A stretch of 64,000 nt of DNA from Anaerohalosphaera lusitana (GTDB taxonomy: Bacteria; Planctomycetota; Phycisphaerae; Sedimentisphaerales; Anaerohalosphaeraceae). Below are positions 1 to 64,000 of the stretch, piece after piece. The stretch spans positions 124,001-188,000 of the forward strand of contig NZ_CP019791.1 in the NCBI RefSeq assembly GCF_002007645.1, given 5' to 3'. The notes beneath the pieces were generated by a model, which worked only from the letters and a program-made list of their open reading frames with translations, was not told the DNA's origin and did not search any database. A program made the position numbers and the translations under genes. The stretch's first letter is position 1. Each line of letters opens with the position of its first letter.

Positions 1-199
1 TTTACAGGGAGACGGCAAGGGTGATAACCTGCCCATGAGCGACTCGATAGAAAGACTTCTGCTGGACCGCCACGGCATGGCCACCAACGTCGTTTTCGCC
101 GACGCACACGCAGAACGCGTTGATCTCGAGGATATGTGGTCGCTAAAATGGCACAAAAGCTTTGAGCGAGTGGATAAACTGGAGCTGCCCTCACGGTAA
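1..199 (+). CDS. Pseudopilin-like protein with H-X9-DA tail, 3' fragment
   Basis: This is the last 65 codons of a gene that enters from the left edge, reading in the frame that starts at base 2 and stopping with TAA at 197-199. The fragment contains His-Gly-Met followed nine residues later by Asp-Ala (RHGMATNVVFADAH), the arrangement of the H-X9-DG domain found at the end of planctomycete prepilin-type proteins. It then has LEDMWSLKWHK, closely matched by the tail of the next gene (FKALWDLKWHK). The two are therefore tandem paralogs, probably secreted pseudopilins of a type II secretion-like system. The N-terminal methylation motif lies outside the window, so the family call rests on the tail and on the neighbour. 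Confidence 0.75.
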   Translation, partial: LQGDGKGDNLPMSDSIERLLLDRHGMATNVVFADAHAERVDLEDMWSLKWHKSFERVDKLELPSR

Positions 200-375
200 A
201 GGATGATGATCGTAATTTTGACATTTTTCGAAGAATCGGGTAGAATTTTTTCATCAATGCCGCTTTTTCTCTGGTTTTCAATATTTATAGCACCAATGCT
301 GGCAACTAAATTCCTATCATATTGGTTAGGTTAAGATGCGGGCAAATTAATAGAATTTTTTGCGGAGCAATAATT

Positions 376-1164
376 ATGAAGTCCAAAAGAAAGCAAAAAG
401 CTTTTACTCTCATCGAACTGCTGGTCGTAATAGCCATCATCGCACTCCTGCTGTCGATCATGATGCCCGCACTGGGCATGGTAAAAGAAAAGGCCCGAGC
501 CGTCATCTGCCGATCTAACATCCGGCAGTGGGGCACTCTCTTCGCGCTCTACACAAACGATTACAACGGAACCTTGCCGCCCCATTGGAGTGACAATAGA
601 ACACCCGGCAATCCCAGCGGCACATGGATTATCTCGATGGAATCATACTACGGAGGCGCAAACGTAGATGATGAACAGATCTCCGTATGTCCTTCGACCA
701 AAAAAGGCAAAGAGACAGAAGGCGCGACTGACCCGCACACATGGATTTGGGAGGAAACTGCATCCGACGGTAGAATTTACAGAAACAGCTATGCAATTAA
801 CAACTATGCCTCTAGTACCACAAGTGGGATACAAGGTCTCTGGGAGAGAACAGGCCAGAAACAAAGTAACAATATACCGCTGTTCATGGAAGGCTGGCGG
901 TGGGGTGGAGGATTTAGTGAACGTCACATGAGCGACGATGTTCCCCCAACCAGGGACGAAATAACAAAGTCTGTTAACTATCCGACTGGCCGCTATCTTG
1001 TTGACAGACATGACCTGGCTATCAACGTGCTTTTCATGGACAGCCACGTCGAAGAAGTCGGCTTCAAGGCCCTCTGGGACCTCAAGTGGCACAAGACCTA
1101 TGACACTAATGGCGACTACCCTGACTGGCCCGAATGGATGAAAAACGCAAAGGGCGAAAAATAA
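376..1164 (+). CDS. Type II secretion/prepilin-like protein with H-X9-DG-type tail
   Basis: The 262-aa product starts MKSKRKQKAFTLIELL: a short basic leader followed by the prepilin peptidase/methylation motif (FTLIELLVV) and a hydrophobic helix to about residue 35. The body has Cys pairs typical of the planctomycete DUF1559-like group and ends with RHDLAINVLFMDSH, a His-X9-Asp motif. Such proteins are processed by a prepilin peptidase and are expected in the cell envelope; their substrates are mostly unknown. The start at 376 was chosen over in-frame upstream alternatives because GGAG at 363-366 lies 9 nt upstream and because the leader is then the right length. It follows a paralog (1-199) and is followed by a terminator at 1218. 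Confidence 0.88.
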   Translation: MKSKRKQKAFTLIELLVVIAIIALLLSIMMPALGMVKEKARAVICRSNIRQWGTLFALYTNDYNGTLPPHWSDNRTPGNPSGTWIISMESYYGGANVDDEQISVCPSTKKGKETEGATDPHTWIWEETASDGRIYRNSYAINNYASSTTSGIQGLWERTGQKQSNNIPLFMEGWRWGGGFSERHMSDDVPPTRDEITKSVNYPTGRYLVDRHDLAINVLFMDSHVEEVGFKALWDLKWHKTYDTNGDYPDWPEWMKNAKGEK

Positions 1165-1217
1165 AACGCCCAGGCACATTTCTGCTCTGACCAGATAAAT
1201 GCACTAAAATATACCGT

Positions 1218-1254
1218 CCGGCCTGGTCTTTCCAACTGGGCCGGTTCTTTTTTT
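1218..1254 (+). terminator. Rho-independent terminator after the pseudopilin gene
   Basis: CCGGCC (1218-1223) pairs with GGCCGG (1239-1244) around a 15-nt loop, followed directly by a T-rich run (1245-1254). It lies 54 nt past the stop of the 376-1164 gene in the same direction. Confidence 0.85.
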
Positions 1255-1527
1255 GGACCCATCAACCGGTCCGATCCCCCAATCCATGCCCAGCCGTTTA
1301 AGCCCCTGAAAAACCATACAAAACCATACCTCCGCAACAGTCATTTTTATCAGCAGAGCCAATCATTTATGGTGGTTTTAAGGCGGGTAATATTATTGCA
1401 AAATCCCCTTTTTTGCAGTTGCACAGGCTATTTCCGCATGTTACAAGGCCGCGACAAATTCTCGCGCGGATCTGTTCCGAGACGTCTCGCAGCAACCCGC
1501 GCGAACCTGTAAAAGGGTTGGCTCAAA
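1255..1527. other. Leader region of the 1528 gene, with a 12-bp palindrome
   Basis: There is no gene here. The last 80 bases hold a GC-rich hairpin (about 1448-1470) and a perfect 12-bp palindrome, CGAGACGTCTCG, at 1478-1489, about 40 nt before the next start codon. This could be an operator or part of a structured leader. No clear -35/-10 pair was found. Confidence 0.4.
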
Positions 1528-2664
1528 ATGGCTGAGAACACACGAACGGTCCGGGCATTCGATTACAAAACCGTCCTGCTCACCTTCGGCTGCGTTGCCG
1601 TATTCTGCTTTTTCGGCACCGTAATGGGCGTCTCCAATTTCTGCTCGACGGTCATGGAAACCGCACACGACCTGCTCATAAACACCGTACTCCTGATCGT
1701 ATCCATTTCCGTCCTCGCCGGCGGATTCGGAGCATTCCTCAGCGAGTTCGGCATCCTCGCAATGCTCAACTGGATACTCGCCCCCTTCATCCGCCTCCTC
1801 TGGGGCCTGCCCGGCGCCGCCGTCATGGGCGCCGTCAGCACATACATGTCCGACAACCCCGCCGTCATCGCCCTCGCAAACGACAAGGAATTCATCCGCT
1901 ATTTCAAAAAATACCAGAAACCCGCCCTCACCAACTTCGGCACCAGCTTCGGCATGGGCCTCGTCCTCACCGCATTCATGATGAGCAAGGGATTCTTCCG
2001 CGAAGCCATCATCGGCAACGTCGGCGCGGTCGTCGGCTCTATCGTCTCCACACGCATCATGCTCGCCTTCTGCAAACACGAATTCAACGGCAACGGCTAC
2101 CACATAGAATCCGACGGCGACCCTGCCATCCTCCGATACCGCCAGATCCGCGAAGGCGGCGTACTCCAGCGCGCAATGGAAGCCGTCCTCGAGGGCGGCA
2201 AAGAAGGACTCAAAATGGGCGCCCAGATCGTCCCCGGCGTACTCGTCGTCTGCACACTCGTACTCATGCTCACATTCGACGCGGGCCACAACGGCTACGA
2301 CGGCTCAGCCTACCAGGGCATCCCCGTCCTCTCGAAGATCGGCGCCCTGTTCGCCAAACCCATGCAGCTCCTCTTCGGCTTCGAATCCCCCGACGCGATC
2401 GCCTTCCCCCTCACCAGCCTCGGAGCAGCAGGCGCCGCCCTCAGCCTCATCCCCCGAATGCTCGCCGAAAACCTCATCGGCCCAAACGAAATCGCCGTCT
2501 TCACCGCCATGGGAATGTGCTGGTCCGGCTACCTCTCCACACACGTCGCCATGATGGACGCACTCGGCTACCGAAAACTAACACTAAAAGCCATCCTCTC
2601 ACACACAATAGGAGGAATAACCGCCGGCGTCGCCGCCCACTACATCTTCGTACTCCTCGGATAA
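1528..2664 (+). CDS. Polytopic membrane protein, possibly nucleoside-recognition/Gate-like (CD0519/CD1768-type)
   Basis: This 378-aa integral membrane protein has about nine hydrophobic segments and conserved-looking turns: GGFGAFLSEFG (about 72-82), STYMSDNPAV (about 110-119) and TNFGTSFGMG (about 139-148). The layout resembles the CD0519/CD1768 membrane family and, more distantly, Gate-domain transporters such as SpmA/YjiH. A transport role is probable but the substrate is unknown. Codon third positions are strongly C-rich, unlike the following ATPase gene. The ATG at 1528 has only a weak Shine-Dalgarno (GGGTTGG). The final 24 coding bases (2632-2655) are repeated exactly at 5278-5301. Confidence 0.6.
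   Translation: MAENTRTVRAFDYKTVLLTFGCVAVFCFFGTVMGVSNFCSTVMETAHDLLINTVLLIVSISVLAGGFGAFLSEFGILAMLNWILAPFIRLLWGLPGAAVMGAVSTYMSDNPAVIALANDKEFIRYFKKYQKPALTNFGTSFGMGLVLTAFMMSKGFFREAIIGNVGAVVGSIVSTRIMLAFCKHEFNGNGYHIESDGDPAILRYRQIREGGVLQRAMEAVLEGGKEGLKMGAQIVPGVLVVCTLVLMLTFDAGHNGYDGSAYQGIPVLSKIGALFAKPMQLLFGFESPDAIAFPLTSLGAAGAALSLIPRMLAENLIGPNEIAVFTAMGMCWSGYLSTHVAMMDALGYRKLTLKAILSHTIGGITAGVAAHYIFVLLG
2632..2655 (+). repeat. 24-bp direct repeat, left copy (3' end of the 1528 CDS)
   Basis: Bases 2632-2655 are identical to 5278-5301 in the same orientation. The left copy encodes the residues AAHYIFVL near the C-terminus of the membrane protein. The segment between the copies (about 2.6 kb) carries an ATPase gene and a membrane-protein gene with less C-rich third positions than the 1528 gene. 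The pair may mark an insertion or a partial duplication. Confidence 0.75.
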
Positions 2665-2806
2665 GTTCCCCCCCCATCAACAAGAGCAGCATCAAGAGCA
2701 AATCACCGATGCCAACCGACCTTCTAGCCCAAACAATCACCGCCCCACCCCCCCCCAAGAAACAAAACAACCTTGCATTTATACTTCTCCAAACACGAAA
2801 CAACCT

Positions 2807-2833
2807 TGACTTTCTACGATTAGTTGTTATATT
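2807..2833 (+). promoter_or_regulatory. Candidate sigma-70 promoter for the AAA ATPase gene
   Basis: TTGACT (2807-2812) and TATATT (2828-2833) are separated by 15 bp, slightly short. They lie 35 nt before the TTG start at 2868. A short direct repeat (AAACAACCTTG, near 2767 and 2800) overlaps the -35 region. Confidence 0.4.
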
Positions 2834-2867
2834 GAAGTTAGATATTAGCTTTTATAGGGGTTTGCTT

Positions 2868-4163
2868 TTGAAACGAGCAGTTGAAAAACAGGTCTTAATG
2901 TGGAAAGATTCATCACGGCGTAAGCCTTTGATTATCCGAGGTGCACGTCAGGTGGGCAAAACATGGCTGGTTGAGAACTTTCTGGCCAGGCAGTTTGACA
3001 GTTTCGTCAAAATTGACCTGGAAAAACGACGCGATATTCATAACTATTTTGAAGGCGATCTTGACCCTGAGACCATACTGCCCTATTTGGAACTGGAGTC
3101 AGGCAGGATCATTCCCGGCAAAACGCTGCTTTTCTTCGATGAGATCCAGGCCTGCCCCCGAGCTATCATGGCCCTGCGGTATTTCTATGAGCAGATGCCC
3201 GAGTTGCATGTAGTTGCAGCAGGTTCGCTTCTGGAGTTTGCTTTTGGCGAAATATCTATTCCGGTCGGACGTGTGCAGTATCTGTACATGCATCCGATGA
3301 CATTCTATGAATATCTGCTCGCAATGGGCAAAGAAACCATGGCGGAGTTTATGCTGAAACCCCCATCTGAAGTCGCTCCGGAAATTCAGAGAAAGATACT
3401 CAGTGAACTGAAAAGCTATTTTTTTGTCGGCGGCATGCCTGAATGTGTAAAGACCTATCGAGATTCCAATTCGATGATCGAGGCGTTCAATGTGCAATCG
3501 GAAATACTCGATTCATATCGCGATGATTTTTCGAAATACACCCCCAGCATCGACATTACCTGCCTGGACTCCGTTTTTCTCAATGTAGCTAAAAGCATCG
3601 GCGAGCAGTTGAAATATACCCGGCTAAATGCCGCTCACTCGGGGCAGATGAACCATAAAGCGTTTGACCTGCTGGTAAAGGCCAAAATCATTCATAAAAT
3701 CCCCTCCTGTGACCCATCAGGCCTGCCACTGGGGGCTAGTGCCAACCAAAAGAAATTTAAAGCCGCAATACTGGACATCGGTCTTTTGCAGCGATTGTGC
3801 CAGGTTCCCGTTGAACTGGAACTGAAACAGAAAAACCTTCTGGCTATGTATCGAGGCATTTTAGCCGAACAGTTTGTCGCACAGGAACTGCTGGCAAAAG
3901 ATGGCTCCGAACTTTACTATTGGGCAAGACAAGCACGCGGAAGCAGCGCTGAAGTGGATTACCTCGCAGTTCGTAACGGTCAGATATATCCCGTCGAGGT
4001 CAAATCCGGCGCAGGCGGAAGTCTGAAAAGCCTTCACCTTATGCTTGCCAAATATTCAAACTGCCCCGAGGGCATTGTGCTTTACAGCGGAACTTTCAAT
4101 GAACTGCCGGAACAAAAAATCGTCTTCATGCCGCTATACAGTGCGACCACGATTAGTGATTGA
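2868..4163 (+). CDS. AAA family ATPase with DUF4143-like C-terminus
   Basis: The 431-aa protein has a Walker A motif (GARQVGKT, about residues 26-33), a Walker B motif (LLFFDEIQ, about 86-93), a sensor-like region (VVAAGSLLEF) and, late in the protein, a nuclease-fold-like strand (AEVDYLAVRNGQIYPVEVKSG). This is the usual order in the AAA_14/DUF4143 family, whose cellular role is poorly defined and which is often patchily distributed. The TTG at 2868 is chosen because AGGGG (2856-2860) lies 7 nt upstream and because the family normally starts just before a basic helix like this one; the first ATG (2898) would remove it. The gene lies between 24-bp direct repeats, with base use unlike the 1528 gene, suggesting horizontal acquisition (inference). 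Confidence 0.85.
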   Translation: MKRAVEKQVLMWKDSSRRKPLIIRGARQVGKTWLVENFLARQFDSFVKIDLEKRRDIHNYFEGDLDPETILPYLELESGRIIPGKTLLFFDEIQACPRAIMALRYFYEQMPELHVVAAGSLLEFAFGEISIPVGRVQYLYMHPMTFYEYLLAMGKETMAEFMLKPPSEVAPEIQRKILSELKSYFFVGGMPECVKTYRDSNSMIEAFNVQSEILDSYRDDFSKYTPSIDITCLDSVFLNVAKSIGEQLKYTRLNAAHSGQMNHKAFDLLVKAKIIHKIPSCDPSGLPLGASANQKKFKAAILDIGLLQRLCQVPVELELKQKNLLAMYRGILAEQFVAQELLAKDGSELYYWARQARGSSAEVDYLAVRNGQIYPVEVKSGAGGSLKSLHLMLAKYSNCPEGIVLYSGTFNELPEQKIVFMPLYSATTISD

Positions 4164-4286
4164 CAAAAGCACAACGGTACCGATTGAAGTAGTCCAAGAA
4201 ATTGAAAGACTTGACTGGTCGGATAAACGGTGGCCCGTCCTGCTTGATGTACGAATGGCCCAAAACAGTCTTTCATATTAAACTGT

Positions 4287-5021
4287 TCATTGACCACCTA
4301 ACGGCCAGGCCGAACGGTCTATTTCATAGTAACAATCCTCATCAGGAAGATATCTGAAGATTTCACCGTCATTGCGATACAGCAGCAGGTAATCATCCTT
4401 CCACCCTTCGATCATGCTAACGTTTGCCAGAAGAGGCTTCTGAGCATTTGGGTTTTCCTCATCGTATGGGCTAAAAACAAATACGAACACATCCCCAGGC
4501 TGACTACTCAACTTGGTAAGTTCTATTGCATCATTGAACGTGCAACGCTCCAAATTGCTTGGCCATATTTCTTCTGCTTCGGCATATTTCACAAAAGCTG
4601 CGACCCATTGCTCATTAGGCAGCCCGGCCTGCTCAGGCCTTTCACAGAACACCTCTACTGCCCGCCCAAGTTTTTCGGTCATGAGATATCCACTTGTGAC
4701 GTCATAGGTCATCCTAAAGGATCGAGAAACCAAAATAGGAACTTGAAGCACTATAAAGGCAGTGACAATGAAATATACAACTGCCATACCAAAATGCTTT
4801 CGAACGGCACTAAATAAAAACAGCAGGAGCATACCTGCCGGAACCAGCACGATAAAGATTCTGGCAAAATACAATGCCCGTTCCACCGCATGATTGTATA
4901 TACCTTGATCAAGACTCGATCTTGCATAACTAAACAGCAGTACAAGCACGAGAACAAAGCACACGATTACCGAAACACCTGCTATATCTATTCGCCATTT
5001 CTTCGACACAATTACCTCCAT
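4287..5021 (-). CDS. Hypothetical membrane protein, three N-terminal helices
   Basis: I do not recognise this 244-aa protein. It has three hydrophobic segments (about residues 12-32, 50-70 and 78-98) followed by a soluble domain of about 145 aa rich in acidic and aromatic residues, with no catalytic motif I can name. It is convergent with the ATPase gene, 123 bp away, and shares its lower GC. Both lie between the 24-bp direct repeats at 2632 and 5278, so they may have arrived together. The start is the most upstream ATG; a start a few codons later is possible. Confidence 0.7.
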   Translation of the reverse strand: MEVIVSKKWRIDIAGVSVIVCFVLVLVLLFSYARSSLDQGIYNHAVERALYFARIFIVLVPAGMLLLFLFSAVRKHFGMAVVYFIVTAFIVLQVPILVSRSFRMTYDVTSGYLMTEKLGRAVEVFCERPEQAGLPNEQWVAAFVKYAEAEEIWPSNLERCTFNDAIELTKLSSQPGDVFVFVFSPYDEENPNAQKPLLANVSMIEGWKDDYLLLYRNDGEIFRYLPDEDCYYEIDRSAWPLGGQ

Positions 5022-5333
5022 CAGCCAGCTTTATCACACTACTCACATTGAATCGGTCAACAAAAGCAATGTTTAAATATACCGCCAACCTTTTACCGCA
5101 CCACCCAGCCGCATAATATCACCAAACAAGTTCGCGAGAATGGACTCAGCGGAAAGTTCGTCGGAGGCGCGGCTGTTAAATTCGGCGGCGGCACAAATAG
5201 ACCCTGCCAGTTACTCCGCAGTGAAATAGTTTCCGAAAAATACTGTAACAAAAGAAAAACTGTGTGCGTCTGTTTTAGCCGCCCACTACATCTTCGTACT
5301 CGTAAGCTGAGCTTTTGCAACTTCAGCTTCCAT
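5022..5333. other. Intergenic region with a gene-end remnant
   Basis: No intact gene lies here. Bases 5275-5310 read LAAHYIFVLVS-stop and reproduce the C-terminus of the membrane protein at 1528-2664 (AAHYIFVLLG-stop). This looks like a leftover gene tail. A 7-bp inverted repeat (5304-5310 with 5323-5329) follows, just before the stop of the minus-strand sulfatase. Confidence 0.55.
5278..5301 (+). repeat. 24-bp direct repeat, right copy
   Basis: Identical to 2632-2655. Only a truncated tail of the original coding sequence is present here, so this copy cannot encode a functional protein. Confidence 0.75.
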
Positions 5334-6671
5334 CTACTTCTTCCTTATCATCTCAGGCTCATCAGGCATCGAGTCCATAACCTTTTGCAGTTTCAGACGA
5401 ACGGCCCTGGTTTCTTCAGTATCGCTACTTTCAAGAACAGGATGCTTCTCGAGCACGTCTTTCTCTACATCGTAAAGTCTGCCGTCGCCATAAAGCTTAA
5501 AGCGTTTGTCACGAGCAAATCGGGTCTCCGGTTTCCACCCTTTAATGGGCCATGGATAGTAATACATGAAAATAGCTTCACGCGGATTGGCTTTCCCTCC
5601 CGTCAATCGAGGTAAAAAACTGCAGCCATCGATTTTTACATCTGAAGGCATTGACGCACCGGCAAGCCCAGCAACCGTTGGGAAGAAATCACTGAAATCA
5701 ACAAGGTCATCGCAGACCTGCGAACCGGTTTCCCCAAGAGTGCTGGAAATAAACGGAACCCGCGTCCCGTAATCTGTCGTCTTGCCCTTACCGCCCCTGA
5801 TCGTTTGCGAACCAAGCTTAGACTCAATGCTCCTATTGGTACCGTTGTCTCCAACGAACATTACCACAGTATCTTTCTCCAGCCCCTCATCCTTTACCGT
5901 ATTGATAATTCTGCCGACGAGTTTGTCCATATAGGTGACCATGTCCGCAAAATTCTTCTGCTTATCACTGCTTTCGGGGTTCTCACTGTCGGGTGTCACA
6001 GGGAATGGATTGTGCACAAGTATCATTGGGTAGTAGGCAAAAAACGGCTTCTCACCAGCATTTTTTATGAAATCACATATGTGATCACAGCACACGTCAG
6101 GACCATAAACATCTTTAGGGAACTGTCTGTTGGCCCCGTCGATATGAAGCAGAGGCCCCCAGTACCTCCCGCCCAGCTTGTCTACCTGCCACAGACAGTG
6201 CGTATCAAAGCCGGCATCTTCTGGCAGCGTACCTTTTCCTCTTGTCTCTTCAGAGTAATGCTCGGCCCCATAGAGCTGCCATTTGCCCGCCACACACGTT
6301 TTGTAGCCAGCGGACTTCAACAAGTGTGCAAAAGTTTCCTGGGATCCGTCAAGCAGACTGAAACCCACATAATTGCGAATATTTGACTTCCCAGTCATCA
6401 GTTTCACGCGGCTGGGAGTGCACAGAGGCTGAGAATAGCAGTGAGTAAAACGTATCCCATTCGCTGCAAGCCGATCGATATTTGGCGTATCGTACATCTC
6501 ACTGCCGTAACATCCAAAACACTCAAAACCGATGTCATCTGCCATGATCAGAACAATATTTTTCCGCTTACTCTCCGCTGCGGAAGCAAATCGCGGCAAA
6601 CATGTTGACGCCGTAATAATAGATGCAGACTTCAAAAACTCTCGACGACTGAGACCTGCCATATTTTTCAT
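5334..6671 (-). CDS. Tat-exported sulfatase (arylsulfatase family)
   Basis: The 445-aa protein begins with a twin-arginine leader (SRREFLK, residues 8-14, then a hydrophobic stretch to Ala31). Metal-binding Asp45-Asp46 lie in LIMADDIGF, and the sulfatase signature CTPSR has Cys84 as the residue converted to formylglycine. It hydrolyses sulfate esters, presumably on marine polysaccharides, outside the cytoplasm. No formylglycine-generating enzyme is visible in the window. The ATG at 6662 is an alternative start and has better spacing from GGAAG; the outer ATG at 6671 is given. A second sulfatase is at 44576. Confidence 0.93.
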   Translation of the reverse strand: MKNMAGLSRREFLKSASIITASTCLPRFASAAESKRKNIVLIMADDIGFECFGCYGSEMYDTPNIDRLAANGIRFTHCYSQPLCTPSRVKLMTGKSNIRNYVGFSLLDGSQETFAHLLKSAGYKTCVAGKWQLYGAEHYSEETRGKGTLPEDAGFDTHCLWQVDKLGGRYWGPLLHIDGANRQFPKDVYGPDVCCDHICDFIKNAGEKPFFAYYPMILVHNPFPVTPDSENPESSDKQKNFADMVTYMDKLVGRIINTVKDEGLEKDTVVMFVGDNGTNRSIESKLGSQTIRGGKGKTTDYGTRVPFISSTLGETGSQVCDDLVDFSDFFPTVAGLAGASMPSDVKIDGCSFLPRLTGGKANPREAIFMYYYPWPIKGWKPETRFARDKRFKLYGDGRLYDVEKDVLEKHPVLESSDTEETRAVRLKLQKVMDSMPDEPEMIRKK

Positions 6672-6946
6672 CTTCCAGCCCTACCAAAAAAAACACTAAA
6701 CACTTGAAATACTATTATAAACCATAAAACCACCCAATAAAAGTGCATTCCAATTTTGTCAAAATCTATCCTTGAAAAACACTACGCCCATTGCGCAATA
6801 ACACAATAAAGTCTTTTAGTTTCGCATTCTCTGCAAACCCCTAAACCTATTATCAAGAGCAAAATATATTGCAATCCCCTCGCCAACCGGCTAACATAGC
6901 CCCCAAAGGAGGGTTTTCGGATTACTTTTAACGGAGGTCTTACAAA

Positions 6947-7621
6947 ATGCTCTGGCAATACGAATTTATCGTACGAGGCAAAAAAAGGTCCGACGAAGGC
7001 CTGCCCGACTTCAACCAGCCCGACCTCGGCTTCGAGCGAACCGTCCGCGCAGTCGCCAAAACAGAACGCGAAGCTCACAACATCATCAAGCCCCTCTTCA
7101 CCGACCGCAAGGAGATCCAGCCGCCCTGCACCTACACTCTCACCGCCCAGCAGGAAATAGCCGCCGCAGACGAATCGCACGAACGATACACCAACCAGGG
7201 CCCTTTCATCGCCTTCGCCCAGCCCCTGGAATTCACCGTCAACCAATCCGCAAGCTATCTTCCCATCGGCAGTTCGACCATAGCGATCAGCGTCCCAATA
7301 CTCATTTTCGGCACCCTGGCATATCTGCAAGATAAACTCCTCGCCCCGCTCATCCTCGGCACCGCCATCGCAGCAGCAGGCATATGGATAGTCGAGAAAA
7401 GCAGACCGGCCCTGAAGATCGCCGCCCTTCTCCACTGCGTCACAGTGGTAGTCGCCTTTGTCGCAATGGCCCTGTGGGGCGATCGCGGGTCCGACGAGAT
7501 GGCCGGCTTCGCCGCCCTGACCTGGCTCTGGGCAATCACCAATTCGATGTTCCTCATAAAATCACTAATATCGAGCCGACCCCCAGCCAAAACAAAAACC
7601 CAAAACCACCACGCAGCCTAG
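6947..7621 (+). CDS. Unrecognised membrane protein, paralog 1 of 4
   Basis: This 224-aa protein starts MLWQYEFIVRGK. It has a soluble N-terminal domain of about 105 aa followed by four hydrophobic helices (about 108-128, 131-148, 156-177 and 185-204). It shares landmarks with the next three genes: an initial YEF-x-VRGK strand, AVAKTEREA, and a Tyr-x3-GPF motif just before the membrane part. GGAGG (6932-6936) lies 10 nt upstream of the ATG. It is the first gene of a four-gene operon; the 38-nt gap to the next gene carries that gene's Shine-Dalgarno. I know no function for this family. A role in envelope sensing or transport is only a guess. Confidence 0.75.
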   Translation: MLWQYEFIVRGKKRSDEGLPDFNQPDLGFERTVRAVAKTEREAHNIIKPLFTDRKEIQPPCTYTLTAQQEIAAADESHERYTNQGPFIAFAQPLEFTVNQSASYLPIGSSTIAISVPILIFGTLAYLQDKLLAPLILGTAIAAAGIWIVEKSRPALKIAALLHCVTVVVAFVAMALWGDRGSDEMAGFAALTWLWAITNSMFLIKSLISSRPPAKTKTQNHHAA

Positions 7622-7659
7622 GCTCTCAAACAACAAACCATCATTCAGGAGAACAAAAC

Positions 7660-8376
7660 ATGCTATGGCAATACGATTTTCTGGTACGCGGCAAAACAGG
7701 TGGATGGTCCGAGCAGGCAGCCGACAAAGAGCAAACCCCCGAAGATACCGACAATACAGAGCCCGGCCAGGCGACAAACCCCGACGCATTCCCCGAAGCA
7801 GCACAGTACCAACGCCCCATGCTCCGGCTCGAGCACATCTACAGCGTCGTCGCAAAAAGCGAAAAACAAGCCGAGCACTGCCTCACCGACACATTCAAAT
7901 CGGCCAAAGGCGTTGACAGCATGCGCCTCATCCGTCGAACCGCCAAAAAACAGATACTCCCAGACGATGAGCGAGTTACGAAATACGAACAGATTGGCCC
8001 CTTCGTGATCCTCGACACGCCCATGGAGTTCACCAGCTACGACCAGTCATGTCGCGGCTGCGGCATCTCCGCCACCATCCTCGGCATGGCAGCGTGCGTA
8101 CTCGCCCTGATCATATACATCGAAGAAGCACTCTGGCTGCCCTGGCTCCTCGCGATCCCCGTAACAATCTCCGGCATCTGGATGATCGACGGCAGCCGCA
8201 TAGGCCTCAAATGCGCCGCCGCCTCGCACGCAATACTCATAACCCTAACCGCCTTCGCAACCGTCGTCTTTCTTATCAAAGAAGGAGTACTGGCCTTGCT
8301 AGCCCTCCTGATAACAGTCTGGGCATCCATAAACCTTATCCTCATGCTAAGCACTCTCATGCAGAAACGCAGCTAA
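7660..8376 (+). CDS. Unrecognised membrane protein, paralog 2 of 4
   Basis: This 238-aa protein starts MLWQYDFLVRGK, almost the same as the preceding paralog. Residues about 13-48 are an acidic, Gln/Asn/Pro-rich insert absent from the others. The shared VVAKSEKQAE segment, ILPDDERxxxYxxxGPF segment and four C-terminal helices follow. The start at 7660 has CAGGAGA (7647-7653) upstream; longer in-frame readings overlap paralog 1 and lack a ribosome site. It is followed 12 nt later by paralog 3. Function unknown. Confidence 0.75.
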   Translation: MLWQYDFLVRGKTGGWSEQAADKEQTPEDTDNTEPGQATNPDAFPEAAQYQRPMLRLEHIYSVVAKSEKQAEHCLTDTFKSAKGVDSMRLIRRTAKKQILPDDERVTKYEQIGPFVILDTPMEFTSYDQSCRGCGISATILGMAACVLALIIYIEEALWLPWLLAIPVTISGIWMIDGSRIGLKCAAASHAILITLTAFATVVFLIKEGVLALLALLITVWASINLILMLSTLMQKRS

Positions 8377-8388
8377 AGGCAGAACCGA

Positions 8389-9084
8389 ATGCATACCAAC
8401 ACCAACAACGAAAAACCAAACGACATCCGCCTGCACGAAATGTCCACCGCCGGCCAAGACAAAGCAGGCCGCGTCTTCAAACACAAAATCTGTGTCGTCG
8501 CAACCCGCTGGGATGAGGTGAACGCCCTCGCAGAAGACATGTACAAGCCCATCGGTGCAGTTGAATGGCGATGCACGAACACCAGCAGACTCCCAGCAAC
8601 CGATGAACAAAAACGCAAATACAACTCCGAAGGACCATACTGCGCTCACAGCGAACCCATCCACCAGAACCTCGGCTACGAAAAGGACTACCACCGCGCG
8701 GGCTGGGCCATCATAGGATTGGGCATAATCGCGGCATTGGGGTCAAAACCGGCCCTCTGCGGCGGAATAATCATACTGGTCATACTGGTCTCGGCAGGCC
8801 TTATAATATCAAATGATCGCAACCTGCTCTTTGCAAAGGTCATGCTGGCCTTTTTCAGCCTCTGTACAGCAGCATCCATCCTCGCCGTGATCGATGATCT
8901 GCTCGACCGCGATCCCGCAACCATATCCTGGCAAACAATTACCACGGAAGAAAATGTCTTTCTCACCTTCTTACTGGCCTGGCTCCTGATCACAGTCACC
9001 CTGCTCACAAGACTCATCTGGCGAGCACACCGCTGCAAAACGAAAAGCTCATCCAGCAAAAACGCTCCAGGAGCACAACCATGA
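8389..9084 (+). CDS. Unrecognised membrane protein, paralog 3 of 4
   Basis: This 231-aa protein is more divergent at the N-terminus (MHTNTNNEKPND) but keeps the family pattern: an opening strand ending AGQDKAGRV, then VVATRWDEV, then LPATDEQKRKYNSEGPY just before the first helix. Its four hydrophobic segments lie at about 104-122, 124-140, 147-167 and 190-210. It ends with a basic tail. Its stop overlaps the start of paralog 4 by 4 nt (ATGA), which indicates translational coupling. No function is recognised. Confidence 0.72.
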   Translation: MHTNTNNEKPNDIRLHEMSTAGQDKAGRVFKHKICVVATRWDEVNALAEDMYKPIGAVEWRCTNTSRLPATDEQKRKYNSEGPYCAHSEPIHQNLGYEKDYHRAGWAIIGLGIIAALGSKPALCGGIIILVILVSAGLIISNDRNLLFAKVMLAFFSLCTAASILAVIDDLLDRDPATISWQTITTEENVFLTFLLAWLLITVTLLTRLIWRAHRCKTKSSSSKNAPGAQP

Positions 9085-9749
9085 CAGCAAACACACAACA
9101 CCAAACCCAACACCCAAACGCAGAACGCTACGATTTCAAAGTAATAGGCCAGGACCAAACCGGCCGAATAATTGATCATTATTTTCAGATCGTCGCGTCA
9201 AAAGAATCACAGGCCGAAAAACACCTGCAATCGATATTCAAAAACAACTCGGGTATAAAAAAATGGACGGTCCTCAAGAAAAGAGTCCTGCCAACCACAG
9301 CCGAACAGAAGCGGACCTATGAAAACGAAGGCACCTTCTGTTTAACAGGCGACCAAATTCAATATCGACCTGGAAATGTAAGAGACTACAAACTCGCAGG
9401 CAGCGCTATAATTGGCTTTGGAGCATTCTTGGCTATTATTTCACTCGGTGCTGGCATCATCCATTTTTTGATTCTTGGGTCGATCGGCATATATCTGATG
9501 CGAAGCTTCAGCCTCGGTGCTGCACAACTATTGCTGGTTTTCTGCGTCTTGCCTTTAATCATAGGTACGATCCAAGTCATCAATCACATATTAAAGCACG
9601 GCTGGGAGCTTTCCCAATCTCTTAAACAACCACATATTCTAATACTGAACACCGCATTCGTCTTATTCATAATTGTGATCACCATCCTGCTCATCAGGCT
9701 GCTCTGCAAAGCTCACTACGGTAAAAATGAAGCAACAAAAATAGCATGA
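9081..9749 (+). CDS. Unrecognised membrane protein, paralog 4 of 4
   Basis: This 222-aa protein has YDFKVIGQDQTGR (family opening), IVASKESQAEKHL and LPTTAEQKRTYENEGTF, then four hydrophobic segments to about residue 210. It is closest to paralog 3 in the N-terminal domain and closes the operon. The third positions of its codons are less C-rich than in paralogs 1 and 2, so it may be under weaker codon selection or be a more recent arrival. Function unknown. Confidence 0.72.
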   Translation: MTANTQHQTQHPNAERYDFKVIGQDQTGRIIDHYFQIVASKESQAEKHLQSIFKNNSGIKKWTVLKKRVLPTTAEQKRTYENEGTFCLTGDQIQYRPGNVRDYKLAGSAIIGFGAFLAIISLGAGIIHFLILGSIGIYLMRSFSLGAAQLLLVFCVLPLIIGTIQVINHILKHGWELSQSLKQPHILILNTAFVLFIIVITILLIRLLCKAHYGKNEATKIA

Positions 9750-9771
9750 GACCTTTTTGTTAAACAAATTT

Positions 9772-9807
9772 AAAAAAGGCCGGCGGGCACAAAGCTCCAC
9801 CGGCCTT
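9772..9807 (-). terminator. Rho-independent terminator for the 9830-13087 gene
   Basis: AAGGCCGG (9776-9783) pairs with CCGGCCTT (9800-9807). Reading the minus strand, the stem is followed by a run of T opposite A9772-9777. It lies 23 nt beyond the minus-strand stop. It may also stop readthrough from the plus-strand operon. Confidence 0.85.
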
Positions 9808-9829
9808 ACATTTCACATCGATCTACAGA

Positions 9830-12800
9830 TCATTCATGCCAGTCCATACGCTCCAGCCACGCCGATGCGAATATCGCCAGGTCGGCCATATCCACAATCC
9901 CGTCCCTGTTGAAGTCCTGGCTCATTGCCCATTCATTCATGCTCGCATAATACATCCCGCCGTACGCACCCATATTGATCCTGCCGCCGTTCGGCATCCT
10001 TTCATCTGAAGGATTTGCCGTCGGATCACCCGCATCAATGCATGGACTGGTAACGTCATCCAGCACCCACTTCTCGACAGCAGGGTCATACCTGCCCCGC
10101 TCGGATCGCAGATGATAGTCCTGACCTGCCAGATCGACGAAGGCGGGCTCATCCGTGATATTTGTCTCGCCCGGCGAACCCCTTTCAATACAACTGTAGC
10201 GCACCTCGCCGCCGCCGTAAATGTCCGCAATACTGTTGCCCCAACTGATGCAGTTCTCGATCAGCGGATTGCCCGCCTGCCAGATGCTCAGCCCGTACCC
10301 ATTGCGAACAAGTGTGCAGTTACGGATCGTAGGCGAGCCCGTCCCGCAGAAGATCCCGTTCATCGATCCGCTGACAATGAAATTCTCGAGCACGCTGTCT
10401 CTGCCCTCATAACCATCAAACGTCGCACAAGTCAACGCACGTGAAGTGCTCGAAGCTGCCGTAACCGATTCGTCAACCGGCGCCAGCGCCCCGCCGAACA
10501 GCTCCGCCGGCATCCCGCTGGATTTGACATGGATCGCCTTGCCCAGAAAATCGATCGACTCCTCGTAAACCATACCCCCGGCAACCGAAACAGTATCCCC
10601 GTCCCAGGCCTCCTCGATCGCCCGCTGAATCGTAGCAAAAGGCTCATCCTCACTGATCCCATACCCGGCATCATCACCAACCTGCCCATCGACATAATAA
10701 GTCATCTCCGGGTGCACGATTTCGATGGTTTTTACCGTTGATGCTGACTGTCCGTTTTTAGTATATTTCGCCGCCAGCTTTGTGACCCCGACCTGATCGA
10801 AAGTTGTGATCTTAGCCGGCGGATCCATAATAGCAAGACCCTCAGGCATATTGGGGTCCATGATCCAATCAACTTCTTCGGTCACATCGAATTCATGTCC
10901 CCCTTCATAAACTGCCACAGCCTGGTAACTTTCCGTCGAATAACAATTGATTTCTTCGGACCCACGAATCTCCAAACCAAGCAGTTGCAAAGTCTTACTG
11001 CTCGGTGCCGATATGGCAGTCAGATAATTTTCATGCGATATGTAAAGTCGCTCGTCGCTAAGTGCCATGTGGCCCACAAAAGGATAAGTCCGAACTGTTT
11101 CCAAAGTGTAAGGCGAAATTACATGCGTTTGCGTCGATGTCTTTGCAAAAAGGTGCGAATCTGTGGCAATAATTTCACCGATAAAGTCATCTTCAACGCT
11201 GTATTCCCAAAGTAGCTCACCATTGATCTCGTCCCGGGCTTCGATCACACCGCCGTTTATTACATACAGAATACCGTTCGCAACTGAAGGCTGGTACCTA
11301 TAGTCTCCTTCAAGAACGTAGCGAATAGATCTGGTTTGCAGATCAAAACAAACTATCCGACTCACGGTATCGGAAATGAAACGATCCAAACCAAAGACAT
11401 TGCCATCTCCTCCAAGCACAGGGGCACAGTACATTTCTCTGGCATATGAGAAAAAATCGGGATCCTTAATTCTGTACGCTAATAAACCCGACTCCCGATC
11501 TAATACATATAAACCTGCTTCATAGCTGGGAGTGTCACCCAGATATGCGTAAACAAAGCTGCCATCAACTGCCGGCGTCCATTGATCATACATCGGCAGT
11601 TCTGCAAACCATTGTCGTTCCCCAGTCGTCGCATCAAAGCTAATGCATCCACCGTAAGTTCCGCCGTTTAAATAAACATATCCGTCATATGGAGTCGGCG
11701 CATAATAGTTTTGCCATTGTGCTCCATGAGGGCTCTTAAAAATGTTTTCACCGCTCTTTGCATCATAAGCCACTAGCCACGTATCTGAAGAGCTGTTGCC
11801 TATCTGTTCATATACGATACCGTTGGCATAGCTTGGAAAAGACCCCTGGTTCTGACTGAAAAACTCGGACCATAAAACAGCCCCTGTAGTTCCATCTACA
11901 ATATCGAGGCGTTCTCCCTGACGGGAAGTATATACCCGGCCATCAGCAGCAGTTATCCTGTTTATATAACCCCTTGTACCTATCCTGGTGGTCCAAAGCT
12001 CCTGCATGGATTGAACATCTATCGTTACCGGCAAATAACTATTGTGTTTGGGATTTGCCTGATACATTGGCCAACTCGTATTTGTCGGACCTTCATCTTT
12101 GGGAACACACGTAACACTCAGTTCCCCTGTGCGATTAGCTTCTCCGGCACAATAGCTTGCTGAGATTGTGGTCTCAACTGTTGTATCGAGAGGATAGGTC
12201 GCAAGCATATCGGGCTTATTAAATCCTCCCACACCACTATCTGAACAACTCCACTGAGCCTTGCCTGAGATCGGACTGATCGCATTATTAGCATATATCG
12301 CAAAAGGTCTGTACTCTATACAACTGTCTTCAGGCACAACAGCAGGCCCGATTATTCTCACTCCGTCCAAAGCCGGATACTCGATCACATCATCACAATC
12401 TACTTCAATATTGCTAACCTTGTATACAAAATTGCTGTCAAAAAGATCAGCGGTGAACTTCTCACCATACAACACCGTAAAATCGAGACTTATAGGTATT
12501 CTGGAACCCTTCGGCGCAGAGAGATAATGAAACCTGTTGCCCGAATAGTTGTTTACATTATCATCATATACAAAAAGCTCACCGCTCAGAGTACCCGTGG
12601 TCGACCCCTCCGTCGCAACAAGTTTCATAGGGCCTGCAAAATGCAACGAAAAACCGACAATCTGATGCTCTTCCGAAAAAACCGAGATGCTGTAAAAATG
12701 TCCCGTAGACCTCATGTGATATGTGATGGTCGGACCGTCAACATCGACACTATCAAAAAAGACACGATTCAATATGCTGTTGCCCGAAGTTCTTTCGATT

Positions 12801-13087
12801 TCAGATCCGTTGCTAAGAACAAACTTATCTACATCTTCCGCTATACGAAACGCATAACCAGAACGGTAGTTCTGCGTGCTGGTTGTTGTATCCATGCAAA
12901 TCTTGTCAATTGTGTAAGGACTGCACTCAAAATAGCCCTCCAGAAGCGAAGCACCTTCTCCGGTAGGTTCTGCAAACACCTGATCGCCACTGTAATCAGT
13001 TTGCGACTCGGCCGACTCTGCAGCCAAAACACCGCCCCATGAAACACATACAAAAACCATCACAGCAAATAACACTCTGACTCTCAT
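9830..13087 (-). CDS. Large secreted propeller/beta-helix protein with dockerin-like C-terminus
   Basis: The 1085-aa protein has a Sec signal peptide (MRVRVLFAVMVFVCVSWGG, cleavage near AAES). A region at about 345-700 has repeated WxxxxG- and VYxxxxxxxxxxLD-like blades typical of PQQ/BamB-type beta-propellers, with two-residue contexts such as GxTGAVLW and AxDAKSGE. A DUF1565/right-handed beta-helix region follows at about 830-990 (YYVDGQVGDDAGYG, DEPFATIQRAIEEA, IRNCTLVRNG). The final 30 residues contain DFNRDGIVDMADL, a calcium-binding dockerin-like repeat. Family knowledge suggests surface or extracellular display with binding of polysaccharide or protein; no enzyme site is evident. The ATG at 13087 is chosen because AAAGGG lies about 9 nt upstream; a TTG seven codons earlier is the alternative. 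Confidence 0.82.
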   Translation of the reverse strand: MRVRVLFAVMVFVCVSWGGVLAAESAESQTDYSGDQVFAEPTGEGASLLEGYFECSPYTIDKICMDTTTSTQNYRSGYAFRIAEDVDKFVLSNGSEIERTSGNSILNRVFFDSVDVDGPTITYHMRSTGHFYSISVFSEEHQIVGFSLHFAGPMKLVATEGSTTGTLSGELFVYDDNVNNYSGNRFHYLSAPKGSRIPISLDFTVLYGEKFTADLFDSNFVYKVSNIEVDCDDVIEYPALDGVRIIGPAVVPEDSCIEYRPFAIYANNAISPISGKAQWSCSDSGVGGFNKPDMLATYPLDTTVETTISASYCAGEANRTGELSVTCVPKDEGPTNTSWPMYQANPKHNSYLPVTIDVQSMQELWTTRIGTRGYINRITAADGRVYTSRQGERLDIVDGTTGAVLWSEFFSQNQGSFPSYANGIVYEQIGNSSSDTWLVAYDAKSGENIFKSPHGAQWQNYYAPTPYDGYVYLNGGTYGGCISFDATTGERQWFAELPMYDQWTPAVDGSFVYAYLGDTPSYEAGLYVLDRESGLLAYRIKDPDFFSYAREMYCAPVLGGDGNVFGLDRFISDTVSRIVCFDLQTRSIRYVLEGDYRYQPSVANGILYVINGGVIEARDEINGELLWEYSVEDDFIGEIIATDSHLFAKTSTQTHVISPYTLETVRTYPFVGHMALSDERLYISHENYLTAISAPSSKTLQLLGLEIRGSEEINCYSTESYQAVAVYEGGHEFDVTEEVDWIMDPNMPEGLAIMDPPAKITTFDQVGVTKLAAKYTKNGQSASTVKTIEIVHPEMTYYVDGQVGDDAGYGISEDEPFATIQRAIEEAWDGDTVSVAGGMVYEESIDFLGKAIHVKSSGMPAELFGGALAPVDESVTAASSTSRALTCATFDGYEGRDSVLENFIVSGSMNGIFCGTGSPTIRNCTLVRNGYGLSIWQAGNPLIENCISWGNSIADIYGGGEVRYSCIERGSPGETNITDEPAFVDLAGQDYHLRSERGRYDPAVEKWVLDDVTSPCIDAGDPTANPSDERMPNGGRINMGAYGGMYYASMNEWAMSQDFNRDGIVDMADLAIFASAWLERMDWHE

Positions 13088-13347
13088 ACTCCACACCCTT
13101 TCAACCAAGAATAGATAACGCCAACTTCATCCGCACAAGAATTCGGACAATTAACGCTACACTTATACAGCAAAAACAAACATCATCGCAACACAAAAAA
13201 CATAAACCAGCCCACAAAAATCTGTTTTCATAAAAATAACGACCTAGGCAATTATAAACTCACAATACTTGCAAAATCCGCCCCGCATGTTATGCTCACC
13301 CGCATCGTTACTAATTAGAAACTGTCCTTTCACACACAACCCACAAC

Positions 13348-14121
13348 GTGCCCGAAATCACGATCACAGACTACATAATCCTCGCATTCGCGGGCCTGCT
13401 CGCCGGCTTCGTCGACTCCATCGCAGGCGGCGGAGGCATCATCACCGTCCCCGCCCTCATGGCCGTCGGCATCCCACCGCACTTCGCACTCGGCACCAAC
13501 AAGCTCCAGGCCTCCTTCGGCAGCTTCACCGCATCCGCCCACTACATCCGCAAAAACCTCGCAAACCTCCGCGACTGCATTGCCGGCGTCCTCTTCACCG
13601 CAATCGGAGCCGCACTCGGCACCTGGACCGTCCAGCAGATCTCCCCCGCCTTCCTCCAGGCCGCCATCCCCCTCATGCTCGTCGCCATCTTCCTCTACCT
13701 AATATTCTCCCCCGACTTCGGCACCCTCGACAAACACCCCGTCATGCACACCCAGGCATTCTACTTCACTGCAGGCCTCGCCCTCGGCTTCTACGACGGC
13801 TTCTTCGGCCCAGGCGTCGGCAGCTTCTGGACATTCGTCTTCGTCCTGCTCATGGGCATGAACCTCCGCACCGCCACCGCCCACACCAAGATCATGAACT
13901 TCACCAGCAACATAATCTCACTCGTCGTCTTCATCGCAGGCGGCCACGTCCTCTTCACCGCCGGCCTGATCATGGCCATAGGCCAACTCATCGGCGCCAC
14001 CGCCGGCTCACACCTCGTCATCACCCGAGGCGTCAAATTCGTCCGCATATTCTTCCTCACCGTCGTCGCCCTCACCATTATCAAGCTCATCTACGACACC
14101 TACCTCGCCCCGGCCCTCTGA
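13348..14121 (+). CDS. TSUP family (TauE/SafE) membrane permease
   Basis: The 257-aa protein has about eight hydrophobic helices and the two hallmark TSUP segments: GFVDSIAGGGGIITVPAL near residues 20-37 and GFYDGFFGPGVGSF near 148-161. TSUP proteins move sulfite, sulfonates or other small anions across the inner membrane; the substrate here cannot be read. A link to sulfate released by the sulfatases is only speculation. The start is a GTG at 13348 with no clear Shine-Dalgarno, but it places the first helix as in the family. Third codon positions are strongly C-rich. Confidence 0.88.
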   Translation: MPEITITDYIILAFAGLLAGFVDSIAGGGGIITVPALMAVGIPPHFALGTNKLQASFGSFTASAHYIRKNLANLRDCIAGVLFTAIGAALGTWTVQQISPAFLQAAIPLMLVAIFLYLIFSPDFGTLDKHPVMHTQAFYFTAGLALGFYDGFFGPGVGSFWTFVFVLLMGMNLRTATAHTKIMNFTSNIISLVVFIAGGHVLFTAGLIMAIGQLIGATAGSHLVITRGVKFVRIFFLTVVALTIIKLIYDTYLAPAL

Positions 14122-14161
14122 TCGACCAACCAACCGGCAACCCCTCCCCAAAGTTTTGAAA

Positions 14162-14190
14162 TTGACACATAACGCACAGTCGTTTATAAA
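14162..14190 (+). promoter_or_regulatory. Sigma-70-type promoter upstream of the 14263 gene
   Basis: TTGACA (14162-14167) and TATAAA (14185-14190) are separated by exactly 17 bp. The pair lies 73 nt before the ATG at 14263, just past the TSUP gene. It is a near-consensus housekeeping promoter. Confidence 0.75.
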
Positions 14191-14262
14191 TTGATTGGCC
14201 GAAGCGAGAGCATTTGCCCTCGTTGCTGAACATCAAAAACGATCAATTTAAGGAGACCGCAT

Positions 14263-14529
14263 ATGCCATTGGAAAAACACGTTATTTTCGGCGTACACAT
14301 CACCGACCGCATCCATCACGTCGACCCCGTACAGCACCTCTTCACCGAATTCGGATGCAGCATCCGCACACGCCTCGGCCTGCACGAGGCACAAAAGGAC
14401 TTCTGCTCGCCAAACGGCCTGATCGTCCTTGAAATGGTCGGCGATGATGACACGCACAAAGAATTCATAGACAAACTCAACGCCATCGAAGGCGTCGAAG
14501 CCCAGCAAATGGTCTTCGATCACCCATAA
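14263..14529 (+). CDS. Small ACT-like alpha/beta protein
   Basis: This 88-aa protein has alternating strand-helix segments and no membrane helix. The spacing of hydrophobic strands (HVIFGVHI, GLIVLEMV, QQMVFDHP) resembles ferredoxin-fold ACT-like regulators such as the iron-only hydrogenase system regulator group, but no binding residues can be assigned and the call is tentative. AAGGAGA (14250-14256) is well placed before the ATG. The gene has its own strong promoter (14162) and is followed 85 nt later by a small monooxygenase-like gene in the same direction. Confidence 0.6.
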   Translation: MPLEKHVIFGVHITDRIHHVDPVQHLFTEFGCSIRTRLGLHEAQKDFCSPNGLIVLEMVGDDDTHKEFIDKLNAIEGVEAQQMVFDHP

Positions 14530-14614
14530 ACCCAAAATACCTACCGCATCGAATCAATAACCGGACCGTTGATCCACCCATCAACGGCCATATCATATTC
14601 CACAGGAGCACAAA

Positions 14615-14914
14615 GTGAACGGACAGGAAGTCACAGTCATCGCCGAACTCAAAGCAAAAAAGGGCAAAGAAGAAGACCTGCGTCAGTTCCTGCTCGGCCT
14701 CATCGAACCCAGCCGAGCCGACCAGGGCTGCATAGCATATTTCCTCCACGAAAGCGCCGAAGAACCAGGCCTGTTCATGTTCTACGAGCGCTGGGAAAAC
14801 GGCGAAATGCTCGAATCGCACATCCAGCAGCCCCACCTCCAGGCCCTCATGGACAAATCCGACGAACTACTCGCCGAACCACTGGACGTCACAAGCTGGA
14901 AACGCCTCGCATAA
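14615..14914 (+). CDS. Antibiotic biosynthesis monooxygenase-like (ABM/YgiN) protein
   Basis: The 99-aa protein fits the dimeric ferredoxin-like ABM domain: an opening strand (VTVIAELKAKKGKEEDL), a helix ending CIAYFLHES, a strand FMFYERWENGEML and a terminal helix SHIQQPHLQALM. Family members are cofactor-free quinol or heme-type monooxygenases, or proteins that handle reactive small molecules; the substrate is unknown. The start is GTG at 14615, with AGGAG (14604-14608) 6 nt upstream. No other enzyme of a pathway adjoins it. Confidence 0.82.
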   Translation: MNGQEVTVIAELKAKKGKEEDLRQFLLGLIEPSRADQGCIAYFLHESAEEPGLFMFYERWENGEMLESHIQQPHLQALMDKSDELLAEPLDVTSWKRLA

Positions 14915-14933
14915 ACTAACCCGCACACAAACG

Positions 14934-15003
14934 TATGCAGCCAGCGAATAATGCGAGCGGCGCCTAAGGTTCTCATCCGCCGTAGGCGGACCCAGAGAAC
15001 CTA
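14934..15003 (+). repeat. Dispersed GC-rich repeat, copy A
   Basis: It begins AGCCAGCGAATAATGCGAGC, followed by GGCGCCTAAG, then a small hairpin CATCCGCC...GGCGGACCC. Copy B (15054) begins almost identically with one extra A. Related, inverted copies are at about 32325 and 34182. Confidence 0.65.
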
Positions 15004-15053
15004 ACGCCGGTCAAATAAACCATACTGCTGCACACCAGCGTTAATCAAACGCA

Positions 15054-15190
15054 TGAAGCCAGCGAATAAATGCGAGCGGCGCCTAAGCCGCGAGTCCCCA
15101 CGTATCGCCATAGACACCAACGCCTCATCTGTCATCCGCCTCTCGCGGACCCAGCATAAATCACCATCGCGAAGCGATTCCATATTTCGC
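15054..15190 (+). repeat. Dispersed GC-rich repeat, copy B (longest)
   Basis: This copy contains both halves of the family: a left part (GCGAGCGGCGCCTAAG ... CGAGTCCCC) shared with copies A and C, and a right part (CATCCGCC...GCGGACCCAGCATAAA, then a CGCGAAGCGATTCCATATTTC stretch) shared with copy D. No coding potential is supported. Confidence 0.65.
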
Positions 15191-15340
15191 AATTTTCACT
15201 CACCTTCATTTCCAGCCTCTAGAACTTGGTCAACCCCGACTAGCAAAACCTCCGCAAAAAACACGCGCAATTCATGGCGTTTTCCATTAAAATACCAAGC
15301 CTTGAAGCAAAAGTTTGTTTTTCAAAGAAAGGATCAGCAC

Positions 15341-17212
15341 ATGGGCGTTAAAGGGTTACGAAAAATGTACGTCGCAGCCATTGTTACTTTGATCGGCCTC
15401 CAGGCAATCGCCGCACAGGACAAATCCACCAGAGACGACATCCTCGCCGGCCTCAAAGCCGATCATCCCCGCACCATGCTCACCAACGACCGACTGGCCG
15501 AACTCAAAGACATGGCCCAAACCGACACCGTACTGCAGGACTACGTCAGCGAAGTTATCTCGCGTGCCGACCGTTACATGGACAGCCCCAAACTCGAACA
15601 CAAACTCCGCGGACCCAGGCTCCTCCACATCAGCCGCGACTGCATGAACCGCGTGCACAACCTCGCCCTCGCCTACCGCTGGACGGGCGAAACAAAGTAC
15701 GCCGACAAAGCGATCGACAACATGCTAACCGTCTGCGACTTCCCCGACTGGAATCCCTCGCACTTCCTCGACACCGCCGAAATGTCCAACGCCGTCGGCA
15801 CCGGCTACGACTGGCTCTACCATTACATGGACGAGAAGACCCGCAAAAAGATCCGCTCAGGATTAATAAAGCTCGGCCTCGATCCCGCCATCGAACTATA
15901 TGACAAAGACAAGGCCTGGTGGACAAAGTCCGCCTTCAACTGGAACCAGGTCTGCAACGGCGGCCTAACCGTAGGCGCCCTCGCCGTCGCCGACACCCAT
16001 CCCCAAAAAGCCGAACAGATCATCAAGAAAGCCGTCGAAACCTTCCCTCTCGCCCTCAGAACCTACAGCCCCGACGGAGCATGGGGCGAAGGACCCGGCT
16101 ACTGGCACTACGCGACCATGTACACCGTCTTCGGCCTCGCCTCCATGCAGACCGCGCTCGGCACCGATTTCGGCCTGACCAACATCGAAGGTCTCGACGA
16201 CTCCGCACTGTTCCCCATATACACAACCGGACCAACCGGCATATACGTCAACTTCGCCGACGCCGGAGAACGCAGCAGACGCCGTCCCATGGCTTGCATG
16301 TTCTGGCTCGCTGGCAAATACGACCGACAACTGTATTACAACGCCGAACACAAAGAAGTGCAAAAAGGTCGTGCCGACCCCGGCCACGTCATGTGGTACG
16401 CACCTCAAAAACCCACCGACGAAAAAGTCAGCCTCGACAAGCACTTCGACGGCAAGGTCCCCGTCATCACCATGCGAAGCGCCTGGGAAGACCCCGACGC
16501 TCTCTTCCTCAGCATCAAGACCGGCTACAACCAGGTCAACCACGGACACCTCGACCTGGGCAATTTTGAAATAGAAGCACTAGGCCTACGCTGGGCCCGC
16601 GACCTCGGCCGTGATGACTACAACCTCCCGGGCTACTGGAACAGCCGAAAAGGAGGAACCCGATGGACCTACTACAGACTCAACAGCCTCAGCCACTCCG
16701 TCCCCCTCCTCGCCGGCGAAGGGCAGGACCCAACAGGCAAGGCACATTTCATCGACGTTGAACTCAACTGCGACCAGCCCTGCGCGGTACTCGACATGTC
16801 CTCCGCATACAGCGACCACGCAAAACGCGTCCGCCGCGGCATCGCCCTGCCCAACGGCCGAAAGGGCCCCGTACTCATCCAGGACGAATACTACATCCCC
16901 AACGATAAGCCGACAGATGTAGTCTGGGCAATGACCACCGACGCCGACATCAAACTCAACGGCAGCGAAGCGACCCTCACACTCAAAGGCGAAAAGATGA
17001 TCGCGCGCATCATATCGCCCTCAAATGCTGCCTTCTCAAAAGAGTCCGCCGCCCAGCAGCCCCCAGAAAAAGATAACAAAGGCGTAAGCAGACTCCTCGT
17101 AAAACTCGACCAACCAAGCGGCAAAACCACCATCGCCGTCTCACTCGCACCAGTCTGGCCCGAAGGCCCCCCGCCTCAAATAAAGAAGATCATGCCGCTC
17201 TCCAGATGGTAA
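15341..17212 (+). CDS. Secreted heparinase II/III- or alginate-lyase-like polysaccharide lyase
   Basis: The 623-aa protein has a short signal peptide (MGVKGLRKMYVAAIVTLIGL, cleavage near IAAQ). An alpha/alpha-toroid region at about 35-330 includes GTGYDWLYHYM and FNWNQVCNGG, and a beta-sandwich heparinase II/III-type domain follows from about 370, with NHGHLDLGNFEIEALG. This is the layout of PL12/15/17/21-type lyases that cleave uronate-containing glycans by beta-elimination; the exact family and substrate cannot be fixed by eye. The ATG at 15341 follows GAAAGGA. A terminator at 17242 ends the transcript, so it is probably monocistronic. Confidence 0.85.
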   Translation: MGVKGLRKMYVAAIVTLIGLQAIAAQDKSTRDDILAGLKADHPRTMLTNDRLAELKDMAQTDTVLQDYVSEVISRADRYMDSPKLEHKLRGPRLLHISRDCMNRVHNLALAYRWTGETKYADKAIDNMLTVCDFPDWNPSHFLDTAEMSNAVGTGYDWLYHYMDEKTRKKIRSGLIKLGLDPAIELYDKDKAWWTKSAFNWNQVCNGGLTVGALAVADTHPQKAEQIIKKAVETFPLALRTYSPDGAWGEGPGYWHYATMYTVFGLASMQTALGTDFGLTNIEGLDDSALFPIYTTGPTGIYVNFADAGERSRRRPMACMFWLAGKYDRQLYYNAEHKEVQKGRADPGHVMWYAPQKPTDEKVSLDKHFDGKVPVITMRSAWEDPDALFLSIKTGYNQVNHGHLDLGNFEIEALGLRWARDLGRDDYNLPGYWNSRKGGTRWTYYRLNSLSHSVPLLAGEGQDPTGKAHFIDVELNCDQPCAVLDMSSAYSDHAKRVRRGIALPNGRKGPVLIQDEYYIPNDKPTDVVWAMTTDADIKLNGSEATLTLKGEKMIARIISPSNAAFSKESAAQQPPEKDNKGVSRLLVKLDQPSGKTTIAVSLAPVWPEGPPPQIKKIMPLSRW

Positions 17213-17241
17213 ACCAGACCCCCATCGAGTTCAACATCCAG

Positions 17242-17274
17242 GGCCCCTGATCGTAGCGATCCGGGGCCTTTTTT
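17242..17274 (+). terminator. Rho-independent terminator after the lyase gene
   Basis: GGCCCC (17242-17247) pairs with GGGGCC (17263-17268), extended by GATCG/CGATC inside, followed by TTTTTT (17269-17274). Confidence 0.92.
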
Positions 17275-17330
17275 ATACCACCGAAAACATCTCGCGCAAA
17301 ACGCAAATATCTGTAATTCTTCCAGTTACA

Positions 17331-17361
17331 TTGACGCAAATTTAGAAAAAATCAGTATAAT
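17331..17361 (+). promoter_or_regulatory. Candidate promoter of the interrupted histidine kinase
   Basis: TTGACG (17331-17336) and a perfect TATAAT (17356-17361) are separated by 19 bp, slightly long. The pair lies 36 nt before the ATG at 17397. Confidence 0.55.
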
Positions 17362-17396
17362 ATAGGACAAGGGGGTATTAGTAAGGAGAGATGGCA

Positions 17397-18731
17397 ATGA
17401 CTGATATCAAGAGGTTCATTGCAGGAATGCCCTTGCATTATAAGCTTTTTTGCGCCTACACCATGATCTTTGCCTCCATCTGGCTTGTAAGCACAGCCTT
17501 AGTCTACGCAATGGCTTATAGAACGATCTCCGCAAGGGTGGACAGCGAACTGTCAAACACAACCACCGCGCTTCGAAACCTGGTTGAAACATGTGCCTCG
17601 ACCGCCATAAAGAACACCTTAAAGGCAAGTGCCCAACGCAACCGCGAGATGATTAGCAGCATCTACGCAAAGGCTCTCAAGGGAGAGATCTCCATGGAGC
17701 AGGCAAAAGCTCAATGCACCGAAATATTGCTCTCCCAGAAGATAGGCTCAACTGGGTATCTCTATTGCGTGGACAGCAAAGGCATCGTCCAGGTGCATCC
17801 GTTCCCCGGCGTTCTAGGCCGAGATGTCTCAGAATACAATTTCATAAAGCAGCAGATCAAGAAGAAACAGGGTTACATCGAATATGACTGGAGGAACCCT
17901 GGTGATCCCGCGGCACGCCCAAAGGCTCTCTATATGACATACTTTGAACCGTGGGACTGGATTATTTCAGCATCCTCATACCGAAGTGAGTTCCTCGATC
18001 TGGTCAATGTCGATGATTTTCGAGACACAGTTCTCGCACTCAATTTTGGCAAGAGCGGCTACTCATTTGTGGTCGATGTAGACGGCAACATGATAATTCA
18101 CCCTAAGACCAAAGGAAACTTCTCCGACACCGACTCAATAAAGACCATCCTCCGCGAAAAAGAAGGCACAATGCGATATAAATGGCAAAACCCTGACGAG
18201 CACCGGCCACGTGAAAAAATTGTCTGCTTTATGCCCATACCTGAATATGGCTGGTTTGTCGGCTCAAGCGGATATGTGGACGAAATGTACGCCCCCATTA
18301 GCAGAATACGAAACGTTCTGGTCATCACCTTTATAACCGGGGTCGCCGCCATAATTGCATTGTCCTTGTGGCTCAGCTCGATCATTACAAAACCTCTCAG
18401 CAGCCTTACGGACCGTGTTGTCAAGGCATGTGGCGAAGAAAAACCCGAATGTGACCTCGAACAACGTAACGAAATACGAAAACTAACGGACTGCTTCAAC
18501 TGTTTTGTCGTTAAGATAGAGGATTATCAATCTAAACTAAAAGAATCACTGGCCCAAAAAGAGGAAGCGATGCATCAACTTTCTATAACCAACGAGGAAC
18601 TGGAAGAGATTGTGTTTGCCAGCTCACACGACCTGCGATCCCCGCTTGTCAGCCTGGCAGGGTTCAGCCATGAGCTCGAAGTTTCCTGCGGAAAGTTGCA
18701 GGAAATGATAAGTAATACGCATTGCGATTAA
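17397..18731 (+). pseudogene. Sensor histidine kinase, 5' part (interrupted by IS630-type element)
   Basis: The 5' half encodes one N-terminal helix (about residues 17-40), two Cache-type sensor repeats (GSTGYLYCVDSKGIVQVHP and GKSGYSFVVDVDGNMIIHP), a second helix (about 305-325), a HAMP-like linker with coiled coil, and the start of the HisKA dimerisation domain with the phospho-acceptor His in ASSHDLRSPL. After Ile-Ser (18708-18713) the reading runs into the insertion element and stops. The product would sense an extracellular ligand but could not bind ATP. AAGGAG (17383-17388) sits 8 nt before the ATG at 17397, favouring it over the ATG at 17391. The 3' half resumes at 19875. Confidence 0.88.
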
Positions 18732-19300
18732 TTCTCATGCTTAGTCCATTCAGTATTGCATATTGAGCAGAACATTTCTGAGGTTATATTGTTCCATGCA
18801 ACTGTTCCTGCGTTGAATATTTCCTCATAATTTTTGTAAATGCGGTTGCTCAAGTAGTGACTCTTCATATAGGCCCAAAGACGTTCTATCGGATTCAATT
18901 CCGGACTGTATGCAGGCAGGTGAAGCAGGCTGATATTCTTCGGCACAACCAACTGTTTAGCGATATGCCAACCAGCCTGATCAAGAACCAGAACCACATG
19001 TACATCTTTGCCTGCCTCCTCGCTTATAAATCTCAGGTGGTGATTCATATAATCAGTGTTAACAGTCGGAGTAATCACAGCCGACGATTTGCCATTGACA
19101 GGATTGACAGCTCCAAAAATATATACCCAATCATACTCGGTCTGCTTTACTGCTGTAGGCCTGGATCCTTTTGGAGCCCAAACATTGGTCAGTGTTCCTT
19201 GCTGGCCTATTCGCACTTCGTCCTGGAACCAGATCTCAATTTTCTTTTCGGGGTTTTCTGTTCGGACTTTTTGGACAAAAAGGGGGCTTGCTCCAACCAC
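18728..19300 (-). CDS. IS630-type transposase, C-terminal DDE part (orfB)
   Basis: The ORF encodes the DDE catalytic region: first Asp in WFQDEVRIGQ, second Asp in VLVLDQAGWH, and Glu in SPELNPIERLWAYMK. These are the hallmark spacings of IS630/Tc1-mariner transposases, which excise and insert the element at TA sites. It is read in the -1 frame relative to the upstream ORF (19207-19776) and overlaps it by 94 nt. The nominal first codon has no ribosome-binding site, so translation most likely comes from frameshifting rather than separate initiation. Confidence 0.9.
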   Translation of the reverse strand: MVGASPLFVQKVRTENPEKKIEIWFQDEVRIGQQGTLTNVWAPKGSRPTAVKQTEYDWVYIFGAVNPVNGKSSAVITPTVNTDYMNHHLRFISEEAGKDVHVVLVLDQAGWHIAKQLVVPKNISLLHLPAYSPELNPIERLWAYMKSHYLSNRIYKNYEEIFNAGTVAWNNITSEMFCSICNTEWTKHEN

Positions 19301-19776
19301 TGCTGCATTTTTTCCGGATCGTTCTTTCGGTGCTTAGGCCTTGGTTTTAGACATGAAAGCCCCAATCTATGCATTAGATCATAGACGCCGAAGAGCGAAT
19401 ATTTTACGCCAAATTCTCTTTCAAGAATCCGTCTTATGTCTCTGCCGCGTAGCACACATACACCACCGTCTGAATCGGTTGGTCCATCTTGAATTCGCTT
19501 GATCAACTCAGGCTCTTTTTTGCGTGGCAGTTTTGTAGGCCTGCCGCTTTGACGTTTTGGTGCGATAGCCTCAATGCCGCCATCACGGTAGAAATAACAC
19601 CATCGCTGAACGAAGTTTTTGCTGCGATCAAGTTTTGTCATGATCGCTTTTGTTTGCCATCCCTCCAATGCCAGGGCTACCACCCGATATCGATCTCGCT
19701 GCTTTGCATTGGTTTCAATCTGAGCTTTTTCTTTTAACTTTTGCAGGTCACCGTACTTGATCTCACTGATGTGCAT
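19207..19776 (-). CDS. IS630-type transposase, N-terminal DNA-binding part (orfA)
   Basis: This 189-aa ORF contains a helix-turn-helix region (RYRVVALALEGWQTKAIMTKL...NFVQRWCYFYRDGG) and a GRPTKLPRKK basic segment typical of the paired-type DNA-binding domain that recognises IS630 ends. AAGGA lies about 8 nt before the ATG at 19776. The family's usual single protein of about 340 aa would result from a -1 shift near 19267-19273. Without a shift the product ends in a basic tail (KRKLRSGSRTKCE). Confidence 0.88.
   Translation of the reverse strand: MHISEIKYGDLQKLKEKAQIETNAKQRDRYRVVALALEGWQTKAIMTKLDRSKNFVQRWCYFYRDGGIEAIAPKRQSGRPTKLPRKKEPELIKRIQDGPTDSDGGVCVLRGRDIRRILEREFGVKYSLFGVYDLMHRLGLSCLKPRPKHRKNDPEKMQQWLEQAPFLSKKSEQKTPKRKLRSGSRTKCE
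19267..19273 (-). promoter_or_regulatory. Probable -1 programmed frameshift site (C AAA AAG)
   Basis: On the minus strand the heptamer C-AAA-AAG lies in the orfA frame exactly inside the overlap with the -1 frame of orfB. Slippage here gives ...APFLSKK-VRTENPEKK..., a continuous transposase. Confidence 0.65.
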
Positions 19777-19874
19777 GCCATATTTCCTTTCATTTTTTAG
19801 GAATTATGACACATCATTAGCGATGGCGCAAGTCTAAAACCGTGGCGCGCGAAAAATTTTCACAATGCGTATAA

Positions 19875-20505
19875 GCTGTTGCACGATAAAGCTGCGGCCC
19901 AACAAGTCAACCGGCTCATCTCCGATGAAGTCGGGCAGGAGGTCTCGTTTATAACCGCCAGCGTCAAAAAGCTCGATTCACTGCAAAGAGGGCTTCTGGC
20001 ACTTTCACGATTGGGTAGAGTCGAACTGGATAAGGACCTGATCGACATGGACGAACTTGTCAAAAAAATATTCACCCTGCAGGAAGAACAGGTCCTGGCC
20101 GCAAAAGCAGAGATTGATATCGATCATTTGCCCAACTGCTGCGGCGACCAGCAGCTTATCAGCGAAGTCTTCTCAGCCCTGCTGGACAACGCTCTCAAGT
20201 ATCTCGATCCGCAGCGAAAAGGGCTAATACGCATCTCCGGACATGCGAGGGACGGCATGTGCAGATACTCCGTCAGGGATAACGGCATTGGAATATCGCC
20301 GGAGCATCAGAAAAAAATATTTGAAGTTTTTCACCGCCTCACTCCAAATGGCGACACGATGGGCAGAGGCCTGGGTTTGACCCTTGCTCGCCGAATAGTA
20401 CTGAGACACAAAGGTCATATCTGGGTGCAATCACAAGAAGGACAAGGCAGCACTTTCTGGGTCGAATTACCCGCAGCAGACACACAAAATAAAACCGCCC
20501 ACTAA
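19875..20505 (+). pseudogene. Sensor histidine kinase, 3' part (ATPase domain)
   Basis: The 3' half continues the kinase with the second HisKA helix (ASVKKLDSLQRGLLALSRLGRVEL) and the complete HATPase_c domain: N box LLDNALKYLD, G1 box DNGIGI, F region FEVFHRL and G2 box GRGLGLTLARRIV. Joined across the excised element, the ancestral protein would be about 649 aa. A TTG at 19879 could in principle start a soluble ATPase fragment lacking the acceptor His. No response-regulator gene adjoins it. Confidence 0.88.
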
Positions 20506-20602
20506 CACCCTTACTTGCGAAAGATCAGCGGCGCACACAAAACCACCTCACGGATTGCTGCAAATCTGCCAATAAATCAGCCCGATGGTCAAGTCTTCTT
20601 TA

Positions 20603-21427
20603 TCAACGCCTCATATCACGGGTCACACTGAACGGATACGCAAACTCAAAAGCTTCGGACACATCCAGATTACTCGCTGAGCCGTCAGCAAAAACCGTGT
20701 TCGCCCTGCCCGTCGCCGGATCCCCGTTTTTCATACTGTGATACCCCGAAGCGGCATCACAATAGTCCTCCCGCCCAAGCGGATACCACCGCGCAAGCAT
20801 GACATTGTCATTTATCCCGTACCTCGAAACCCCATCGATCGGCTCCAAAGTTTCCTCTGTGAAAAGAATAGTCGAACCGGGCCTTTTCAATGCCGAAAGC
20901 CTCACCACCCCGCAAGTAGGATTGTCCTTCACACTGCCCGGCGTCGGATCGTTCCGCCACCACACCGAACGCGTACCAAGATACCCGTTCATCGCATAAC
21001 TGTAACGAACATCTATCGGGACCGAAGCATCATGACCCGCATGACCCGAACCTTCACTTTTCGCGAACCGTTCGAAAGACGGACACACATGCACCTTCTC
21101 CGCCTTCAGGTACGGCCAAAGCAATCCGTCCGGCTCGATCTCCGCGTCATGCCATCGGCACGCATTGCTCCCCCGCAGAGCAAAATATTCCTCCACGGCC
21201 TTCTCAGAATAAAGCCAGTTGTCAGGCCTGGGAAGCTCACCCCCGTTCCCCGCTGCATATGCGTTAACGGCAATACCATACTGCTTGAGATTAGAGCTGC
21301 AAACCGTCTGATAGGCCTTGTCCTTCACCTCTGCCAGCGCCGGCAGCATGATCGCAAGGATCAGCCCCATGATGGATATCACCACCAAAAGCTCTATCAG
21401 CGTAAATGCCCTAACGCTCCTTGCCAT
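20603..21427 (-). CDS. Prepilin-like protein with H-X9-DG domain
   Basis: The 274-aa protein has the leader MARSVRAFTLIELLVV with the prepilin cleavage/methylation motif, then a hydrophobic helix to about residue 33, and a body with paired Cys residues (QTVCSSNLKQYG, VHVCPSF). The tail has YHSMKNGDPATGRANTVFADGS, a longer-spaced variant of the planctomycete H-X9-DG motif. It belongs to the same family as the two genes at the left edge. The start at 21427 has GGAGAG about 9 nt upstream; a start 12 codons earlier lacks a site. It is a single gene, likely a pseudopilin with its own secretion or sensing role. Confidence 0.87.
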   Translation of the reverse strand: MARSVRAFTLIELLVVISIMGLILAIMLPALAEVKDKAYQTVCSSNLKQYGIAVNAYAAGNGGELPRPDNWLYSEKAVEEYFALRGSNACRWHDAEIEPDGLLWPYLKAEKVHVCPSFERFAKSEGSGHAGHDASVPIDVRYSYAMNGYLGTRSVWWRNDPTPGSVKDNPTCGVVRLSALKRPGSTILFTEETLEPIDGVSRYGINDNVMLARWYPLGREDYCDAASGYHSMKNGDPATGRANTVFADGSASNLDVSEAFEFAYPFSVTRDMRR

Positions 21428-21543
21428 TTTCCGCAACTCTCCAAAAATTCTCTTACGACACAATTATAGCCCTTAAACCTCTTTATGTCAATAGTGGCTT
21501 ATACCGTAAAAATCTAAAATCCCGCAACACATACCGAACACCC

Positions 21544-22410
21544 TCAGTCTTTTTCTTCGATCGTCGCCCGCTCCTTCTGAGCATCCACAAATTTCTCCAG
21601 CGCCTTCTGCTTCGCCTGCTCCGTCAGCTCCTTGACGATAACTTCCCGCACATCATCCAGTGGACAAGGCGTCGACTCCTTATGATCCGTCACCTTCGCG
21701 ATATGATACCCGAATTCCGTCTCAAATATCTCGCTCGTCTCGCCCACCTTCATATTGAAAACGACATCCTCGAACGACTGCACCATCTGCCCCCGCGGAA
21801 AATACCCCAGGTCCCCGCCGTTCTCCGGACATGCCGAATGCTGCTGCGCCAGCGTATCAAATGCCTCACCCTTCTTCAGCTTTGAAAGTGTCTCCTCCAT
21901 CTCCTTATACTGCGTCTCCCGGTCCACATCCGGACTCGGATGCAGCACGATATGCGACGCCCGGATCATCTCCGGAATAGTAAACCGCTCCAAGTTCTTC
22001 TGATAATACTTCTCGATCTGCTTTTTCGTAGGCTCACCCACATCCGCGGTGATCTTCTCGATCAGCTTCTCCGTCTTCATCCGGTCCGCGATATCCTGCC
22101 TCACCTTATCCTCACTGCCCGGTGCCAACCCCGCCTGGCTCAGCAGCTCAGCCTTACCCCCCGCCTGCTCGACGAGGTTCTCGAACGCCTTCTCAACCGT
22201 CTCATCATCCACATCCGTCACCTTCGCACGAGCCGCCTGCCGCAGCAGAACCCGCTCGATCACGTTCTCCTTCGACCAAGCATAAAGCTGCTCGTACTGC
22301 TCCTCCGGCGACTGATCACCGAACACACGCTGATAATCAGGCTTCAGCCGTTCGACCTCCGCCTGTATCTCTTTTTCCTCTACCCGTTCACCATTCACAT
22401 ATAACGCCAT
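21544..22410 (-). CDS. PpiC/parvulin-type peptidyl-prolyl isomerase (SurA-like)
   Basis: The 288-aa protein has an N-terminal SurA-like helical region (about 1-140) and a single parvulin domain (about 145-245) with ASHIVLHPS, FDTLAQQHSACPENGGDLGYFPRGQMV and GYHIAKVTDH, all classic PpiC motifs. It should assist folding of proteins through cis-trans isomerisation at proline. No signal peptide is visible (MALYVNGERVEEKEI), so a cytoplasmic location is implied, unlike SurA. The ATG at 22410 has AGGAG 7 nt upstream; a longer form starting 12 codons earlier is not supported. Confidence 0.9.
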   Translation of the reverse strand: MALYVNGERVEEKEIQAEVERLKPDYQRVFGDQSPEEQYEQLYAWSKENVIERVLLRQAARAKVTDVDDETVEKAFENLVEQAGGKAELLSQAGLAPGSEDKVRQDIADRMKTEKLIEKITADVGEPTKKQIEKYYQKNLERFTIPEMIRASHIVLHPSPDVDRETQYKEMEETLSKLKKGEAFDTLAQQHSACPENGGDLGYFPRGQMVQSFEDVVFNMKVGETSEIFETEFGYHIAKVTDHKESTPCPLDDVREVIVKELTEQAKQKALEKFVDAQKERATIEEKD

Positions 22411-22577
22411 CAAAATCTCCTGATTCAAAAAACAGATGAAGGCCAATTAAACCATATTTACCCCCGCCTTGCAACCCCACTCTTCCATCTCGCGCGCCCC
22501 AATCCCACAACTGGCCGCCTATTGCTCAAACCGCGTCCCGTCACTCCAGCTCATCGCCCACACCCCAAACCATCCCC

Positions 22578-24563
22578 TCACATATACCGATCCTCCGAAA
22601 GCTCCACCCGGCACTTCGGCACAGCCTCCAGAAACAACCGCCCATACTGCTTACTCACGATCCGACTGTCCAGCACCACCACGATCCCCCGATCACTCTG
22701 CGATCGTATCAACCGCCCGAACCCCTGCTTGAATTTTATGATCGCCGTCGGAAGCTGAAACTCGAAAAACGGATTCCGCCCCTCAGCCCGCATCTTCTCG
22801 ATCCGTCCCTGCACCAGCGGATGATTCGGCACCGCAAACGGCAGCCGCACAATTATCACATTACTCAGCGCCTCCCCCGGCACATCAACACCCTGCCAGA
22901 AACTGTCCGTCCCGAACAGCACACACCGATGCCCGTTCTTGAACCGCTCCAATATCGTCGCCCGATCCTCACCGCCCCCCTGGCACAGCAGCTCCATCCC
23001 GTGCTCAGCAACAAACTCCTCCATCCGCCCCGCCATATCCTTCAGCATCGAATAGCTCGTAAACAGCACAAACGCCTGCCCCTCGCTCTGCAATACATAT
23101 TTCTTGATCGCCTCAACCGCCCGCGTAGTAAACTCCCCATGGTTCGGCTCCGGCAAGTCCGGCTCGATATAAAGCGTCACCTGATTCTCATAATCGAACG
23201 GCGAACCCAGCTTCAACGCCTTAAACTCCTCCAGCCCGATACGCTTCGCAAAAAAGTCGAACCCGCTCCGATCCTCCGCACCCGCACAGCTAAGCGTCGC
23301 ACTCGTCGTCACCACCGACTGGAACGGCTCGAACAGACACCGCTTCACGTGCGGCCCAACGTCCAGCGGCGCCGACCGCAGCGCAGTCCGCTTCCGCCTC
23401 CCCTTACTCGCCTCCACCCAGTAAACGTTCCCCTCCAGATCCTGCGTCAGAAAATTCTTCAGCGACACCTCCAGCGCCTTGCACCGGTCGATATACCGCG
23501 TAAGCTCAAAACTGTCATCCTCATCATCCGCATCCTTCGACAGCTTCGCAAGCTCCAGCCGCAGCTCCCGCAAAGGCCCCGTAATATTGTCATCCACAAA
23601 CTCCTTCTGACACCGCCCGTTCGTCTCCCGATACGCATGCTCATACCACGCCTCCACCTGCTTGAAAAACACCTCCCCAGCCTTCTCACACTCCGCAACC
23701 CGCTCCCGTGCCTTCGCCGCCTCAGAAAAAGCAAGCACCCCCTTCCGGTTCCGCTTGTTAAACAGATTCCGCAGCAGATACGTCAGCGTAAAATTGCTGA
23801 TGTTTATCCCGAAATGATCCTCCGCCACATGCTCGATGTTGTGCGCCTCATCGATCACCACCAGCTCATAGTCCGGCAGTATCCCAACCCCCTGCTCCTT
23901 CAGCACCAGGTCACTGAACAGCAGCGCATGGTTCGCCACGATAATATCCGCCGTATTCAGCCGCCTCCGCGCCCGCCAGTAAAAACAGTCCCGATAATGC
24001 GCACATTTCCGCCCCCGGCAGTTCCCATGCTCGCTCTGCACCGCATCCCACGCCTTCGCAGAAGGCACTATCGGACAGTCACTCAGCGACCCGTCCTCCG
24101 TCTCCTGCGCCCACGCATTGAGCTGCTGCAATTCGATCCCTAAATCGCTGAACAGCTCACGCTGCTTCTTCTGCGCATACGCCAGCCGACGCAAACAAAC
24201 ATAATTCTGCCTCCCCTTCGCAAGACACGCCGAAAACTCCACCGGCACCACATCCGCCAGAAAAGGTATATCCTTGTTGATCAACTGCTCCTGCAGATTG
24301 ATAGTGTACGTGCTGATCAGCACCTTGCTGTTCTTCTTCTGCACCTGCTCCAGCGCCGCCGCCAGGTATGCAAAACTCTTGCCGACCCCCGTCCCAGCTT
24401 CCACCGCAAGATGCTCACCGTCCCCGAACGCATCCCGCACCGACATACCCATGCGCAACTGCTCGGGACGGTTCTCAAACGCATGATGCGCCTGAGCTAT
24501 AAAACCGTCTGCCCCGAGTATACTCTTGACGTCTATACCGCGATCTTCCTGAAACGATATCAA
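22578..24563 (-). CDS. DinG/YoaA-like ATP-dependent DNA helicase (XPD group)
   Basis: The 661-aa superfamily 2 helicase has Walker A EAGTGVGKS (55-63), four cysteines suited to an iron-sulfur cluster (C123, C182, C187, C193), DEAH at 238-241 in VVIDEAHN, and C-terminal motifs FVLFTSYSML, FGTDSFWQGVDVPG and QGFGRLIRSQSD. DinG-family helicases unwind 5'-to-3' and help resolve replication obstacles, R-loops or G-quadruplexes. It starts with TTG at 24563 overlapping the TGA of the upstream TPR gene (24560), so it is translationally coupled to that gene and nadK. No 3'-5' exonuclease domain is fused here. Confidence 0.92.
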   Translation of the reverse strand: MISFQEDRGIDVKSILGADGFIAQAHHAFENRPEQLRMGMSVRDAFGDGEHLAVEAGTGVGKSFAYLAAALEQVQKKNSKVLISTYTINLQEQLINKDIPFLADVVPVEFSACLAKGRQNYVCLRRLAYAQKKQRELFSDLGIELQQLNAWAQETEDGSLSDCPIVPSAKAWDAVQSEHGNCRGRKCAHYRDCFYWRARRRLNTADIIVANHALLFSDLVLKEQGVGILPDYELVVIDEAHNIEHVAEDHFGINISNFTLTYLLRNLFNKRNRKGVLAFSEAAKARERVAECEKAGEVFFKQVEAWYEHAYRETNGRCQKEFVDDNITGPLRELRLELAKLSKDADDEDDSFELTRYIDRCKALEVSLKNFLTQDLEGNVYWVEASKGRRKRTALRSAPLDVGPHVKRCLFEPFQSVVTTSATLSCAGAEDRSGFDFFAKRIGLEEFKALKLGSPFDYENQVTLYIEPDLPEPNHGEFTTRAVEAIKKYVLQSEGQAFVLFTSYSMLKDMAGRMEEFVAEHGMELLCQGGGEDRATILERFKNGHRCVLFGTDSFWQGVDVPGEALSNVIIVRLPFAVPNHPLVQGRIEKMRAEGRNPFFEFQLPTAIIKFKQGFGRLIRSQSDRGIVVVLDSRIVSKQYGRLFLEAVPKCRVELSEDRYM

Positions 24564-26047
24564 CTGCCGGACCCGCCGCTGCTCTTAACCGCCTTCTCGA
24601 TCGCGCCTTCGATCAACTGCACAGCCTCGCTGCCCTCGACCGTCTCGCCTGCCTGCTCGAGTATCGCTCTCGCCTGATCGTAATCGCCCATCTGGTAATG
24701 AACATAACTCAGCAGCAGCGCAAGTTCCGGCGCGTTGTTCCTATCGTACCAGCTCTGCAGGTCCTTGACCCGCTCGCTCAGCTTCGCCTTGCCGCCCATC
24801 AGCTCTTCCAGATCGACGTCTTCCTCGACATACCCCGGTTCCATCTTCAGCGTACGCTGCAGCAGATACGAGCTTGTAACGTAACTGCCCGACGCGAACA
24901 GCGCCAGCGACTTGCCGGCATAAACATCGGGCTCCTTGCTCTTGTAGATCGCAGCAAGATCGAACGCATCCGCGGCCTTGTAGAACTTACCCTCTTCAAG
25001 CAGTCCATTCGCCCGGCTCATATGCTTGTCGTAACGCTCCTCTGCAAACGCCTCGAAGCTGCCGTATTCTTCCAGTATCTCACGAGCACGCGCCTTCTGT
25101 GACGGCGTAAGCTCCGGCTCCTCGACCGGCTCTTCACCTTCCTCAGGCTCAGCCTCTTCCATTTTTTCTTCCGGCAGCACCTCCATGCCGTCGCCTTCTT
25201 CCTCATCGAGAACCTCGGGCTCTACAGCCTCGCGGCGCTCACGGATCACACGACCCTCCTTCTGCATCTCCACCATCTCTTCAGGAGTCAATGGCTCCAG
25301 CGGCTCATCAGGCTCGATGGGTTCCAGCGACTCATCAAACTTACGCTCCAGCCTTTCAAGCTCACCCCGCCTCAGATCCTGTTCATCTTCGTCCATATCC
25401 TCGATGCGCTGCGGCTTGAGATCATCGCGTTCCACAAGTGATGTAATGTCCGTCGGCGAAAGCTCCCGCTCCTGATACTCGTCAACCTGAAGAACCGACA
25501 ACTGCAGATCGAGCTCCCGCTCCAGATCGTCCGTCGAACCGGTAAAATAATCCCTCGTACCCGTAAACGTCAGACTCTCCAGATCCTGCGGACGAGCAAC
25601 CTGGTATACGTTCATGACGCTCGGATCCAGCAACGTCGGACTCTGCAACCCCGACTGACCGCTCCTCTGAAGAGTCGTAACGGTCTGTGAAGGAAGGTAA
25701 TAAGGAGTATATGTCCCTGGATTCCGGTCATAAATAGGATCCGCTGACCGGCGTATAAAATCATTCAGATCATCCGATCCAAGCGAACCGCGGAACTCGT
25801 ACTGCGACTGATAAGGCACGTTCCCCCGGAAGTTCCGGTTGCCCGCAACGTTACCGGTTATAAGCAGATTTCGGTTCTGATAATCGATCTCGCTTGTAGA
25901 CCTCCGCAAACCCCTCTGCCCCGCCGTCACCGGCTGAGTCGGATTCAGCAAATGGGACCGGTTGGACCCCCTTTGCGGTTGCGCGAAAGTCACAAAGCTT
26001 ATCAAAACCACAAGTGCTGCTGCCAGGATCTTATATCGTAAAGTCAT
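24560..26047 (-). CDS. Secreted acidic protein with C-terminal TPR-like repeats
   Basis: The 495-aa protein has a Sec signal peptide (residues 1-22, ending TFAQPQ), then about 200 aa rich in Asn, Gln, Ser and Arg. A long, highly acidic Glu/Pro-rich segment lies at about 225-325, with many EPxEP-like steps, and TPR-like helices follow from about 345 (ANGLLEEGKFYKAADAFDLAA, LLLSYVHYQMGDYDQARAIL). I do not recognise a named family; it probably acts as an envelope scaffold or assembly factor. It overlaps nadK by 4 nt (ATGA) at its start and the helicase at its end, so the three genes form one operon. Confidence 0.78.
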   Translation of the reverse strand: MTLRYKILAAALVVLISFVTFAQPQRGSNRSHLLNPTQPVTAGQRGLRRSTSEIDYQNRNLLITGNVAGNRNFRGNVPYQSQYEFRGSLGSDDLNDFIRRSADPIYDRNPGTYTPYYLPSQTVTTLQRSGQSGLQSPTLLDPSVMNVYQVARPQDLESLTFTGTRDYFTGSTDDLERELDLQLSVLQVDEYQERELSPTDITSLVERDDLKPQRIEDMDEDEQDLRRGELERLERKFDESLEPIEPDEPLEPLTPEEMVEMQKEGRVIRERREAVEPEVLDEEEGDGMEVLPEEKMEEAEPEEGEEPVEEPELTPSQKARAREILEEYGSFEAFAEERYDKHMSRANGLLEEGKFYKAADAFDLAAIYKSKEPDVYAGKSLALFASGSYVTSSYLLQRTLKMEPGYVEEDVDLEELMGGKAKLSERVKDLQSWYDRNNAPELALLLSYVHYQMGDYDQARAILEQAGETVEGSEAVQLIEGAIEKAVKSSGGSGS

Positions 26048-26952
26048 TTTTTCACCTCGTCTTTTTCGACGTCATCTTTGGGTGATACACGAGCTAATTC
26101 ATGTTTATATCGGTATTTTGGCTTCTCTGCCCAACTAAGTTTTTCAGCCAATGTGTCCCATTGTGTGCGCATCGGGTTGTTCACCACCAGAAACGATCCG
26201 TGGTGCCTAAACACTTTTACTACGTCGTTTTTCTTCAATTTGTGCGATATCTGCCCGTCCAGCGTTATCGTCGTATTGTCGTTAACCCGCCCCGACTCCA
26301 CCTCTATGATGCTCTTATCACTGATTACGATAGGCCGAAAGCTCAGAGAATGCGGACAAACCGGCGTCACCACAAATGCCGACAGATTCGCCGACAGTAT
26401 CGGCCCGCCTGCGGAAAGGTTATACGCCGTCGACCCGGTTGGCGTGGAAATGATCAGGCCGTCCCCCACACAGCTTGCCAGCGACTGACCCTGCACCGTC
26501 ATCTTCAGATCTATCATGTGAAACGGCGCACCCGCCGAGATCGCTACATCGTTAACCGCTGTCGACTCGAATATCGGTTCCTTCCCCCGTGAAATGCTGC
26601 AGTGAAGTATCATCCGTTTTTCGATCTTCGTCTGCCCGGCCAGAATATCCTCAAACAGCTCCTCCAGCTCGTCAACACTGAACTCAGCCAGAAAACCCAG
26701 CTTGCCGACATTCACTCCGATGACCGGCACGTCCGCCTCGCAAAGATCCCGCGCCGCAGAAAGGATCGTCCCGTCACCGCCGAAAACAACCGCAAAATCC
26801 GCTTTACGCAAAAAATCGACCGCACAGTCACCCATAAAACAGTTCGCAAGGATGTCCACACGGTCATCGACAAATCTGATGAAACGCTCACTCGCTTCGG
26901 TGGCGTATTTTCTCTCAGGATCTCCGAAAATTATGATCTTTGCCTTTGGCAT
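26044..26952 (-). CDS. nadK: NAD kinase
   Basis: The 302-aa protein contains the signature VFGGDGTILSAAR (about 57-69), VNVGKLGFLAEF (about 80-91), NDVAISAG (about 136-143) and DGLIISTPTGSTAYNLSAGGPI (about 163-184, quoted in part), the complete NAD-kinase set. It phosphorylates NAD+ to NADP+ in the cytoplasm and is essential in most bacteria. It is the first gene of a minus-strand operon with the TPR protein and the helicase. A copy of the 161-bp MITE-like repeat begins 29 nt before its start codon, between it and dxs, so the promoter may lie in or beyond that repeat. Confidence 0.95.
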   Translation of the reverse strand: MPKAKIIIFGDPERKYATEASERFIRFVDDRVDILANCFMGDCAVDFLRKADFAVVFGGDGTILSAARDLCEADVPVIGVNVGKLGFLAEFSVDELEELFEDILAGQTKIEKRMILHCSISRGKEPIFESTAVNDVAISAGAPFHMIDLKMTVQGQSLASCVGDGLIISTPTGSTAYNLSAGGPILSANLSAFVVTPVCPHSLSFRPIVISDKSIIEVESGRVNDNTTITLDGQISHKLKKNDVVKVFRHHGSFLVVNNPMRTQWDTLAEKLSWAEKPKYRYKHELARVSPKDDVEKDEVKK

Positions 26953-26980
26953 AGGCCCTATCGCCCGATCTTAAGATTTA

Positions 26981-27141
26981 GGGGAGTTCTAATAATTGCT
27001 TTTGAGCGACAAGTAGAAGGTTTTTGCATTCCGGCAAGGAAGACAGATCAGCTTTAGTTGTAGCTAAATCGGTTTTTGTCTGACACCGCCCGGAATCAAA
27101 AAGATTCGCTTGGTCGCCAAAATAAATTGTTAGAGGTTCCC
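26981..27141 (+). mobile_element. 161-bp MITE-like element, copy R1
   Basis: It begins GGGGAGTTCTAA and ends in the complement of GGGAACCTCTAA, giving imperfect terminal inverted repeats of about 35 bp; the interior continues as an imperfect palindrome. TTTA flanks it on both sides (26977-26980 and 27142-27145). The right end overlaps the last codons and the stop of dxs (TAA at 27130-27132, minus strand). Confidence 0.85.
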
Positions 27142-29034
27142 TTTAGCGTTTATTCTCCTGACTGTCTCGGCTATCCGCTCAGCGGTCACTCCCATTTCGT
27201 CAAGCTGCACTTTCCTGGCTCCAGCCCTTATGAACTCGTCGGGCCCTGCAAGATTCACGATCCTGCCCAGATTCTCAAAACCATCCGTAGCGAATCTCTG
27301 GGATACCCGCTCCATCAAAGCCGAGCCGAAACCGCAAGCGGCTCCGTGGTCCTCTACCGTTATTATACACTTACCCTCGCCGATTTTCGAGACTAAACTC
27401 TCATCCACCGGCTTGGCGAATCTCGCATTTACGACCGTGACATCGATCCCTTCTTCCGCCAGTTGTTCAGCCGCTTTGAGCGATTCAACCACCATCGGCC
27501 CCACAGCCGCAATAATTATATCCGAGCTCCCCTCGCGCACGGTCACGCTCTTGCCCATCTCAAACGGTGCATCGCACCCTGCCAGCTCAACCTGCTCATC
27601 GGTCACCCCGTCCCTTGGATACCTCAACGCAACAGGCTTGCCGCAATCCAGCGCAAACTCAAGCGCAGCACGCATTTCCGCGCCGTTAGCGGGCGCAGCC
27701 ACCACAAAGTTAGGCAGCATCCTCGCATACCCGATGTCACACAACCCGTGATGCGTGGGCCCGTCATTGCCCACCACGCCGCTTCTGTCGATACAGAACA
27801 CGCCCGGCAGGTCCTGCAGCGAAAATTCCTGGAACATATGGTCGAATCCGCGCTGCAAGAACGTCGAATATATCGCCATCACCGGCTTCATACCCTGCTT
27901 CGCAAGCCCCCCGCCAATATCCACAGCCGCACTTTCCGCGATCCCCACGTCATAATAGCGATCCGGGTTCTTCTTGCGGAAATTGTTAAGCCCCGTACCG
28001 TCCGGCATCGCAGCCGTTATAGCCACAACCTTATCGTCCTTGTCCGCCAGATCGACAATTGCATCCCCGAACGCATCAGTGAACGTATACTTGCCCCGCG
28101 TCGCAGGCTCTATCGAACCGTTCATCTCGAACGGACCCGTCGAATGGAACCGCGTCGGATCATCGTCCGCAGGCGAATACCCCTTGCCCTTCTTCGTGTA
28201 GACATGCAGTATCGCCGGACTGTTAAGATCCTTCAGCGCCCGGAAAACCTTTATCAGTGAACTGATATCGTGACCGTCCACCGGCCCGAAATACGGTATG
28301 TTCATACTCTCGAACAAACGGTTAGGTGTCACCGCCAGACGCACCGTCTTGGTCAGATTGTGTATCGCCCCCTCCATTTTCTGCCCTATCAACGGCAGAT
28401 GCTCCAGCATATTGTCTGTCGTCTTGCGTATATCCTCATAGGTATGCGTCAGCCGCACTTTTGAAAGAAACCGCGCGATCCCGCCCTGGGTCACGTCTAT
28501 CGCCATCGAATTGTCGTTCAAAACCACCAGCAGTTGACGCTTGACAAGATTGAGATTGTTAAGCCCCTCAAACGAGGTGCCGTTTACCATACTGGCGTCA
28601 CCCACGAAAGCAACTATCTTCTCATCGGACTTCTTATGCTTCGCCCCCAGCGCCATCCCCACCGCCGTCGGAACCGCCGTCCCCGCGTGCCCGACCGAAA
28701 ATGGGTCATATTCACTCTCCGCAGGACTCGGAAATCCGCTCAAACCGTCCCGCTGGCGCAAATGTTCGAACTGCTCCTTACGCCCCGTCAGAATCTTGTG
28801 CGCATAACACTGATGCCCCACGTCCCACAGAAGCTTATCCTTCGCGAAATTAAACACGTAGTGCATCGCGATGGACACTTCGACCGCACCGAGATTGCTC
28901 GCCAGGTGACCGCCGTTCTTGGAAACCGAGTGCGTAATATGGTGCCTTATCTCCTCCGCCAACTGCTTCAGCGCCGCCGGAGACAACTGCTGCAGGTCCT
29001 GGGGACCATTGATTTTATCTAATATCTCGGACAT
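27130..29034 (-). CDS. dxs: 1-deoxy-D-xylulose-5-phosphate synthase
   Basis: The 634-aa thiamine-diphosphate enzyme has LLWDVGHQCYAHKILTGR (about 69-86), GDASMVNGTSFEGLNN (TPP/Mg site, about 146-161), a transketolase-like middle domain with GIAESAAVDIGGGLA, and HHGLCDIGYARMLPN. It condenses pyruvate and glyceraldehyde 3-phosphate, the first step of the MEP route to isoprenoids, which fits the prenyl diphosphate synthase nearby (30271). Its final residues, Gly-Asn-Leu-stop, are encoded by the end of the MITE-like element R1. The ATG at 29034 gives the standard family N-terminus. Confidence 0.96.
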   Translation of the reverse strand: MSEILDKINGPQDLQQLSPAALKQLAEEIRHHITHSVSKNGGHLASNLGAVEVSIAMHYVFNFAKDKLLWDVGHQCYAHKILTGRKEQFEHLRQRDGLSGFPSPAESEYDPFSVGHAGTAVPTAVGMALGAKHKKSDEKIVAFVGDASMVNGTSFEGLNNLNLVKRQLLVVLNDNSMAIDVTQGGIARFLSKVRLTHTYEDIRKTTDNMLEHLPLIGQKMEGAIHNLTKTVRLAVTPNRLFESMNIPYFGPVDGHDISSLIKVFRALKDLNSPAILHVYTKKGKGYSPADDDPTRFHSTGPFEMNGSIEPATRGKYTFTDAFGDAIVDLADKDDKVVAITAAMPDGTGLNNFRKKNPDRYYDVGIAESAAVDIGGGLAKQGMKPVMAIYSTFLQRGFDHMFQEFSLQDLPGVFCIDRSGVVGNDGPTHHGLCDIGYARMLPNFVVAAPANGAEMRAALEFALDCGKPVALRYPRDGVTDEQVELAGCDAPFEMGKSVTVREGSSDIIIAAVGPMVVESLKAAEQLAEEGIDVTVVNARFAKPVDESLVSKIGEGKCIITVEDHGAACGFGSALMERVSQRFATDGFENLGRIVNLAGPDEFIRAGARKVQLDEMGVTAERIAETVRRINAKGNL

Positions 29035-29111
29035 AAACTCAAACTATTTAGACACTTACATTTTTTTAGTTCATCCAGCCCTTGCTGCTGCAGGATCAAA
29101 ACCCTGCATAA

Positions 29112-29272
29112 GGGGAGCTCTAATAATTGCTTTTGAGCGGCAAGTAGAAAATTTTTGCGTTCCGGCAAGGAAGACAAATCAGCTTTAGTTGCCGCTAAAG
29201 CGGTTTTTGTCTGACGCCGCTCGGAATCAAAAAGATTCGCTTGACCGCCAAAATGAATTGTTAGAGGTGCCC
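29112..29272 (+). mobile_element. 161-bp MITE-like element, copy R2
   Basis: Same length and ends as R1: GGGGAGCTCTAA at left, complement of GGGCACCTCTAA at right. ATAA flanks it on both sides (29108-29111 and 29273-29276). The right end supplies the last three residues and the stop of the phosphoesterase gene (TAA at 29261-29263, minus strand). Confidence 0.87.
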
Positions 29273-30247
29273 ATAAGGCTTATCTACCGCTATCTCTCTG
29301 CTGGGCACCGCTCCGCGTCCGGTAATAACCAGCTTATCGGAACTGACATGCACGATCGCATACGAATTCTGCGACTCGCCGTCCACCATCGCAGGCATCG
29401 TCATATAATGCACACCATTATTCTCGCCGTAACTGCCCGCATGGTTGTGCCCGCATATATACGCCGCAACGTTCCCCGGCGCTTCTAATACATCGACTAT
29501 CTGCCTTGAATTCCACAGATTATGCTTATCCCCGGCAGGATAAACCGGGATATGACCGAATACAACTACTTTTTCGCCTTCCCGCTTAGCTCTGCCCAAT
29601 ACTTCCCGCAGCCACGCAACCTGCTCGGCCCCTATCCCGCCGTTCCATTCCCGGGCAAATTCTTCACCCGCATCAGCGGTTTCTTCCAGCATTATCATGC
29701 CTTTTCTGTAATTCTCGCTGCTCTTATCCCAGCCGCCCTGCACCGCAAGATCCATCGTATCCAGAAATACGAACCGCCACCCGGCGTAGCTGAAAGTATA
29801 GTACGGATCCTGCATACCGGTATAGGCCATAAATTCCGACCGGCTCAAGCCTTCAAAGTCATGATTCCCCGTCACATGATAAACCGGCGCTTTCATCTGC
29901 GCGAGAACCGCGTTCACGTTCTGCAGATCTTTCAGGGAATTATCACTGCCGTCGATGAGGTCGCCCACTTGAACAACGAACGCCGGTTCAACCTTGTTCA
30001 GCTCTTCTGCGCATTGCAGCAGTTTTGCCATCGACTGCCGGTAATACCGCGAGCCCTCTGCCTCCTTATCCGCATACTGAACATCCGCAATAACAGCAAA
30101 GTCAAATTCCTGCATACCAGCCTTTCCCGTTGGTCCGCATCCGCAATCCTGAACATGGTTCCTGTGGCAGCCTGAAGAAAAACAGACCGCCAAAGTCGCC
30201 AGAATTATTGCCATACTTTCGTTTAGTTTTGCCCTGCTTTTTCCCAC
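29261..30247 (-). CDS. Calcineurin-like metallophosphoesterase, probable lipoprotein
   Basis: The 328-aa protein has a lipoprotein signal (AIILATLAVCFSSGC, lipidated Cys about 26) and the metallophosphoesterase motifs in order: FAVIADVQYAD, VQVGDLIDGSDN, VTGNHDFEG, VVFGHIPV and YICGHNHAGS. It binds two metal ions and hydrolyses phosphate esters outside the cytoplasm; the substrate is unknown. The start is GTG at 30247 or ATG at 30214; the latter gives a more typical lipoprotein leader. The C-terminal Gly-His-Leu-stop comes from MITE-like copy R2, so the original C-terminus was probably different. It lies 23 nt downstream of the prenyl synthase and may be cotranscribed. Confidence 0.87.
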   Translation of the reverse strand: MGKSRAKLNESMAIILATLAVCFSSGCHRNHVQDCGCGPTGKAGMQEFDFAVIADVQYADKEAEGSRYYRQSMAKLLQCAEELNKVEPAFVVQVGDLIDGSDNSLKDLQNVNAVLAQMKAPVYHVTGNHDFEGLSRSEFMAYTGMQDPYYTFSYAGWRFVFLDTMDLAVQGGWDKSSENYRKGMIMLEETADAGEEFAREWNGGIGAEQVAWLREVLGRAKREGEKVVVFGHIPVYPAGDKHNLWNSRQIVDVLEAPGNVAAYICGHNHAGSYGENNGVHYMTMPAMVDGESQNSYAIVHVSSDKLVITGRGAVPSREIAVDKPYGHL

Positions 30248-30270
30248 TTTTGCCCTACTTTCGTTTAGTT

Positions 30271-31173
30271 TTACCGGGTTCTGTCCAGCAGAACTCGGGG
30301 CAATTTTCGCAGTATTTGTGCCCTGTCGCCGAAATTTTCGAGCCGTTTTATCGCGTCCGCAGCCAGGTTTTCAGCCGTTTCACGCGACCTTTCAACCCCT
30401 ATCAGCGACGGATATGTCACTTTTCCCTGCTCCTGATCCTTGCCCGCGGTCTTGCCCAGCTCCTCGCTCGTCGCTGAAATATCCAGCAGATCGTCCGCCA
30501 CCTGAAACCCTAAACCTATGTCCAGACCGTACTTATATAAACTGTCCACCTGCTCGTCCGTCCCCCCGCCGGCTATCGCACCCATCGCAGCAGACGCACC
30601 AAACATCTTGGCGGTTTTGTTGAGGTGGATATATTCCAATGTTTCCCTGTCACCCTTCTCCGATGTACTCAGCAGATCCTGCATCTGCCCCCCAACCATA
30701 CCCGCAGGCCCCGCCGCAGCCGCCAGTGTGCGTATCAATTTCACTGAAATATCCGCGTTTTTGACATCATTAGCAAGGATATCGAACGCAAATGTCAAAA
30801 GCGCATCACCCGTAAGTACTGCCGTAGCCTCATCATACATCCTATGACACGTCGGCTGCCCCCGCCTCATGTCGTCATCGTCCATCGCCGGCAGATCGTC
30901 ATGCACCAGCGAATATGTGTGCACCGTTTCCATCGCCGCCGCCGCTATCTTCGCCGCGTCCGTCACCTCGCCCGCTATCAGTTCCGAGCACCAGAAGATC
31001 ACCGCTGCGCGGATGCGTTTGCCCGGTGCGCTCAGCGTGTAACTCATTGCCTCAGCTAACTTTGGGTGAATATCGGTCCTGCTTGCAAGTACCTCGTTGA
31101 GCACCTGGTTTGCAAGCTCTGCTTTACGTTTTAGTTCTTCTGAAAAACCTGTATCCGCTGCTTCTTGTGACAT
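30271..31173 (-). CDS. ispA: Polyprenyl (farnesyl/geranylgeranyl) diphosphate synthase
   Basis: The 300-aa all-helical protein has GKRIRAAVIF, the first Asp-rich motif DDLPAMDDDDMRRG (92-105) and the second Asp-rich motif DDLLD in FQVADDLLDISAT. These are the Mg/diphosphate sites of trans-prenyltransferases. It extends DMAPP with IPP to C15 or C20; chain length cannot be settled by eye, so the symbol is provisional. The ATG at 31173 is preferred over a GTG 13 codons earlier because it gives the usual family N-terminus and follows AAGGGA. Together with dxs it indicates isoprenoid synthesis. Confidence 0.9.
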   Translation of the reverse strand: MSQEAADTGFSEELKRKAELANQVLNEVLASRTDIHPKLAEAMSYTLSAPGKRIRAAVIFWCSELIAGEVTDAAKIAAAAMETVHTYSLVHDDLPAMDDDDMRRGQPTCHRMYDEATAVLTGDALLTFAFDILANDVKNADISVKLIRTLAAAAGPAGMVGGQMQDLLSTSEKGDRETLEYIHLNKTAKMFGASAAMGAIAGGGTDEQVDSLYKYGLDIGLGFQVADDLLDISATSEELGKTAGKDQEQGKVTYPSLIGVERSRETAENLAADAIKRLENFGDRAQILRKLPRVLLDRTR

Positions 31174-31370
31174 TTCCCTTTTCCGCAATAATACTACAGC
31201 TTGTTGTTTCACACTCGAATGTGTTATTATACCCGCTTATCGCATGAATCGCATTAATAAAAGGGCATGTGAAAAACTTGTTTTTGGGCTGAAAATCGAA
31301 TTTGTCTGTTTTGGGTTCTTCAGCTTTGGTTTTTCTAAGTGCCTTAAAAGAAACTACTTGGGTATCCATT

Positions 31371-32285
31371 ATGATCCTGATATTGGGTGTTACCGCTTCC
31401 GGCAAGGGTAAACTGGCGTTCGAACTTGCTAAACAGCTCGACGGCGAAATTATCAGCGTCGATTCCATGAAGGTCTATCGCCGTATGGATATCGGCACCG
31501 CCAAACCGCCTGCCGAACGCCGTGCGCAGATACCGCATCACCTGGTGGATGTGGTCGAGCCCAGCGAATCTTTCAGCGTGGATAGATACCTTGAGCTTGC
31601 TGAGCAGGCTGAAAAGGACATTCTCAGCCGCGGTAAGACGCCCATCGCCGTCGGCGGAACCGCCATGTATATCAAAACCATGCTTTACGGCCTGTTCGAG
31701 GGGCCCGGTACCGATGAGGCTATACGCGACAAGCTCCGCGCCGAAATGGAGGAAATCGGAAAGGGTAAAATGCACGCCCGGCTGGGCGAGGTCGATTCCG
31801 AGGCGGCTGAGAGAATACATCCCAACGATAAAAAACGCATTATTCGTGCGCTGGAGGTGTATGAGCTGACCGGCAAGCCGATAAGTTCGTTCCAGACGCA
31901 GTTCGAATCCGGGAGCATTCGGCCGGACTGTACGGTGATCGGGCTGCGCCGCGAGAAGGATATAGAGAGCAGACGCATCAATGCGCGGGTCAAGCGAATG
32001 ATCGATGAGGGGCTGGTCGATGAGGTTCGCGGATTGCTTGGTGAGGATGAGCCGTTGAGCAAACAGGCAGCGGTTGCGATCGGGTATGCGGAGATGATCG
32101 AGCATCTGCAGGGGGAGATGTCGCTTGATGAGGCTGTCGAAAAGATAAAGATCAACACGCGGCGGTTCGCGAAGTCGCAGCGGACGTGGTTCAAGACTTT
32201 TCGTGAAGTGCAGTGGATCGATATTGCGGAAAACGAGGGCATCGACAGTGTTTTGCAGCGGGCGCTGGAGATCGTTCGGCGGTAG
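31371..32285 (+). CDS. miaA: tRNA dimethylallyltransferase
   Basis: The 304-aa enzyme has an N-terminal P-loop (GVTASGKGK), DSMKVYRRMDIGTAKPP, HHLVDVVEP, GGTAMYIKTMLYGLFEG and RIIRALEVYELTGKP, the conserved MiaA order. It transfers a dimethylallyl group to N6 of A37 in tRNAs that read UNN codons, such as the tRNA-Leu(UAA) at 53966. The residue after the P-loop Lys is Gly where Thr/Ser is usual, and the canonical Pro is Val. The ATG at 31371 fits the family start. It is divergent from ispA, whose product can supply related prenyl donors. Confidence 0.92.
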   Translation: MILILGVTASGKGKLAFELAKQLDGEIISVDSMKVYRRMDIGTAKPPAERRAQIPHHLVDVVEPSESFSVDRYLELAEQAEKDILSRGKTPIAVGGTAMYIKTMLYGLFEGPGTDEAIRDKLRAEMEEIGKGKMHARLGEVDSEAAERIHPNDKKRIIRALEVYELTGKPISSFQTQFESGSIRPDCTVIGLRREKDIESRRINARVKRMIDEGLVDEVRGLLGEDEPLSKQAAVAIGYAEMIEHLQGEMSLDEAVEKIKINTRRFAKSQRTWFKTFREVQWIDIAENEGIDSVLQRALEIVRR

Positions 32286-32324
32286 GTACTGCAAAAGATG
32301 AAAGGGCCAGCCGGGCGCGTCGGC

Positions 32325-32428
32325 TTTGAGATCGCCACGTCGCTTCGCTCCTCGCGATGACATTTTTCGTTAGAATGGGGCGCTGGTGTTGGGTGGGGAC
32401 TCGCGTCTTAGGCGCCGCTCGCGTTTTG
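32325..32428 (-). repeat. Dispersed GC-rich repeat, copy C (inverted)
   Basis: Contains GGGGACTCGCGTCTTAGGCG followed by CCGCTCGC, the reverse complement of the left half of copy B (15070-15100), preceded by a hairpin-like CGCTTCGCTCCTCGCG stretch. It lies between miaA and the minus-strand gene at 32469. Confidence 0.6.
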
Positions 32429-32468
32429 GACGTGCATGCCTTGGAAAATCTGCTGACCCAAGCCTACA

Positions 32469-33242
32469 TCATGACCAGATGACCTTTACATAAACTGTGT
32501 TCGTTTCGTCATCAACCACAACTGTACCCCAGTTGTGGCCTGACTCATCCGGTTCTATTTCATAGCGTCTTCCTTTGACGCGCACCGTTGGCCGATACCA
32601 CCGCGGCATCCGGTGGAAAAGATAATACAACTCGTGACCCTCATATATCAGTTGACTTCTTTCACGGTCATTATCGGGCTGAGGCAGGAGCATGTGTTCC
32701 GCATCGAAATGTTCCACCGTTTCTTTCAATCCCGGGGAAGCTGAAAGCCAAGAATCAACTTCGTCTGCTGGTGCATTGAACATTAAGTACTCCTCGCCAG
32801 TGAAAAGCCCATCCCATCCATCTGCACGCAGATTGCGAGCGTTGGCAGGAAGTTCCGCCAGCCGACCCGCATGAAGCATTTTCGAAACATCAGCGAGCTG
32901 CAGTTTGCCAAGCGGCTTGGGTGCTTTGACATTCGATATCCTTACAGGGATTGCCTGATATGCAATCGAGCAAAGAGAAAATCCCGACAGTGCTGAGCCG
33001 CCGACCGCAAAAACAACCATTAACCATTGTCGACGGTGTATCGCGATCCAAATGACGGCGGTGCACATCAGAAAACCCACAGCAATAATCATCAAAGAGA
33101 TGTCAACCAATCCCAGTACGTATATGAATCCACCGACAAGTGCAAATATTATCCCGAAGACAACCAGCAAAACTTCGCCAATCGCGAAACGTGGCTGACC
33201 GCTTTGGGCGCTTTGGTTGGTTTTACCGGACTCGGAAATCAT
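32469..33242 (-). CDS. Hypothetical membrane protein (shares N-terminus with the 33403 gene)
   Basis: This 257-aa protein is not recognised. Residues 1-15 (MISESGKTNQSAQSG) are cytoplasmic and polar; three hydrophobic segments follow (about 22-45, 48-66 and 71-95), and a soluble domain of about 150 aa has acidic and aromatic residues (WDGLFTGEEYLMF, YEIEPDESGHNWG). Its first about 35 residues and its upstream DNA closely match those of the next gene (33403-34011), although the rest of the two proteins is unrelated. A role at the envelope is likely; nothing more can be said. Confidence 0.68.
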   Translation of the reverse strand: MISESGKTNQSAQSGQPRFAIGEVLLVVFGIIFALVGGFIYVLGLVDISLMIIAVGFLMCTAVIWIAIHRRQWLMVVFAVGGSALSGFSLCSIAYQAIPVRISNVKAPKPLGKLQLADVSKMLHAGRLAELPANARNLRADGWDGLFTGEEYLMFNAPADEVDSWLSASPGLKETVEHFDAEHMLLPQPDNDRERSQLIYEGHELYYLFHRMPRWYRPTVRVKGRRYEIEPDESGHNWGTVVVDDETNTVYVKVIWS

Positions 33243-33402
33243 GCTAATTCTCCTTGTAATTCTCGTGGCTGAATTGAAGGGACGTAGATTTATGAAGGAA
33301 AAACTGTCAATGGCATTTAATGTTTATGCCCTAACTTCTCTCGCAAGTTTATTGACAACAATATCAAAGCATTAATGAACATGCAATGCCCTCTGAACCC
33401 TT

Positions 33403-34011
33403 TCACCACTGAAAGCCCTTTTTGACTTTATCCGGCTGACCAAACAACTCAATCGCTTCTTTGTGGTTAAGCGGAAAAACATATCGTTTTGTTTTGCCGG
33501 AGTTCCAAAGAACGGAGGGTTCCAGAAAACCGTCTTTCGTCCATAGCGCCCCGCAAGTAAGACCGAGTATCCGGCCGTCTTCTGAAACCTTGAAAGAAGC
33601 TCTTTCAGTGAACTTGAAGTTAGTAGTGTTTGGCGGCCAACCGTTTAATTCATTTGCGGGAATAGTTGTATCTGCATTTCTTTGCAAGTATTCTGCTGTG
33701 ACCTCTTTTAGTGATATGAGTTCCCCATTCAATTTTTCAATGTAGATTTCAGGAATGTCCGCCATTGCATACAAGGGTTCAGCAGCGTTTCCTATTTGTA
33801 GCTTGTGGTATTTAACCTTCTCATCGACGATTCCGCCCAATAGTTCGATGCACCCTTTCTCATAAGTCTGTCTATTGTCTTTAGGCTCGCAACCACAAAG
33901 CTGTAGAATGCCAGCGATCATGACAAAGATGACTAACACAATGCCGCCAATCGTGAAATTTGCCTGACTGCGCCGGGCGCTTTGGTTGGTTTTACCGGAT
34001 TCGGAACTCAT
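33403..34011 (-). CDS. Hypothetical membrane-anchored protein (shares N-terminus with the 32469 gene)
   Basis: This 202-aa protein opens MSSESGKTNQSARRSQ, nearly the same as the previous gene, followed by one hydrophobic helix (about 20-38) ending LQLCGCEPKDN. The soluble remainder of about 155 aa includes DIPEIYIEKLNGELISLKEV and may lie outside the membrane. No family is recognised. The leader plus upstream region (ATTGAAGGG...AACTGTC.ATGG) is duplicated at both genes, so the start codon at 34011 is supported by conservation at 33242. Confidence 0.68.
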   Translation of the reverse strand: MSSESGKTNQSARRSQANFTIGGIVLVIFVMIAGILQLCGCEPKDNRQTYEKGCIELLGGIVDEKVKYHKLQIGNAAEPLYAMADIPEIYIEKLNGELISLKEVTAEYLQRNADTTIPANELNGWPPNTTNFKFTERASFKVSEDGRILGLTCGALWTKDGFLEPSVLWNSGKTKRYVFPLNHKEAIELFGQPDKVKKGFQW

Positions 34012-34309
34012 GTAAAGTCTCCCAAAATTGAAGGGCTATAGATTGCTCAAAGAATAACTGTCGATGGTAATTAATGTTTACGCATGTAAGTTCATTTGTT
34101 TTCAAGCTGTTAATCGGCGATATATTTCAGTGTGTTTGTGAACGTTCTGAGGTTGTTGGCAGTGGGTGCAACGGGCGCAGAGTGGCGGAAATATGGAGTC
34201 GCTTCGCGACGGTTTTTTTATGCTGGGTCCGCCTTGGGCGGATGACAAGCTTTTGCATCGCGTATTTTTGTAAAGCCTTCTGTTTCAAATTACTTACCAA
34301 CCTTCATAA
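34012..34309. other. Intergenic region containing dispersed repeat copy D
   Basis: The first about 70 bp repeat the upstream region of the 32469 gene (33243-33325). Copy D of the GC-rich repeat follows. No gene is seen. Confidence 0.5.
34182..34250 (-). repeat. Dispersed GC-rich repeat, copy D (inverted)
   Basis: GGCGGAAATATGGAGTCGCT, then TCGCGACGG and TATGCTGGGTCCGCC...GGCGGATGACA. This is the reverse complement of the right half of copy B (15130-15190), with the same TCCGCC/GGCGGA hairpin. Confidence 0.65.
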
Positions 34310-34558
34310 TCAAGATGGTGTGCCTCTCAGTAAAACGAACAACAATATGCCAATCACAACAATGCTCAAACTGATTCTTCTAATTAAAGTTTCTTTTTCA
34401 AGCTGCTTGTGCTGAATTACTGCTCGCACCAACTCTGCCAGCAGGTAAAATAAAATCAGCCAGTTTACGATTCGGGTATTTATGTCGACATAGAAAAGGT
34501 AAGTCAGCACAAAGACTAATATAATTGGTTCATAACGCTTCAGCCAATCCCCTTTCAT
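34310..34558 (-). CDS. Small membrane protein
   Basis: This 82-aa protein has hydrophobic segments at about 10-24, 29-45 and 62-78, with basic residues between them (RAVIQHKQLEKETLIRR). No family is recognised. AGGAG lies 7 nt before the ATG. It starts 13 nt after the end of the oligoendopeptidase gene and is probably cotranscribed with it. Confidence 0.65.
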   Translation of the reverse strand: MKGDWLKRYEPIILVFVLTYLFYVDINTRIVNWLILFYLLAELVRAVIQHKQLEKETLIRRISLSIVVIGILLFVLLRGTPS

Positions 34559-34571
34559 ATTGCACTCCTGT

Positions 34572-36335
34572 TTACTTCCATAGGGTTTCGAGTTCTTTTT
34601 GTACTTCTTGCATCAGGGGGGCGATGGTGGATTTTGTGAAGTCGAAGTTTATTTTTGCGGCGGTGAATAGGTCGGCCAGTGATCTCGATCCGCCCAGGGC
34701 GAGGGCGTGTCTGTAGTTTTGGAGGGCGTTGGCGGGGTCGGCTTTGGCCTGGAGCCAGATCTGGAGTGCGCCGAGTTGGGCGATGCCGTATTCGATGTAG
34801 TAGAATGGTGTCTGGAAGAAGTGGGGGACGCGGTGCCACTGGTAGGCTTTGGCTTCGTCGAGGCCGGTCCAGTCGATCTGGTCGGTGTCGAAGCGGTCGG
34901 TGGTTTCGAGCCACATCTGTTTTCGCTGGTCGCGAGTGTGTGCGGGGTTGAGGTAGATCTTCTGCTGGAAGAGGTCGTTTACCGCGACGCTTGCGAGGGT
35001 GGCGATGAGGCCTTCGAGGTGGTCGCGGCGTGAGCGGCGGGCCTGTTCTTCGTCGTAGAATACGTCGAGGTGCGGGGCGGCGAGCAGTTCCATTGACATG
35101 GAGGCGACTTCGCAGAATTCCAGCGGTGCGTGTCGGTAGGCGAGCAGCGGGTCGTGTCGGCAGGCGTAGGAGTGGAATGCGTGGCCGCCCTCGTGGAGGA
35201 GGACTCGGAGGTCGTCGTTGGTGCCGACGGCGTTGGTGAAGATGAACGGTTTGCGGATCTCGGGCAGTGCGCACTGGTAGCCGCCGGGGGCCTTGCCTTT
35301 TCGGCTGGCGAGGTCGAGCAGGCCCGAGTCGGCCATGTCCTGGAACTGGTCGGCGAAGTCTGGTTCGACCTTGCGGAACATTTTGCGGATGCCGTCGATG
35401 AATTGCTCGACGGTGTCGAATGGAGAGAGTGCGGGTTTGCCTTCGGCGTCGACGCGGGTGTCCCAGGGGCGGAGCTTTGGGAGGTCCATTTTCTGTGCGC
35501 GGTGTTCATAGATCTTTTGCAAGAGCGGGACGACGCATGTTTCTACGGCGGCGTGGAAGTCGCGGCAGTCGTCTGGGGTGTAGTCGAAGCGGTGCCAGGA
35601 TTTGAAGCGGTATTCCATGAAGTTATCGCAGTCTGCGTTGGCGGCGATCTTCTGGCGGAGGGTGACCATTTCATCGAATATCTCTTCGATCTTGTCGCAG
35701 TCGGAGAGGCGGCGGTCGGCGATGGAGCGCCAGGCGGATTCGCGGGTAGAGCGGTCGGTGTCGAGCAGGTATTTGGTCATCTGGGGGAGGGTCTTTTCTT
35801 CGCCGGCGAATTCGACGGTCATGCCGCCTGAGATGGTCTGATACTGCTGGACGAGGATGCTGTCGCGGGTCTGTAGGGGGATGTTGTCTTCGCGGAACAG
35901 TTCGACGTCGGTGCGGAGGCAGCGGTCGTAGACGGCGTAGCGTTCGGTGTCGTGTTCGACGTATTTGATGGCTTCGAGGTATTTGCGGTCGAGCTTTTGT
36001 TCGTAAGGTTTTATCGCGGGTGCGATGTTCTCGACGAAGTGCTTGAATGCGTCGGCGCGGGCGGGGTCGTCGGTCTGGCAGGTCATGCGGATGTAGAGGA
36101 GCGAGCCGTGCTGGTCCATGGCGGCTTCGAGCTCGGAGCGGTCGTGCAGGAAGTTTTCGACCTGTTCGGCGGTGTCGAGTTTGCGGTCGCAGAGCTGCTG
36201 ATAGAGGGCCGTGACGACCTGGACATCGTTCAGGTCCGCGTCCTCGGGGACGAATGTGCGGTCCTCGTAGAGGGGGATGGAGCTGAGGTCGACGTTTGCT
36301 GCCTTTGAAGAATTGGGGTTGTTTGCCGGTGTCAT
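34572..36335 (-). CDS. pepF: Oligoendopeptidase F-type (M3) metallopeptidase
   Basis: The 587-aa cytoplasmic zinc peptidase has the M3 signature HEGGHAFHSYAC (near 365-376), the third ligand Glu in LEFCEVASMSMELL, and the C-terminal substrate-binding region FYYIEYGIAQLGALQIW. It cleaves oligopeptides of roughly 6-20 residues, in peptide recycling or nutrition. The ATG at 36335 is preferred: GGAGG lies 7 nt upstream, whereas the ATG 11 codons earlier has none. The minus strand here has G/C-rich third positions. A small membrane-protein gene follows in the same operon. Confidence 0.92.
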   Translation of the reverse strand: MTPANNPNSSKAANVDLSSIPLYEDRTFVPEDADLNDVQVVTALYQQLCDRKLDTAEQVENFLHDRSELEAAMDQHGSLLYIRMTCQTDDPARADAFKHFVENIAPAIKPYEQKLDRKYLEAIKYVEHDTERYAVYDRCLRTDVELFREDNIPLQTRDSILVQQYQTISGGMTVEFAGEEKTLPQMTKYLLDTDRSTRESAWRSIADRRLSDCDKIEEIFDEMVTLRQKIAANADCDNFMEYRFKSWHRFDYTPDDCRDFHAAVETCVVPLLQKIYEHRAQKMDLPKLRPWDTRVDAEGKPALSPFDTVEQFIDGIRKMFRKVEPDFADQFQDMADSGLLDLASRKGKAPGGYQCALPEIRKPFIFTNAVGTNDDLRVLLHEGGHAFHSYACRHDPLLAYRHAPLEFCEVASMSMELLAAPHLDVFYDEEQARRSRRDHLEGLIATLASVAVNDLFQQKIYLNPAHTRDQRKQMWLETTDRFDTDQIDWTGLDEAKAYQWHRVPHFFQTPFYYIEYGIAQLGALQIWLQAKADPANALQNYRHALALGGSRSLADLFTAAKINFDFTKSTIAPLMQEVQKELETLWK

Positions 36336-36572
36336 GTTTATGCCTCCATAAATTTTTTCGAGATTCAATCGCAGCCGTTTTGCCGGAGCGGTACGGCGAC
36401 TTTTGATGCGATTATACTTTAATGGAGGACAAATGCAATCTGATAAAAGCAGATATAATTGAATACACTGACGGGGGTAAGCTTTTTGGGCGCGTAGAAA
36501 TGGCGGCTGTGACGCAATCGCACAACCGCCATGTAAGTTACTTAAGGCTTGATCGACATTGTGCCGGGGGCA

Positions 36573-36830
36573 CTATTTGTTTTTGTCTTCCAGTGCCTTT
36601 TTCAGTTGAGAATTCTCGCGACGGGTCGCTTCGAGGTCAAAAATGAGGTATTTGACGCTGAGCCGGAGCGAGTCGAGTGAATCCTGCAAGCCGTCGATGC
36701 TTTTGTCGAGTTTTTTCTGGCAGTCATCGGTTCTCTTGATGAGCGTGAAAAGTTTTTTCTTTTGCGGTGTCGGGATAGAGCCTATTTCTTTTACCAGTTC
36801 GTTCAGCTTTTTTTCTATGCCTTCGTTCAT
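36573..36830 (-). CDS. Small coiled-coil protein
   Basis: This 85-aa protein is almost entirely helical, with heptad-like spacing (KLDKSIDGLQDSLDSLRLSVKYLIFDLEATRRENSQLKKAL, quoted in parts: LDSLRLSVKYLIFDLEATRR). AGGGGAG lies before the ATG at 36830, which supports the start. It has no signal or membrane segment and no known partner. A GC-rich inverted repeat (36502-36511 with 36521-36530) lies just past its stop and may act as a weak terminator. Confidence 0.65.
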   Translation of the reverse strand: MNEGIEKKLNELVKEIGSIPTPQKKKLFTLIKRTDDCQKKLDKSIDGLQDSLDSLRLSVKYLIFDLEATRRENSQLKKALEDKNK

Positions 36831-37109
36831 GATCTCCCCTAGATCTTAAATAAACATTTACCGATGTTTTGCCGGCCGACAGCGTGAAATTCGCATTCAC
36901 AGCACTGAGAGGGGCGTTTTCAACCCCCCGCCGATCATCCATAAATGGATTATATCAAAAACACGAATGCGATTCAATGGCGGTCAAGTCGGGTGGAGCA
37001 TTAAAGCCGATTATAGGCGGTATCGGCATCGTCACCAGTGTTTTTATCGGGCGAATGCTGAAATTTTTGCAGGGGATATGTATGCAGGCGATATAAGTGT
37101 TTAATCTAC

Positions 37110-37137
37110 TTGAGCCTAAAAAAGGATTGGGTATAAT
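37110..37137 (+). promoter_or_regulatory. Candidate sigma-70 promoter of nikR
   Basis: TTGAGC (37110-37115) and a perfect TATAAT (37132-37137) are 16 bp apart, 26 nt before the ATG at 37164. No GTATGA-type NikR operator palindrome was seen nearby. Confidence 0.6.
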
Positions 37138-37163
37138 GGGAAAATGTTAAGATGGAGCTGCCG

Positions 37164-37619
37164 ATGGAAAAAATACAAAGAATAGGCATTTCGCTTGAAG
37201 GATCATTGCTCGATAAGTTTGACGAGCTCATTCACGAAAAGAACTATCCGAATCGTTCGGAGGCGGTGCGTGATCTGATCCGTGAGAAGCTGTCGGGGGA
37301 GAAGCTGCAGGATCCGGAGACCGAGGCTGTGGCGGCGGTTCACCTGGTTTACGACCATCATCAGACGCAGCTTACTGAGAAACTGATCCGGATCCAGCAC
37401 AGCCACCTGCTAAAGACTATCAGCTCGATGCACGTGCATATCGGACATCACGAATGTCTGGAGGTGATACTGCTGCGGGGCAAGGTTCGTGAGATCACAC
37501 GGCTGGGCGATCAGATCGTGAGTCTGAAGGGTGTGACCTACGGCAAGATCAACCTGATCGCGGCGGAGGAGTTTCTCAGCGAGGAGGAGCACTCGCACGG
37601 ACATGATCATCGCGCATAA
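37164..37619 (+). CDS. nikR: Nickel-responsive regulator NikR
   Basis: The 151-aa protein has an N-terminal ribbon-helix-helix domain (QRIGISLEGSLLDKFDELI, NRSEAVRDLIREKL) and a C-terminal ACT-like nickel-binding domain. Residues His79, His90, His92 and Cys98 match the spacing of the E. coli high-affinity Ni ligands H76, H87, H89 and C95. The tail HSHGHDH adds further metal-binding His. It should bind operator DNA as a tetramer when nickel is present. GGAG lies 6 nt before the ATG at 37164. It converges with a CDF exporter gene 9 nt away, not with a NikABCDE importer. Confidence 0.94.
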   Translation: MEKIQRIGISLEGSLLDKFDELIHEKNYPNRSEAVRDLIREKLSGEKLQDPETEAVAAVHLVYDHHQTQLTEKLIRIQHSHLLKTISSMHVHIGHHECLEVILLRGKVREITRLGDQIVSLKGVTYGKINLIAAEEFLSEEEHSHGHDHRA

Positions 37620-37628
37620 GAAGCATCG

Positions 37629-38510
37629 TCAGCTTCTCTCGTACTGCAGTGTGACGTGGCCTATGTGGAAGCGGTGGTGCAGGGCCTCGGATGCGTCGGT
37701 GAGCAGTTTGTCGTCGTTTTCGTGGCTGGGCTTTAGCAGGTGAGCGGTGAGGGCGGTTTCGGTGGTGCTCATTGCCCATATGTGGAGGTCGTGCACTTCT
37801 TCAACGCCCGGGAGGGATTCGAGATAGTTGCGGACCTCGTGTACATCGACGTGTTCGGGGACGGCGTCCATGGCGAGGTTGAAGCTGGCGCGGAACAGGC
37901 TCCAGGTGCCGATGAGGATGACGACGACGATGGCGAGACTGACAGCGGGGTCGATCCAGAGCAGGCCGGTGTAGCCGATGAGCATGCCGGCAAAGACGAC
38001 GCCGAGCGAGACGCCCGCGTCTGCTGCCATGTGGAGGAAGGCGCCGCGGATGTTGAGGTCGTGCTTGCGGCCCTTCATGAACATCGCGGCGGTGAGGGCG
38101 TTTATGACGACGCCGATGAGTGCGACGGTGATGACGGTGTGGGCGTGCACTTCGACGGGGTTCATGAGGCGGCGGACGGCTTCGAGGGTCATTGCGCCGA
38201 GGGCGGTGAAGAGGATGACGGAATTTGTGAGGGCGCCGAGGATGCTGGCCTTGCGCCAGCCGTAGGTGCGGCGGTGTGTGGGTTTGAGGCGGGTTGCGTA
38301 GCTGGCGGCCCAGGCGATGAGGAGGCCGACGACGTCGCTGAAGTTGTGGCCTGCGTCGGCGAGCAGTGCCATGGAGTCGGAGAGCAGGCCGAAGATGACC
38401 TCGACGACGATGAAGATGACGTTGAGGGCGATGCCTACGGCGAAGGCGATGTCGTAGCTGCCGTGAGCGTGTGAGTGTCCGTGGCCGTGTCCGTGTGAAT
38501 GTGAGTGCAT
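37629..38510 (-). CDS. Cation diffusion facilitator (CzcD-like metal exporter)
   Basis: The 293-aa protein begins with a His-rich tail (MHSHSHGHGHGHSHAHG), then six hydrophobic helices. The metal site HDxxxD-like patterns are ADAGHNFSDVVGLL (helix 2) and HMAADAGVSLGVV (helix 5). A cytoplasmic CDF C-terminal domain follows (VHEVRNYLESLPGVEEVHDLHIWAMS). CDFs expel Zn, Co, Cd or Ni in exchange for protons. The adjacent nikR gene makes nickel or cobalt a reasonable substrate (inference). It is convergent with nikR. Confidence 0.93.
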   Translation of the reverse strand: MHSHSHGHGHGHSHAHGSYDIAFAVGIALNVIFIVVEVIFGLLSDSMALLADAGHNFSDVVGLLIAWAASYATRLKPTHRRTYGWRKASILGALTNSVILFTALGAMTLEAVRRLMNPVEVHAHTVITVALIGVVINALTAAMFMKGRKHDLNIRGAFLHMAADAGVSLGVVFAGMLIGYTGLLWIDPAVSLAIVVVILIGTWSLFRASFNLAMDAVPEHVDVHEVRNYLESLPGVEEVHDLHIWAMSTTETALTAHLLKPSHENDDKLLTDASEALHHRFHIGHVTLQYERS

Positions 38511-38624
38511 ATTTCGCTCCTGCTGAATTCCGTTCTACTGTTATTGTAGGGGAAGCTGCGGGAAAATCAATGGAGGATCGAGCGGGGCTGCGGAAGATGT
38601 GGTCGACGGTTTTCGCGGAGGAGG

Positions 38625-38963
38625 TTATCGCTTTCTGGTTTTTTTGCGTCTGGCGGCGGCGATGGCTTTTTGGGCCCATACGGCAAGAGTGTCGGCGGAT
38701 TCGAGGACATCGACGGGGACCTCGTAATAGCTCATGGTCATGTCGGGGTCCTCGTAGGGGCGGAAGGCGTCGGTGCCGGCCGATTCATAGTCGGGGCGGT
38801 TGTGGTCGTCGACTTTGAAGTAGAGCACGTCTTCGTCGATGATGGCGAAGAAGTCGGGGCCGGAGTATATGCCGATGGCGCCGAACATTTTGCGGTAGGT
38901 TACGTCGTCCACGAAGCGGAGCTGGTCGAGTACGTATTCGAGGTATTCGTCACTGACGGTCAT
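38625..38963 (-). CDS. TfoX N-terminal domain-like protein
   Basis: The 112-aa protein matches the TfoX/Sxy N-terminal domain: LEYVLDQLRFVDDVTYRKMFGAIGIYSG followed by FFAIIDEDVLYFKVDD and the terminal Tyr-x-Val-Pro segment (quoted in part: TYRKMFGAIGIY). Family proteins regulate competence in some Proteobacteria, but stand-alone versions elsewhere have no known role. It ends with a basic tail (AARRKKTRKR) that may bind nucleic acid. Confidence 0.87.
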   Translation of the reverse strand: MTVSDEYLEYVLDQLRFVDDVTYRKMFGAIGIYSGPDFFAIIDEDVLYFKVDDHNRPDYESAGTDAFRPYEDPDMTMSYYEVPVDVLESADTLAVWAQKAIAAARRKKTRKR

Positions 38964-39071
38964 TGCAATCCCCCATTATAACGTCATGCAAGGTATATAC
39001 TAATCATCTGCAATCAGGTGAAGAACGTCAAGTGAATATCCGCATTTCAAGGCAAGCTATTTTTGATGTGT

Positions 39072-39104
39072 AAAAAAAGCGACGACCTGGCGGCCGTCGC
39101 TTTT
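39072..39104 (-). terminator. Bidirectional-looking terminator after the aldo/keto reductase gene
   Basis: GCGACG (39079-39084) pairs with CGTCGC (39095-39100). The minus strand continues into seven T (opposite A39072-39078); the plus side has four T. It lies 24 nt beyond the stop of the 39128-40390 gene. Confidence 0.85.
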
Positions 39105-39127
39105 GGGTACTTTAACTGCTGTCTGAC

Positions 39128-40390
39128 TTATGCGAGCTTTTCGAATGCTTCCTTTACGAGGCTTGCGATTGGCAGGTTCTGCGGGCACTTGCGTTCTGCT
39201 TCGGTGAAGTCGGCGTTGGCGAGGATGCGCTTGCGGTCCGCGGGCATTGCAGCGAATTCTGCTTTTGCACGTTCCGGTTCGCCGTAGCTGTTGTAGTACA
39301 TGAGATATCGCATGGTGTCGCTGATGTCCGGTGAGCCGGCGACTGCGTTTTCGCAGATGTTCGCACAGCCTGCACAGAAGCCGCCGCATTCTTTGGCGTG
39401 GTCGCTTAGGACGGCCATGTCGACGTCCTTGAGTTCGGTCTTGTCGAATGCAGAGGCGATGTTTTCGGTGAGGATCTTGACGTTAGGCATCTGGGAGCAG
39501 ATGTTGCAGAAGCGTTTGTCTTTCCAGATGGCTTTGAGCTTGGCCTGGTGGCTGGTGAAGCCTCGTTCGATGAAGTAGTCGATCAGTTTCTTCTCGTCCT
39601 CGTTGCCCATTCCTTTTGCCTGTGTCTTCATGGCGATCAGTGCGATGCCCTTGTCGTAGCAGGCCTGGATCGCTTTCTGGGTTCTTTCGTCGTCCATCAT
39701 CTTGAAGTTGTACTTGAGCATGATGGCGTCGACCCAGTCGACCTTGGAGGCTGCTTCGAGGCATTCGGTTACGTTCGAATGGGTGCTGAAACCGAAGTAG
39801 CGGATTAGCTTGGCCTTTTTGGCTTTTTCGGCCCAGGTCTTCAGTTCGTCGGTAAGCTGCGTCTCGGGATTTCGCAGGCCGTGCACGCCGTAGTAAAGGT
39901 CGACGTACTTGGTGTTCATGCGGTCGAGTGAGAGCTGGAGCTTTTTGTCCCGCTGCTCGTTGTTGCGTGCGCCGCTGGCCTTGGTGACGATGAACAGGTT
40001 CTTGCGGCGGTCGGGGAAGCGTTTGAGCCATTTGCCGATACCGAGTTCGCTGTTGCCGCCTTCGTAGGAATTGGCTGTGTCCCAGTAGGTCACGCCCCAT
40101 TTGTAGGCCGTGTGCAGAACGATCTGATTGTCGGGGATGGGGAACATGCCGCCCATCGAGAGGATCGGGACTTCTTCCTTGATCTTCTTGCTGAACTTGC
40201 GCTTCGGCACCTTTGGGTGCTTGTCTTCTTTTTCCTTAGCCTGTTCTTTTTCAGCAGCTTGTTCTGTTTTGGCCTCTTTCTTGTGCTCATCAGCGAGAAC
40301 TTTTCCCGCTCCAAGGGCAGAAACCACTGAAGCTGCGCCAGCATTTCTTAGAAAATTACGTCTGTTGAGTCCTTCGCCTTCGGTTTTCAT
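39128..40390 (-). CDS. Tat-exported aldo/keto reductase with C-terminal Fe-S-type cysteines
   Basis: The 420-aa protein opens with a Tat-like leader (LNRRNFLRNAGAASVVSAL), then a Lys/Glu-rich spacer (about 36-70). The AKR barrel follows with the probable tetrad Asp104, Tyr109, Lys137 and His170 (WDTANSYEGG, TKAS, YYGVHGL). Near the C-terminus, Cys335, Cys339, Cys342 and Cys346, with Cys402-Pro, resemble the ferredoxin-like extension of some Fe-S AKRs. It should reduce or oxidise a carbonyl outside the cytoplasm, but the substrate is unknown. It ends an operon-like run with the Fe-S membrane protein, DUF362 protein and anchored protein. Confidence 0.85.
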   Translation of the reverse strand: MKTEGEGLNRRNFLRNAGAASVVSALGAGKVLADEHKKEAKTEQAAEKEQAKEKEDKHPKVPKRKFSKKIKEEVPILSMGGMFPIPDNQIVLHTAYKWGVTYWDTANSYEGGNSELGIGKWLKRFPDRRKNLFIVTKASGARNNEQRDKKLQLSLDRMNTKYVDLYYGVHGLRNPETQLTDELKTWAEKAKKAKLIRYFGFSTHSNVTECLEAASKVDWVDAIMLKYNFKMMDDERTQKAIQACYDKGIALIAMKTQAKGMGNEDEKKLIDYFIERGFTSHQAKLKAIWKDKRFCNICSQMPNVKILTENIASAFDKTELKDVDMAVLSDHAKECGGFCAGCANICENAVAGSPDISDTMRYLMYYNSYGEPERAKAEFAAMPADRKRILANADFTEAERKCPQNLPIASLVKEAFEKLA

Positions 40391-40434
40391 TATAACGCCC
40401 AACCTTTCTCAAAACTATCTAGGTTCAATTTTAA

Positions 40435-42174
40435 CTAAAGCAACAATCTTCTATCGTCACTGCGGGATTCACCTTCTGCGCTTACTCGGATTGCACGTTT
40501 GCCGCTTACGGGGCATTCGTGTTCGCAAACACCGCAGCCGATACACTTTTCTATGTCAACATGGGGCCTTTGCAGGCTCACTTTGATCTTCACTTTATCA
40601 CCCTGGGCCGGTTTTGTCGACCAACTATTATCCTTGCTGAGTTCAACTACGTTCTGGTCGGCGGCGACTATCTGGCGGGGTTTGTTGGTGCCTGCGAAGA
40701 TGAAATAGTCGCCGGTAGCGATGGAGGTCGCGGGGAGCTTCTGTTCGAATGTGAGTTTGTTATCGTCAACCTGATAAACGACCATTTCGCCGTTGCGGAT
40801 CGTTTCGTGTTCAACGGTGGTGTAGATGGCTTTGGGACTGACGGGGCAGTTTTCCTGACAGACGATGCATGGTTTGCCCATGGCCCAGGGCAGGCATCGT
40901 GAGCGGTCCACGAACGCGGTTCCGATCTTGAGCGGGCCCTGCTCTTCGTAATCATTGAGGCCGAGCTTTTGGGAGAGGGTAATCGGCTTGATCGCTGCTG
41001 TGGGGCAGACGTAGCCGCAAGCTGTGCAGTTCATCTGACAGCCGCTGGTGCCGATGCGGTTGTTTATGACGGGCGTTGCGAGGACTTCCAGGCCCTTGTC
41101 GAAGCCTGCGGGCTGGATGACGTTCGTTGGGCAGACTCGCATGCACTGGCCGCACTTGATGCAGCGGTTGAGGAATTCCTGTTCGCCCACTGCTCCGGGC
41201 GGGCGGATGATCTTGTTATTGTAGTTTTCGCCGATTGATTCATTCAGACGCAGTGCGGGGCCCGCCAGTACGCCAGCGGCGACGGAGAGGCCGAAACCGC
41301 GACGTGAGAGATCGGGCTTGTATGAAGTGAATTCAGTGCCTGCGGTCGCCTGGTATCCGATGACGTTGTGGACGCAATCGTCGTAGCAGTTGAAGCAGAG
41401 GACGCATTCGGGGACCTTGACCTGGCTGGAGGGTTCGCAGCCGCCTTCGCAGTGGCGGTCGCAGAGTTTGCAGTTCGTGCAGTTTTCGTTTTTGTGGGTG
41501 ATGCGGAAGAACGGCACGCGATTCAGCAGGCCGAACAGTGCGCCGAGCGGGCAGACGAATCGGCAGTAGAATCTCGGAATCCAGAGGTTGAGCAGGACGG
41601 CTGTGGTGAAGACGGCGAAGAAGAGCCAGCCCAGTTCGTAGCTGCGGGGTGTGGCGGAAACTGCATGCGTGAAGGTATCGACGATCGGCAGGATGACGAG
41701 GTTGAAGGAACGGGTCACCAGCGGGATGGGGTCGAGCAGGCCGGTCTGCAGGCTCTTACCGAAGGCAGCGGGCAGGACAGCGAGGCCTAGCATGAAGAAA
41801 AGCACATAGTATTTGGCTTTTTGCCATTTGCGGTATTTATTTAGTTGGATCTTTTTGGCGGCCTTCTTTTTGCGGTTGGCGAGCCAGCCGGTGAACTGAT
41901 GTATCGCTCCGAAGGGGCATACCCAGCCGCAGAAGAAACGGCCTAAGATGATGGTCAGTATAATGGTTGCGACAGCGAGCAGCAGCGGTGCATAGAATGT
42001 ATGTGTAGTGAGGACGGTCCCCAGGGCCACGAGGGGATCGGCTGCGAGGAAGAGATTGATCGGCCAACCTCTAAGCTGATCGACTTCGGTGCCCTGCACG
42101 GTGATGAAACAAAACCAGACGAATACTGCGAAAAGCACTGCCTGACATATTCTTCTTGCGGTGACTATTTTCAT
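40435..42174 (-). CDS. NapH-NapG-like fused membrane ferredoxin
   Basis: The 579-aa protein combines two modules. Residues 1-270 resemble NapH: five or so membrane helices, cytoplasmic CGWVCP (82-87) and CRFVCP (204-209), and two [4Fe-4S] cysteine sets (C232/235/238/242 and C257/260/263/267). Residues 288-579 resemble NapG: an internal twin-arginine-like motif SRRGFGLSVAAG (290-301), then four cysteine quartets (338-348, 379-390, 427-443, 544-554). NapGH passes electrons from menaquinol to periplasmic acceptors. Here the acceptor is probably a neighbour's product rather than nitrate reductase, none of which is present. It is preceded by the DUF362 gene (4-nt gap). Confidence 0.83.
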   Translation of the reverse strand: MKIVTARRICQAVLFAVFVWFCFITVQGTEVDQLRGWPINLFLAADPLVALGTVLTTHTFYAPLLLAVATIILTIILGRFFCGWVCPFGAIHQFTGWLANRKKKAAKKIQLNKYRKWQKAKYYVLFFMLGLAVLPAAFGKSLQTGLLDPIPLVTRSFNLVILPIVDTFTHAVSATPRSYELGWLFFAVFTTAVLLNLWIPRFYCRFVCPLGALFGLLNRVPFFRITHKNENCTNCKLCDRHCEGGCEPSSQVKVPECVLCFNCYDDCVHNVIGYQATAGTEFTSYKPDLSRRGFGLSVAAGVLAGPALRLNESIGENYNNKIIRPPGAVGEQEFLNRCIKCGQCMRVCPTNVIQPAGFDKGLEVLATPVINNRIGTSGCQMNCTACGYVCPTAAIKPITLSQKLGLNDYEEQGPLKIGTAFVDRSRCLPWAMGKPCIVCQENCPVSPKAIYTTVEHETIRNGEMVVYQVDDNKLTFEQKLPATSIATGDYFIFAGTNKPRQIVAADQNVVELSKDNSWSTKPAQGDKVKIKVSLQRPHVDIEKCIGCGVCEHECPVSGKRAIRVSAEGESRSDDRRLLL

Positions 42175-42178
42175 TTAT

Positions 42179-43177
42179 TTATCCCTGAACGTCTACGAAA
42201 ATCGGCTTCAAAGACTGGTAATCTATCGTACCCACGCCGGCTTTGGCGGCCATTTCCAGATGGGGCAATTCTTCGATGGATCTTTCGAGCAGGCTCGCGC
42301 CATAGCTGTCGGCTGCTACCTGGTCGGTGCAGACTATGAGCTCGTTCTTCTTGCGGAGATCGGAAACCGAGCCGCCGGTCGGTCCGTTGGACATCATGAC
42401 GGTTGTACCGTCGAGGATGACCATGGTCGGGGTTACCATGCGTGCGAGCTCTTCTATGATTGTGTGTATGTTCTGATGGAAGATGTTTCTGCGTCCACCG
42501 AGCAGGCCGTACCAGTTTTTCATGGTCATTGACGCTCCGCTGCGGTGATGGTCCTTTACGGGTGTAATGCCGATGACTTTGTCGACTCCGCCGAAGGCTT
42601 CCCAGAGCACGGGCCAGTCACGTATGAGTTTGCCTTCTTTAAGCGTGGTGTGCTCGAACATGCCGGGTCTTGGCAGGATTATGCGGGCACCGCTTTTTTG
42701 GGCAGCGTCTCCAACGCCGCTGAGCCTGAAGCAGCTTGCCGGGTCGTTGATCGAATTGTCAGTTACGATGACCTGGCTGGCTTTGCCCCGGTCGTAGCAG
42801 AGCTTGACCACGGCCTCGATGAGTTCGGGGTTGGTGGTCGCGCCGAGTGTCGGTGGGGATGCGAATGCGACGTTGGGCTTGATGAGGACCGTCTCGCCGG
42901 GTTTTATGAATCTTTCGATGCCGCCGAGCTGGTCGATAGCTTTTTTGACGTTCGCACCGCGGTCGGATCCCTTGGCGACGCACATGATTTTGCCTTCGAG
43001 GGCAGGCACGCTGAAATCGGGCAGGTGCACCTGTTCGCGTTTGGGTCTTATTCGCGGACCAGCTTTGTCGTACAGGAGGCCCGCACCGATGGCGGAAGCT
43101 GCGATGATCCCGGCCCCACCGGCGGCACGCTTCATGAAGTCGCGGCGGTCGATATTTTTATCGTTATTTGCTTGCAC
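42179..43177 (-). CDS. DUF362 protein with Tat leader
   Basis: The 332-aa protein has a Tat leader (IDRRDFMKRAAGGAGIIAASAIGAG, motif RRDFMKR) and the DUF362 core: AIDQLGGIERFIKPGETVLIKPN (quoted in part: GETVLIKPNVA), then GVTPVKDHHRS-like ITPVKDHH, and VILDGTTVMMSNGPTGG. DUF362 proteins often accompany ferredoxin domains; their biochemical role is not established. It overlaps the upstream anchored-protein gene by 14 nt and precedes the Fe-S membrane gene by 4 nt, so the genes are translationally coupled. Confidence 0.85.
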   Translation of the reverse strand: MQANNDKNIDRRDFMKRAAGGAGIIAASAIGAGLLYDKAGPRIRPKREQVHLPDFSVPALEGKIMCVAKGSDRGANVKKAIDQLGGIERFIKPGETVLIKPNVAFASPPTLGATTNPELIEAVVKLCYDRGKASQVIVTDNSINDPASCFRLSGVGDAAQKSGARIILPRPGMFEHTTLKEGKLIRDWPVLWEAFGGVDKVIGITPVKDHHRSGASMTMKNWYGLLGGRRNIFHQNIHTIIEELARMVTPTMVILDGTTVMMSNGPTGGSVSDLRKKNELIVCTDQVAADSYGASLLERSIEELPHLEMAAKAGVGTIDYQSLKPIFVDVQG

Positions 43178-44168
43178 TGTCTGTCACCTCCTGGATGTTT
43201 GCAAGGATCTGCTTTGCGAGCTTTTCGGCTGGATCACGTTCGAAAGCTTCGTGGACGCCGAACAGAAATTCATCCTTATAGCAGACTATCTCGGTGGTTC
43301 CGTAGAAATCATAGATGCCGCCGTCGCAGCCTTCGATCTGACCTACCTTCTCTGCGCCGTTGTCAGTGAGGAAAGTCTGATATGCCTGGGCCATTTCTTC
43401 AGCAGCGTCGGGGTTGTCTTTTTTGGCTATGAATGCCTGGACCTCGCCGAAGGTCTCATACTCGACGGTGAAAATATTTTTGAGGGCCTGACTGCCGAAC
43501 GTATTTGAGAGGTGCAGGTTCAGTGTTTGATCCATTCGGCCGTCTGCAGGCAGATATTTGAATATTTCGATCTGCTGTGTATCTTCGCCGCCCAGTTTGT
43601 CGACCAGGTTTTTTGCGACGTTCATCATGGCCTGCTGGAGTCTATTCGATTCCTCTGCGGCGACGAGCTCTATGTAGTATGGACCGAGTGCCATGAAGAC
43701 GGCATTCGAAGTTTTGTAAGCGAACTCGGTCACACCTATCAGCTCACTTTCGGCGCGTCGCTGGATGCTGTAAACGGAAAAGGCGTTACGTGGTTTGGCC
43801 ATATCGTAGACGAATATTTCCATCCATTTTTCCTGCGCATCTTCGGCTGCAAAACGCAGGCTGTGGAGCTGTTCGAATCCCGCGTCGAGGTATACCGGAG
43901 CCTTGCCGTTGATTTTCACGTAGAGGTCGTCCCGGCTGAACTGCTCGGGAGGAGAGATAGCCTGAAGGCCCTGAGGCAGTGCGGCTTTGAGGTTTACTGA
44001 GCTGTCGGCGGCACCGGCCTGCTCTTCGGGCAGAGCCGAGGCGGGATCAAACCTTGACTGGTCGTAATGGAACTGTTTGACCACAATGGCCGAGACGATG
44101 CCGGCCAGTGCAACCAGCGTCAGCGCAGCAAAAATCGTCTCCCTACCCTTAGTCTTCTTTTTCGGCAT
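43164..44168 (-). CDS. Membrane-anchored protein (DUF6599-like), first gene of the redox operon
   Basis: The 334-aa protein has one N-terminal helix (about residues 11-30) and a soluble domain outside the membrane. The domain has two halves: a region with LYVKINGKAPVYLDAG and IFVYDMAKPRNAFSVYSIQRR, and a region of about 130 aa with QTLNLHLSNTFGSQALKN. The pattern resembles DUF6599 proteins, found with DUF362 genes in related genomes (recollection, not checked). The ATG at 44168 is chosen; reading further upstream enters MITE-like copy R3. It overlaps the next gene by 14 nt. Confidence 0.72.
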   Translation of the reverse strand: MPKKKTKGRETIFAALTLVALAGIVSAIVVKQFHYDQSRFDPASALPEEQAGAADSSVNLKAALPQGLQAISPPEQFSRDDLYVKINGKAPVYLDAGFEQLHSLRFAAEDAQEKWMEIFVYDMAKPRNAFSVYSIQRRAESELIGVTEFAYKTSNAVFMALGPYYIELVAAEESNRLQQAMMNVAKNLVDKLGGEDTQQIEIFKYLPADGRMDQTLNLHLSNTFGSQALKNIFTVEYETFGEVQAFIAKKDNPDAAEEMAQAYQTFLTDNGAEKVGQIEGCDGGIYDFYGTTEIVCYKDEFLFGVHEAFERDPAEKLAKQILANIQEVTDSASK

Positions 44169-44198
44169 AGATATCCCCAAACATATACTATAGCTTAA

Positions 44199-44359
44199 GG
44201 GCACCTCTAAGAATTCATTTTGGCGGCCAAGTGAATCTTTTTGATTCCGAGCGGCGTCAGACAAAAACCGCTTTAGCTACAACTAAAGCTGATTTGTCTT
44301 CCTTGCCGGAACACAAAAATCTTCTACTTGCCGCTCAAAAACAATTCATAGAGCTACCC
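44199..44359 (-). mobile_element. 161-bp MITE-like element, copy R3 (inverted)
   Basis: Same length and ends as R1 and R2, in the opposite orientation: GGGCACCTCTAA at left and the complement of GGGTAGCTCTAT at right. TTAA flanks it on both sides (44195-44198 and 44360-44363). It lies 31 nt upstream of the 43164-44168 gene, so it may affect that operon's promoter. Confidence 0.85.
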
Positions 44360-44487
44360 TTAATGATTATAGAATCTTAAATAAGGATTGTCAACTGTGG
44401 TTAACGGCAAAAGACATATCGGTTTACTAAACATTACGTCAAAGCTTCAAGCTCTAAGCAAGCGAGCTGAACCGCTAACGTTTCAAC

Positions 44488-44516
44488 TTGAACAGTGGTT
44501 TCTGCTGTCATATAAT
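44488..44516 (+). promoter_or_regulatory. Candidate sigma-70 promoter of the second sulfatase
   Basis: TTGAAC (44488-44493) and a perfect TATAAT (44511-44516) with a 17-bp spacer, 59 nt before the ATG at 44576. Confidence 0.7.
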
Positions 44517-44575
44517 GGCTGCGAAGCATTTCAAGACTCATAATTAGCTATTGTTAAAGAGTTTAGGAGTTGGTC

Positions 44576-46066
44576 ATGGACCGAAGACAGTTCATCCAGA
44601 TTGCGGGAACCGGTGCTGCACTGATGTCACTGCCGGGTTCAGTGACGATGGCTTTAGAGGGCTCAGACAAAGACGGGCGACTCAAGGGTTGCCGCCCAAA
44701 TATTATTCTGGTGCTGACAGATGATCAGGGGTACGGGGACCTGGCCTGTCACGGGCACCCATACCTGAAAACTCCCAATCTTGACAAGCTTTACAGCCAG
44801 AGCACACGCCTTACGGACTATCATGTAAGTCCTACATGTGCTCCGACAAGGTCCGCTATTATGACTGGACGGGCTCCTTTTAAGAATGGTATAACGCACA
44901 CGATCCTGGAACGTGAGCGTATGACACTGCAGGCGACCACTATAGCGGAAGTTCTGCGATCGGCCGGCTATACGACTGGCATATTCGGCAAATGGCACCT
45001 TGGAGACGAGGAACCATATCAGCCTTGCAACCGCGGCTTTGACGAGATGTTCATCCATGGTGCGGGCGGGATCGGCCAGGCTTATCCGGGCAGTTGCGCA
45101 GACGTTCCGGGCAACAGCTATTTTGACCCGATCATCCGGCATAATGACAAATTTGTCCAGACCCAGGGTTACTGTACGGATGTGTTCTTTCGGCAAGCTC
45201 TGGGATGGGTCAAGGATAACCACGAGAGGCCCTTCTTTGCGTATATCTCTACGAATGCTCCTCATGCTCCGTTCCACTGTCCCGAAAAGTACGTCAAGAT
45301 GTATGAGAACAAGGTAGACCGCAAGCATCGTGCAGCTTTCTATGGCATGGTAACAAACATCGATGAAAATGTGGGGCTGCTCTTGAAAAAGCTTGACGAG
45401 TGGGGGCTGTCTAACGACACGCTGGTTGTATTTATGACAGACAACGGGACATCTGCCGGTGATTACAACGCCGGGATGCGAGGCAGGAAGGGCACTGTCC
45501 GAGAAGGTGGATGTCGGGTGCCGGCTTTTTTCAGATTGCCGGGCAGGATCGCGGCCGGACGAGATGTGGACCGCCTTACGCGTCATATTGATATATTTCC
45601 GACTTTCGCCGAGCTGGCCGGCGCTGAATACGATGTAGAGGTGGACGGGCGAAGCCTGCTGGACCTGCTTGTGGACCCTGATGCCCAATGGGAAGACAGA
45701 TATACATTCTTTCACCTGGGCAGGTGGGGTAAGGAGGGTGTTGAACGCTGGAGGAACATAAAGACGGTCGATCCGGATGAAGCGAAGTACCGTTCCTTTG
45801 CTGTACGAAATGAACGATGGCGACTGGTAAACGGCAGCGAACTGTACGATATACAGAAGGACCCGGGTGAGAAAGAAAATGTAATCGAGCAAAATTTTGA
45901 GATTGCGAAGGATATGGTAGAAGCTTACGACAAGTGGTGGGATGAAGTTCGGCCGTTAATGGTGAATGAAGATGTGCCTCTTGCAGAGAAAAAACCCTAC
46001 CATGTAAAGTACCGAAAGCAAAAAGATGAGGTCGGGATCCCCAGGTGGAAGCCGCCAAAGATTTGA
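44576..46066 (+). CDS. Tat-exported sulfatase
   Basis: The 496-aa protein begins with a short Tat-like leader (MDRRQFIQIAGTGAALMSL). Metal-site Asp49-Asp50 lie in LVLTDDQGYGD, and the sulfatase signature CAPTR has Cys88 as the formylglycine precursor. Later motifs are FGKWHLGD (metal/sulfate-binding Lys-His) and FMTDNGTSAGDYN. Sulfate-ester cleavage outside the cytoplasm is expected. AGGAG (44565-44569) lies 6 nt before the ATG at 44576, favouring it over a TTG two codons earlier. The protein is diverged from the sulfatase at 5334 and not a recent duplicate. Confidence 0.93.
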   Translation: MDRRQFIQIAGTGAALMSLPGSVTMALEGSDKDGRLKGCRPNIILVLTDDQGYGDLACHGHPYLKTPNLDKLYSQSTRLTDYHVSPTCAPTRSAIMTGRAPFKNGITHTILERERMTLQATTIAEVLRSAGYTTGIFGKWHLGDEEPYQPCNRGFDEMFIHGAGGIGQAYPGSCADVPGNSYFDPIIRHNDKFVQTQGYCTDVFFRQALGWVKDNHERPFFAYISTNAPHAPFHCPEKYVKMYENKVDRKHRAAFYGMVTNIDENVGLLLKKLDEWGLSNDTLVVFMTDNGTSAGDYNAGMRGRKGTVREGGCRVPAFFRLPGRIAAGRDVDRLTRHIDIFPTFAELAGAEYDVEVDGRSLLDLLVDPDAQWEDRYTFFHLGRWGKEGVERWRNIKTVDPDEAKYRSFAVRNERWRLVNGSELYDIQKDPGEKENVIEQNFEIAKDMVEAYDKWWDEVRPLMVNEDVPLAEKKPYHVKYRKQKDEVGIPRWKPPKI

Positions 46067-46235
46067 ATGGCGAATCAGAGCCCATCCTCCGACTTGCGGC
46101 TTTTGAAGACTGCCAGATTCTGGAAACAGCTCGTGAAAAACTGCTTTTTGGCTTGTGCTTGCATCTTTTGGCGATTTTGCTAAAATGCCGGACTTGTTTT
46201 GGTGATATTCCCACATCCTGAAAAGGAAAATCCAT

Positions 46236-46949
46236 TTGCAGAATAAAGAAAGTATCAGTGATCCACACACACAGATGCCGTTGACGCGTATACAGAAGCT
46301 CATCGGCGGCTACATGCACCGCTCGAAGCGGGAGAAGCCCTGCTGTTATATGGAATGCACGGCCGATCTGACGGATCTGGTCAAGCTCCGCAAGAGATTT
46401 TCGCGGCAGGCGGGTATACGGATCACGACGAACGACTTTTTTATAGCGGCGATAGGGCATGCGATAGCGGAATTTCCGCTTTTTGCGGGACGGATGGATG
46501 AGACGGGCGATTTTATCGAGACAACCGAGCAAACGGGGGTAGGGTTTGCGGTGGCGGCACCGCAGGGACTGGTGGTTCCGGTGGTGAAAGACGTATCCAG
46601 CAAATCTCTCGCACAGGTGTCGGCGGACAGCGATCATCTGCTGAGAAAAGCGCGGTCGAACAAGCTGGATCTGGATGATTTTGACGGGGCGAACGTGGTG
46701 CTTTCGGGGCTTGGTATGTTCGGGGTGACATCGTTTATTGCGATCGCGCCGCCGGAAGCTGTGGGCATAATTTCTATCGGCAAGATCGTGGAGAAGGCGC
46801 TGCCGGTAGACGGCGAGATAGCGCCACGGCGAACGATGTCGATCACGCTGGCGGCGGACATGCGGATCGTGAGCGAGAGTTACGCAGCGCGGTTTTTGCG
46901 GCGGATCGTGGATATGCTGGAGAACCCGACCTGCATGACGTCGCTTTAG
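46236..46949 (+). CDS. E2-like (2-oxoacid dehydrogenase acyltransferase fold) protein with degenerate catalytic motif
   Basis: The 237-aa protein matches only the catalytic domain of dihydrolipoyl acyltransferases: RIQKLIGGYMHRSKREKP, VGFAVAAPQGLVVPVVKDV, and LSGLGMFGVTSFIAIAPPEAV (quoted in part: GLGMFGVTSF). There is no lipoyl or peripheral-binding domain. The catalytic segment DHRxxDG is replaced by Asp208-Met209-Arg210-Ile-Val-Ser213-Glu214, so the active His is lost. It may be a structural or regulatory relative or act on another acyl substrate. The TTG at 46236 is used, with AAAAGGA upstream. No E1 or E3 genes adjoin it. Confidence 0.8.
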   Translation: MQNKESISDPHTQMPLTRIQKLIGGYMHRSKREKPCCYMECTADLTDLVKLRKRFSRQAGIRITTNDFFIAAIGHAIAEFPLFAGRMDETGDFIETTEQTGVGFAVAAPQGLVVPVVKDVSSKSLAQVSADSDHLLRKARSNKLDLDDFDGANVVLSGLGMFGVTSFIAIAPPEAVGIISIGKIVEKALPVDGEIAPRRTMSITLAADMRIVSESYAARFLRRIVDMLENPTCMTSL

Positions 46950-46988
46950 CAGCAATTATCTGCACAGCCCGGGCACTTTACCGCGCAA

Positions 46989-47027
46989 GAAAATCCCGCT
47001 GCAAGTCTAAGTGAATCACAGCGGGAT
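46989..47027 (-). terminator. Hairpin terminator after the GH20 gene (weak T-run)
   Basis: ATCCCGCTG (46993-47001) pairs with CAGCGGGAT (47019-47027). On the minus strand the stem is followed by TTTTCTT. It lies 26 nt beyond the stop of the hexosaminidase gene. Confidence 0.65.
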
Positions 47028-47052
47028 CGGAAACTTCCGAATTGCCATTCTG

Positions 47053-49323
47053 TTACTTATGGAACAGCACGTTGGCGGGGATGTTGCGTTTTTTGATTAC
47101 CGGGCCTTGCCATTTCACGTCGAGTGAGTGGGCGCCGCCTGCTTCGAAGTAGGTGACTGTGATGGGATGATAGCCTGGTTTGAGGAAGACAGTACCTGCC
47201 TTTTCCTGCGAGCCGTGCAGTCCTCCGTTGTCGACGACGAGCTGGTCGCCGATGTAGAGTTTGCTGCCGTCATCGCTGGTCGTGTAGAAGGTGTATTCGC
47301 CGAAGAAGCGGACCTTCAGGAAGCCTTGCAGCTTGACGGCGAAGCTGTTCTCACGGACATCGTCGGGGAGGGTGAGGCCGGGCTGTACGCCTTTTTTCGC
47401 CGGTTCGAGTTTTTCGAAATCGGGCAGTTTGTCGAAATTGCCTTCGTAGTAGCTGAACTTGACGCCGCGTTTGGGGTTTTTGACGCTGACGCTTTCATGA
47501 GGAGTAACCTTCTTATATTCACCAACGACGGGGACGCTGGCCTTGCCGTCGGGCATGAAGGTTCGGGCGATGACAGTGCAGTCTTCTGTTATCTCGACAG
47601 GCTCGGTGTAGACCTGGGCATCTGCCTTTGGTACTTTGCCGTTAGTGGTGTATCTTATTACCGCACCTTCGACCGGTTCTTCGAGGCGGAGCTGCCCGTT
47701 CTGCATGAATGCGTTCTTTTCCTGCAGGCCCTTTGGTATCGGCGCCCAGTAGTTGGCGTTCATTGCGCCGTAGCGGAGGTATTGTTTGGCGAGTCTTTGC
47801 TGGTAGCCGGGCCAGTCCTTTGATTTTTTCGGCGACCAGACGACCTCAGCCAGCGCGCTCATTCGAGGCAGTACCATGTATTCGACGTGCTCAGGCGTTT
47901 CGATGTATTCGGTCCAGACCTGTGCCTGGGAGCCGAGTATGTGCTCTGCCTGTTCGTCGGTGAGCTGCTGCGGTACGGGGTCGTATGCGTATACTTTGCC
48001 GAGCGTGTTGGGTGTGTAGCCTATTGCTGCGGGTTCGTATTCGCTGTCGCTGTTGCGGGCGTCGAAGTATGTGGGTGAGACTGGAGCCATGACGCAGTCG
48101 TGACCGGACTTTGCAGCCGCGATGCCGCCGCCCATGCCGCGCCAGCTCATAACGGTCGCATTCGGTGCGAGGCCGCCTTCGAGGATCTCGTCCCAGCCGA
48201 TCAGGCGTTTGCCCTTGCCGGCCAGGTATTTTTCCATTCGCTTGATGAAGTAACTTTGCAGCTCGTGTTCGTCTTCGAGGTTTTCTTCGGCGATGCGTTT
48301 CTGGCACTTTGGACAGTTCTGCCAGCGGACCTTCGGGCATTCATCGCCGCCGATGTGTACGTATTCGCTGGGGAAGAGTTCGATAACTTCGTCGAGGACG
48401 TTCTGCAGGAACTCGAACGTCTTTTCGTTACCGGCACAGTAGACGTCTCTGCTTACGCCCCATTCGGTGCGGACCTCGAACGGGCCGCCGGTGCAGGAGA
48501 GCTCGGGATAGGCAGCGAGGGCGGCGACGCTGTGGCCGGGCATTTCGATCTCGGGGACGACGGTGACGAACCGCTGTTTGGCGTATTCGACAACTTCGCG
48601 GATCTGGTCTTGTGTGTAGTAGCCGCCGTATTTGCCGCCGTTGGGGCCCTTGCGCCATGCGCTGATCTCGGTGAGTTTCGGATACTGCTCAATCTCGATG
48701 CGCCAGCCCTGGTCCTCGGTGAGGTGCCAGTGGAAGGTGTTCATTTTGTGCATGGCGATGTAGTCGATGTATTGCTTGACGAAGTCGAGGGGCATGAAGT
48801 GGCGGCATACGTCGAGGTGCATACCCCGCCATTCGAATCGCGGCTCGTCGAGGACGAGTATTTCGGGGACGGTCCATTCGGTGCCTTTTACTTCGGTTCT
48901 GCTGTAGACCTGTGCGGGGAGGAGCTGGAGGATGGTCTGGCAGCCGTAGAATACGCCGGCCGGGTCGGAGCCCTGAACGGTGATCTTTTCGGGGGTGACA
49001 TCGAGGTGGTAGCCTTCGTCGCCGACGGAAATTTCATCGGAGATGGTGAGCTCGATGATGTTCTTTTTGCTTTCGAACCAGCCGGGCTTTTTGACGGTCA
49101 GATCGAAGCCTGTGGCGGGTTCGAATGTTTCGGCGAGGTAGTCACCGACCTGCTGAGTGGCGTCTTCGACGAGAATTTTCGTGTTTTCGGTCAGTTCGAA
49201 TTCGCCGCCGCCGACAGTCATCTCGACGGGTTTGGGGATGATCGAAACCTCGTCGGCTTGAATCATACCTGCTGTTAAGACGAAAGCCAGAACGGCTGTT
49301 AGAATGATAGATCTGCGTAACAT
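47053..49323 (-). CDS. Secreted GH20 beta-N-acetylhexosaminidase with PA14 domain
   Basis: The 756-aa protein has a signal peptide (residues 1-23, ending IQAD), a GH20b N-terminal domain (about 25-150) and a TIM barrel (about 160-500) with HWHLTEDQGWR (198-208), VPEIEMPGHS (256-265) and the catalytic pair Asp327-Glu328 in HIGGDECPK. A PA14-type beta-barrel lies near 620-745 (GEYTFYTTSDDGSKLYIG). It removes terminal N-acetylglucosamine/galactosamine from chitin or glycoconjugates by a substrate-assisted mechanism; PA14 is likely carbohydrate-binding. The gene stands alone, with a terminator at 46989. Confidence 0.94.
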   Translation of the reverse strand: MLRRSIILTAVLAFVLTAGMIQADEVSIIPKPVEMTVGGGEFELTENTKILVEDATQQVGDYLAETFEPATGFDLTVKKPGWFESKKNIIELTISDEISVGDEGYHLDVTPEKITVQGSDPAGVFYGCQTILQLLPAQVYSRTEVKGTEWTVPEILVLDEPRFEWRGMHLDVCRHFMPLDFVKQYIDYIAMHKMNTFHWHLTEDQGWRIEIEQYPKLTEISAWRKGPNGGKYGGYYTQDQIREVVEYAKQRFVTVVPEIEMPGHSVAALAAYPELSCTGGPFEVRTEWGVSRDVYCAGNEKTFEFLQNVLDEVIELFPSEYVHIGGDECPKVRWQNCPKCQKRIAEENLEDEHELQSYFIKRMEKYLAGKGKRLIGWDEILEGGLAPNATVMSWRGMGGGIAAAKSGHDCVMAPVSPTYFDARNSDSEYEPAAIGYTPNTLGKVYAYDPVPQQLTDEQAEHILGSQAQVWTEYIETPEHVEYMVLPRMSALAEVVWSPKKSKDWPGYQQRLAKQYLRYGAMNANYWAPIPKGLQEKNAFMQNGQLRLEEPVEGAVIRYTTNGKVPKADAQVYTEPVEITEDCTVIARTFMPDGKASVPVVGEYKKVTPHESVSVKNPKRGVKFSYYEGNFDKLPDFEKLEPAKKGVQPGLTLPDDVRENSFAVKLQGFLKVRFFGEYTFYTTSDDGSKLYIGDQLVVDNGGLHGSQEKAGTVFLKPGYHPITVTYFEAGGAHSLDVKWQGPVIKKRNIPANVLFHK

Positions 49324-49490
49324 TTACCCACCTTTCAATAACTTTATGAATGCTAACTCTGATCATTTTACTAACCTGTCAAACGCCATTATCTGCGGCG
49401 AAACATGTGTTTCGAGGCAAAATCGTTTCATGATTTGCTCAAAAATACCGTTTCGACCGTAAAAAATGCCTCGACAGGCAAAATTAGGTA

Positions 49491-49519
49491 TTGACAAAAA
49501 CTGTATTCAGCACTAAAAG
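49491..49519 (+). promoter_or_regulatory. Possible promoter of a small RNA
   Basis: TTGACA (49491-49496) with a 17-bp spacer to TAAAAG (49514-49519), a weak -10. No coding sequence follows. Confidence 0.35.
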
Positions 49520-49556
49520 TGTTATTTAGAAAATCAATACAGCACTTATTTGTACA

Positions 49557-49599
49557 AAGGTTGCTTCCTATCGTCATCCACGGAGCAGCCTTTATTTTT
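49557..49599 (+). terminator. Plus-strand terminator in the hexosaminidase/parA gap
   Basis: AAGGTTGCT (49557-49565) pairs with AGCAGCCTT (49584-49592, one G-T pair), followed by TTTATTTTT. No plus-strand gene lies upstream within 2.5 kb; the candidate small RNA would end here. Confidence 0.6.
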
Positions 49600-49627
49600 G
49601 CGCCGTGCTCACGCGGATGCATGAATT

Positions 49628-50680
49628 CTACTCACCCATCGCCCGACGGTTTTGCAAGTCCTGCTCGTCGCTGTTCGTGTCGAGGTCGCCTCGTTCATAA
49701 TCCGACATGTCATCAGCGCCGTATTCGAAAGCGGCTGTTTCGTCCGGGTCGGGGGTTTGCTCTGATGCTGTCTGGGCTGCTTCTCTTGCTTCCTGGACGG
49801 ATCGCGGTTCGGGTTCGGTGACTGCTTCGGGCGATGAATCGTCTTCGTCCGATTGTTCTGCAACCTCAGTTTCAGCTTGCGTCTGGCCGTCACCGTTGCC
49901 GCCGATGAGGTATTCCGCGACTGCCTGGTAATCGGATGCGCCGTTGCAGGCGGGTTCGTATTCGAAGATGGTCTTACCAAAGCTGGGAGCCTCGGCCAGT
50001 TTGATGTTTCTGCGTATATGTATCGGTACGATCTCTGCGTCGGCCCAGGGCTGGTCGGTGCCGCGAGCGTTTTCGAGGAACTGCTCGATGTCCGACTTGA
50101 CGTCGGAGGAAAGGGTGGTTCGGCTGTCGTACATGCAGAGCAGGATCGCGCTGATCTTGAGCGACGGATTGATCCGGCTGCCGACGAGAGTGACGGTCTG
50201 CATGAGCTTGCCGAAGCCCTGCAGCGCGAGGAAGTGCGGCTGGATGGGTATGAAAACTTCGCCGACTGCTGAGAGGGCGTTGAGGCTCAAGAGTCCGAGC
50301 GAAGGCGGACAGTCTATGATCAGGTAATCGAAGAATTCGCTGACTTCCTTAAGGGCTTCTCGCAGGATGATCTCGCGGCCGACGACGCTGACAAGCTCGT
50401 TTTCGGCGCCGACGAGGTCGATGTTGGCACCGAGGAGCCAGAGATTTTCGCGAACGTGCAAGAGCTCTTCTTTAATGTTCGCGGAATTGCACAGCACATC
50501 GTATGCGCCGCTGCCGTCGCTTTCGGCGTCCACGCCCAGGTGGATCGTCAGATGGGCCTGCGGGTCCAGATCGATCACCATCACCCTGTAGCCTCTCTCG
50601 GCGAGCGCGCCGGCGGTATTAGCTACGGTTGTCGTCTTGCCAACTCCACCCTTCTGGTTCAGTACGGCAATGGTTCTCAA
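49628..50680 (-). CDS. ParA/Soj-family ATPase with acidic C-terminal tail
   Basis: The 350-aa protein has the deviant Walker A NQKGGVGKTTT (8-18), VMVIDLDPQAHLT (about 33-45), YLIIDCPPSLGLLS (about 118-131) and the ParA C-terminal region RRNIKLAEAPSFGK to about residue 265, followed by an 85-aa Glu/Asp/Gln-rich tail without known domain. ParA ATPases bind DNA non-specifically and position chromosomes or protein cargo. The start is TTG at 50680 after AGGTGGG. No parB gene or parS-like site is seen, so the cargo is unknown. The tail may be a partner-binding region. Confidence 0.87.
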   Translation of the reverse strand: MRTIAVLNQKGGVGKTTTVANTAGALAERGYRVMVIDLDPQAHLTIHLGVDAESDGSGAYDVLCNSANIKEELLHVRENLWLLGANIDLVGAENELVSVVGREIILREALKEVSEFFDYLIIDCPPSLGLLSLNALSAVGEVFIPIQPHFLALQGFGKLMQTVTLVGSRINPSLKISAILLCMYDSRTTLSSDVKSDIEQFLENARGTDQPWADAEIVPIHIRRNIKLAEAPSFGKTIFEYEPACNGASDYQAVAEYLIGGNGDGQTQAETEVAEQSDEDDSSPEAVTEPEPRSVQEAREAAQTASEQTPDPDETAAFEYGADDMSDYERGDLDTNSDEQDLQNRRAMGE

Positions 50681-50746
50681 GGTCCCACCTCTGCTAAAAT
50701 CAAATAACTCTCATACGACAGATTGCCTCTGCCGTCATTTTGTAAT

Positions 50747-51163
50747 TCATCGGTCTTCATCGCGGATCTTCTTCAAAACCGCGTCCAGTACGCCGTTGAC
50801 AAATCGCGGGGACTGGTCACCGCTGTATTTTTTGGCGATCTCTATCGCTTCGTTTATGACGACCTTGCCCGGTATTTCGGAGCAGTATCTTATCTGGTAT
50901 ACGCTGAGCCGGAGGATGCTGCGGTCGACGACGGATAGCCGGGATAGATCCCATTTCAGTGCCGCTTTGCGGATGAGGTCATCGCAGGTCGGAAGATGCT
51001 CCCATGTGCCCCGCGCCCAGTCGCGGGCGAGCGTGAACACCATGTCGTCATCGCTTTCCTGCTTGAGGAACAGCTCCAGGCCGCCCAGAAAATCGTCACC
51101 CTGAACATCCAGTTGGTATATAGCCTGCATGGCCAGCTCTCTGGCTCTACTTCTTCTGTCCAC
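50747..51163 (-). CDS. nusB: Transcription antitermination factor NusB
   Basis: The 138-aa all-helical protein matches NusB: RRSRARELAMQAIYQLD (about 3-19), WDLSRLSVVDRSILRLSVYQI (quoted in part: RLSVVDRSILRL), VVINEAIEIAKKYS and FVNGVLDAVL. With NusE it binds boxA RNA for antitermination on rRNA operons. The start is GTG at 51163. It follows ribH in the same direction, a common bacterial arrangement. Confidence 0.95.
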   Translation of the reverse strand: MDRRSRARELAMQAIYQLDVQGDDFLGGLELFLKQESDDDMVFTLARDWARGTWEHLPTCDDLIRKAALKWDLSRLSVVDRSILRLSVYQIRYCSEIPGKVVINEAIEIAKKYSGDQSPRFVNGVLDAVLKKIRDEDR

Positions 51164-51256
51164 TTAAACTTCCCTGTATCTGCAAATTAAGTATTATCAG
51201 AATCGAATGCGCAGGATCGCGCACCCCCGTACCTTGGTCGCCCTTTTACGATATAA

Positions 51257-51721
51257 TTACAGTTGGCCGAGCACGTTGACCATTTCCATGGCGGACATTG
51301 CGGCGCTTGCTCCTGCGTTGCCCTGCTTGGTGCCGGCACGTTCAACGGCCTGCTCGATGGTTTCGACTGTCAAGACGCCGAAGATGGCAGGTACGCCCGC
51401 GTCGTAGTTGATCTGACCGACGCCTCGTGAGATCTGCTGACATACGTAGTCGTAGTGGCTCGTCTGGCCGCGGATCACAGCGCCGAGGCAGATAACAGCA
51501 TCAAAATTGCCGCTTTCGGCCACCTTCTTGGCCGCTACGGTGATCTCAATCGCGCCGGGCACCCATACCACGGTGATCTGATCGTCGCTCGCGCCGTGTC
51601 TCTGGAGGCAGTCGATCGCCCCGCCGAGCAGCTTGCTGGTGATGAACTCGTTGAATCTGCTTACCACTATGGCGTATTTGGCGTCGCCGGCAGTTAACTG
51701 ACCCTTGATCTCTTTATACAT
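51257..51721 (-). CDS. ribH: 6,7-dimethyl-8-ribityllumazine synthase
   Basis: The 154-aa protein has [52 protein letters not shown] (His in the GQTxH loop, active site) and [20 protein letters not shown] (quoted in part: [12 protein letters not shown]). It makes the lumazine precursor of riboflavin and assembles into pentamers or 60-mer capsids. The ATG at 51721 is chosen because GGAG lies about 8 nt upstream. It precedes nusB; other rib genes are not in the window. Confidence 0.95.
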
Positions 51722-52060
51722 TATGTCGTGCTCCAAATTATGCAGCCAATATCTCGATTAGTCCTTCAGGCGGACATTATAAGACCTTCACGAAAAAACT
51801 TCCAGAAAAACAGTCGACTTCGATTTTGCCCGGTGCTGTTCGGCAATATGGCCGACCGGCTAAGCTGAGCGATTATAAGGGTTTACACGAGTAATTTCCA
51901 GCAAATTATCTTCACTGCCGCTCCAAAAACAGTGCGTCGGGGTCGGCTGACGATAAGAGGTTGGCGAAAGATGCCGATACTGATTATGCACACGGATGTT
52001 TGTTTTCCGGTCCCGACGGGCCGGGAAGTTCCGGCGAAAACGAATTCAGCGAGGTCGGAA

Positions 52061-53428
52061 ATGTTTGAATACATGGACAGTAACCCCTGGGGCAGTGCCG
52101 AGGAGATGGCGCGCAACGCTTTCGAACTATATGAGGAAGGTAAGCACGCCCTGGCGCTGCAGCAGCTCGAACAGGCACTTGATATCAATCCTGAAAATGC
52201 ATCATGGTTTTTCAATGCGGGGCTGACCCTCGATGCGATGAACCGCTTCAAATCCGCAATCGCGGCATATGAACAGGCGCTGGAACTTAATCCGGAAGAC
52301 CTGGAAACGCTCAACTGCCTTGCCGTGGACTACACGCGGCTGGGTCAGTATGACCTGGCGCTGGCGACTTTCCAGCGGATCGAACAGATCGATGCCTCAT
52401 TCGAGCCTTGCTACTGCAATCGCATCATTACATATACTGAGATGGATCAGCACGATCTGGCGGAGCAGATGTTTTATATAGCTCAGCAGCTCGATCCGGA
52501 TTGTGCCATCTGCTTCTATAATATAGGCAATTCGCTGTTCAGCCGGCAGGAATACAAGAAAGCGATCTGGTGCTGGGAGAAGACAGCAGAGCTGGAACCG
52601 ACGCATCCACAGATCAATTACCGGATCGCGCAGGCGTACTGGGCGAGCTCGAACAAGCATCTGGCGAGAGTGCATTTTCTGCAGGAACTTCGCATGAATC
52701 CGGGCGATGTGGACGTGATACTGGAGTTCGGCCTGTTCTTGCTGGAGAATGGGGATTTGGATGCGGCAAAGGAAAAGTTCAACCGTATATTAGAGATCAA
52801 TCCACAGTCGGCACGGGCGATCTTTTACCTGGGGGAAATCGCATCGAAACAGGAAGATATGACCAATGCGACAAGGATGTTCAGACGTGCGATGAAGATA
52901 AATCCGCGTGTACCGGGGCCGAGGTACCGGTTGGCGAAGATAGCGTTGGCGCGGGGAGATACGGATAGGGCGGCGAACCTGCTGCTGGCCGAGCTGGACC
53001 TTGAGATCGAGGAGCCGCATGTGTTGATGGCGATGGGGGCGATGCTGCTGCAGATGGGGCGACCAAGCGATGCGACGGACTGCTACCTCAAGGTGGTCGA
53101 TATGGACGACAAGAACGGGGAGGCGTTTTATCAGTTGGGGCTGGCACTGGCTGTGAAGGGTGACCACGAAGGCTCGACGCATTTTTTTGAATATGCGATC
53201 AAGCTTGGCAACGAAAACGCCAATCTGTACGCCGACGCGGCCTTTTGCTGTGTGAAATGCGACCAGATCGGCCGGGCCGCCCAATTTATACACAAGGCGA
53301 GGGAGCTGGATAAAGATTGCGCGAGGATAAAGAAGCTTCACAGAGCGATCAAATGCATCAGAACGACACAAAATCTGCAAAAGAGTTTTTCTAGTGTTCT
53401 GAACAAATTTGCGTTGGTAAAAGGCTAA
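52061..53428 (+). CDS. Tetratricopeptide-repeat protein
   Basis: The 455-aa protein consists of about twelve TPR units (for example ALALQQLEQALDINPENASW, FKSAIAAYEQALELNPEDLE, DLDAAKEKFNRILEINPQS) and has no signal peptide or membrane helix. TPR arrays serve as protein-binding scaffolds; no catalytic domain is fused. The ATG at 52061 has GAGG 6 nt upstream; a start at 51971 would add 30 residues with coding-like codons and remains possible. Its last bases overlap the stop of the convergent gene at 53425. Confidence 0.85.
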   Translation: MFEYMDSNPWGSAEEMARNAFELYEEGKHALALQQLEQALDINPENASWFFNAGLTLDAMNRFKSAIAAYEQALELNPEDLETLNCLAVDYTRLGQYDLALATFQRIEQIDASFEPCYCNRIITYTEMDQHDLAEQMFYIAQQLDPDCAICFYNIGNSLFSRQEYKKAIWCWEKTAELEPTHPQINYRIAQAYWASSNKHLARVHFLQELRMNPGDVDVILEFGLFLLENGDLDAAKEKFNRILEINPQSARAIFYLGEIASKQEDMTNATRMFRRAMKINPRVPGPRYRLAKIALARGDTDRAANLLLAELDLEIEEPHVLMAMGAMLLQMGRPSDATDCYLKVVDMDDKNGEAFYQLGLALAVKGDHEGSTHFFEYAIKLGNENANLYADAAFCCVKCDQIGRAAQFIHKARELDKDCARIKKLHRAIKCIRTTQNLQKSFSSVLNKFALVKG

Positions 53429-53847
53429 CTATCCTTAGCGACCATACGAGAGCTTGCCGCAAGCAGTACCAGCCCGGTTAGCGCACAGAAAAAACTGTCC
53501 CAGAGCACTATTTCGACTGGAGCATTTAACCCCAGACCGCGGGTAAGCAGGATCACAGCGAGCCCGATGTGAAAATATGCCACAGCTTTGACAAAATGGA
53601 TTTTCTCTTCGACCCTCTTCACCAGTGAGATGATCACGCCGCCGGCAAAGCCGGAAATAGCACCAGCCATGACAAACCAGTATTTCTGAAGGGGGCTGGG
53701 ATTACCCGCTATGCCGTAATCTTTTATTACAGGTTCGAACCATGCCCATGGCAGAAAAATTACAGCTGCAGGAGTCAGCCACGCCGCACTGAGAGCTATC
53801 AGCACTATCTGTACCGCGAGCTTCAGCTTGTCTGAGTTCAATGCCAC
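53425..53847 (-). CDS. Hypothetical four-helix membrane protein
   Basis: The 140-aa protein has hydrophobic segments at about 11-31, 57-76, 84-103 and 112-132, and little soluble sequence. No family is recognised. It converges on the TPR gene with a 4-nt overlap of their ends. Confidence 0.7.
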   Translation of the reverse strand: MALNSDKLKLAVQIVLIALSAAWLTPAAVIFLPWAWFEPVIKDYGIAGNPSPLQKYWFVMAGAISGFAGGVIISLVKRVEEKIHFVKAVAYFHIGLAVILLTRGLGLNAPVEIVLWDSFFCALTGLVLLAASSRMVAKDS

Positions 53848-53965
53848 TTAAGAGAATCCTTCGATTTTGAATTACGCTTGCAAAACCCAACTTCGCTCAT
53901 ATAATAACGCTCCATTGGGTTTTGGTCATTATACAGCCAAACTCGACCGTAAGCCAAGACAATCT

Positions 53966-54048
53966 GGCCGAGTGGCGGAAAGGCAGACGCTGGGGACTTA
54001 AAATCCCCTGCCCGCAAGGGCGTGTGGGTTCGAATCCCACCTCGGCTA
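53966..54048 (+). tRNA. tRNA-Leu (anticodon UAA)
   Basis: The 83-nt sequence folds as a class II tRNA. The acceptor stem is GGCCGAG (53966-53972) with CTCGGCT (54041-54047; G1-U72 wobble) and A54048 as discriminator. The anticodon loop CTTAAAA has TAA at 53999-54001; the extra arm and T-arm (GTGGG TTCGAAT CCCAC) follow. No 3' CCA is encoded, so it is added after transcription. It reads UUA (and UUG by wobble) and is a substrate type for MiaA (31371). Confidence 0.97.
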
Positions 54049-54079
54049 TCCTTATTTCTGTGTGAAAAACGGCTTATCT

Positions 54080-54673
54080 ATGAAAATTCCCAAACTAAAG
54101 CACAGCGAAAGCATCATGCCTACTGCTTTCACCGTTGGGAGCTTCTGGCGGTGGGCGTACAGCGACATACTTAGCAATGCCAACTGGGGTGTGTTCGCAG
54201 AGTATCTGGTCGCATCGGCGCTTGGAGCTGTCGACCATGCCCGCATCGAATGGGACGCATTTGACATCGCGTACGGCGGGACGAAGATCGAAGTCAAGTC
54301 GTCGGCGTACCTGCAAAGCTGGCCGCAGAAAAGGCCATCGGCGATACGATTCGACATTGGCAAAAAACTTTCATGGACAGCGGACACCAACGAATACTCC
54401 CCGAGACCTCACCGTCCCGCTGATATTTACGTGTTTTGCTTGCTCGCTGAAAAGGACCGCAGCAGAGTAAATGTGCTCGACACGACCCAATGGCAGTTTT
54501 ATGTATTGCCGCGCGAAGTGCTAGATGCCGAGCTGGGCGAAGCCAAGACGCTTTCGCTGAAGGTGCTCGAAGGGCTGACGGAACCAATAACCTATCAGAA
54601 GCTCAAGCTCGCAATCGATGAGCTGGTTCAAAACCAAAAACGTTCTTTTCAGGCAGATGGCAGGGAAACGTAG
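54080..54673 (+). CDS. PD-(D/E)XK nuclease-like hypothetical protein
   Basis: The 197-aa protein starts 31 nt after the tRNA gene. Residues Glu41 (GVFAEYLVASAL), Asp59 (EWDAFD) and Glu71-Val-Lys73 (TKIEVKSSAYLQSW) fit the E...D...ExK core of restriction-like nucleases. No signal or membrane segment is present. No methyltransferase or other restriction partner adjoins it. The ATG at 54080 is preferred to a GTG six codons earlier; neither has a good ribosome site. Its 3' end overlaps the convergent kinase gene by 25 nt. Confidence 0.62.
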   Translation: MKIPKLKHSESIMPTAFTVGSFWRWAYSDILSNANWGVFAEYLVASALGAVDHARIEWDAFDIAYGGTKIEVKSSAYLQSWPQKRPSAIRFDIGKKLSWTADTNEYSPRPHRPADIYVFCLLAEKDRSRVNVLDTTQWQFYVLPREVLDAELGEAKTLSLKVLEGLTEPITYQKLKLAIDELVQNQKRSFQADGRET

Positions 54674-57600
54674 AACCTGCTGCCCTGGCCTGGTTCCGAT
54701 TCCACCCATATACTGCCGCCCATTCGATCCACAGCTCGCGAAACTATAGACAGCCCAAGCCCCTCACCGTCTGCCTTGGAGGTTTCCTCTCGGTAGAACA
54801 CGTCGAATATCTTCTCGTGGTTTTCCGGCTTGATGCCGATTCCATTGTCCTGGACACAATAGACACTTTGACCTCCTCGCTTTTCACCCGAGACATACAC
54901 ATGCGGCTGTTTCTGATCGTCCTTGTACTTCACCGAATTGGTAACGAGATTCATAAAGACGTGCTTTAACTGATCCGCGTCAGCGATGCATTCGGGGAGT
55001 TCATTAATTTCAAGCTGCACATTTTCTTCCTCAAGCCTGTGTTTCAAGACTCCGACCAGCTCTTCAACCAACTCCTCTACGTTGATGCGTTCCTTATTTA
55101 AAGTAACCCGACCGACGGCGGCTATTTGTCGCAGGCCCTTCAAATATGCCTTCATCTGATCGACCGATGCCTGAATATAGTTGAGCGAGGTCGGGGCGGT
55201 ATCTTCAAGCATCTCAATCATCACTGCCTTGTCATCGGGACTGAAATCGGGTTCTTTTAACTGTTCAATTATCGTGCTGCAAATGCGTTCCAGCTCAAAT
55301 TTAAATGCCTCGATCGAGAAAACCGAGTTGCCGAAGTCATGCCGTATTATGCCGGCGAACCGCTCCATTTCCTCTGTCTTCTTTTTAAGGCTGTTGAGCA
55401 GCCGTTCCTGCTGGGCCTGGGCATTCTTGCGATCGTTGATATCCTCTACGATGGCGACAAGCTGATAAGGTTCACCATATTCGTTCCGCCTGGCCGTGAC
55501 GCTTGCCCTGACCCAGACTACGTTTCGATCTTTGCGAACGTACCTTTTTTCGTAGTAAAATGCCGGGATCTCTCCGCGCAGCATCCGGTGCATAACTGCA
55601 AGGTTACTGTCGAGGTCATCCGGGTGCGTCATGTCCTTGTATGTTACACCGGATTCGATCAGTTCATTTTCATCGTACCCCACAATATTGCAGTATGCCT
55701 CGTTAGCCTCAATGAAATGACCCTCGACATCTGTTATTGCCATCCCCACCGGTGCGTGCTCAAAGCTCTCACGAAACTGAACTTCGCTCTCGCGTAATGC
55801 GGCTTCGGCCTTTTTGCGGTCGTCGATATTTTCTATTATCTTCACGAACTGATGCGGCTCACCGGCAGCGTCTTTTCTCAAGCTGATGCCCACACGCACC
55901 CATATTATCTGTCCGTCCTTACAAACATATCTTTTCTCAAGATAATGAGCCGGTATTTCCCCAGCCAATACGTTCGCGAAGGCTTCGGTATTTGCCGGTA
56001 TATCTTCGGAATGGGTAACATCCTTGAAGGTCATGCCCTTTTGGGTCAATTCATTTTCATCGTATCCAATCAAATCGCAGTATGCTTTATTCACCACTTG
56101 ATATTTACCGTGCAGGTCCATAATCGCCATGCCTACCGGTGCTGTGGCAAATGCTTCTCGGAAACGGTTCTCACTCTTGCGCAATTCTTCTTCGGTCCGC
56201 TTGCGTTGAGTGATGTCGCGAATCACGCTGACCAGGATCATCTGTCCATCGATAGCCGCTCCCTGCGAACTGACTTCGACCGGGAAAACAGCTCCGTCCT
56301 TTCGCCGATGTTCTGTTTCAAAGAGTATGCCCTGTGAAGCGGCATCGGACATTTGACCGTTTACCATTCTCGTATGGTCCAGACGGAGGTCGTGAACAGT
56401 CATCTCCAGCAGTTCGCTGCGAGTATATCCATACGCCTCTACGGCTGCGGCATTGGCTTCGGTGATACGTCCGTCTTTGGGATCGATTACCAGAATGATG
56501 TCTCTGCTTTGCAGGGCAAGTATTTCGTACCGCCTGAGCATCGTTTCCGCTTCTTTACGGCGACTTATATCTTCGATGACCGCGACTTCATAATCGGGCC
56601 TGCCCTCGGAGTCGCGAACGAGTGAAAGTGTGAGCTTTGCCCAGACATGACGGCCGTCCTTGTGGATGAAACGCTTCTCAACGGAGTAACTTTCCAGCTC
56701 GCCGGCGGCCATCTTCTTGAACGGTATCAGGTCGAGGTCGACATCTTCGGGGTGCGTGATCTCGGGCCAGGGTGTTGAGAGAAATTCTTCCCGCTTATAG
56801 CCGAGCATTTTACAGAACGCATCGTTTACATCTATCCACGTGGCATCTTCGAAACGTACCCGCCCGATACCGACCGCGGCCTGCTCGAATACCGAACGAA
56901 ACCTTTCCTCACTTTCTCGCAGGGCATGCTCACTGGCGCGGCGTTCAGTAAGATCGAGCATCGAGCCGATCATGCGGTATGCCCTACCACCCGATTCGCG
57001 TGCTATGACCCCACGGTCCAGATATGTACGATAAGGCCCTCCGACAGGACCGAAACGGTACTCGTCGGACCAGCTTTTCTCGCCTTCATCGATTGCCTTG
57101 TGAATACCTGCAACCACTCGCTGACGATCATCCGGGTGAATATGCTCGTACCAGCTCTGCACTGAATCGGGCATGTTCTCACGCGTTTGTCCCAGGGCTT
57201 TTTCGACTGCATCGTTCCAGCTCACCTCGTCCGTAGTCAGATCCCAGTCCCAGATGATGTCATTCGTAGCCTCGTTGACGAGCCTGTAGCGTTCCTCTGA
57301 GAGTTTGAGTGAATGCTCGGCTTCCTTGTACCGGGTCGTCTCCTGAGCCGTATTCAAGATCCCCCATTCGTTTTCCTCGGGCAGCCATATTTTGTACAGG
57401 GACCAACTGAAAAAAGCCCTTTCGAGATGACCGGCCGGTGCACGTCTGATCATGAAAATGTCATCCTCGGCATGAAACGGCTCGCCCGTCTCGAGGACCT
57501 GCTTACATAGATAACTGAACTTGCGGCCTGTCTCGGGCCATATCTCCTCGAGCGTTTTGTCGATGAACTCCTTGTCAGGCGCTATGGCTGTATAGGCCGC

Positions 57601-57699
57601 ATTGGCCGAGATGAGCTTGAGGTCGCTGCCCCGGATTACCGCGACGGCGGCCGGCACGTGGTTCAGTACGGATTGAAAAAACACATGCTTCGCGTCCAT
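54649..57699 (-). CDS. Multi-PAS sensor histidine kinase
   Basis: The 1016-aa protein lacks membrane helices and contains six or seven PAS/PAC repeats, for example SFEHAPVGMAITDVEGHFIEANEAYCNIVGYDENELI (quoted in part: HAPVGMAITDVEGHF). A dimerisation region has acceptor His in IIRHDFGNSVF, then HATPase motifs NLVTNSVKYKDD, VQDNGIGIKPENHE and GEGLGLSIVSRAV. It should autophosphorylate in response to a cytoplasmic cue and pass phosphate to a separate regulator, none of which is adjacent. The ATG at 57699 is chosen because CAGGGA lies just upstream and because longer forms would enter the MFS gene. Confidence 0.92.
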   Translation of the reverse strand: MDAKHVFFQSVLNHVPAAVAVIRGSDLKLISANAAYTAIAPDKEFIDKTLEEIWPETGRKFSYLCKQVLETGEPFHAEDDIFMIRRAPAGHLERAFFSWSLYKIWLPEENEWGILNTAQETTRYKEAEHSLKLSEERYRLVNEATNDIIWDWDLTTDEVSWNDAVEKALGQTRENMPDSVQSWYEHIHPDDRQRVVAGIHKAIDEGEKSWSDEYRFGPVGGPYRTYLDRGVIARESGGRAYRMIGSMLDLTERRASEHALRESEERFRSVFEQAAVGIGRVRFEDATWIDVNDAFCKMLGYKREEFLSTPWPEITHPEDVDLDLIPFKKMAAGELESYSVEKRFIHKDGRHVWAKLTLSLVRDSEGRPDYEVAVIEDISRRKEAETMLRRYEILALQSRDIILVIDPKDGRITEANAAAVEAYGYTRSELLEMTVHDLRLDHTRMVNGQMSDAASQGILFETEHRRKDGAVFPVEVSSQGAAIDGQMILVSVIRDITQRKRTEEELRKSENRFREAFATAPVGMAIMDLHGKYQVVNKAYCDLIGYDENELTQKGMTFKDVTHSEDIPANTEAFANVLAGEIPAHYLEKRYVCKDGQIIWVRVGISLRKDAAGEPHQFVKIIENIDDRKKAEAALRESEVQFRESFEHAPVGMAITDVEGHFIEANEAYCNIVGYDENELIESGVTYKDMTHPDDLDSNLAVMHRMLRGEIPAFYYEKRYVRKDRNVVWVRASVTARRNEYGEPYQLVAIVEDINDRKNAQAQQERLLNSLKKKTEEMERFAGIIRHDFGNSVFSIEAFKFELERICSTIIEQLKEPDFSPDDKAVMIEMLEDTAPTSLNYIQASVDQMKAYLKGLRQIAAVGRVTLNKERINVEELVEELVGVLKHRLEEENVQLEINELPECIADADQLKHVFMNLVTNSVKYKDDQKQPHVYVSGEKRGGQSVYCVQDNGIGIKPENHEKIFDVFYREETSKADGEGLGLSIVSRAVDRMGGSIWVESEPGQGSRFYVSLPSA

Positions 57700-57823
57700 A
57701 GTTCCCTGAGTTCCTTTTGTTTTACCCACTCGCACTATGCACTTCCTCATTTCACTTATACATTTTGGAGGATATCCGTCACTTGTCAATAAATAAAAAG
57801 ACTTGCCTGCCACAGTACGAGAT

Positions 57824-59065
57824 TCAGCGTCGTGCCGCGATTCGGCCGTTGAGCCAGAAGGCTGCTGAGACGACAAAACCCGCCAGACCGACCGACCACA
57901 GTCCCCATTGATCGACGGAGAAGCCAAGCAGCGGTGCGACTATCATGGCGACAAGTGACTTGAGCTGTGACTCTATCGAAAGGGTCGTGGCTGCCTGGTG
58001 CTTTTCGCTGACGGCGTTGAGTCTTGAGACCAGCAGCGGCCTGTAGAAGTTCTGCAGCATGTAAACAGCCACGAACACAGGCGTCGCGATCGCGAACCAG
58101 CCGAACCCCAGCGTTGCGACCAGCAGGGCGTAACAGACCATCACCACGCCCCATATCCACATCGCGGACGACTCGTCGCCGCCTGCCCATTTGCCGATGG
58201 TATGTGCCCTGCGGGACGCCACGCTGCTGACCAGGTGCACCAGTGTGTAGGCAAGCCCGATCAGTATGGCTGTCCGCTGCTGATCTTCGAGTGCCGCCAG
58301 GAAAGGCAGGCCGATCGCTACGGACTTGATCACCGGCTGGATGTAATCCTTGGCGATCTTAAACACACCTTCGAAGCCGCTGGACTCGAGCAGCAGCATC
58401 CGCTGGGCCCGTCTGCTCCATGCGATCTTGACCGATTCCCAGACGTGTCCGAAAACCCGCATGCCCCTGACGTCCGTATTCCGCCCTGCCTCGACGACAT
58501 CCGGGTAGGTCATGAAGTTGATCACGTTCATCGCGCTGGGAATCGCGCAGAGCCAGAAGATATCGCTGTAGTTGCCCCGCCAGAAGACCAGCCCGCCCGC
58601 GATGGCCGCAGACAGTGCCGAGCCGATCTTGGACCAGCTCCGCGTGAAGCCGTAAACCTGCACCCGCATATCGTCCGCGCCTTTGCTGTGCAGATATGCG
58701 AAGATCATCGCCTTGTGCGTGCCGGTCCGGAAGGCTTCGCCCACCGCAAAGAGCAGCATCGCAATGTAGAGGTGCCACAGAACAGAACTGACACCGAATA
58801 CTACGAATGAAATGGTGTACGCGACGAATGCGGTGATCATGCACATACGCCGGCCGTAAAGATCCGCCAGGGCTCCGCTGGGTATCTCGAGCAGATTTAT
58901 CATAAGCTCGCGGAAGCCGATCAGCAGCCCGATCGCAAAAAATGAAAGCCCCTTGTCAGCGTGGAAAGCCAGTATCAAAAACGGCTCGAAATAACGCTGA
59001 TTCTTCAGGAACCCATACAGTGAGAACCGGAATATCACACTATTTTCAAGGTCTGGTTTAGCCAT
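57824..59065 (-). CDS. MFS transporter
   Basis: The 413-aa protein has twelve hydrophobic segments and MFS signature loops, for example FRELMINLLEIPSGALADLYGRRM (cytoplasmic loop 2-3, quoted in part: IPSGALADLYGRRM) and GVGEAFRTGTHKAM-like AVGEAFRTGTHKAM (helix 4 side). It belongs to the EmrB/YfmO-like drug/sugar superfamily by layout, but the substrate cannot be read. It lies on the same strand as the kinase, 124 bp away. Confidence 0.87.
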   Translation of the reverse strand: MAKPDLENSVIFRFSLYGFLKNQRYFEPFLILAFHADKGLSFFAIGLLIGFRELMINLLEIPSGALADLYGRRMCMITAFVAYTISFVVFGVSSVLWHLYIAMLLFAVGEAFRTGTHKAMIFAYLHSKGADDMRVQVYGFTRSWSKIGSALSAAIAGGLVFWRGNYSDIFWLCAIPSAMNVINFMTYPDVVEAGRNTDVRGMRVFGHVWESVKIAWSRRAQRMLLLESSGFEGVFKIAKDYIQPVIKSVAIGLPFLAALEDQQRTAILIGLAYTLVHLVSSVASRRAHTIGKWAGGDESSAMWIWGVVMVCYALLVATLGFGWFAIATPVFVAVYMLQNFYRPLLVSRLNAVSEKHQAATTLSIESQLKSLVAMIVAPLLGFSVDQWGLWSVGLAGFVVSAAFWLNGRIAARR

Positions 59066-59632
59066 CCCGCCTGTTCACAAAACTAACTGCTGTTTCAAAC
59101 CTGCCCCAATATACCCCAAACTTGCTGTTTTTGCACCAATCGTTTACTGTTCACGGATCCAGGCACCATATTTAACGATTATCAGCAGTTTTTTGCTGTC
59201 CGCCGTACCAAGAGCATCGGATTGGCCTCGTTTTATCAGGATACAGGACGACACCTGCGGCTTAGCTCACTGGTGGACTCGAAACCAGAATAACAGCACA
59301 GAAAATGAGGATTTCGGGAACATCAATCTGTGTTTAAGGCCCTTAGACACAGTTTTACAGGGGCAAGCCAGCCGAAAATAGGCCCAAAGGCCTGCGCCAT
59401 TCCTGCAGACGGGCAAACATTCTGTAAAAAAATTCTTCTGGATTCAGCCATCAACCCGTGGTATAAATAAAGTCCAATGCTTTACCAAAGGACTGGGCGG
59501 GCCGTATTTGTGCAACTCCAGCTCGCAAAAACCGCACTGCAGAACAAATGCACCCGTTGCGAGGTAAAGCAGTATGGCTGATTTTAGCGAGATATATGTT
59601 CACGCGACCTCAGCAGTATTAAGGAGAACAAT
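59066..59632. other. 567-bp intergenic region, probable leader of the LeuA-like gene
   Basis: No supported gene. A TATAAA near 59462 could be a -10 element giving a leader of about 160 nt; a GTCC...GGAC dyad lies near 59471-59493. I see no riboswitch or T-box consensus. The last bases carry AAGGAG (59622 region), the ribosome site of the 59633 gene. Confidence 0.4.
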
Positions 59633-60961
59633 ATGATCGACAAAAAAATACAACTTAACGATATATCACGACCTAACCTTTACCGCGACGTGTTCCCGTA
59701 CACCGAGTTTCCGAAGGTAAGCTTCGAGAGCGAACCGGTCCAGATCGATATACCGGACGATATCTGGATAACCGACACGACATTCCGTGACGGCCAGCAG
59801 TCGCGTCCGCCCTATACGCCCGAGCAGATACTTCGCATATATGACTTTCTGCATGAAATAGACGCGGGCACGGGCCTGATACGTCAGTGCGAATTCTTTT
59901 TGTACAGCAACCGCGACCGCAAGGCCGTCGAGCTTTGCCAGGCACGCGGCTACGAGTTTCCGCAGATCACAGGCTGGATCAGGGCTACGAAGCACGATTT
60001 CAAGTACGTGACCGACGCGGGCCTTAGCGAAACGGGCATTCTGACCTCTGCGAGCGACTACCACGTGTTCCTCAAGCTCCGAAAGGTCCGTTCGCAGGCT
60101 ATACAGGGCTATCTGGACGTGGTAAGGTCGGCACTCGATCAGGGAGTGGTACCGCGATGTCACTTCGAGGACATAACCCGGGCCGACTACGAGGGCTTCG
60201 TTCTGCCGTTTGCGGACGAACTGCTGGACCTGGCGAAAGAATATGACTCACCGGTGAAGATCCGGCTGTGCGACACGCTGGGATTTGGTGTGCCTTATCC
60301 GAATGCGTCCCTGCCTCGGTCGATCCCCAGGCTCGTTCAGGGCCTGCGGCAGCTCGGCTTCCCTGCTGAGTGGCTCGAATGGCATGGCCACAACGACTTC
60401 CACAAGGTGCAGGTAAATGCTGCAACAGCATGGCTTTACGGCTGTGCGTCGGCAAACTGCTCCATCTTCGGCGTGGGCGAGCGGACGGGCAATCCGCCGC
60501 TGGAAGCGATGATCGTCGAGCACGCACAGATCGCCGGAACGAATCCGAAGATCAATTATGCCGCGATCACGGAGCTGGCACGGTACGCCCAAACAGAGCT
60601 GGGCTTTGAGATCTCGCCGAACTATCCGCTCGTGGGCAAGGACTTCAACGTCACCCGCGCAGGCATCCACGCGGACGGCCTGCTCAAGAACGAAGAGATA
60701 TACAACTGCTTCGACACGAGCAAGCTGCTGGACCGCCCGATCGGCGTTGCGATCACGGACAAAACCGGCGCAGCGGGCATAAAGCATTACATAGAAAGCA
60801 GATACGACATCAGCATCGCAAAGCACGACCCGAGGGTGATCGAGATAAAGGACCGGATCGACGCAGAGTACGAGGCCAATCGCGTCTCCGCGATCTCGGA
60901 AGATGAGATGGACGAATGGATCGTTCAGGTCTTCGACGGAACCCTGCCCCCGGCTAAATAA
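59633..60961 (+). CDS. LeuA/DRE-TIM family acyltransferase (2-isopropylmalate synthase-like)
   Basis: The 442-aa protein has the DRE-TIM barrel signature TDTTFRDGQQS (48-58), a later metal-site HGHNDFHKVQVNAATAWLYG (His-x-His) and GVGERTGNPPLEAMI. Such enzymes condense acetyl-CoA with a 2-oxoacid, as in leucine or lysine synthesis. The usual C-terminal allosteric domain of LeuA is absent, and a unique RQCEFFLYSNRDRKAVELC segment lies in the barrel. A feedback-insensitive 2-isopropylmalate, citramalate or homocitrate synthase is likely; exact substrate unsettled. AAGGAG lies 7 nt before the ATG. A terminator follows at 60996. Confidence 0.82.
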   Translation: MIDKKIQLNDISRPNLYRDVFPYTEFPKVSFESEPVQIDIPDDIWITDTTFRDGQQSRPPYTPEQILRIYDFLHEIDAGTGLIRQCEFFLYSNRDRKAVELCQARGYEFPQITGWIRATKHDFKYVTDAGLSETGILTSASDYHVFLKLRKVRSQAIQGYLDVVRSALDQGVVPRCHFEDITRADYEGFVLPFADELLDLAKEYDSPVKIRLCDTLGFGVPYPNASLPRSIPRLVQGLRQLGFPAEWLEWHGHNDFHKVQVNAATAWLYGCASANCSIFGVGERTGNPPLEAMIVEHAQIAGTNPKINYAAITELARYAQTELGFEISPNYPLVGKDFNVTRAGIHADGLLKNEEIYNCFDTSKLLDRPIGVAITDKTGAAGIKHYIESRYDISIAKHDPRVIEIKDRIDAEYEANRVSAISEDEMDEWIVQVFDGTLPPAK

Positions 60962-60995
60962 TCAATAAAGTTCACACACTCTTCATATGCTTAGC

Positions 60996-61030
60996 GGCAC
61001 ATGTCGTTTCGGCGGCATGTGCCCGTTTTA
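60996..61030 (+). terminator. Hairpin terminator after the LeuA-like gene
   Basis: GGCACATG (60996-61003) pairs with CATGTGCC (61016-61023), followed by CGTTTTA. The T-run is short, so efficiency is uncertain. Confidence 0.7.
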
Positions 61031-61147
61031 TTCACACCCTTACCTCAGCCATAATTGCAAACACTATGGTGACAAGCGAGCCTTTGCCTGTTAGAATACT
61101 GCACCACTGCATCAAATTAGACTGTTGAATTGGAAAAAAGCCGCAGA

Positions 61148-61915
61148 ATGGCACAAACACAAACAAAAGCACTTGTCACAGGTAATATCAAGGCGGTACT
61201 GTTCGACCTGGGAGACACGCTGATCAACTTCGGCGAGTTTAAACGGACTGAAACAGTCGTCAAGGCCGCCCGCAGCGCATACGATTATCTGAAACAGACC
61301 AACCAGCCGGTACGGAGTTTCTACGGCTACATCCTCCGCCATATCATCGGGCTGCGGTTTCAGACCACGTGGTCGGCGATGACAGGCAAGGATTTCGACA
61401 GCCTTCAGTCGCTCAAGACATACGGAAAGCACAAAAAGTTCGATCTGACGCCCGAACAATACGAGGAACTGCACTGGGCGTGGTACCGAACGCTCAAGGA
61501 TTACGCCAAGATCGAGCCGGACCTGGGCGAGACGCTGGCGGCGATGAAGAACGCGGGGCTCAAGCTCGGTATCGTGTCCAATACCTTCGTAAACGGGCAC
61601 GCGCTCGATCGGCACCTGAGCGAGGAAAACTTGATCGATTACTTCGACATTCGCCTGTATTCGTACCAGGTATCCCGCCGTAAACCGCATATCCGCATAT
61701 TCAACGACGCTGCCGCTCGGCTGGAGCTCGATCCGGGCCAGATAATCTTCGTCGGCGACCGGGTGGACAAGGACGTTAAGGGCGCAATGAACGCGGGCAT
61801 GCACCCGGTGCTCAAGTCCGCATATACCAACCGCGGGAAAAAAGTGCCGGACGGGGTGCCGAAAATCGACAAAATTTCCGAATTACCCGACCTGATCACC
61901 AAAACATTCGCCTGA
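61148..61915 (+). CDS. HAD-superfamily hydrolase
   Basis: The 255-aa protein has the HAD motifs: nucleophile Asp in VLFDLGDTLINF (motif I), LGIVSNTF (motif II), Lys in YQVSRRKPHIRIF (motif III) and GDRVDKDVKGAMNAG (motif IV). A helical cap lies between motifs I and II. It probably dephosphorylates a small metabolite in the cytoplasm. The ATG at 61148 is preferred to a TTG six codons earlier. It sits between the LeuA-like gene and threonine synthase, on the same strand. Confidence 0.88.
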   Translation: MAQTQTKALVTGNIKAVLFDLGDTLINFGEFKRTETVVKAARSAYDYLKQTNQPVRSFYGYILRHIIGLRFQTTWSAMTGKDFDSLQSLKTYGKHKKFDLTPEQYEELHWAWYRTLKDYAKIEPDLGETLAAMKNAGLKLGIVSNTFVNGHALDRHLSEENLIDYFDIRLYSYQVSRRKPHIRIFNDAAARLELDPGQIIFVGDRVDKDVKGAMNAGMHPVLKSAYTNRGKKVPDGVPKIDKISELPDLITKTFA

Positions 61916-61995
61916 TTCGACCGATATAACACCGTAAGAAAAGAAAATAGGCCGATCTGCGCGCCGCAACGATTAACCATGAGCCGGAGTACAAA

Positions 61996-63348
61996 ATGGC
62001 AAATAACAGTGACTACGCCTTTCAGAAGTGCATCAACCCCGAATGCGCCGCGACCTTCGATGTCGCCGAGATACTCGTAAAGTGCCCGACCTGCGGCGAC
62101 ATGCTCGACGTCGCATACGACTGGGACAAGATGGACGTGCCCGGCTCGCTGAAAGACTTTGAAAAACGCTGGACGCGTACGAATCCGCTGGACTTTTCGG
62201 GCGTATGGCGGTTCCGCGATCTGCTGAATTTCTGCCCGGACGACTGCAAGGTCACCGTCGGCGAGGGCCAGACAATCCTGCAGCGCAACGACGCACTCGC
62301 GAAGGACCTGGGCATCGACGCGGGCTGTCTGCATCTCGAATACGAGGGGCTGAACCCGTCCGGCTCGTTCAAGGACAACGGCATGACGGCTGCGTTCAGC
62401 CACGCCAGACTCGTCGGCGCGACCGCATCGGCGTGCGCATCGACAGGCAACACGTCCGCATCCATGGCGCTTTACGCGCACAGCACGGGCATGAGCTGCA
62501 CGGTGTTTATCGGCTCGGGCCGGATCGCGTACGGCAAGCTGTCGCAGGCGATGGATTACGGCGCGCATACGCTGCAGATCGCCGGTGACTTCGACGACTG
62601 CATGCGGCAGGTCCAGGCGGTGTGCGCACAGCTCGGCATATACCTGGTGAACTCGCTCAACCCGTTCCGGCTGGAAGGGCAGAAGACGATCATGTTCCGC
62701 ATCCTCGAACAGCTCGGCTGGCAGGTGCCTGACTGGATCATCGTGCCGGGCGGCAACCTGGGCAATTCCAGCAGCTTCGGCAAGGCGTTCGCGGAACTCA
62801 AGCAGCTCGGCCTGATCGACCGCGTGCCGCGGCTGGCGATCATCAACGCCGAGGGCGCGAACACGCTCACGCATCTTTATAACGACAGGAACCTCCGCTG
62901 GAACGACGGCAGGCCCGACGCGGACCTCGTGCAGGAATTCTACGACGACCTGACCGCACGCAAGTATTCGCCTCGCACGGTCGCGTCGGCGATCGAGATA
63001 TCCCGCCCGGTGAATCTGACCAAGTGCCTCCGCGCACTGGACATCTGCGACGGCGTGGTGATCTCCGTGCCCGATGAGGAAATAATCGACGCAAAGGCAC
63101 AGATCGGCCTGCGCGGGCTCGGCTGTGAACCGGCATCAGCGGCAACCATCGCAGGGCTAAAACACCTGCTCGCAGACGGCGTCGTCGACCCGTCCGCAAA
63201 AATAGCCTGCGTCCTGACCGGCCACCCCCTAAAGGACCCCAACCTAACAGTAAACTACCACAAAGACAACAAGGGCAAATTCTCCAACCCGCCGGTAGAA
63301 GTTCCAAATGACCTCAACGCGATCATCAAGGCAATGAAACAGGCCTAA
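61996..63348 (+). CDS. thrC: Threonine synthase
   Basis: The 450-aa PLP enzyme has an N-terminal zinc-ribbon-like knuckle (Cys12, Cys17, Cys30, Cys33), then [17 protein letters not shown] with the PLP-binding Lys126, [25 protein letters not shown] and, later, [16 protein letters not shown]-like [12 protein letters not shown]. It converts O-phosphohomoserine to threonine. With the LeuA-like gene it suggests a local amino-acid synthesis cluster. Its ATG follows GAGCCGGAG. Confidence 0.93.
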
Positions 63349-63357
63349 AGCAGAAAA

Positions 63358-63624
63358 CTATTCAGAAGGGCGGTCTTCACCGGATCGCCCCTTTTCGCAA
63401 AACGCCTCGACAATAAGCCATCCTGCGATGCTCACTGTCAATGTAGCCAATAGAACGCCCCAAGCAATATGCCAATCGTGACGTCGAATGAACCATAGCT
63501 CCAGCTTGGAACTGTAACGGTATATCCCGCCGCGCTGCGGCAGAAACATTGCCGTAGTAAGGAACGCACCAACGTTCAAAACCGCCAGCCCCGCAATGAA
63601 TTTCAGCCGATCATATTTCATCAA
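63358..63624 (-). CDS. Small membrane protein
   Basis: The 88-aa protein has two hydrophobic segments (about 8-27 and 50-72) and a polar C-terminal tail. No family is recognised. Its ATG overlaps the stop of the upstream edge gene by 4 nt, so the two are probably cotranscribed. Confidence 0.65.
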   Translation of the reverse strand: MMKYDRLKFIAGLAVLNVGAFLTTAMFLPQRGGIYRYSSKLELWFIRRHDWHIAWGVLLATLTVSIAGWLIVEAFCEKGRSGEDRPSE

Positions 63625-63998
63625 GTTTTCTTCATCCCTTTTTTATTAGATTCGCTCTTCGCCTCTATATTGTCAGGCTTAGTTTTTTCCAACTTGCGTT
63701 TGTTGCTGGTTTTACTGAAAGCATCTTTCGTTTCCAAATGCTTCAACCAGAATTCCTGCATCTGCTTGGTTGAGGCAGTGACTAAAGGCTCTCCATTCAC
63801 TATTTCATGCTTGAGTGCTTTGGGGTTATCTTCTATCAAACGCTTAAACCAATCGGGGTCGGGAAATCTCATCTGCAAAGCCGGTTCGATCTGCTTGACG
63901 TGAGCGAAGACGTGAACGGGAAGCGTTTGAAATTCATAAGGATTGTCCATGTCAAACTCAGGCCCACATGGAAGCATGTCTATAAACATTTCGCCCTT
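63621..63998 (-). CDS. Hypothetical protein, 3' portion at the window edge
   Basis: The reading frame is open to the right edge (KGEMFIDMLPCGPEFDMDN...), so the ATG at 63989 is not necessarily the start. The visible 125 codons have no membrane segment and end in a Lys-rich tail (KSESNKKGMKKT). I do not recognise the family. It overlaps the next gene by 4 nt. Confidence 0.55.
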   Translation of the reverse strand, partial: KGEMFIDMLPCGPEFDMDNPYEFQTLPVHVFAHVKQIEPALQMRFPDPDWFKRLIEDNPKALKHEIVNGEPLVTASTKQMQEFWLKHLETKDAFSKTSNKRKLEKTKPDNIEAKSESNKKGMKKT

Positions 63999-64000
63999 GA

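Follow-up and report, generated by a model that had tools for sequence, protein, structure and literature searches.

Four consecutive plus-strand genes, designated A–D and located in a window of 64,000 nucleotides of Anaerohalosphaera lusitana DNA, appear to constitute a lineage-restricted, locally duplicated family of inner-membrane proteins, probably expressed from one mRNA and perhaps assembled into a heteromeric complex of A–B and C–D pairs. This is the explanation that we favor, albeit tentatively; within it coding capacity, paralogy, pairing and the lack of matches to known families come from the sequence, fold and topology from prediction, and co-transcription, complex and function from inference. 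It is favored by the tight spacing of the genes on a single strand, an ATGA overlap, SD-like sites and host-like codon usage, as well as by the homology of the N-terminal domains in all pairs, the profile score, the split of the tree and the matching architectures of the AlphaFold models.

The four proteins, 222–238 aa long, begin with a soluble N-terminal domain followed by four predicted membrane helices. Gene A (6947–7621, +; 224 aa), whose ATG is preceded by GGAGG, encodes a predicted β-β-α-β domain (approximately residues 1–100) ahead of the helices; gene B (7660–8376, +; 238 aa; AGGAG upstream) has A as its nearest paralog (31% identity) and a longer linker joining the first two strands; gene C (8389–9084, +; 231 aa), closest to D (30% identity), has degenerate first-strand and VVA motifs; finally, gene D (9081–9749, +; 222 aa; AGGAG upstream) specifies an N-domain predicted as β-β-α-β-α, again followed by four membrane helices. 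A and B are separated by 38 nt and B and C by 12 nt, and C and D overlap by 4 nt (ATGA); the coordinates, strand, gaps and overlap given by an earlier, sequence-only reading proved exact upon re-examination. Since the flanking genes, encoding a sulfatase on the left (5334–6671) and a PQQ/β-helix protein on the right (9830–13108), are both on the minus strand, A–D form a self-contained run; these neighbors are uninformative, and the genomic context offers no clue to the function of the array.

A purine-rich stretch resembling a ribosome-binding site (SD-like) precedes the start of each of the four genes, and codon adaptation, referred to the clear genes of the window, is highest in the annotated frame in every case, albeit narrowly for D (0.53 vs 0.52); together, SD-like stretches and codon usage support A–D being real coding genes. 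GC3 is lower in each successive gene (A 0.71, B 0.68, C 0.62, D 0.48), so that the four genes may lack one common recent history. The promoter-like and terminator-like sites found at the array are within the numbers expected by chance and the operon call therefore depends solely on the spacing, from which transcription of A–D into one mRNA is probable. No Rfam family was matched between 5000 and 14500.

The kinship of the four proteins is clearest in the soluble domain. Smith–Waterman comparisons of the N-domains against shuffled sequences yielded z values of 23.6 for C–D, 20.6 for A–B, 13.0 for B–D, 9.4 for A–C, 5.1 for A–D and 3.7 for B–C, the score of this last and weakest pair being reached by one in 1000 shuffles; by these alignments the N-domains are homologous beyond chance in six of six pairs. 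Likewise, the profile–profile comparison of AB with CD gave an N-domain score of 40.1 as against a shuffle maximum of 16.7. In the tree A and B stand apart from C and D, with an ultrafast bootstrap of 100 and long branches, and this split, together with the strong homology inside the pairs, bears out the proposal of repeated duplication and divergence. Two or more rounds of tandem duplication may be envisaged, the first giving rise to a proto-AB and a proto-CD, the next to A/B and C/D. Three motifs had been said to be common to all four proteins: the Tyr-x3-Gly-[P/T]-[F/Y] step preceding the membrane region is found in each of them (RYTNQGPF, KYEQIGPF, KYNSEGPY and TYENEGTF), whereas protein C departs from the other two, its opening strand reading LHEMSTAGQ and its second step VVATRWDEV.

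The membrane regions behave differently. Their z values are 12.3 for A–B and 10.7 for C–D, the cross-pair comparisons being at the level of shuffles, and the AB versus CD profile–profile score (18.3) is matched by two of 100 shuffles. Thus, the paralogy of all four proteins holds for the N-domain, whereas in the membrane part it is detectable only within A/B and within C/D. Nevertheless, the C/D profile matches A over positions 33–161, a stretch extending into the first helices, so that divergence suffices to account for unlike membrane regions across the pairs and a replaced membrane part need not be invoked.

How the four proteins would work together, if they do, is a matter on which the same data can be read in two ways. 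In the explanation that we favor, A–D would be co-expressed, probably from the single mRNA, and the A–B and C–D pairs would assemble into a heteromeric membrane complex in which the common contact would be made by the cytoplasmic domains, and a separate role would be conferred on each pair by its diverged bundles. Nearly as likely, with the complex slightly ahead, is that A–D are functionally independent paralogs, produced by local expansion and acting alone or as homomers, each with its own ligand or partner. Such independence, which we consider a real if somewhat weaker contender, would fit the high divergence of the proteins (approximately 30% identity inside the pairs and 18–20% for A or D versus most members of the opposite pair) and the loss of any detectable sequence relation between the membrane regions across pairs; it sits less easily with the retention of a compact same-strand run in which C and D overlap. 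The net charges of the N-domains (A −3, B −6, C 0, D +4) would suit contacts between unlike subunits, a weak argument in favor of the complex.

AlphaFold models of D and A, built on one identical four-sequence alignment, display the same architecture, that is β-β-α-β, an extra short helix and strand and then four membrane helices; because the alignments consist of four sequences the models are only moderately confident (pLDDT 78.9 for D and 74.4 for A). Basic residues are located mainly at the C-terminal end and in the loop joining TM2 to TM3, acidic ones mainly in the remaining loops, a distribution suggesting that both termini are cytoplasmic. Each protein would present a cytoplasmic β-β-α-β domain of approximately 100 residues on a four-helix bundle. 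No catalytic, nucleotide-binding, metal-binding or ligand motif is evident by eye in any of the four.

The fold predicted for the soluble domain may have counterparts elsewhere. The N-domain model of D resembles the archaeal ribosomal protein LX (4v6u_Bl; VIA-align Z 7.3, rmsd 2.2, 67 of 77 residues), although a Z below 8 may reflect a common arrangement; eL20 chains rank first in the Foldseek search of the PDB with the D model, with weak E-values (0.04 and above), and the model also resembles the simple β-β-α-β fold of several small phage proteins in BFVD. These resemblances are what recommends the idea that the array is a divergent branch of a widespread, unrecognized family, overlooked since a profile built from four such diverged sequences is weak, an idea that we regard as improbable in view of the genome, viral, plasmid and phage searches described below. 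Membership in the LX/eL20 family (PF01775, Ribosomal_L18A) was rejected: the profile matches neither the four proteins nor any other in the whole genome, and hhalign against four archaeal LX sequences (their residues being those returned by a PDB search for which an approximate LX sequence served as the seed) gave 10.5, the level of shuffles (10.1 ± 2.1). Furthermore, LX is a soluble protein of archaeal and eukaryotic ribosomes, whereas A–D carry four membrane helices. A hetero-tetramer unique to one planctomycete lineage, whose LX-like cytoplasmic domains would tether an RNA- or ribosome-associated partner at the inner membrane, is a conjecture to which we attach very little credence.

The fold search with the A model returned a list filled by helical bundles. 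The modeled four-helix bundle resembles that of tetraspanins and of the MS4A proteins (CD20, Fc-epsilon-RI beta), with a Z of approximately 8–11 among many unrelated bundles, such matches being informative from approximately 13; these are eukaryotic families having no sequence in common with A–D, and the likeness of the modeled bundle is a generic resemblance only. A GYF_2-type N-terminal domain ahead of a small membrane region is a feature of some small planctomycete proteins, whose layout, a small soluble N-domain followed by a small membrane bundle, is like that of A–D; no Pfam GYF_2-type domain matched any of the four array proteins.

The earlier statement that no named family is recognizable has stood up to searches of Pfam, NCBIfam, PHROG and the PDB sequences, none of which gave a significant match over the soluble domain, and of the PADLOC-DB defense models, which gave none at E ≤ 1. 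The Pfam and NCBIfam rows obtained are far below the curated cut-offs, an example being exosortase Z over the membrane helices of B (20.8 against 475 bits), and DpnD/PcfM-like (PF14207) was matched neither by the four proteins nor by the array in a genome-wide search. Among the literature titles listed on Phycisphaerae membrane-protein paralogs and Anaerohalosphaera genomes none concerns such a family.

In the source genome the family consists of the four array members and no others. Profile searches of 59 relatives and of overlapping samples of 39 family, 161 order, 397 class and 392 phylum genomes identified no credible relative, the source genome being the sole representative of its genus; for the copy number of the array in other Phycisphaerae, which the sequence-only reading had proposed to examine, the outcome is 0 in every sampled relative. 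Pattern-seeded scans, less sensitive than profiles, revealed no relative in 84,980 species genomes or in viral contigs; the species-genome scans were seeded by protein D and by the A/B pair because the four-row profile lacks a sufficiently conserved stretch. A tblastn search of plasmids and phages was also negative.

Four weak matches were inspected individually (L004, L006, L011–L014, L020–L024 and L026 being left out) and rejected: L019 (G034) is by eye a YhaM-type OB-fold/HD protein, L029 (G620) is antisense to a DUF1501-like gene, L010 (G105) is a short, all-helix membrane protein and L035 (G101) is antisense to an MFS transporter. The remaining weak rows from full-length queries align mostly over membrane helices.

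The orphan status and tandem duplication of the array might also be expected of a defense or mobile-element cargo cluster, which would account for sporadic occurrence and fast divergence, and an IS630-like transposase (18728–19776, assigned by eye) lies approximately 9 kb away. We consider this origin very unlikely, given that the PADLOC, phage and plasmid searches were without a match, that the array is bordered by the sulfatase and PQQ/β-helix genes and that the window has a single tRNA, located at 53965–54051.

Although new to the libraries searched, the family is, as an orphan tandem expansion, of a common kind, lineage-restricted families of this type being common. Indeed, to call it an undescribed system, as the sequence-only reading did, is an overstatement: the search for relatives, informative neighbors and recognizable catalytic or ligand motifs yielded none. 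What the array clearly illustrates is a membrane protein family restricted to one lineage, expanded in place and missing from the libraries and relatives sampled, in which the soluble domain stays recognizable across the pairs and the membrane part has diverged past detection between them. As long as it has neither relatives nor a hint of function, the family is of limited wider importance, a situation that the structure of a complex or the finding of a phenotype would alter.

Elsewhere in the window, a Cache/HAMP-type histidine kinase gene appears by eye, from the translations, to be split into two plus-strand parts (17391–18731 and 19879–20505) by an IS630-like element on the minus strand, the transposase of which is represented by the overlapping ORFs 18728–19300 and 19207–19776. 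A further orphan, encoded at 4287–5021 (−), is also a membrane protein and gave no match in Pfam. Neither this protein nor those of two adjacent minus-strand orphans (32469–33242 and 33403–34011) bear any clear kinship to the array, the best z being 2.9 (C versus 32469). The two adjacent orphans, which gave no match in the Pfam search, are alike in their first ~22 residues (M-SESGKTNQSA, then F-IG) and differ in the rest.
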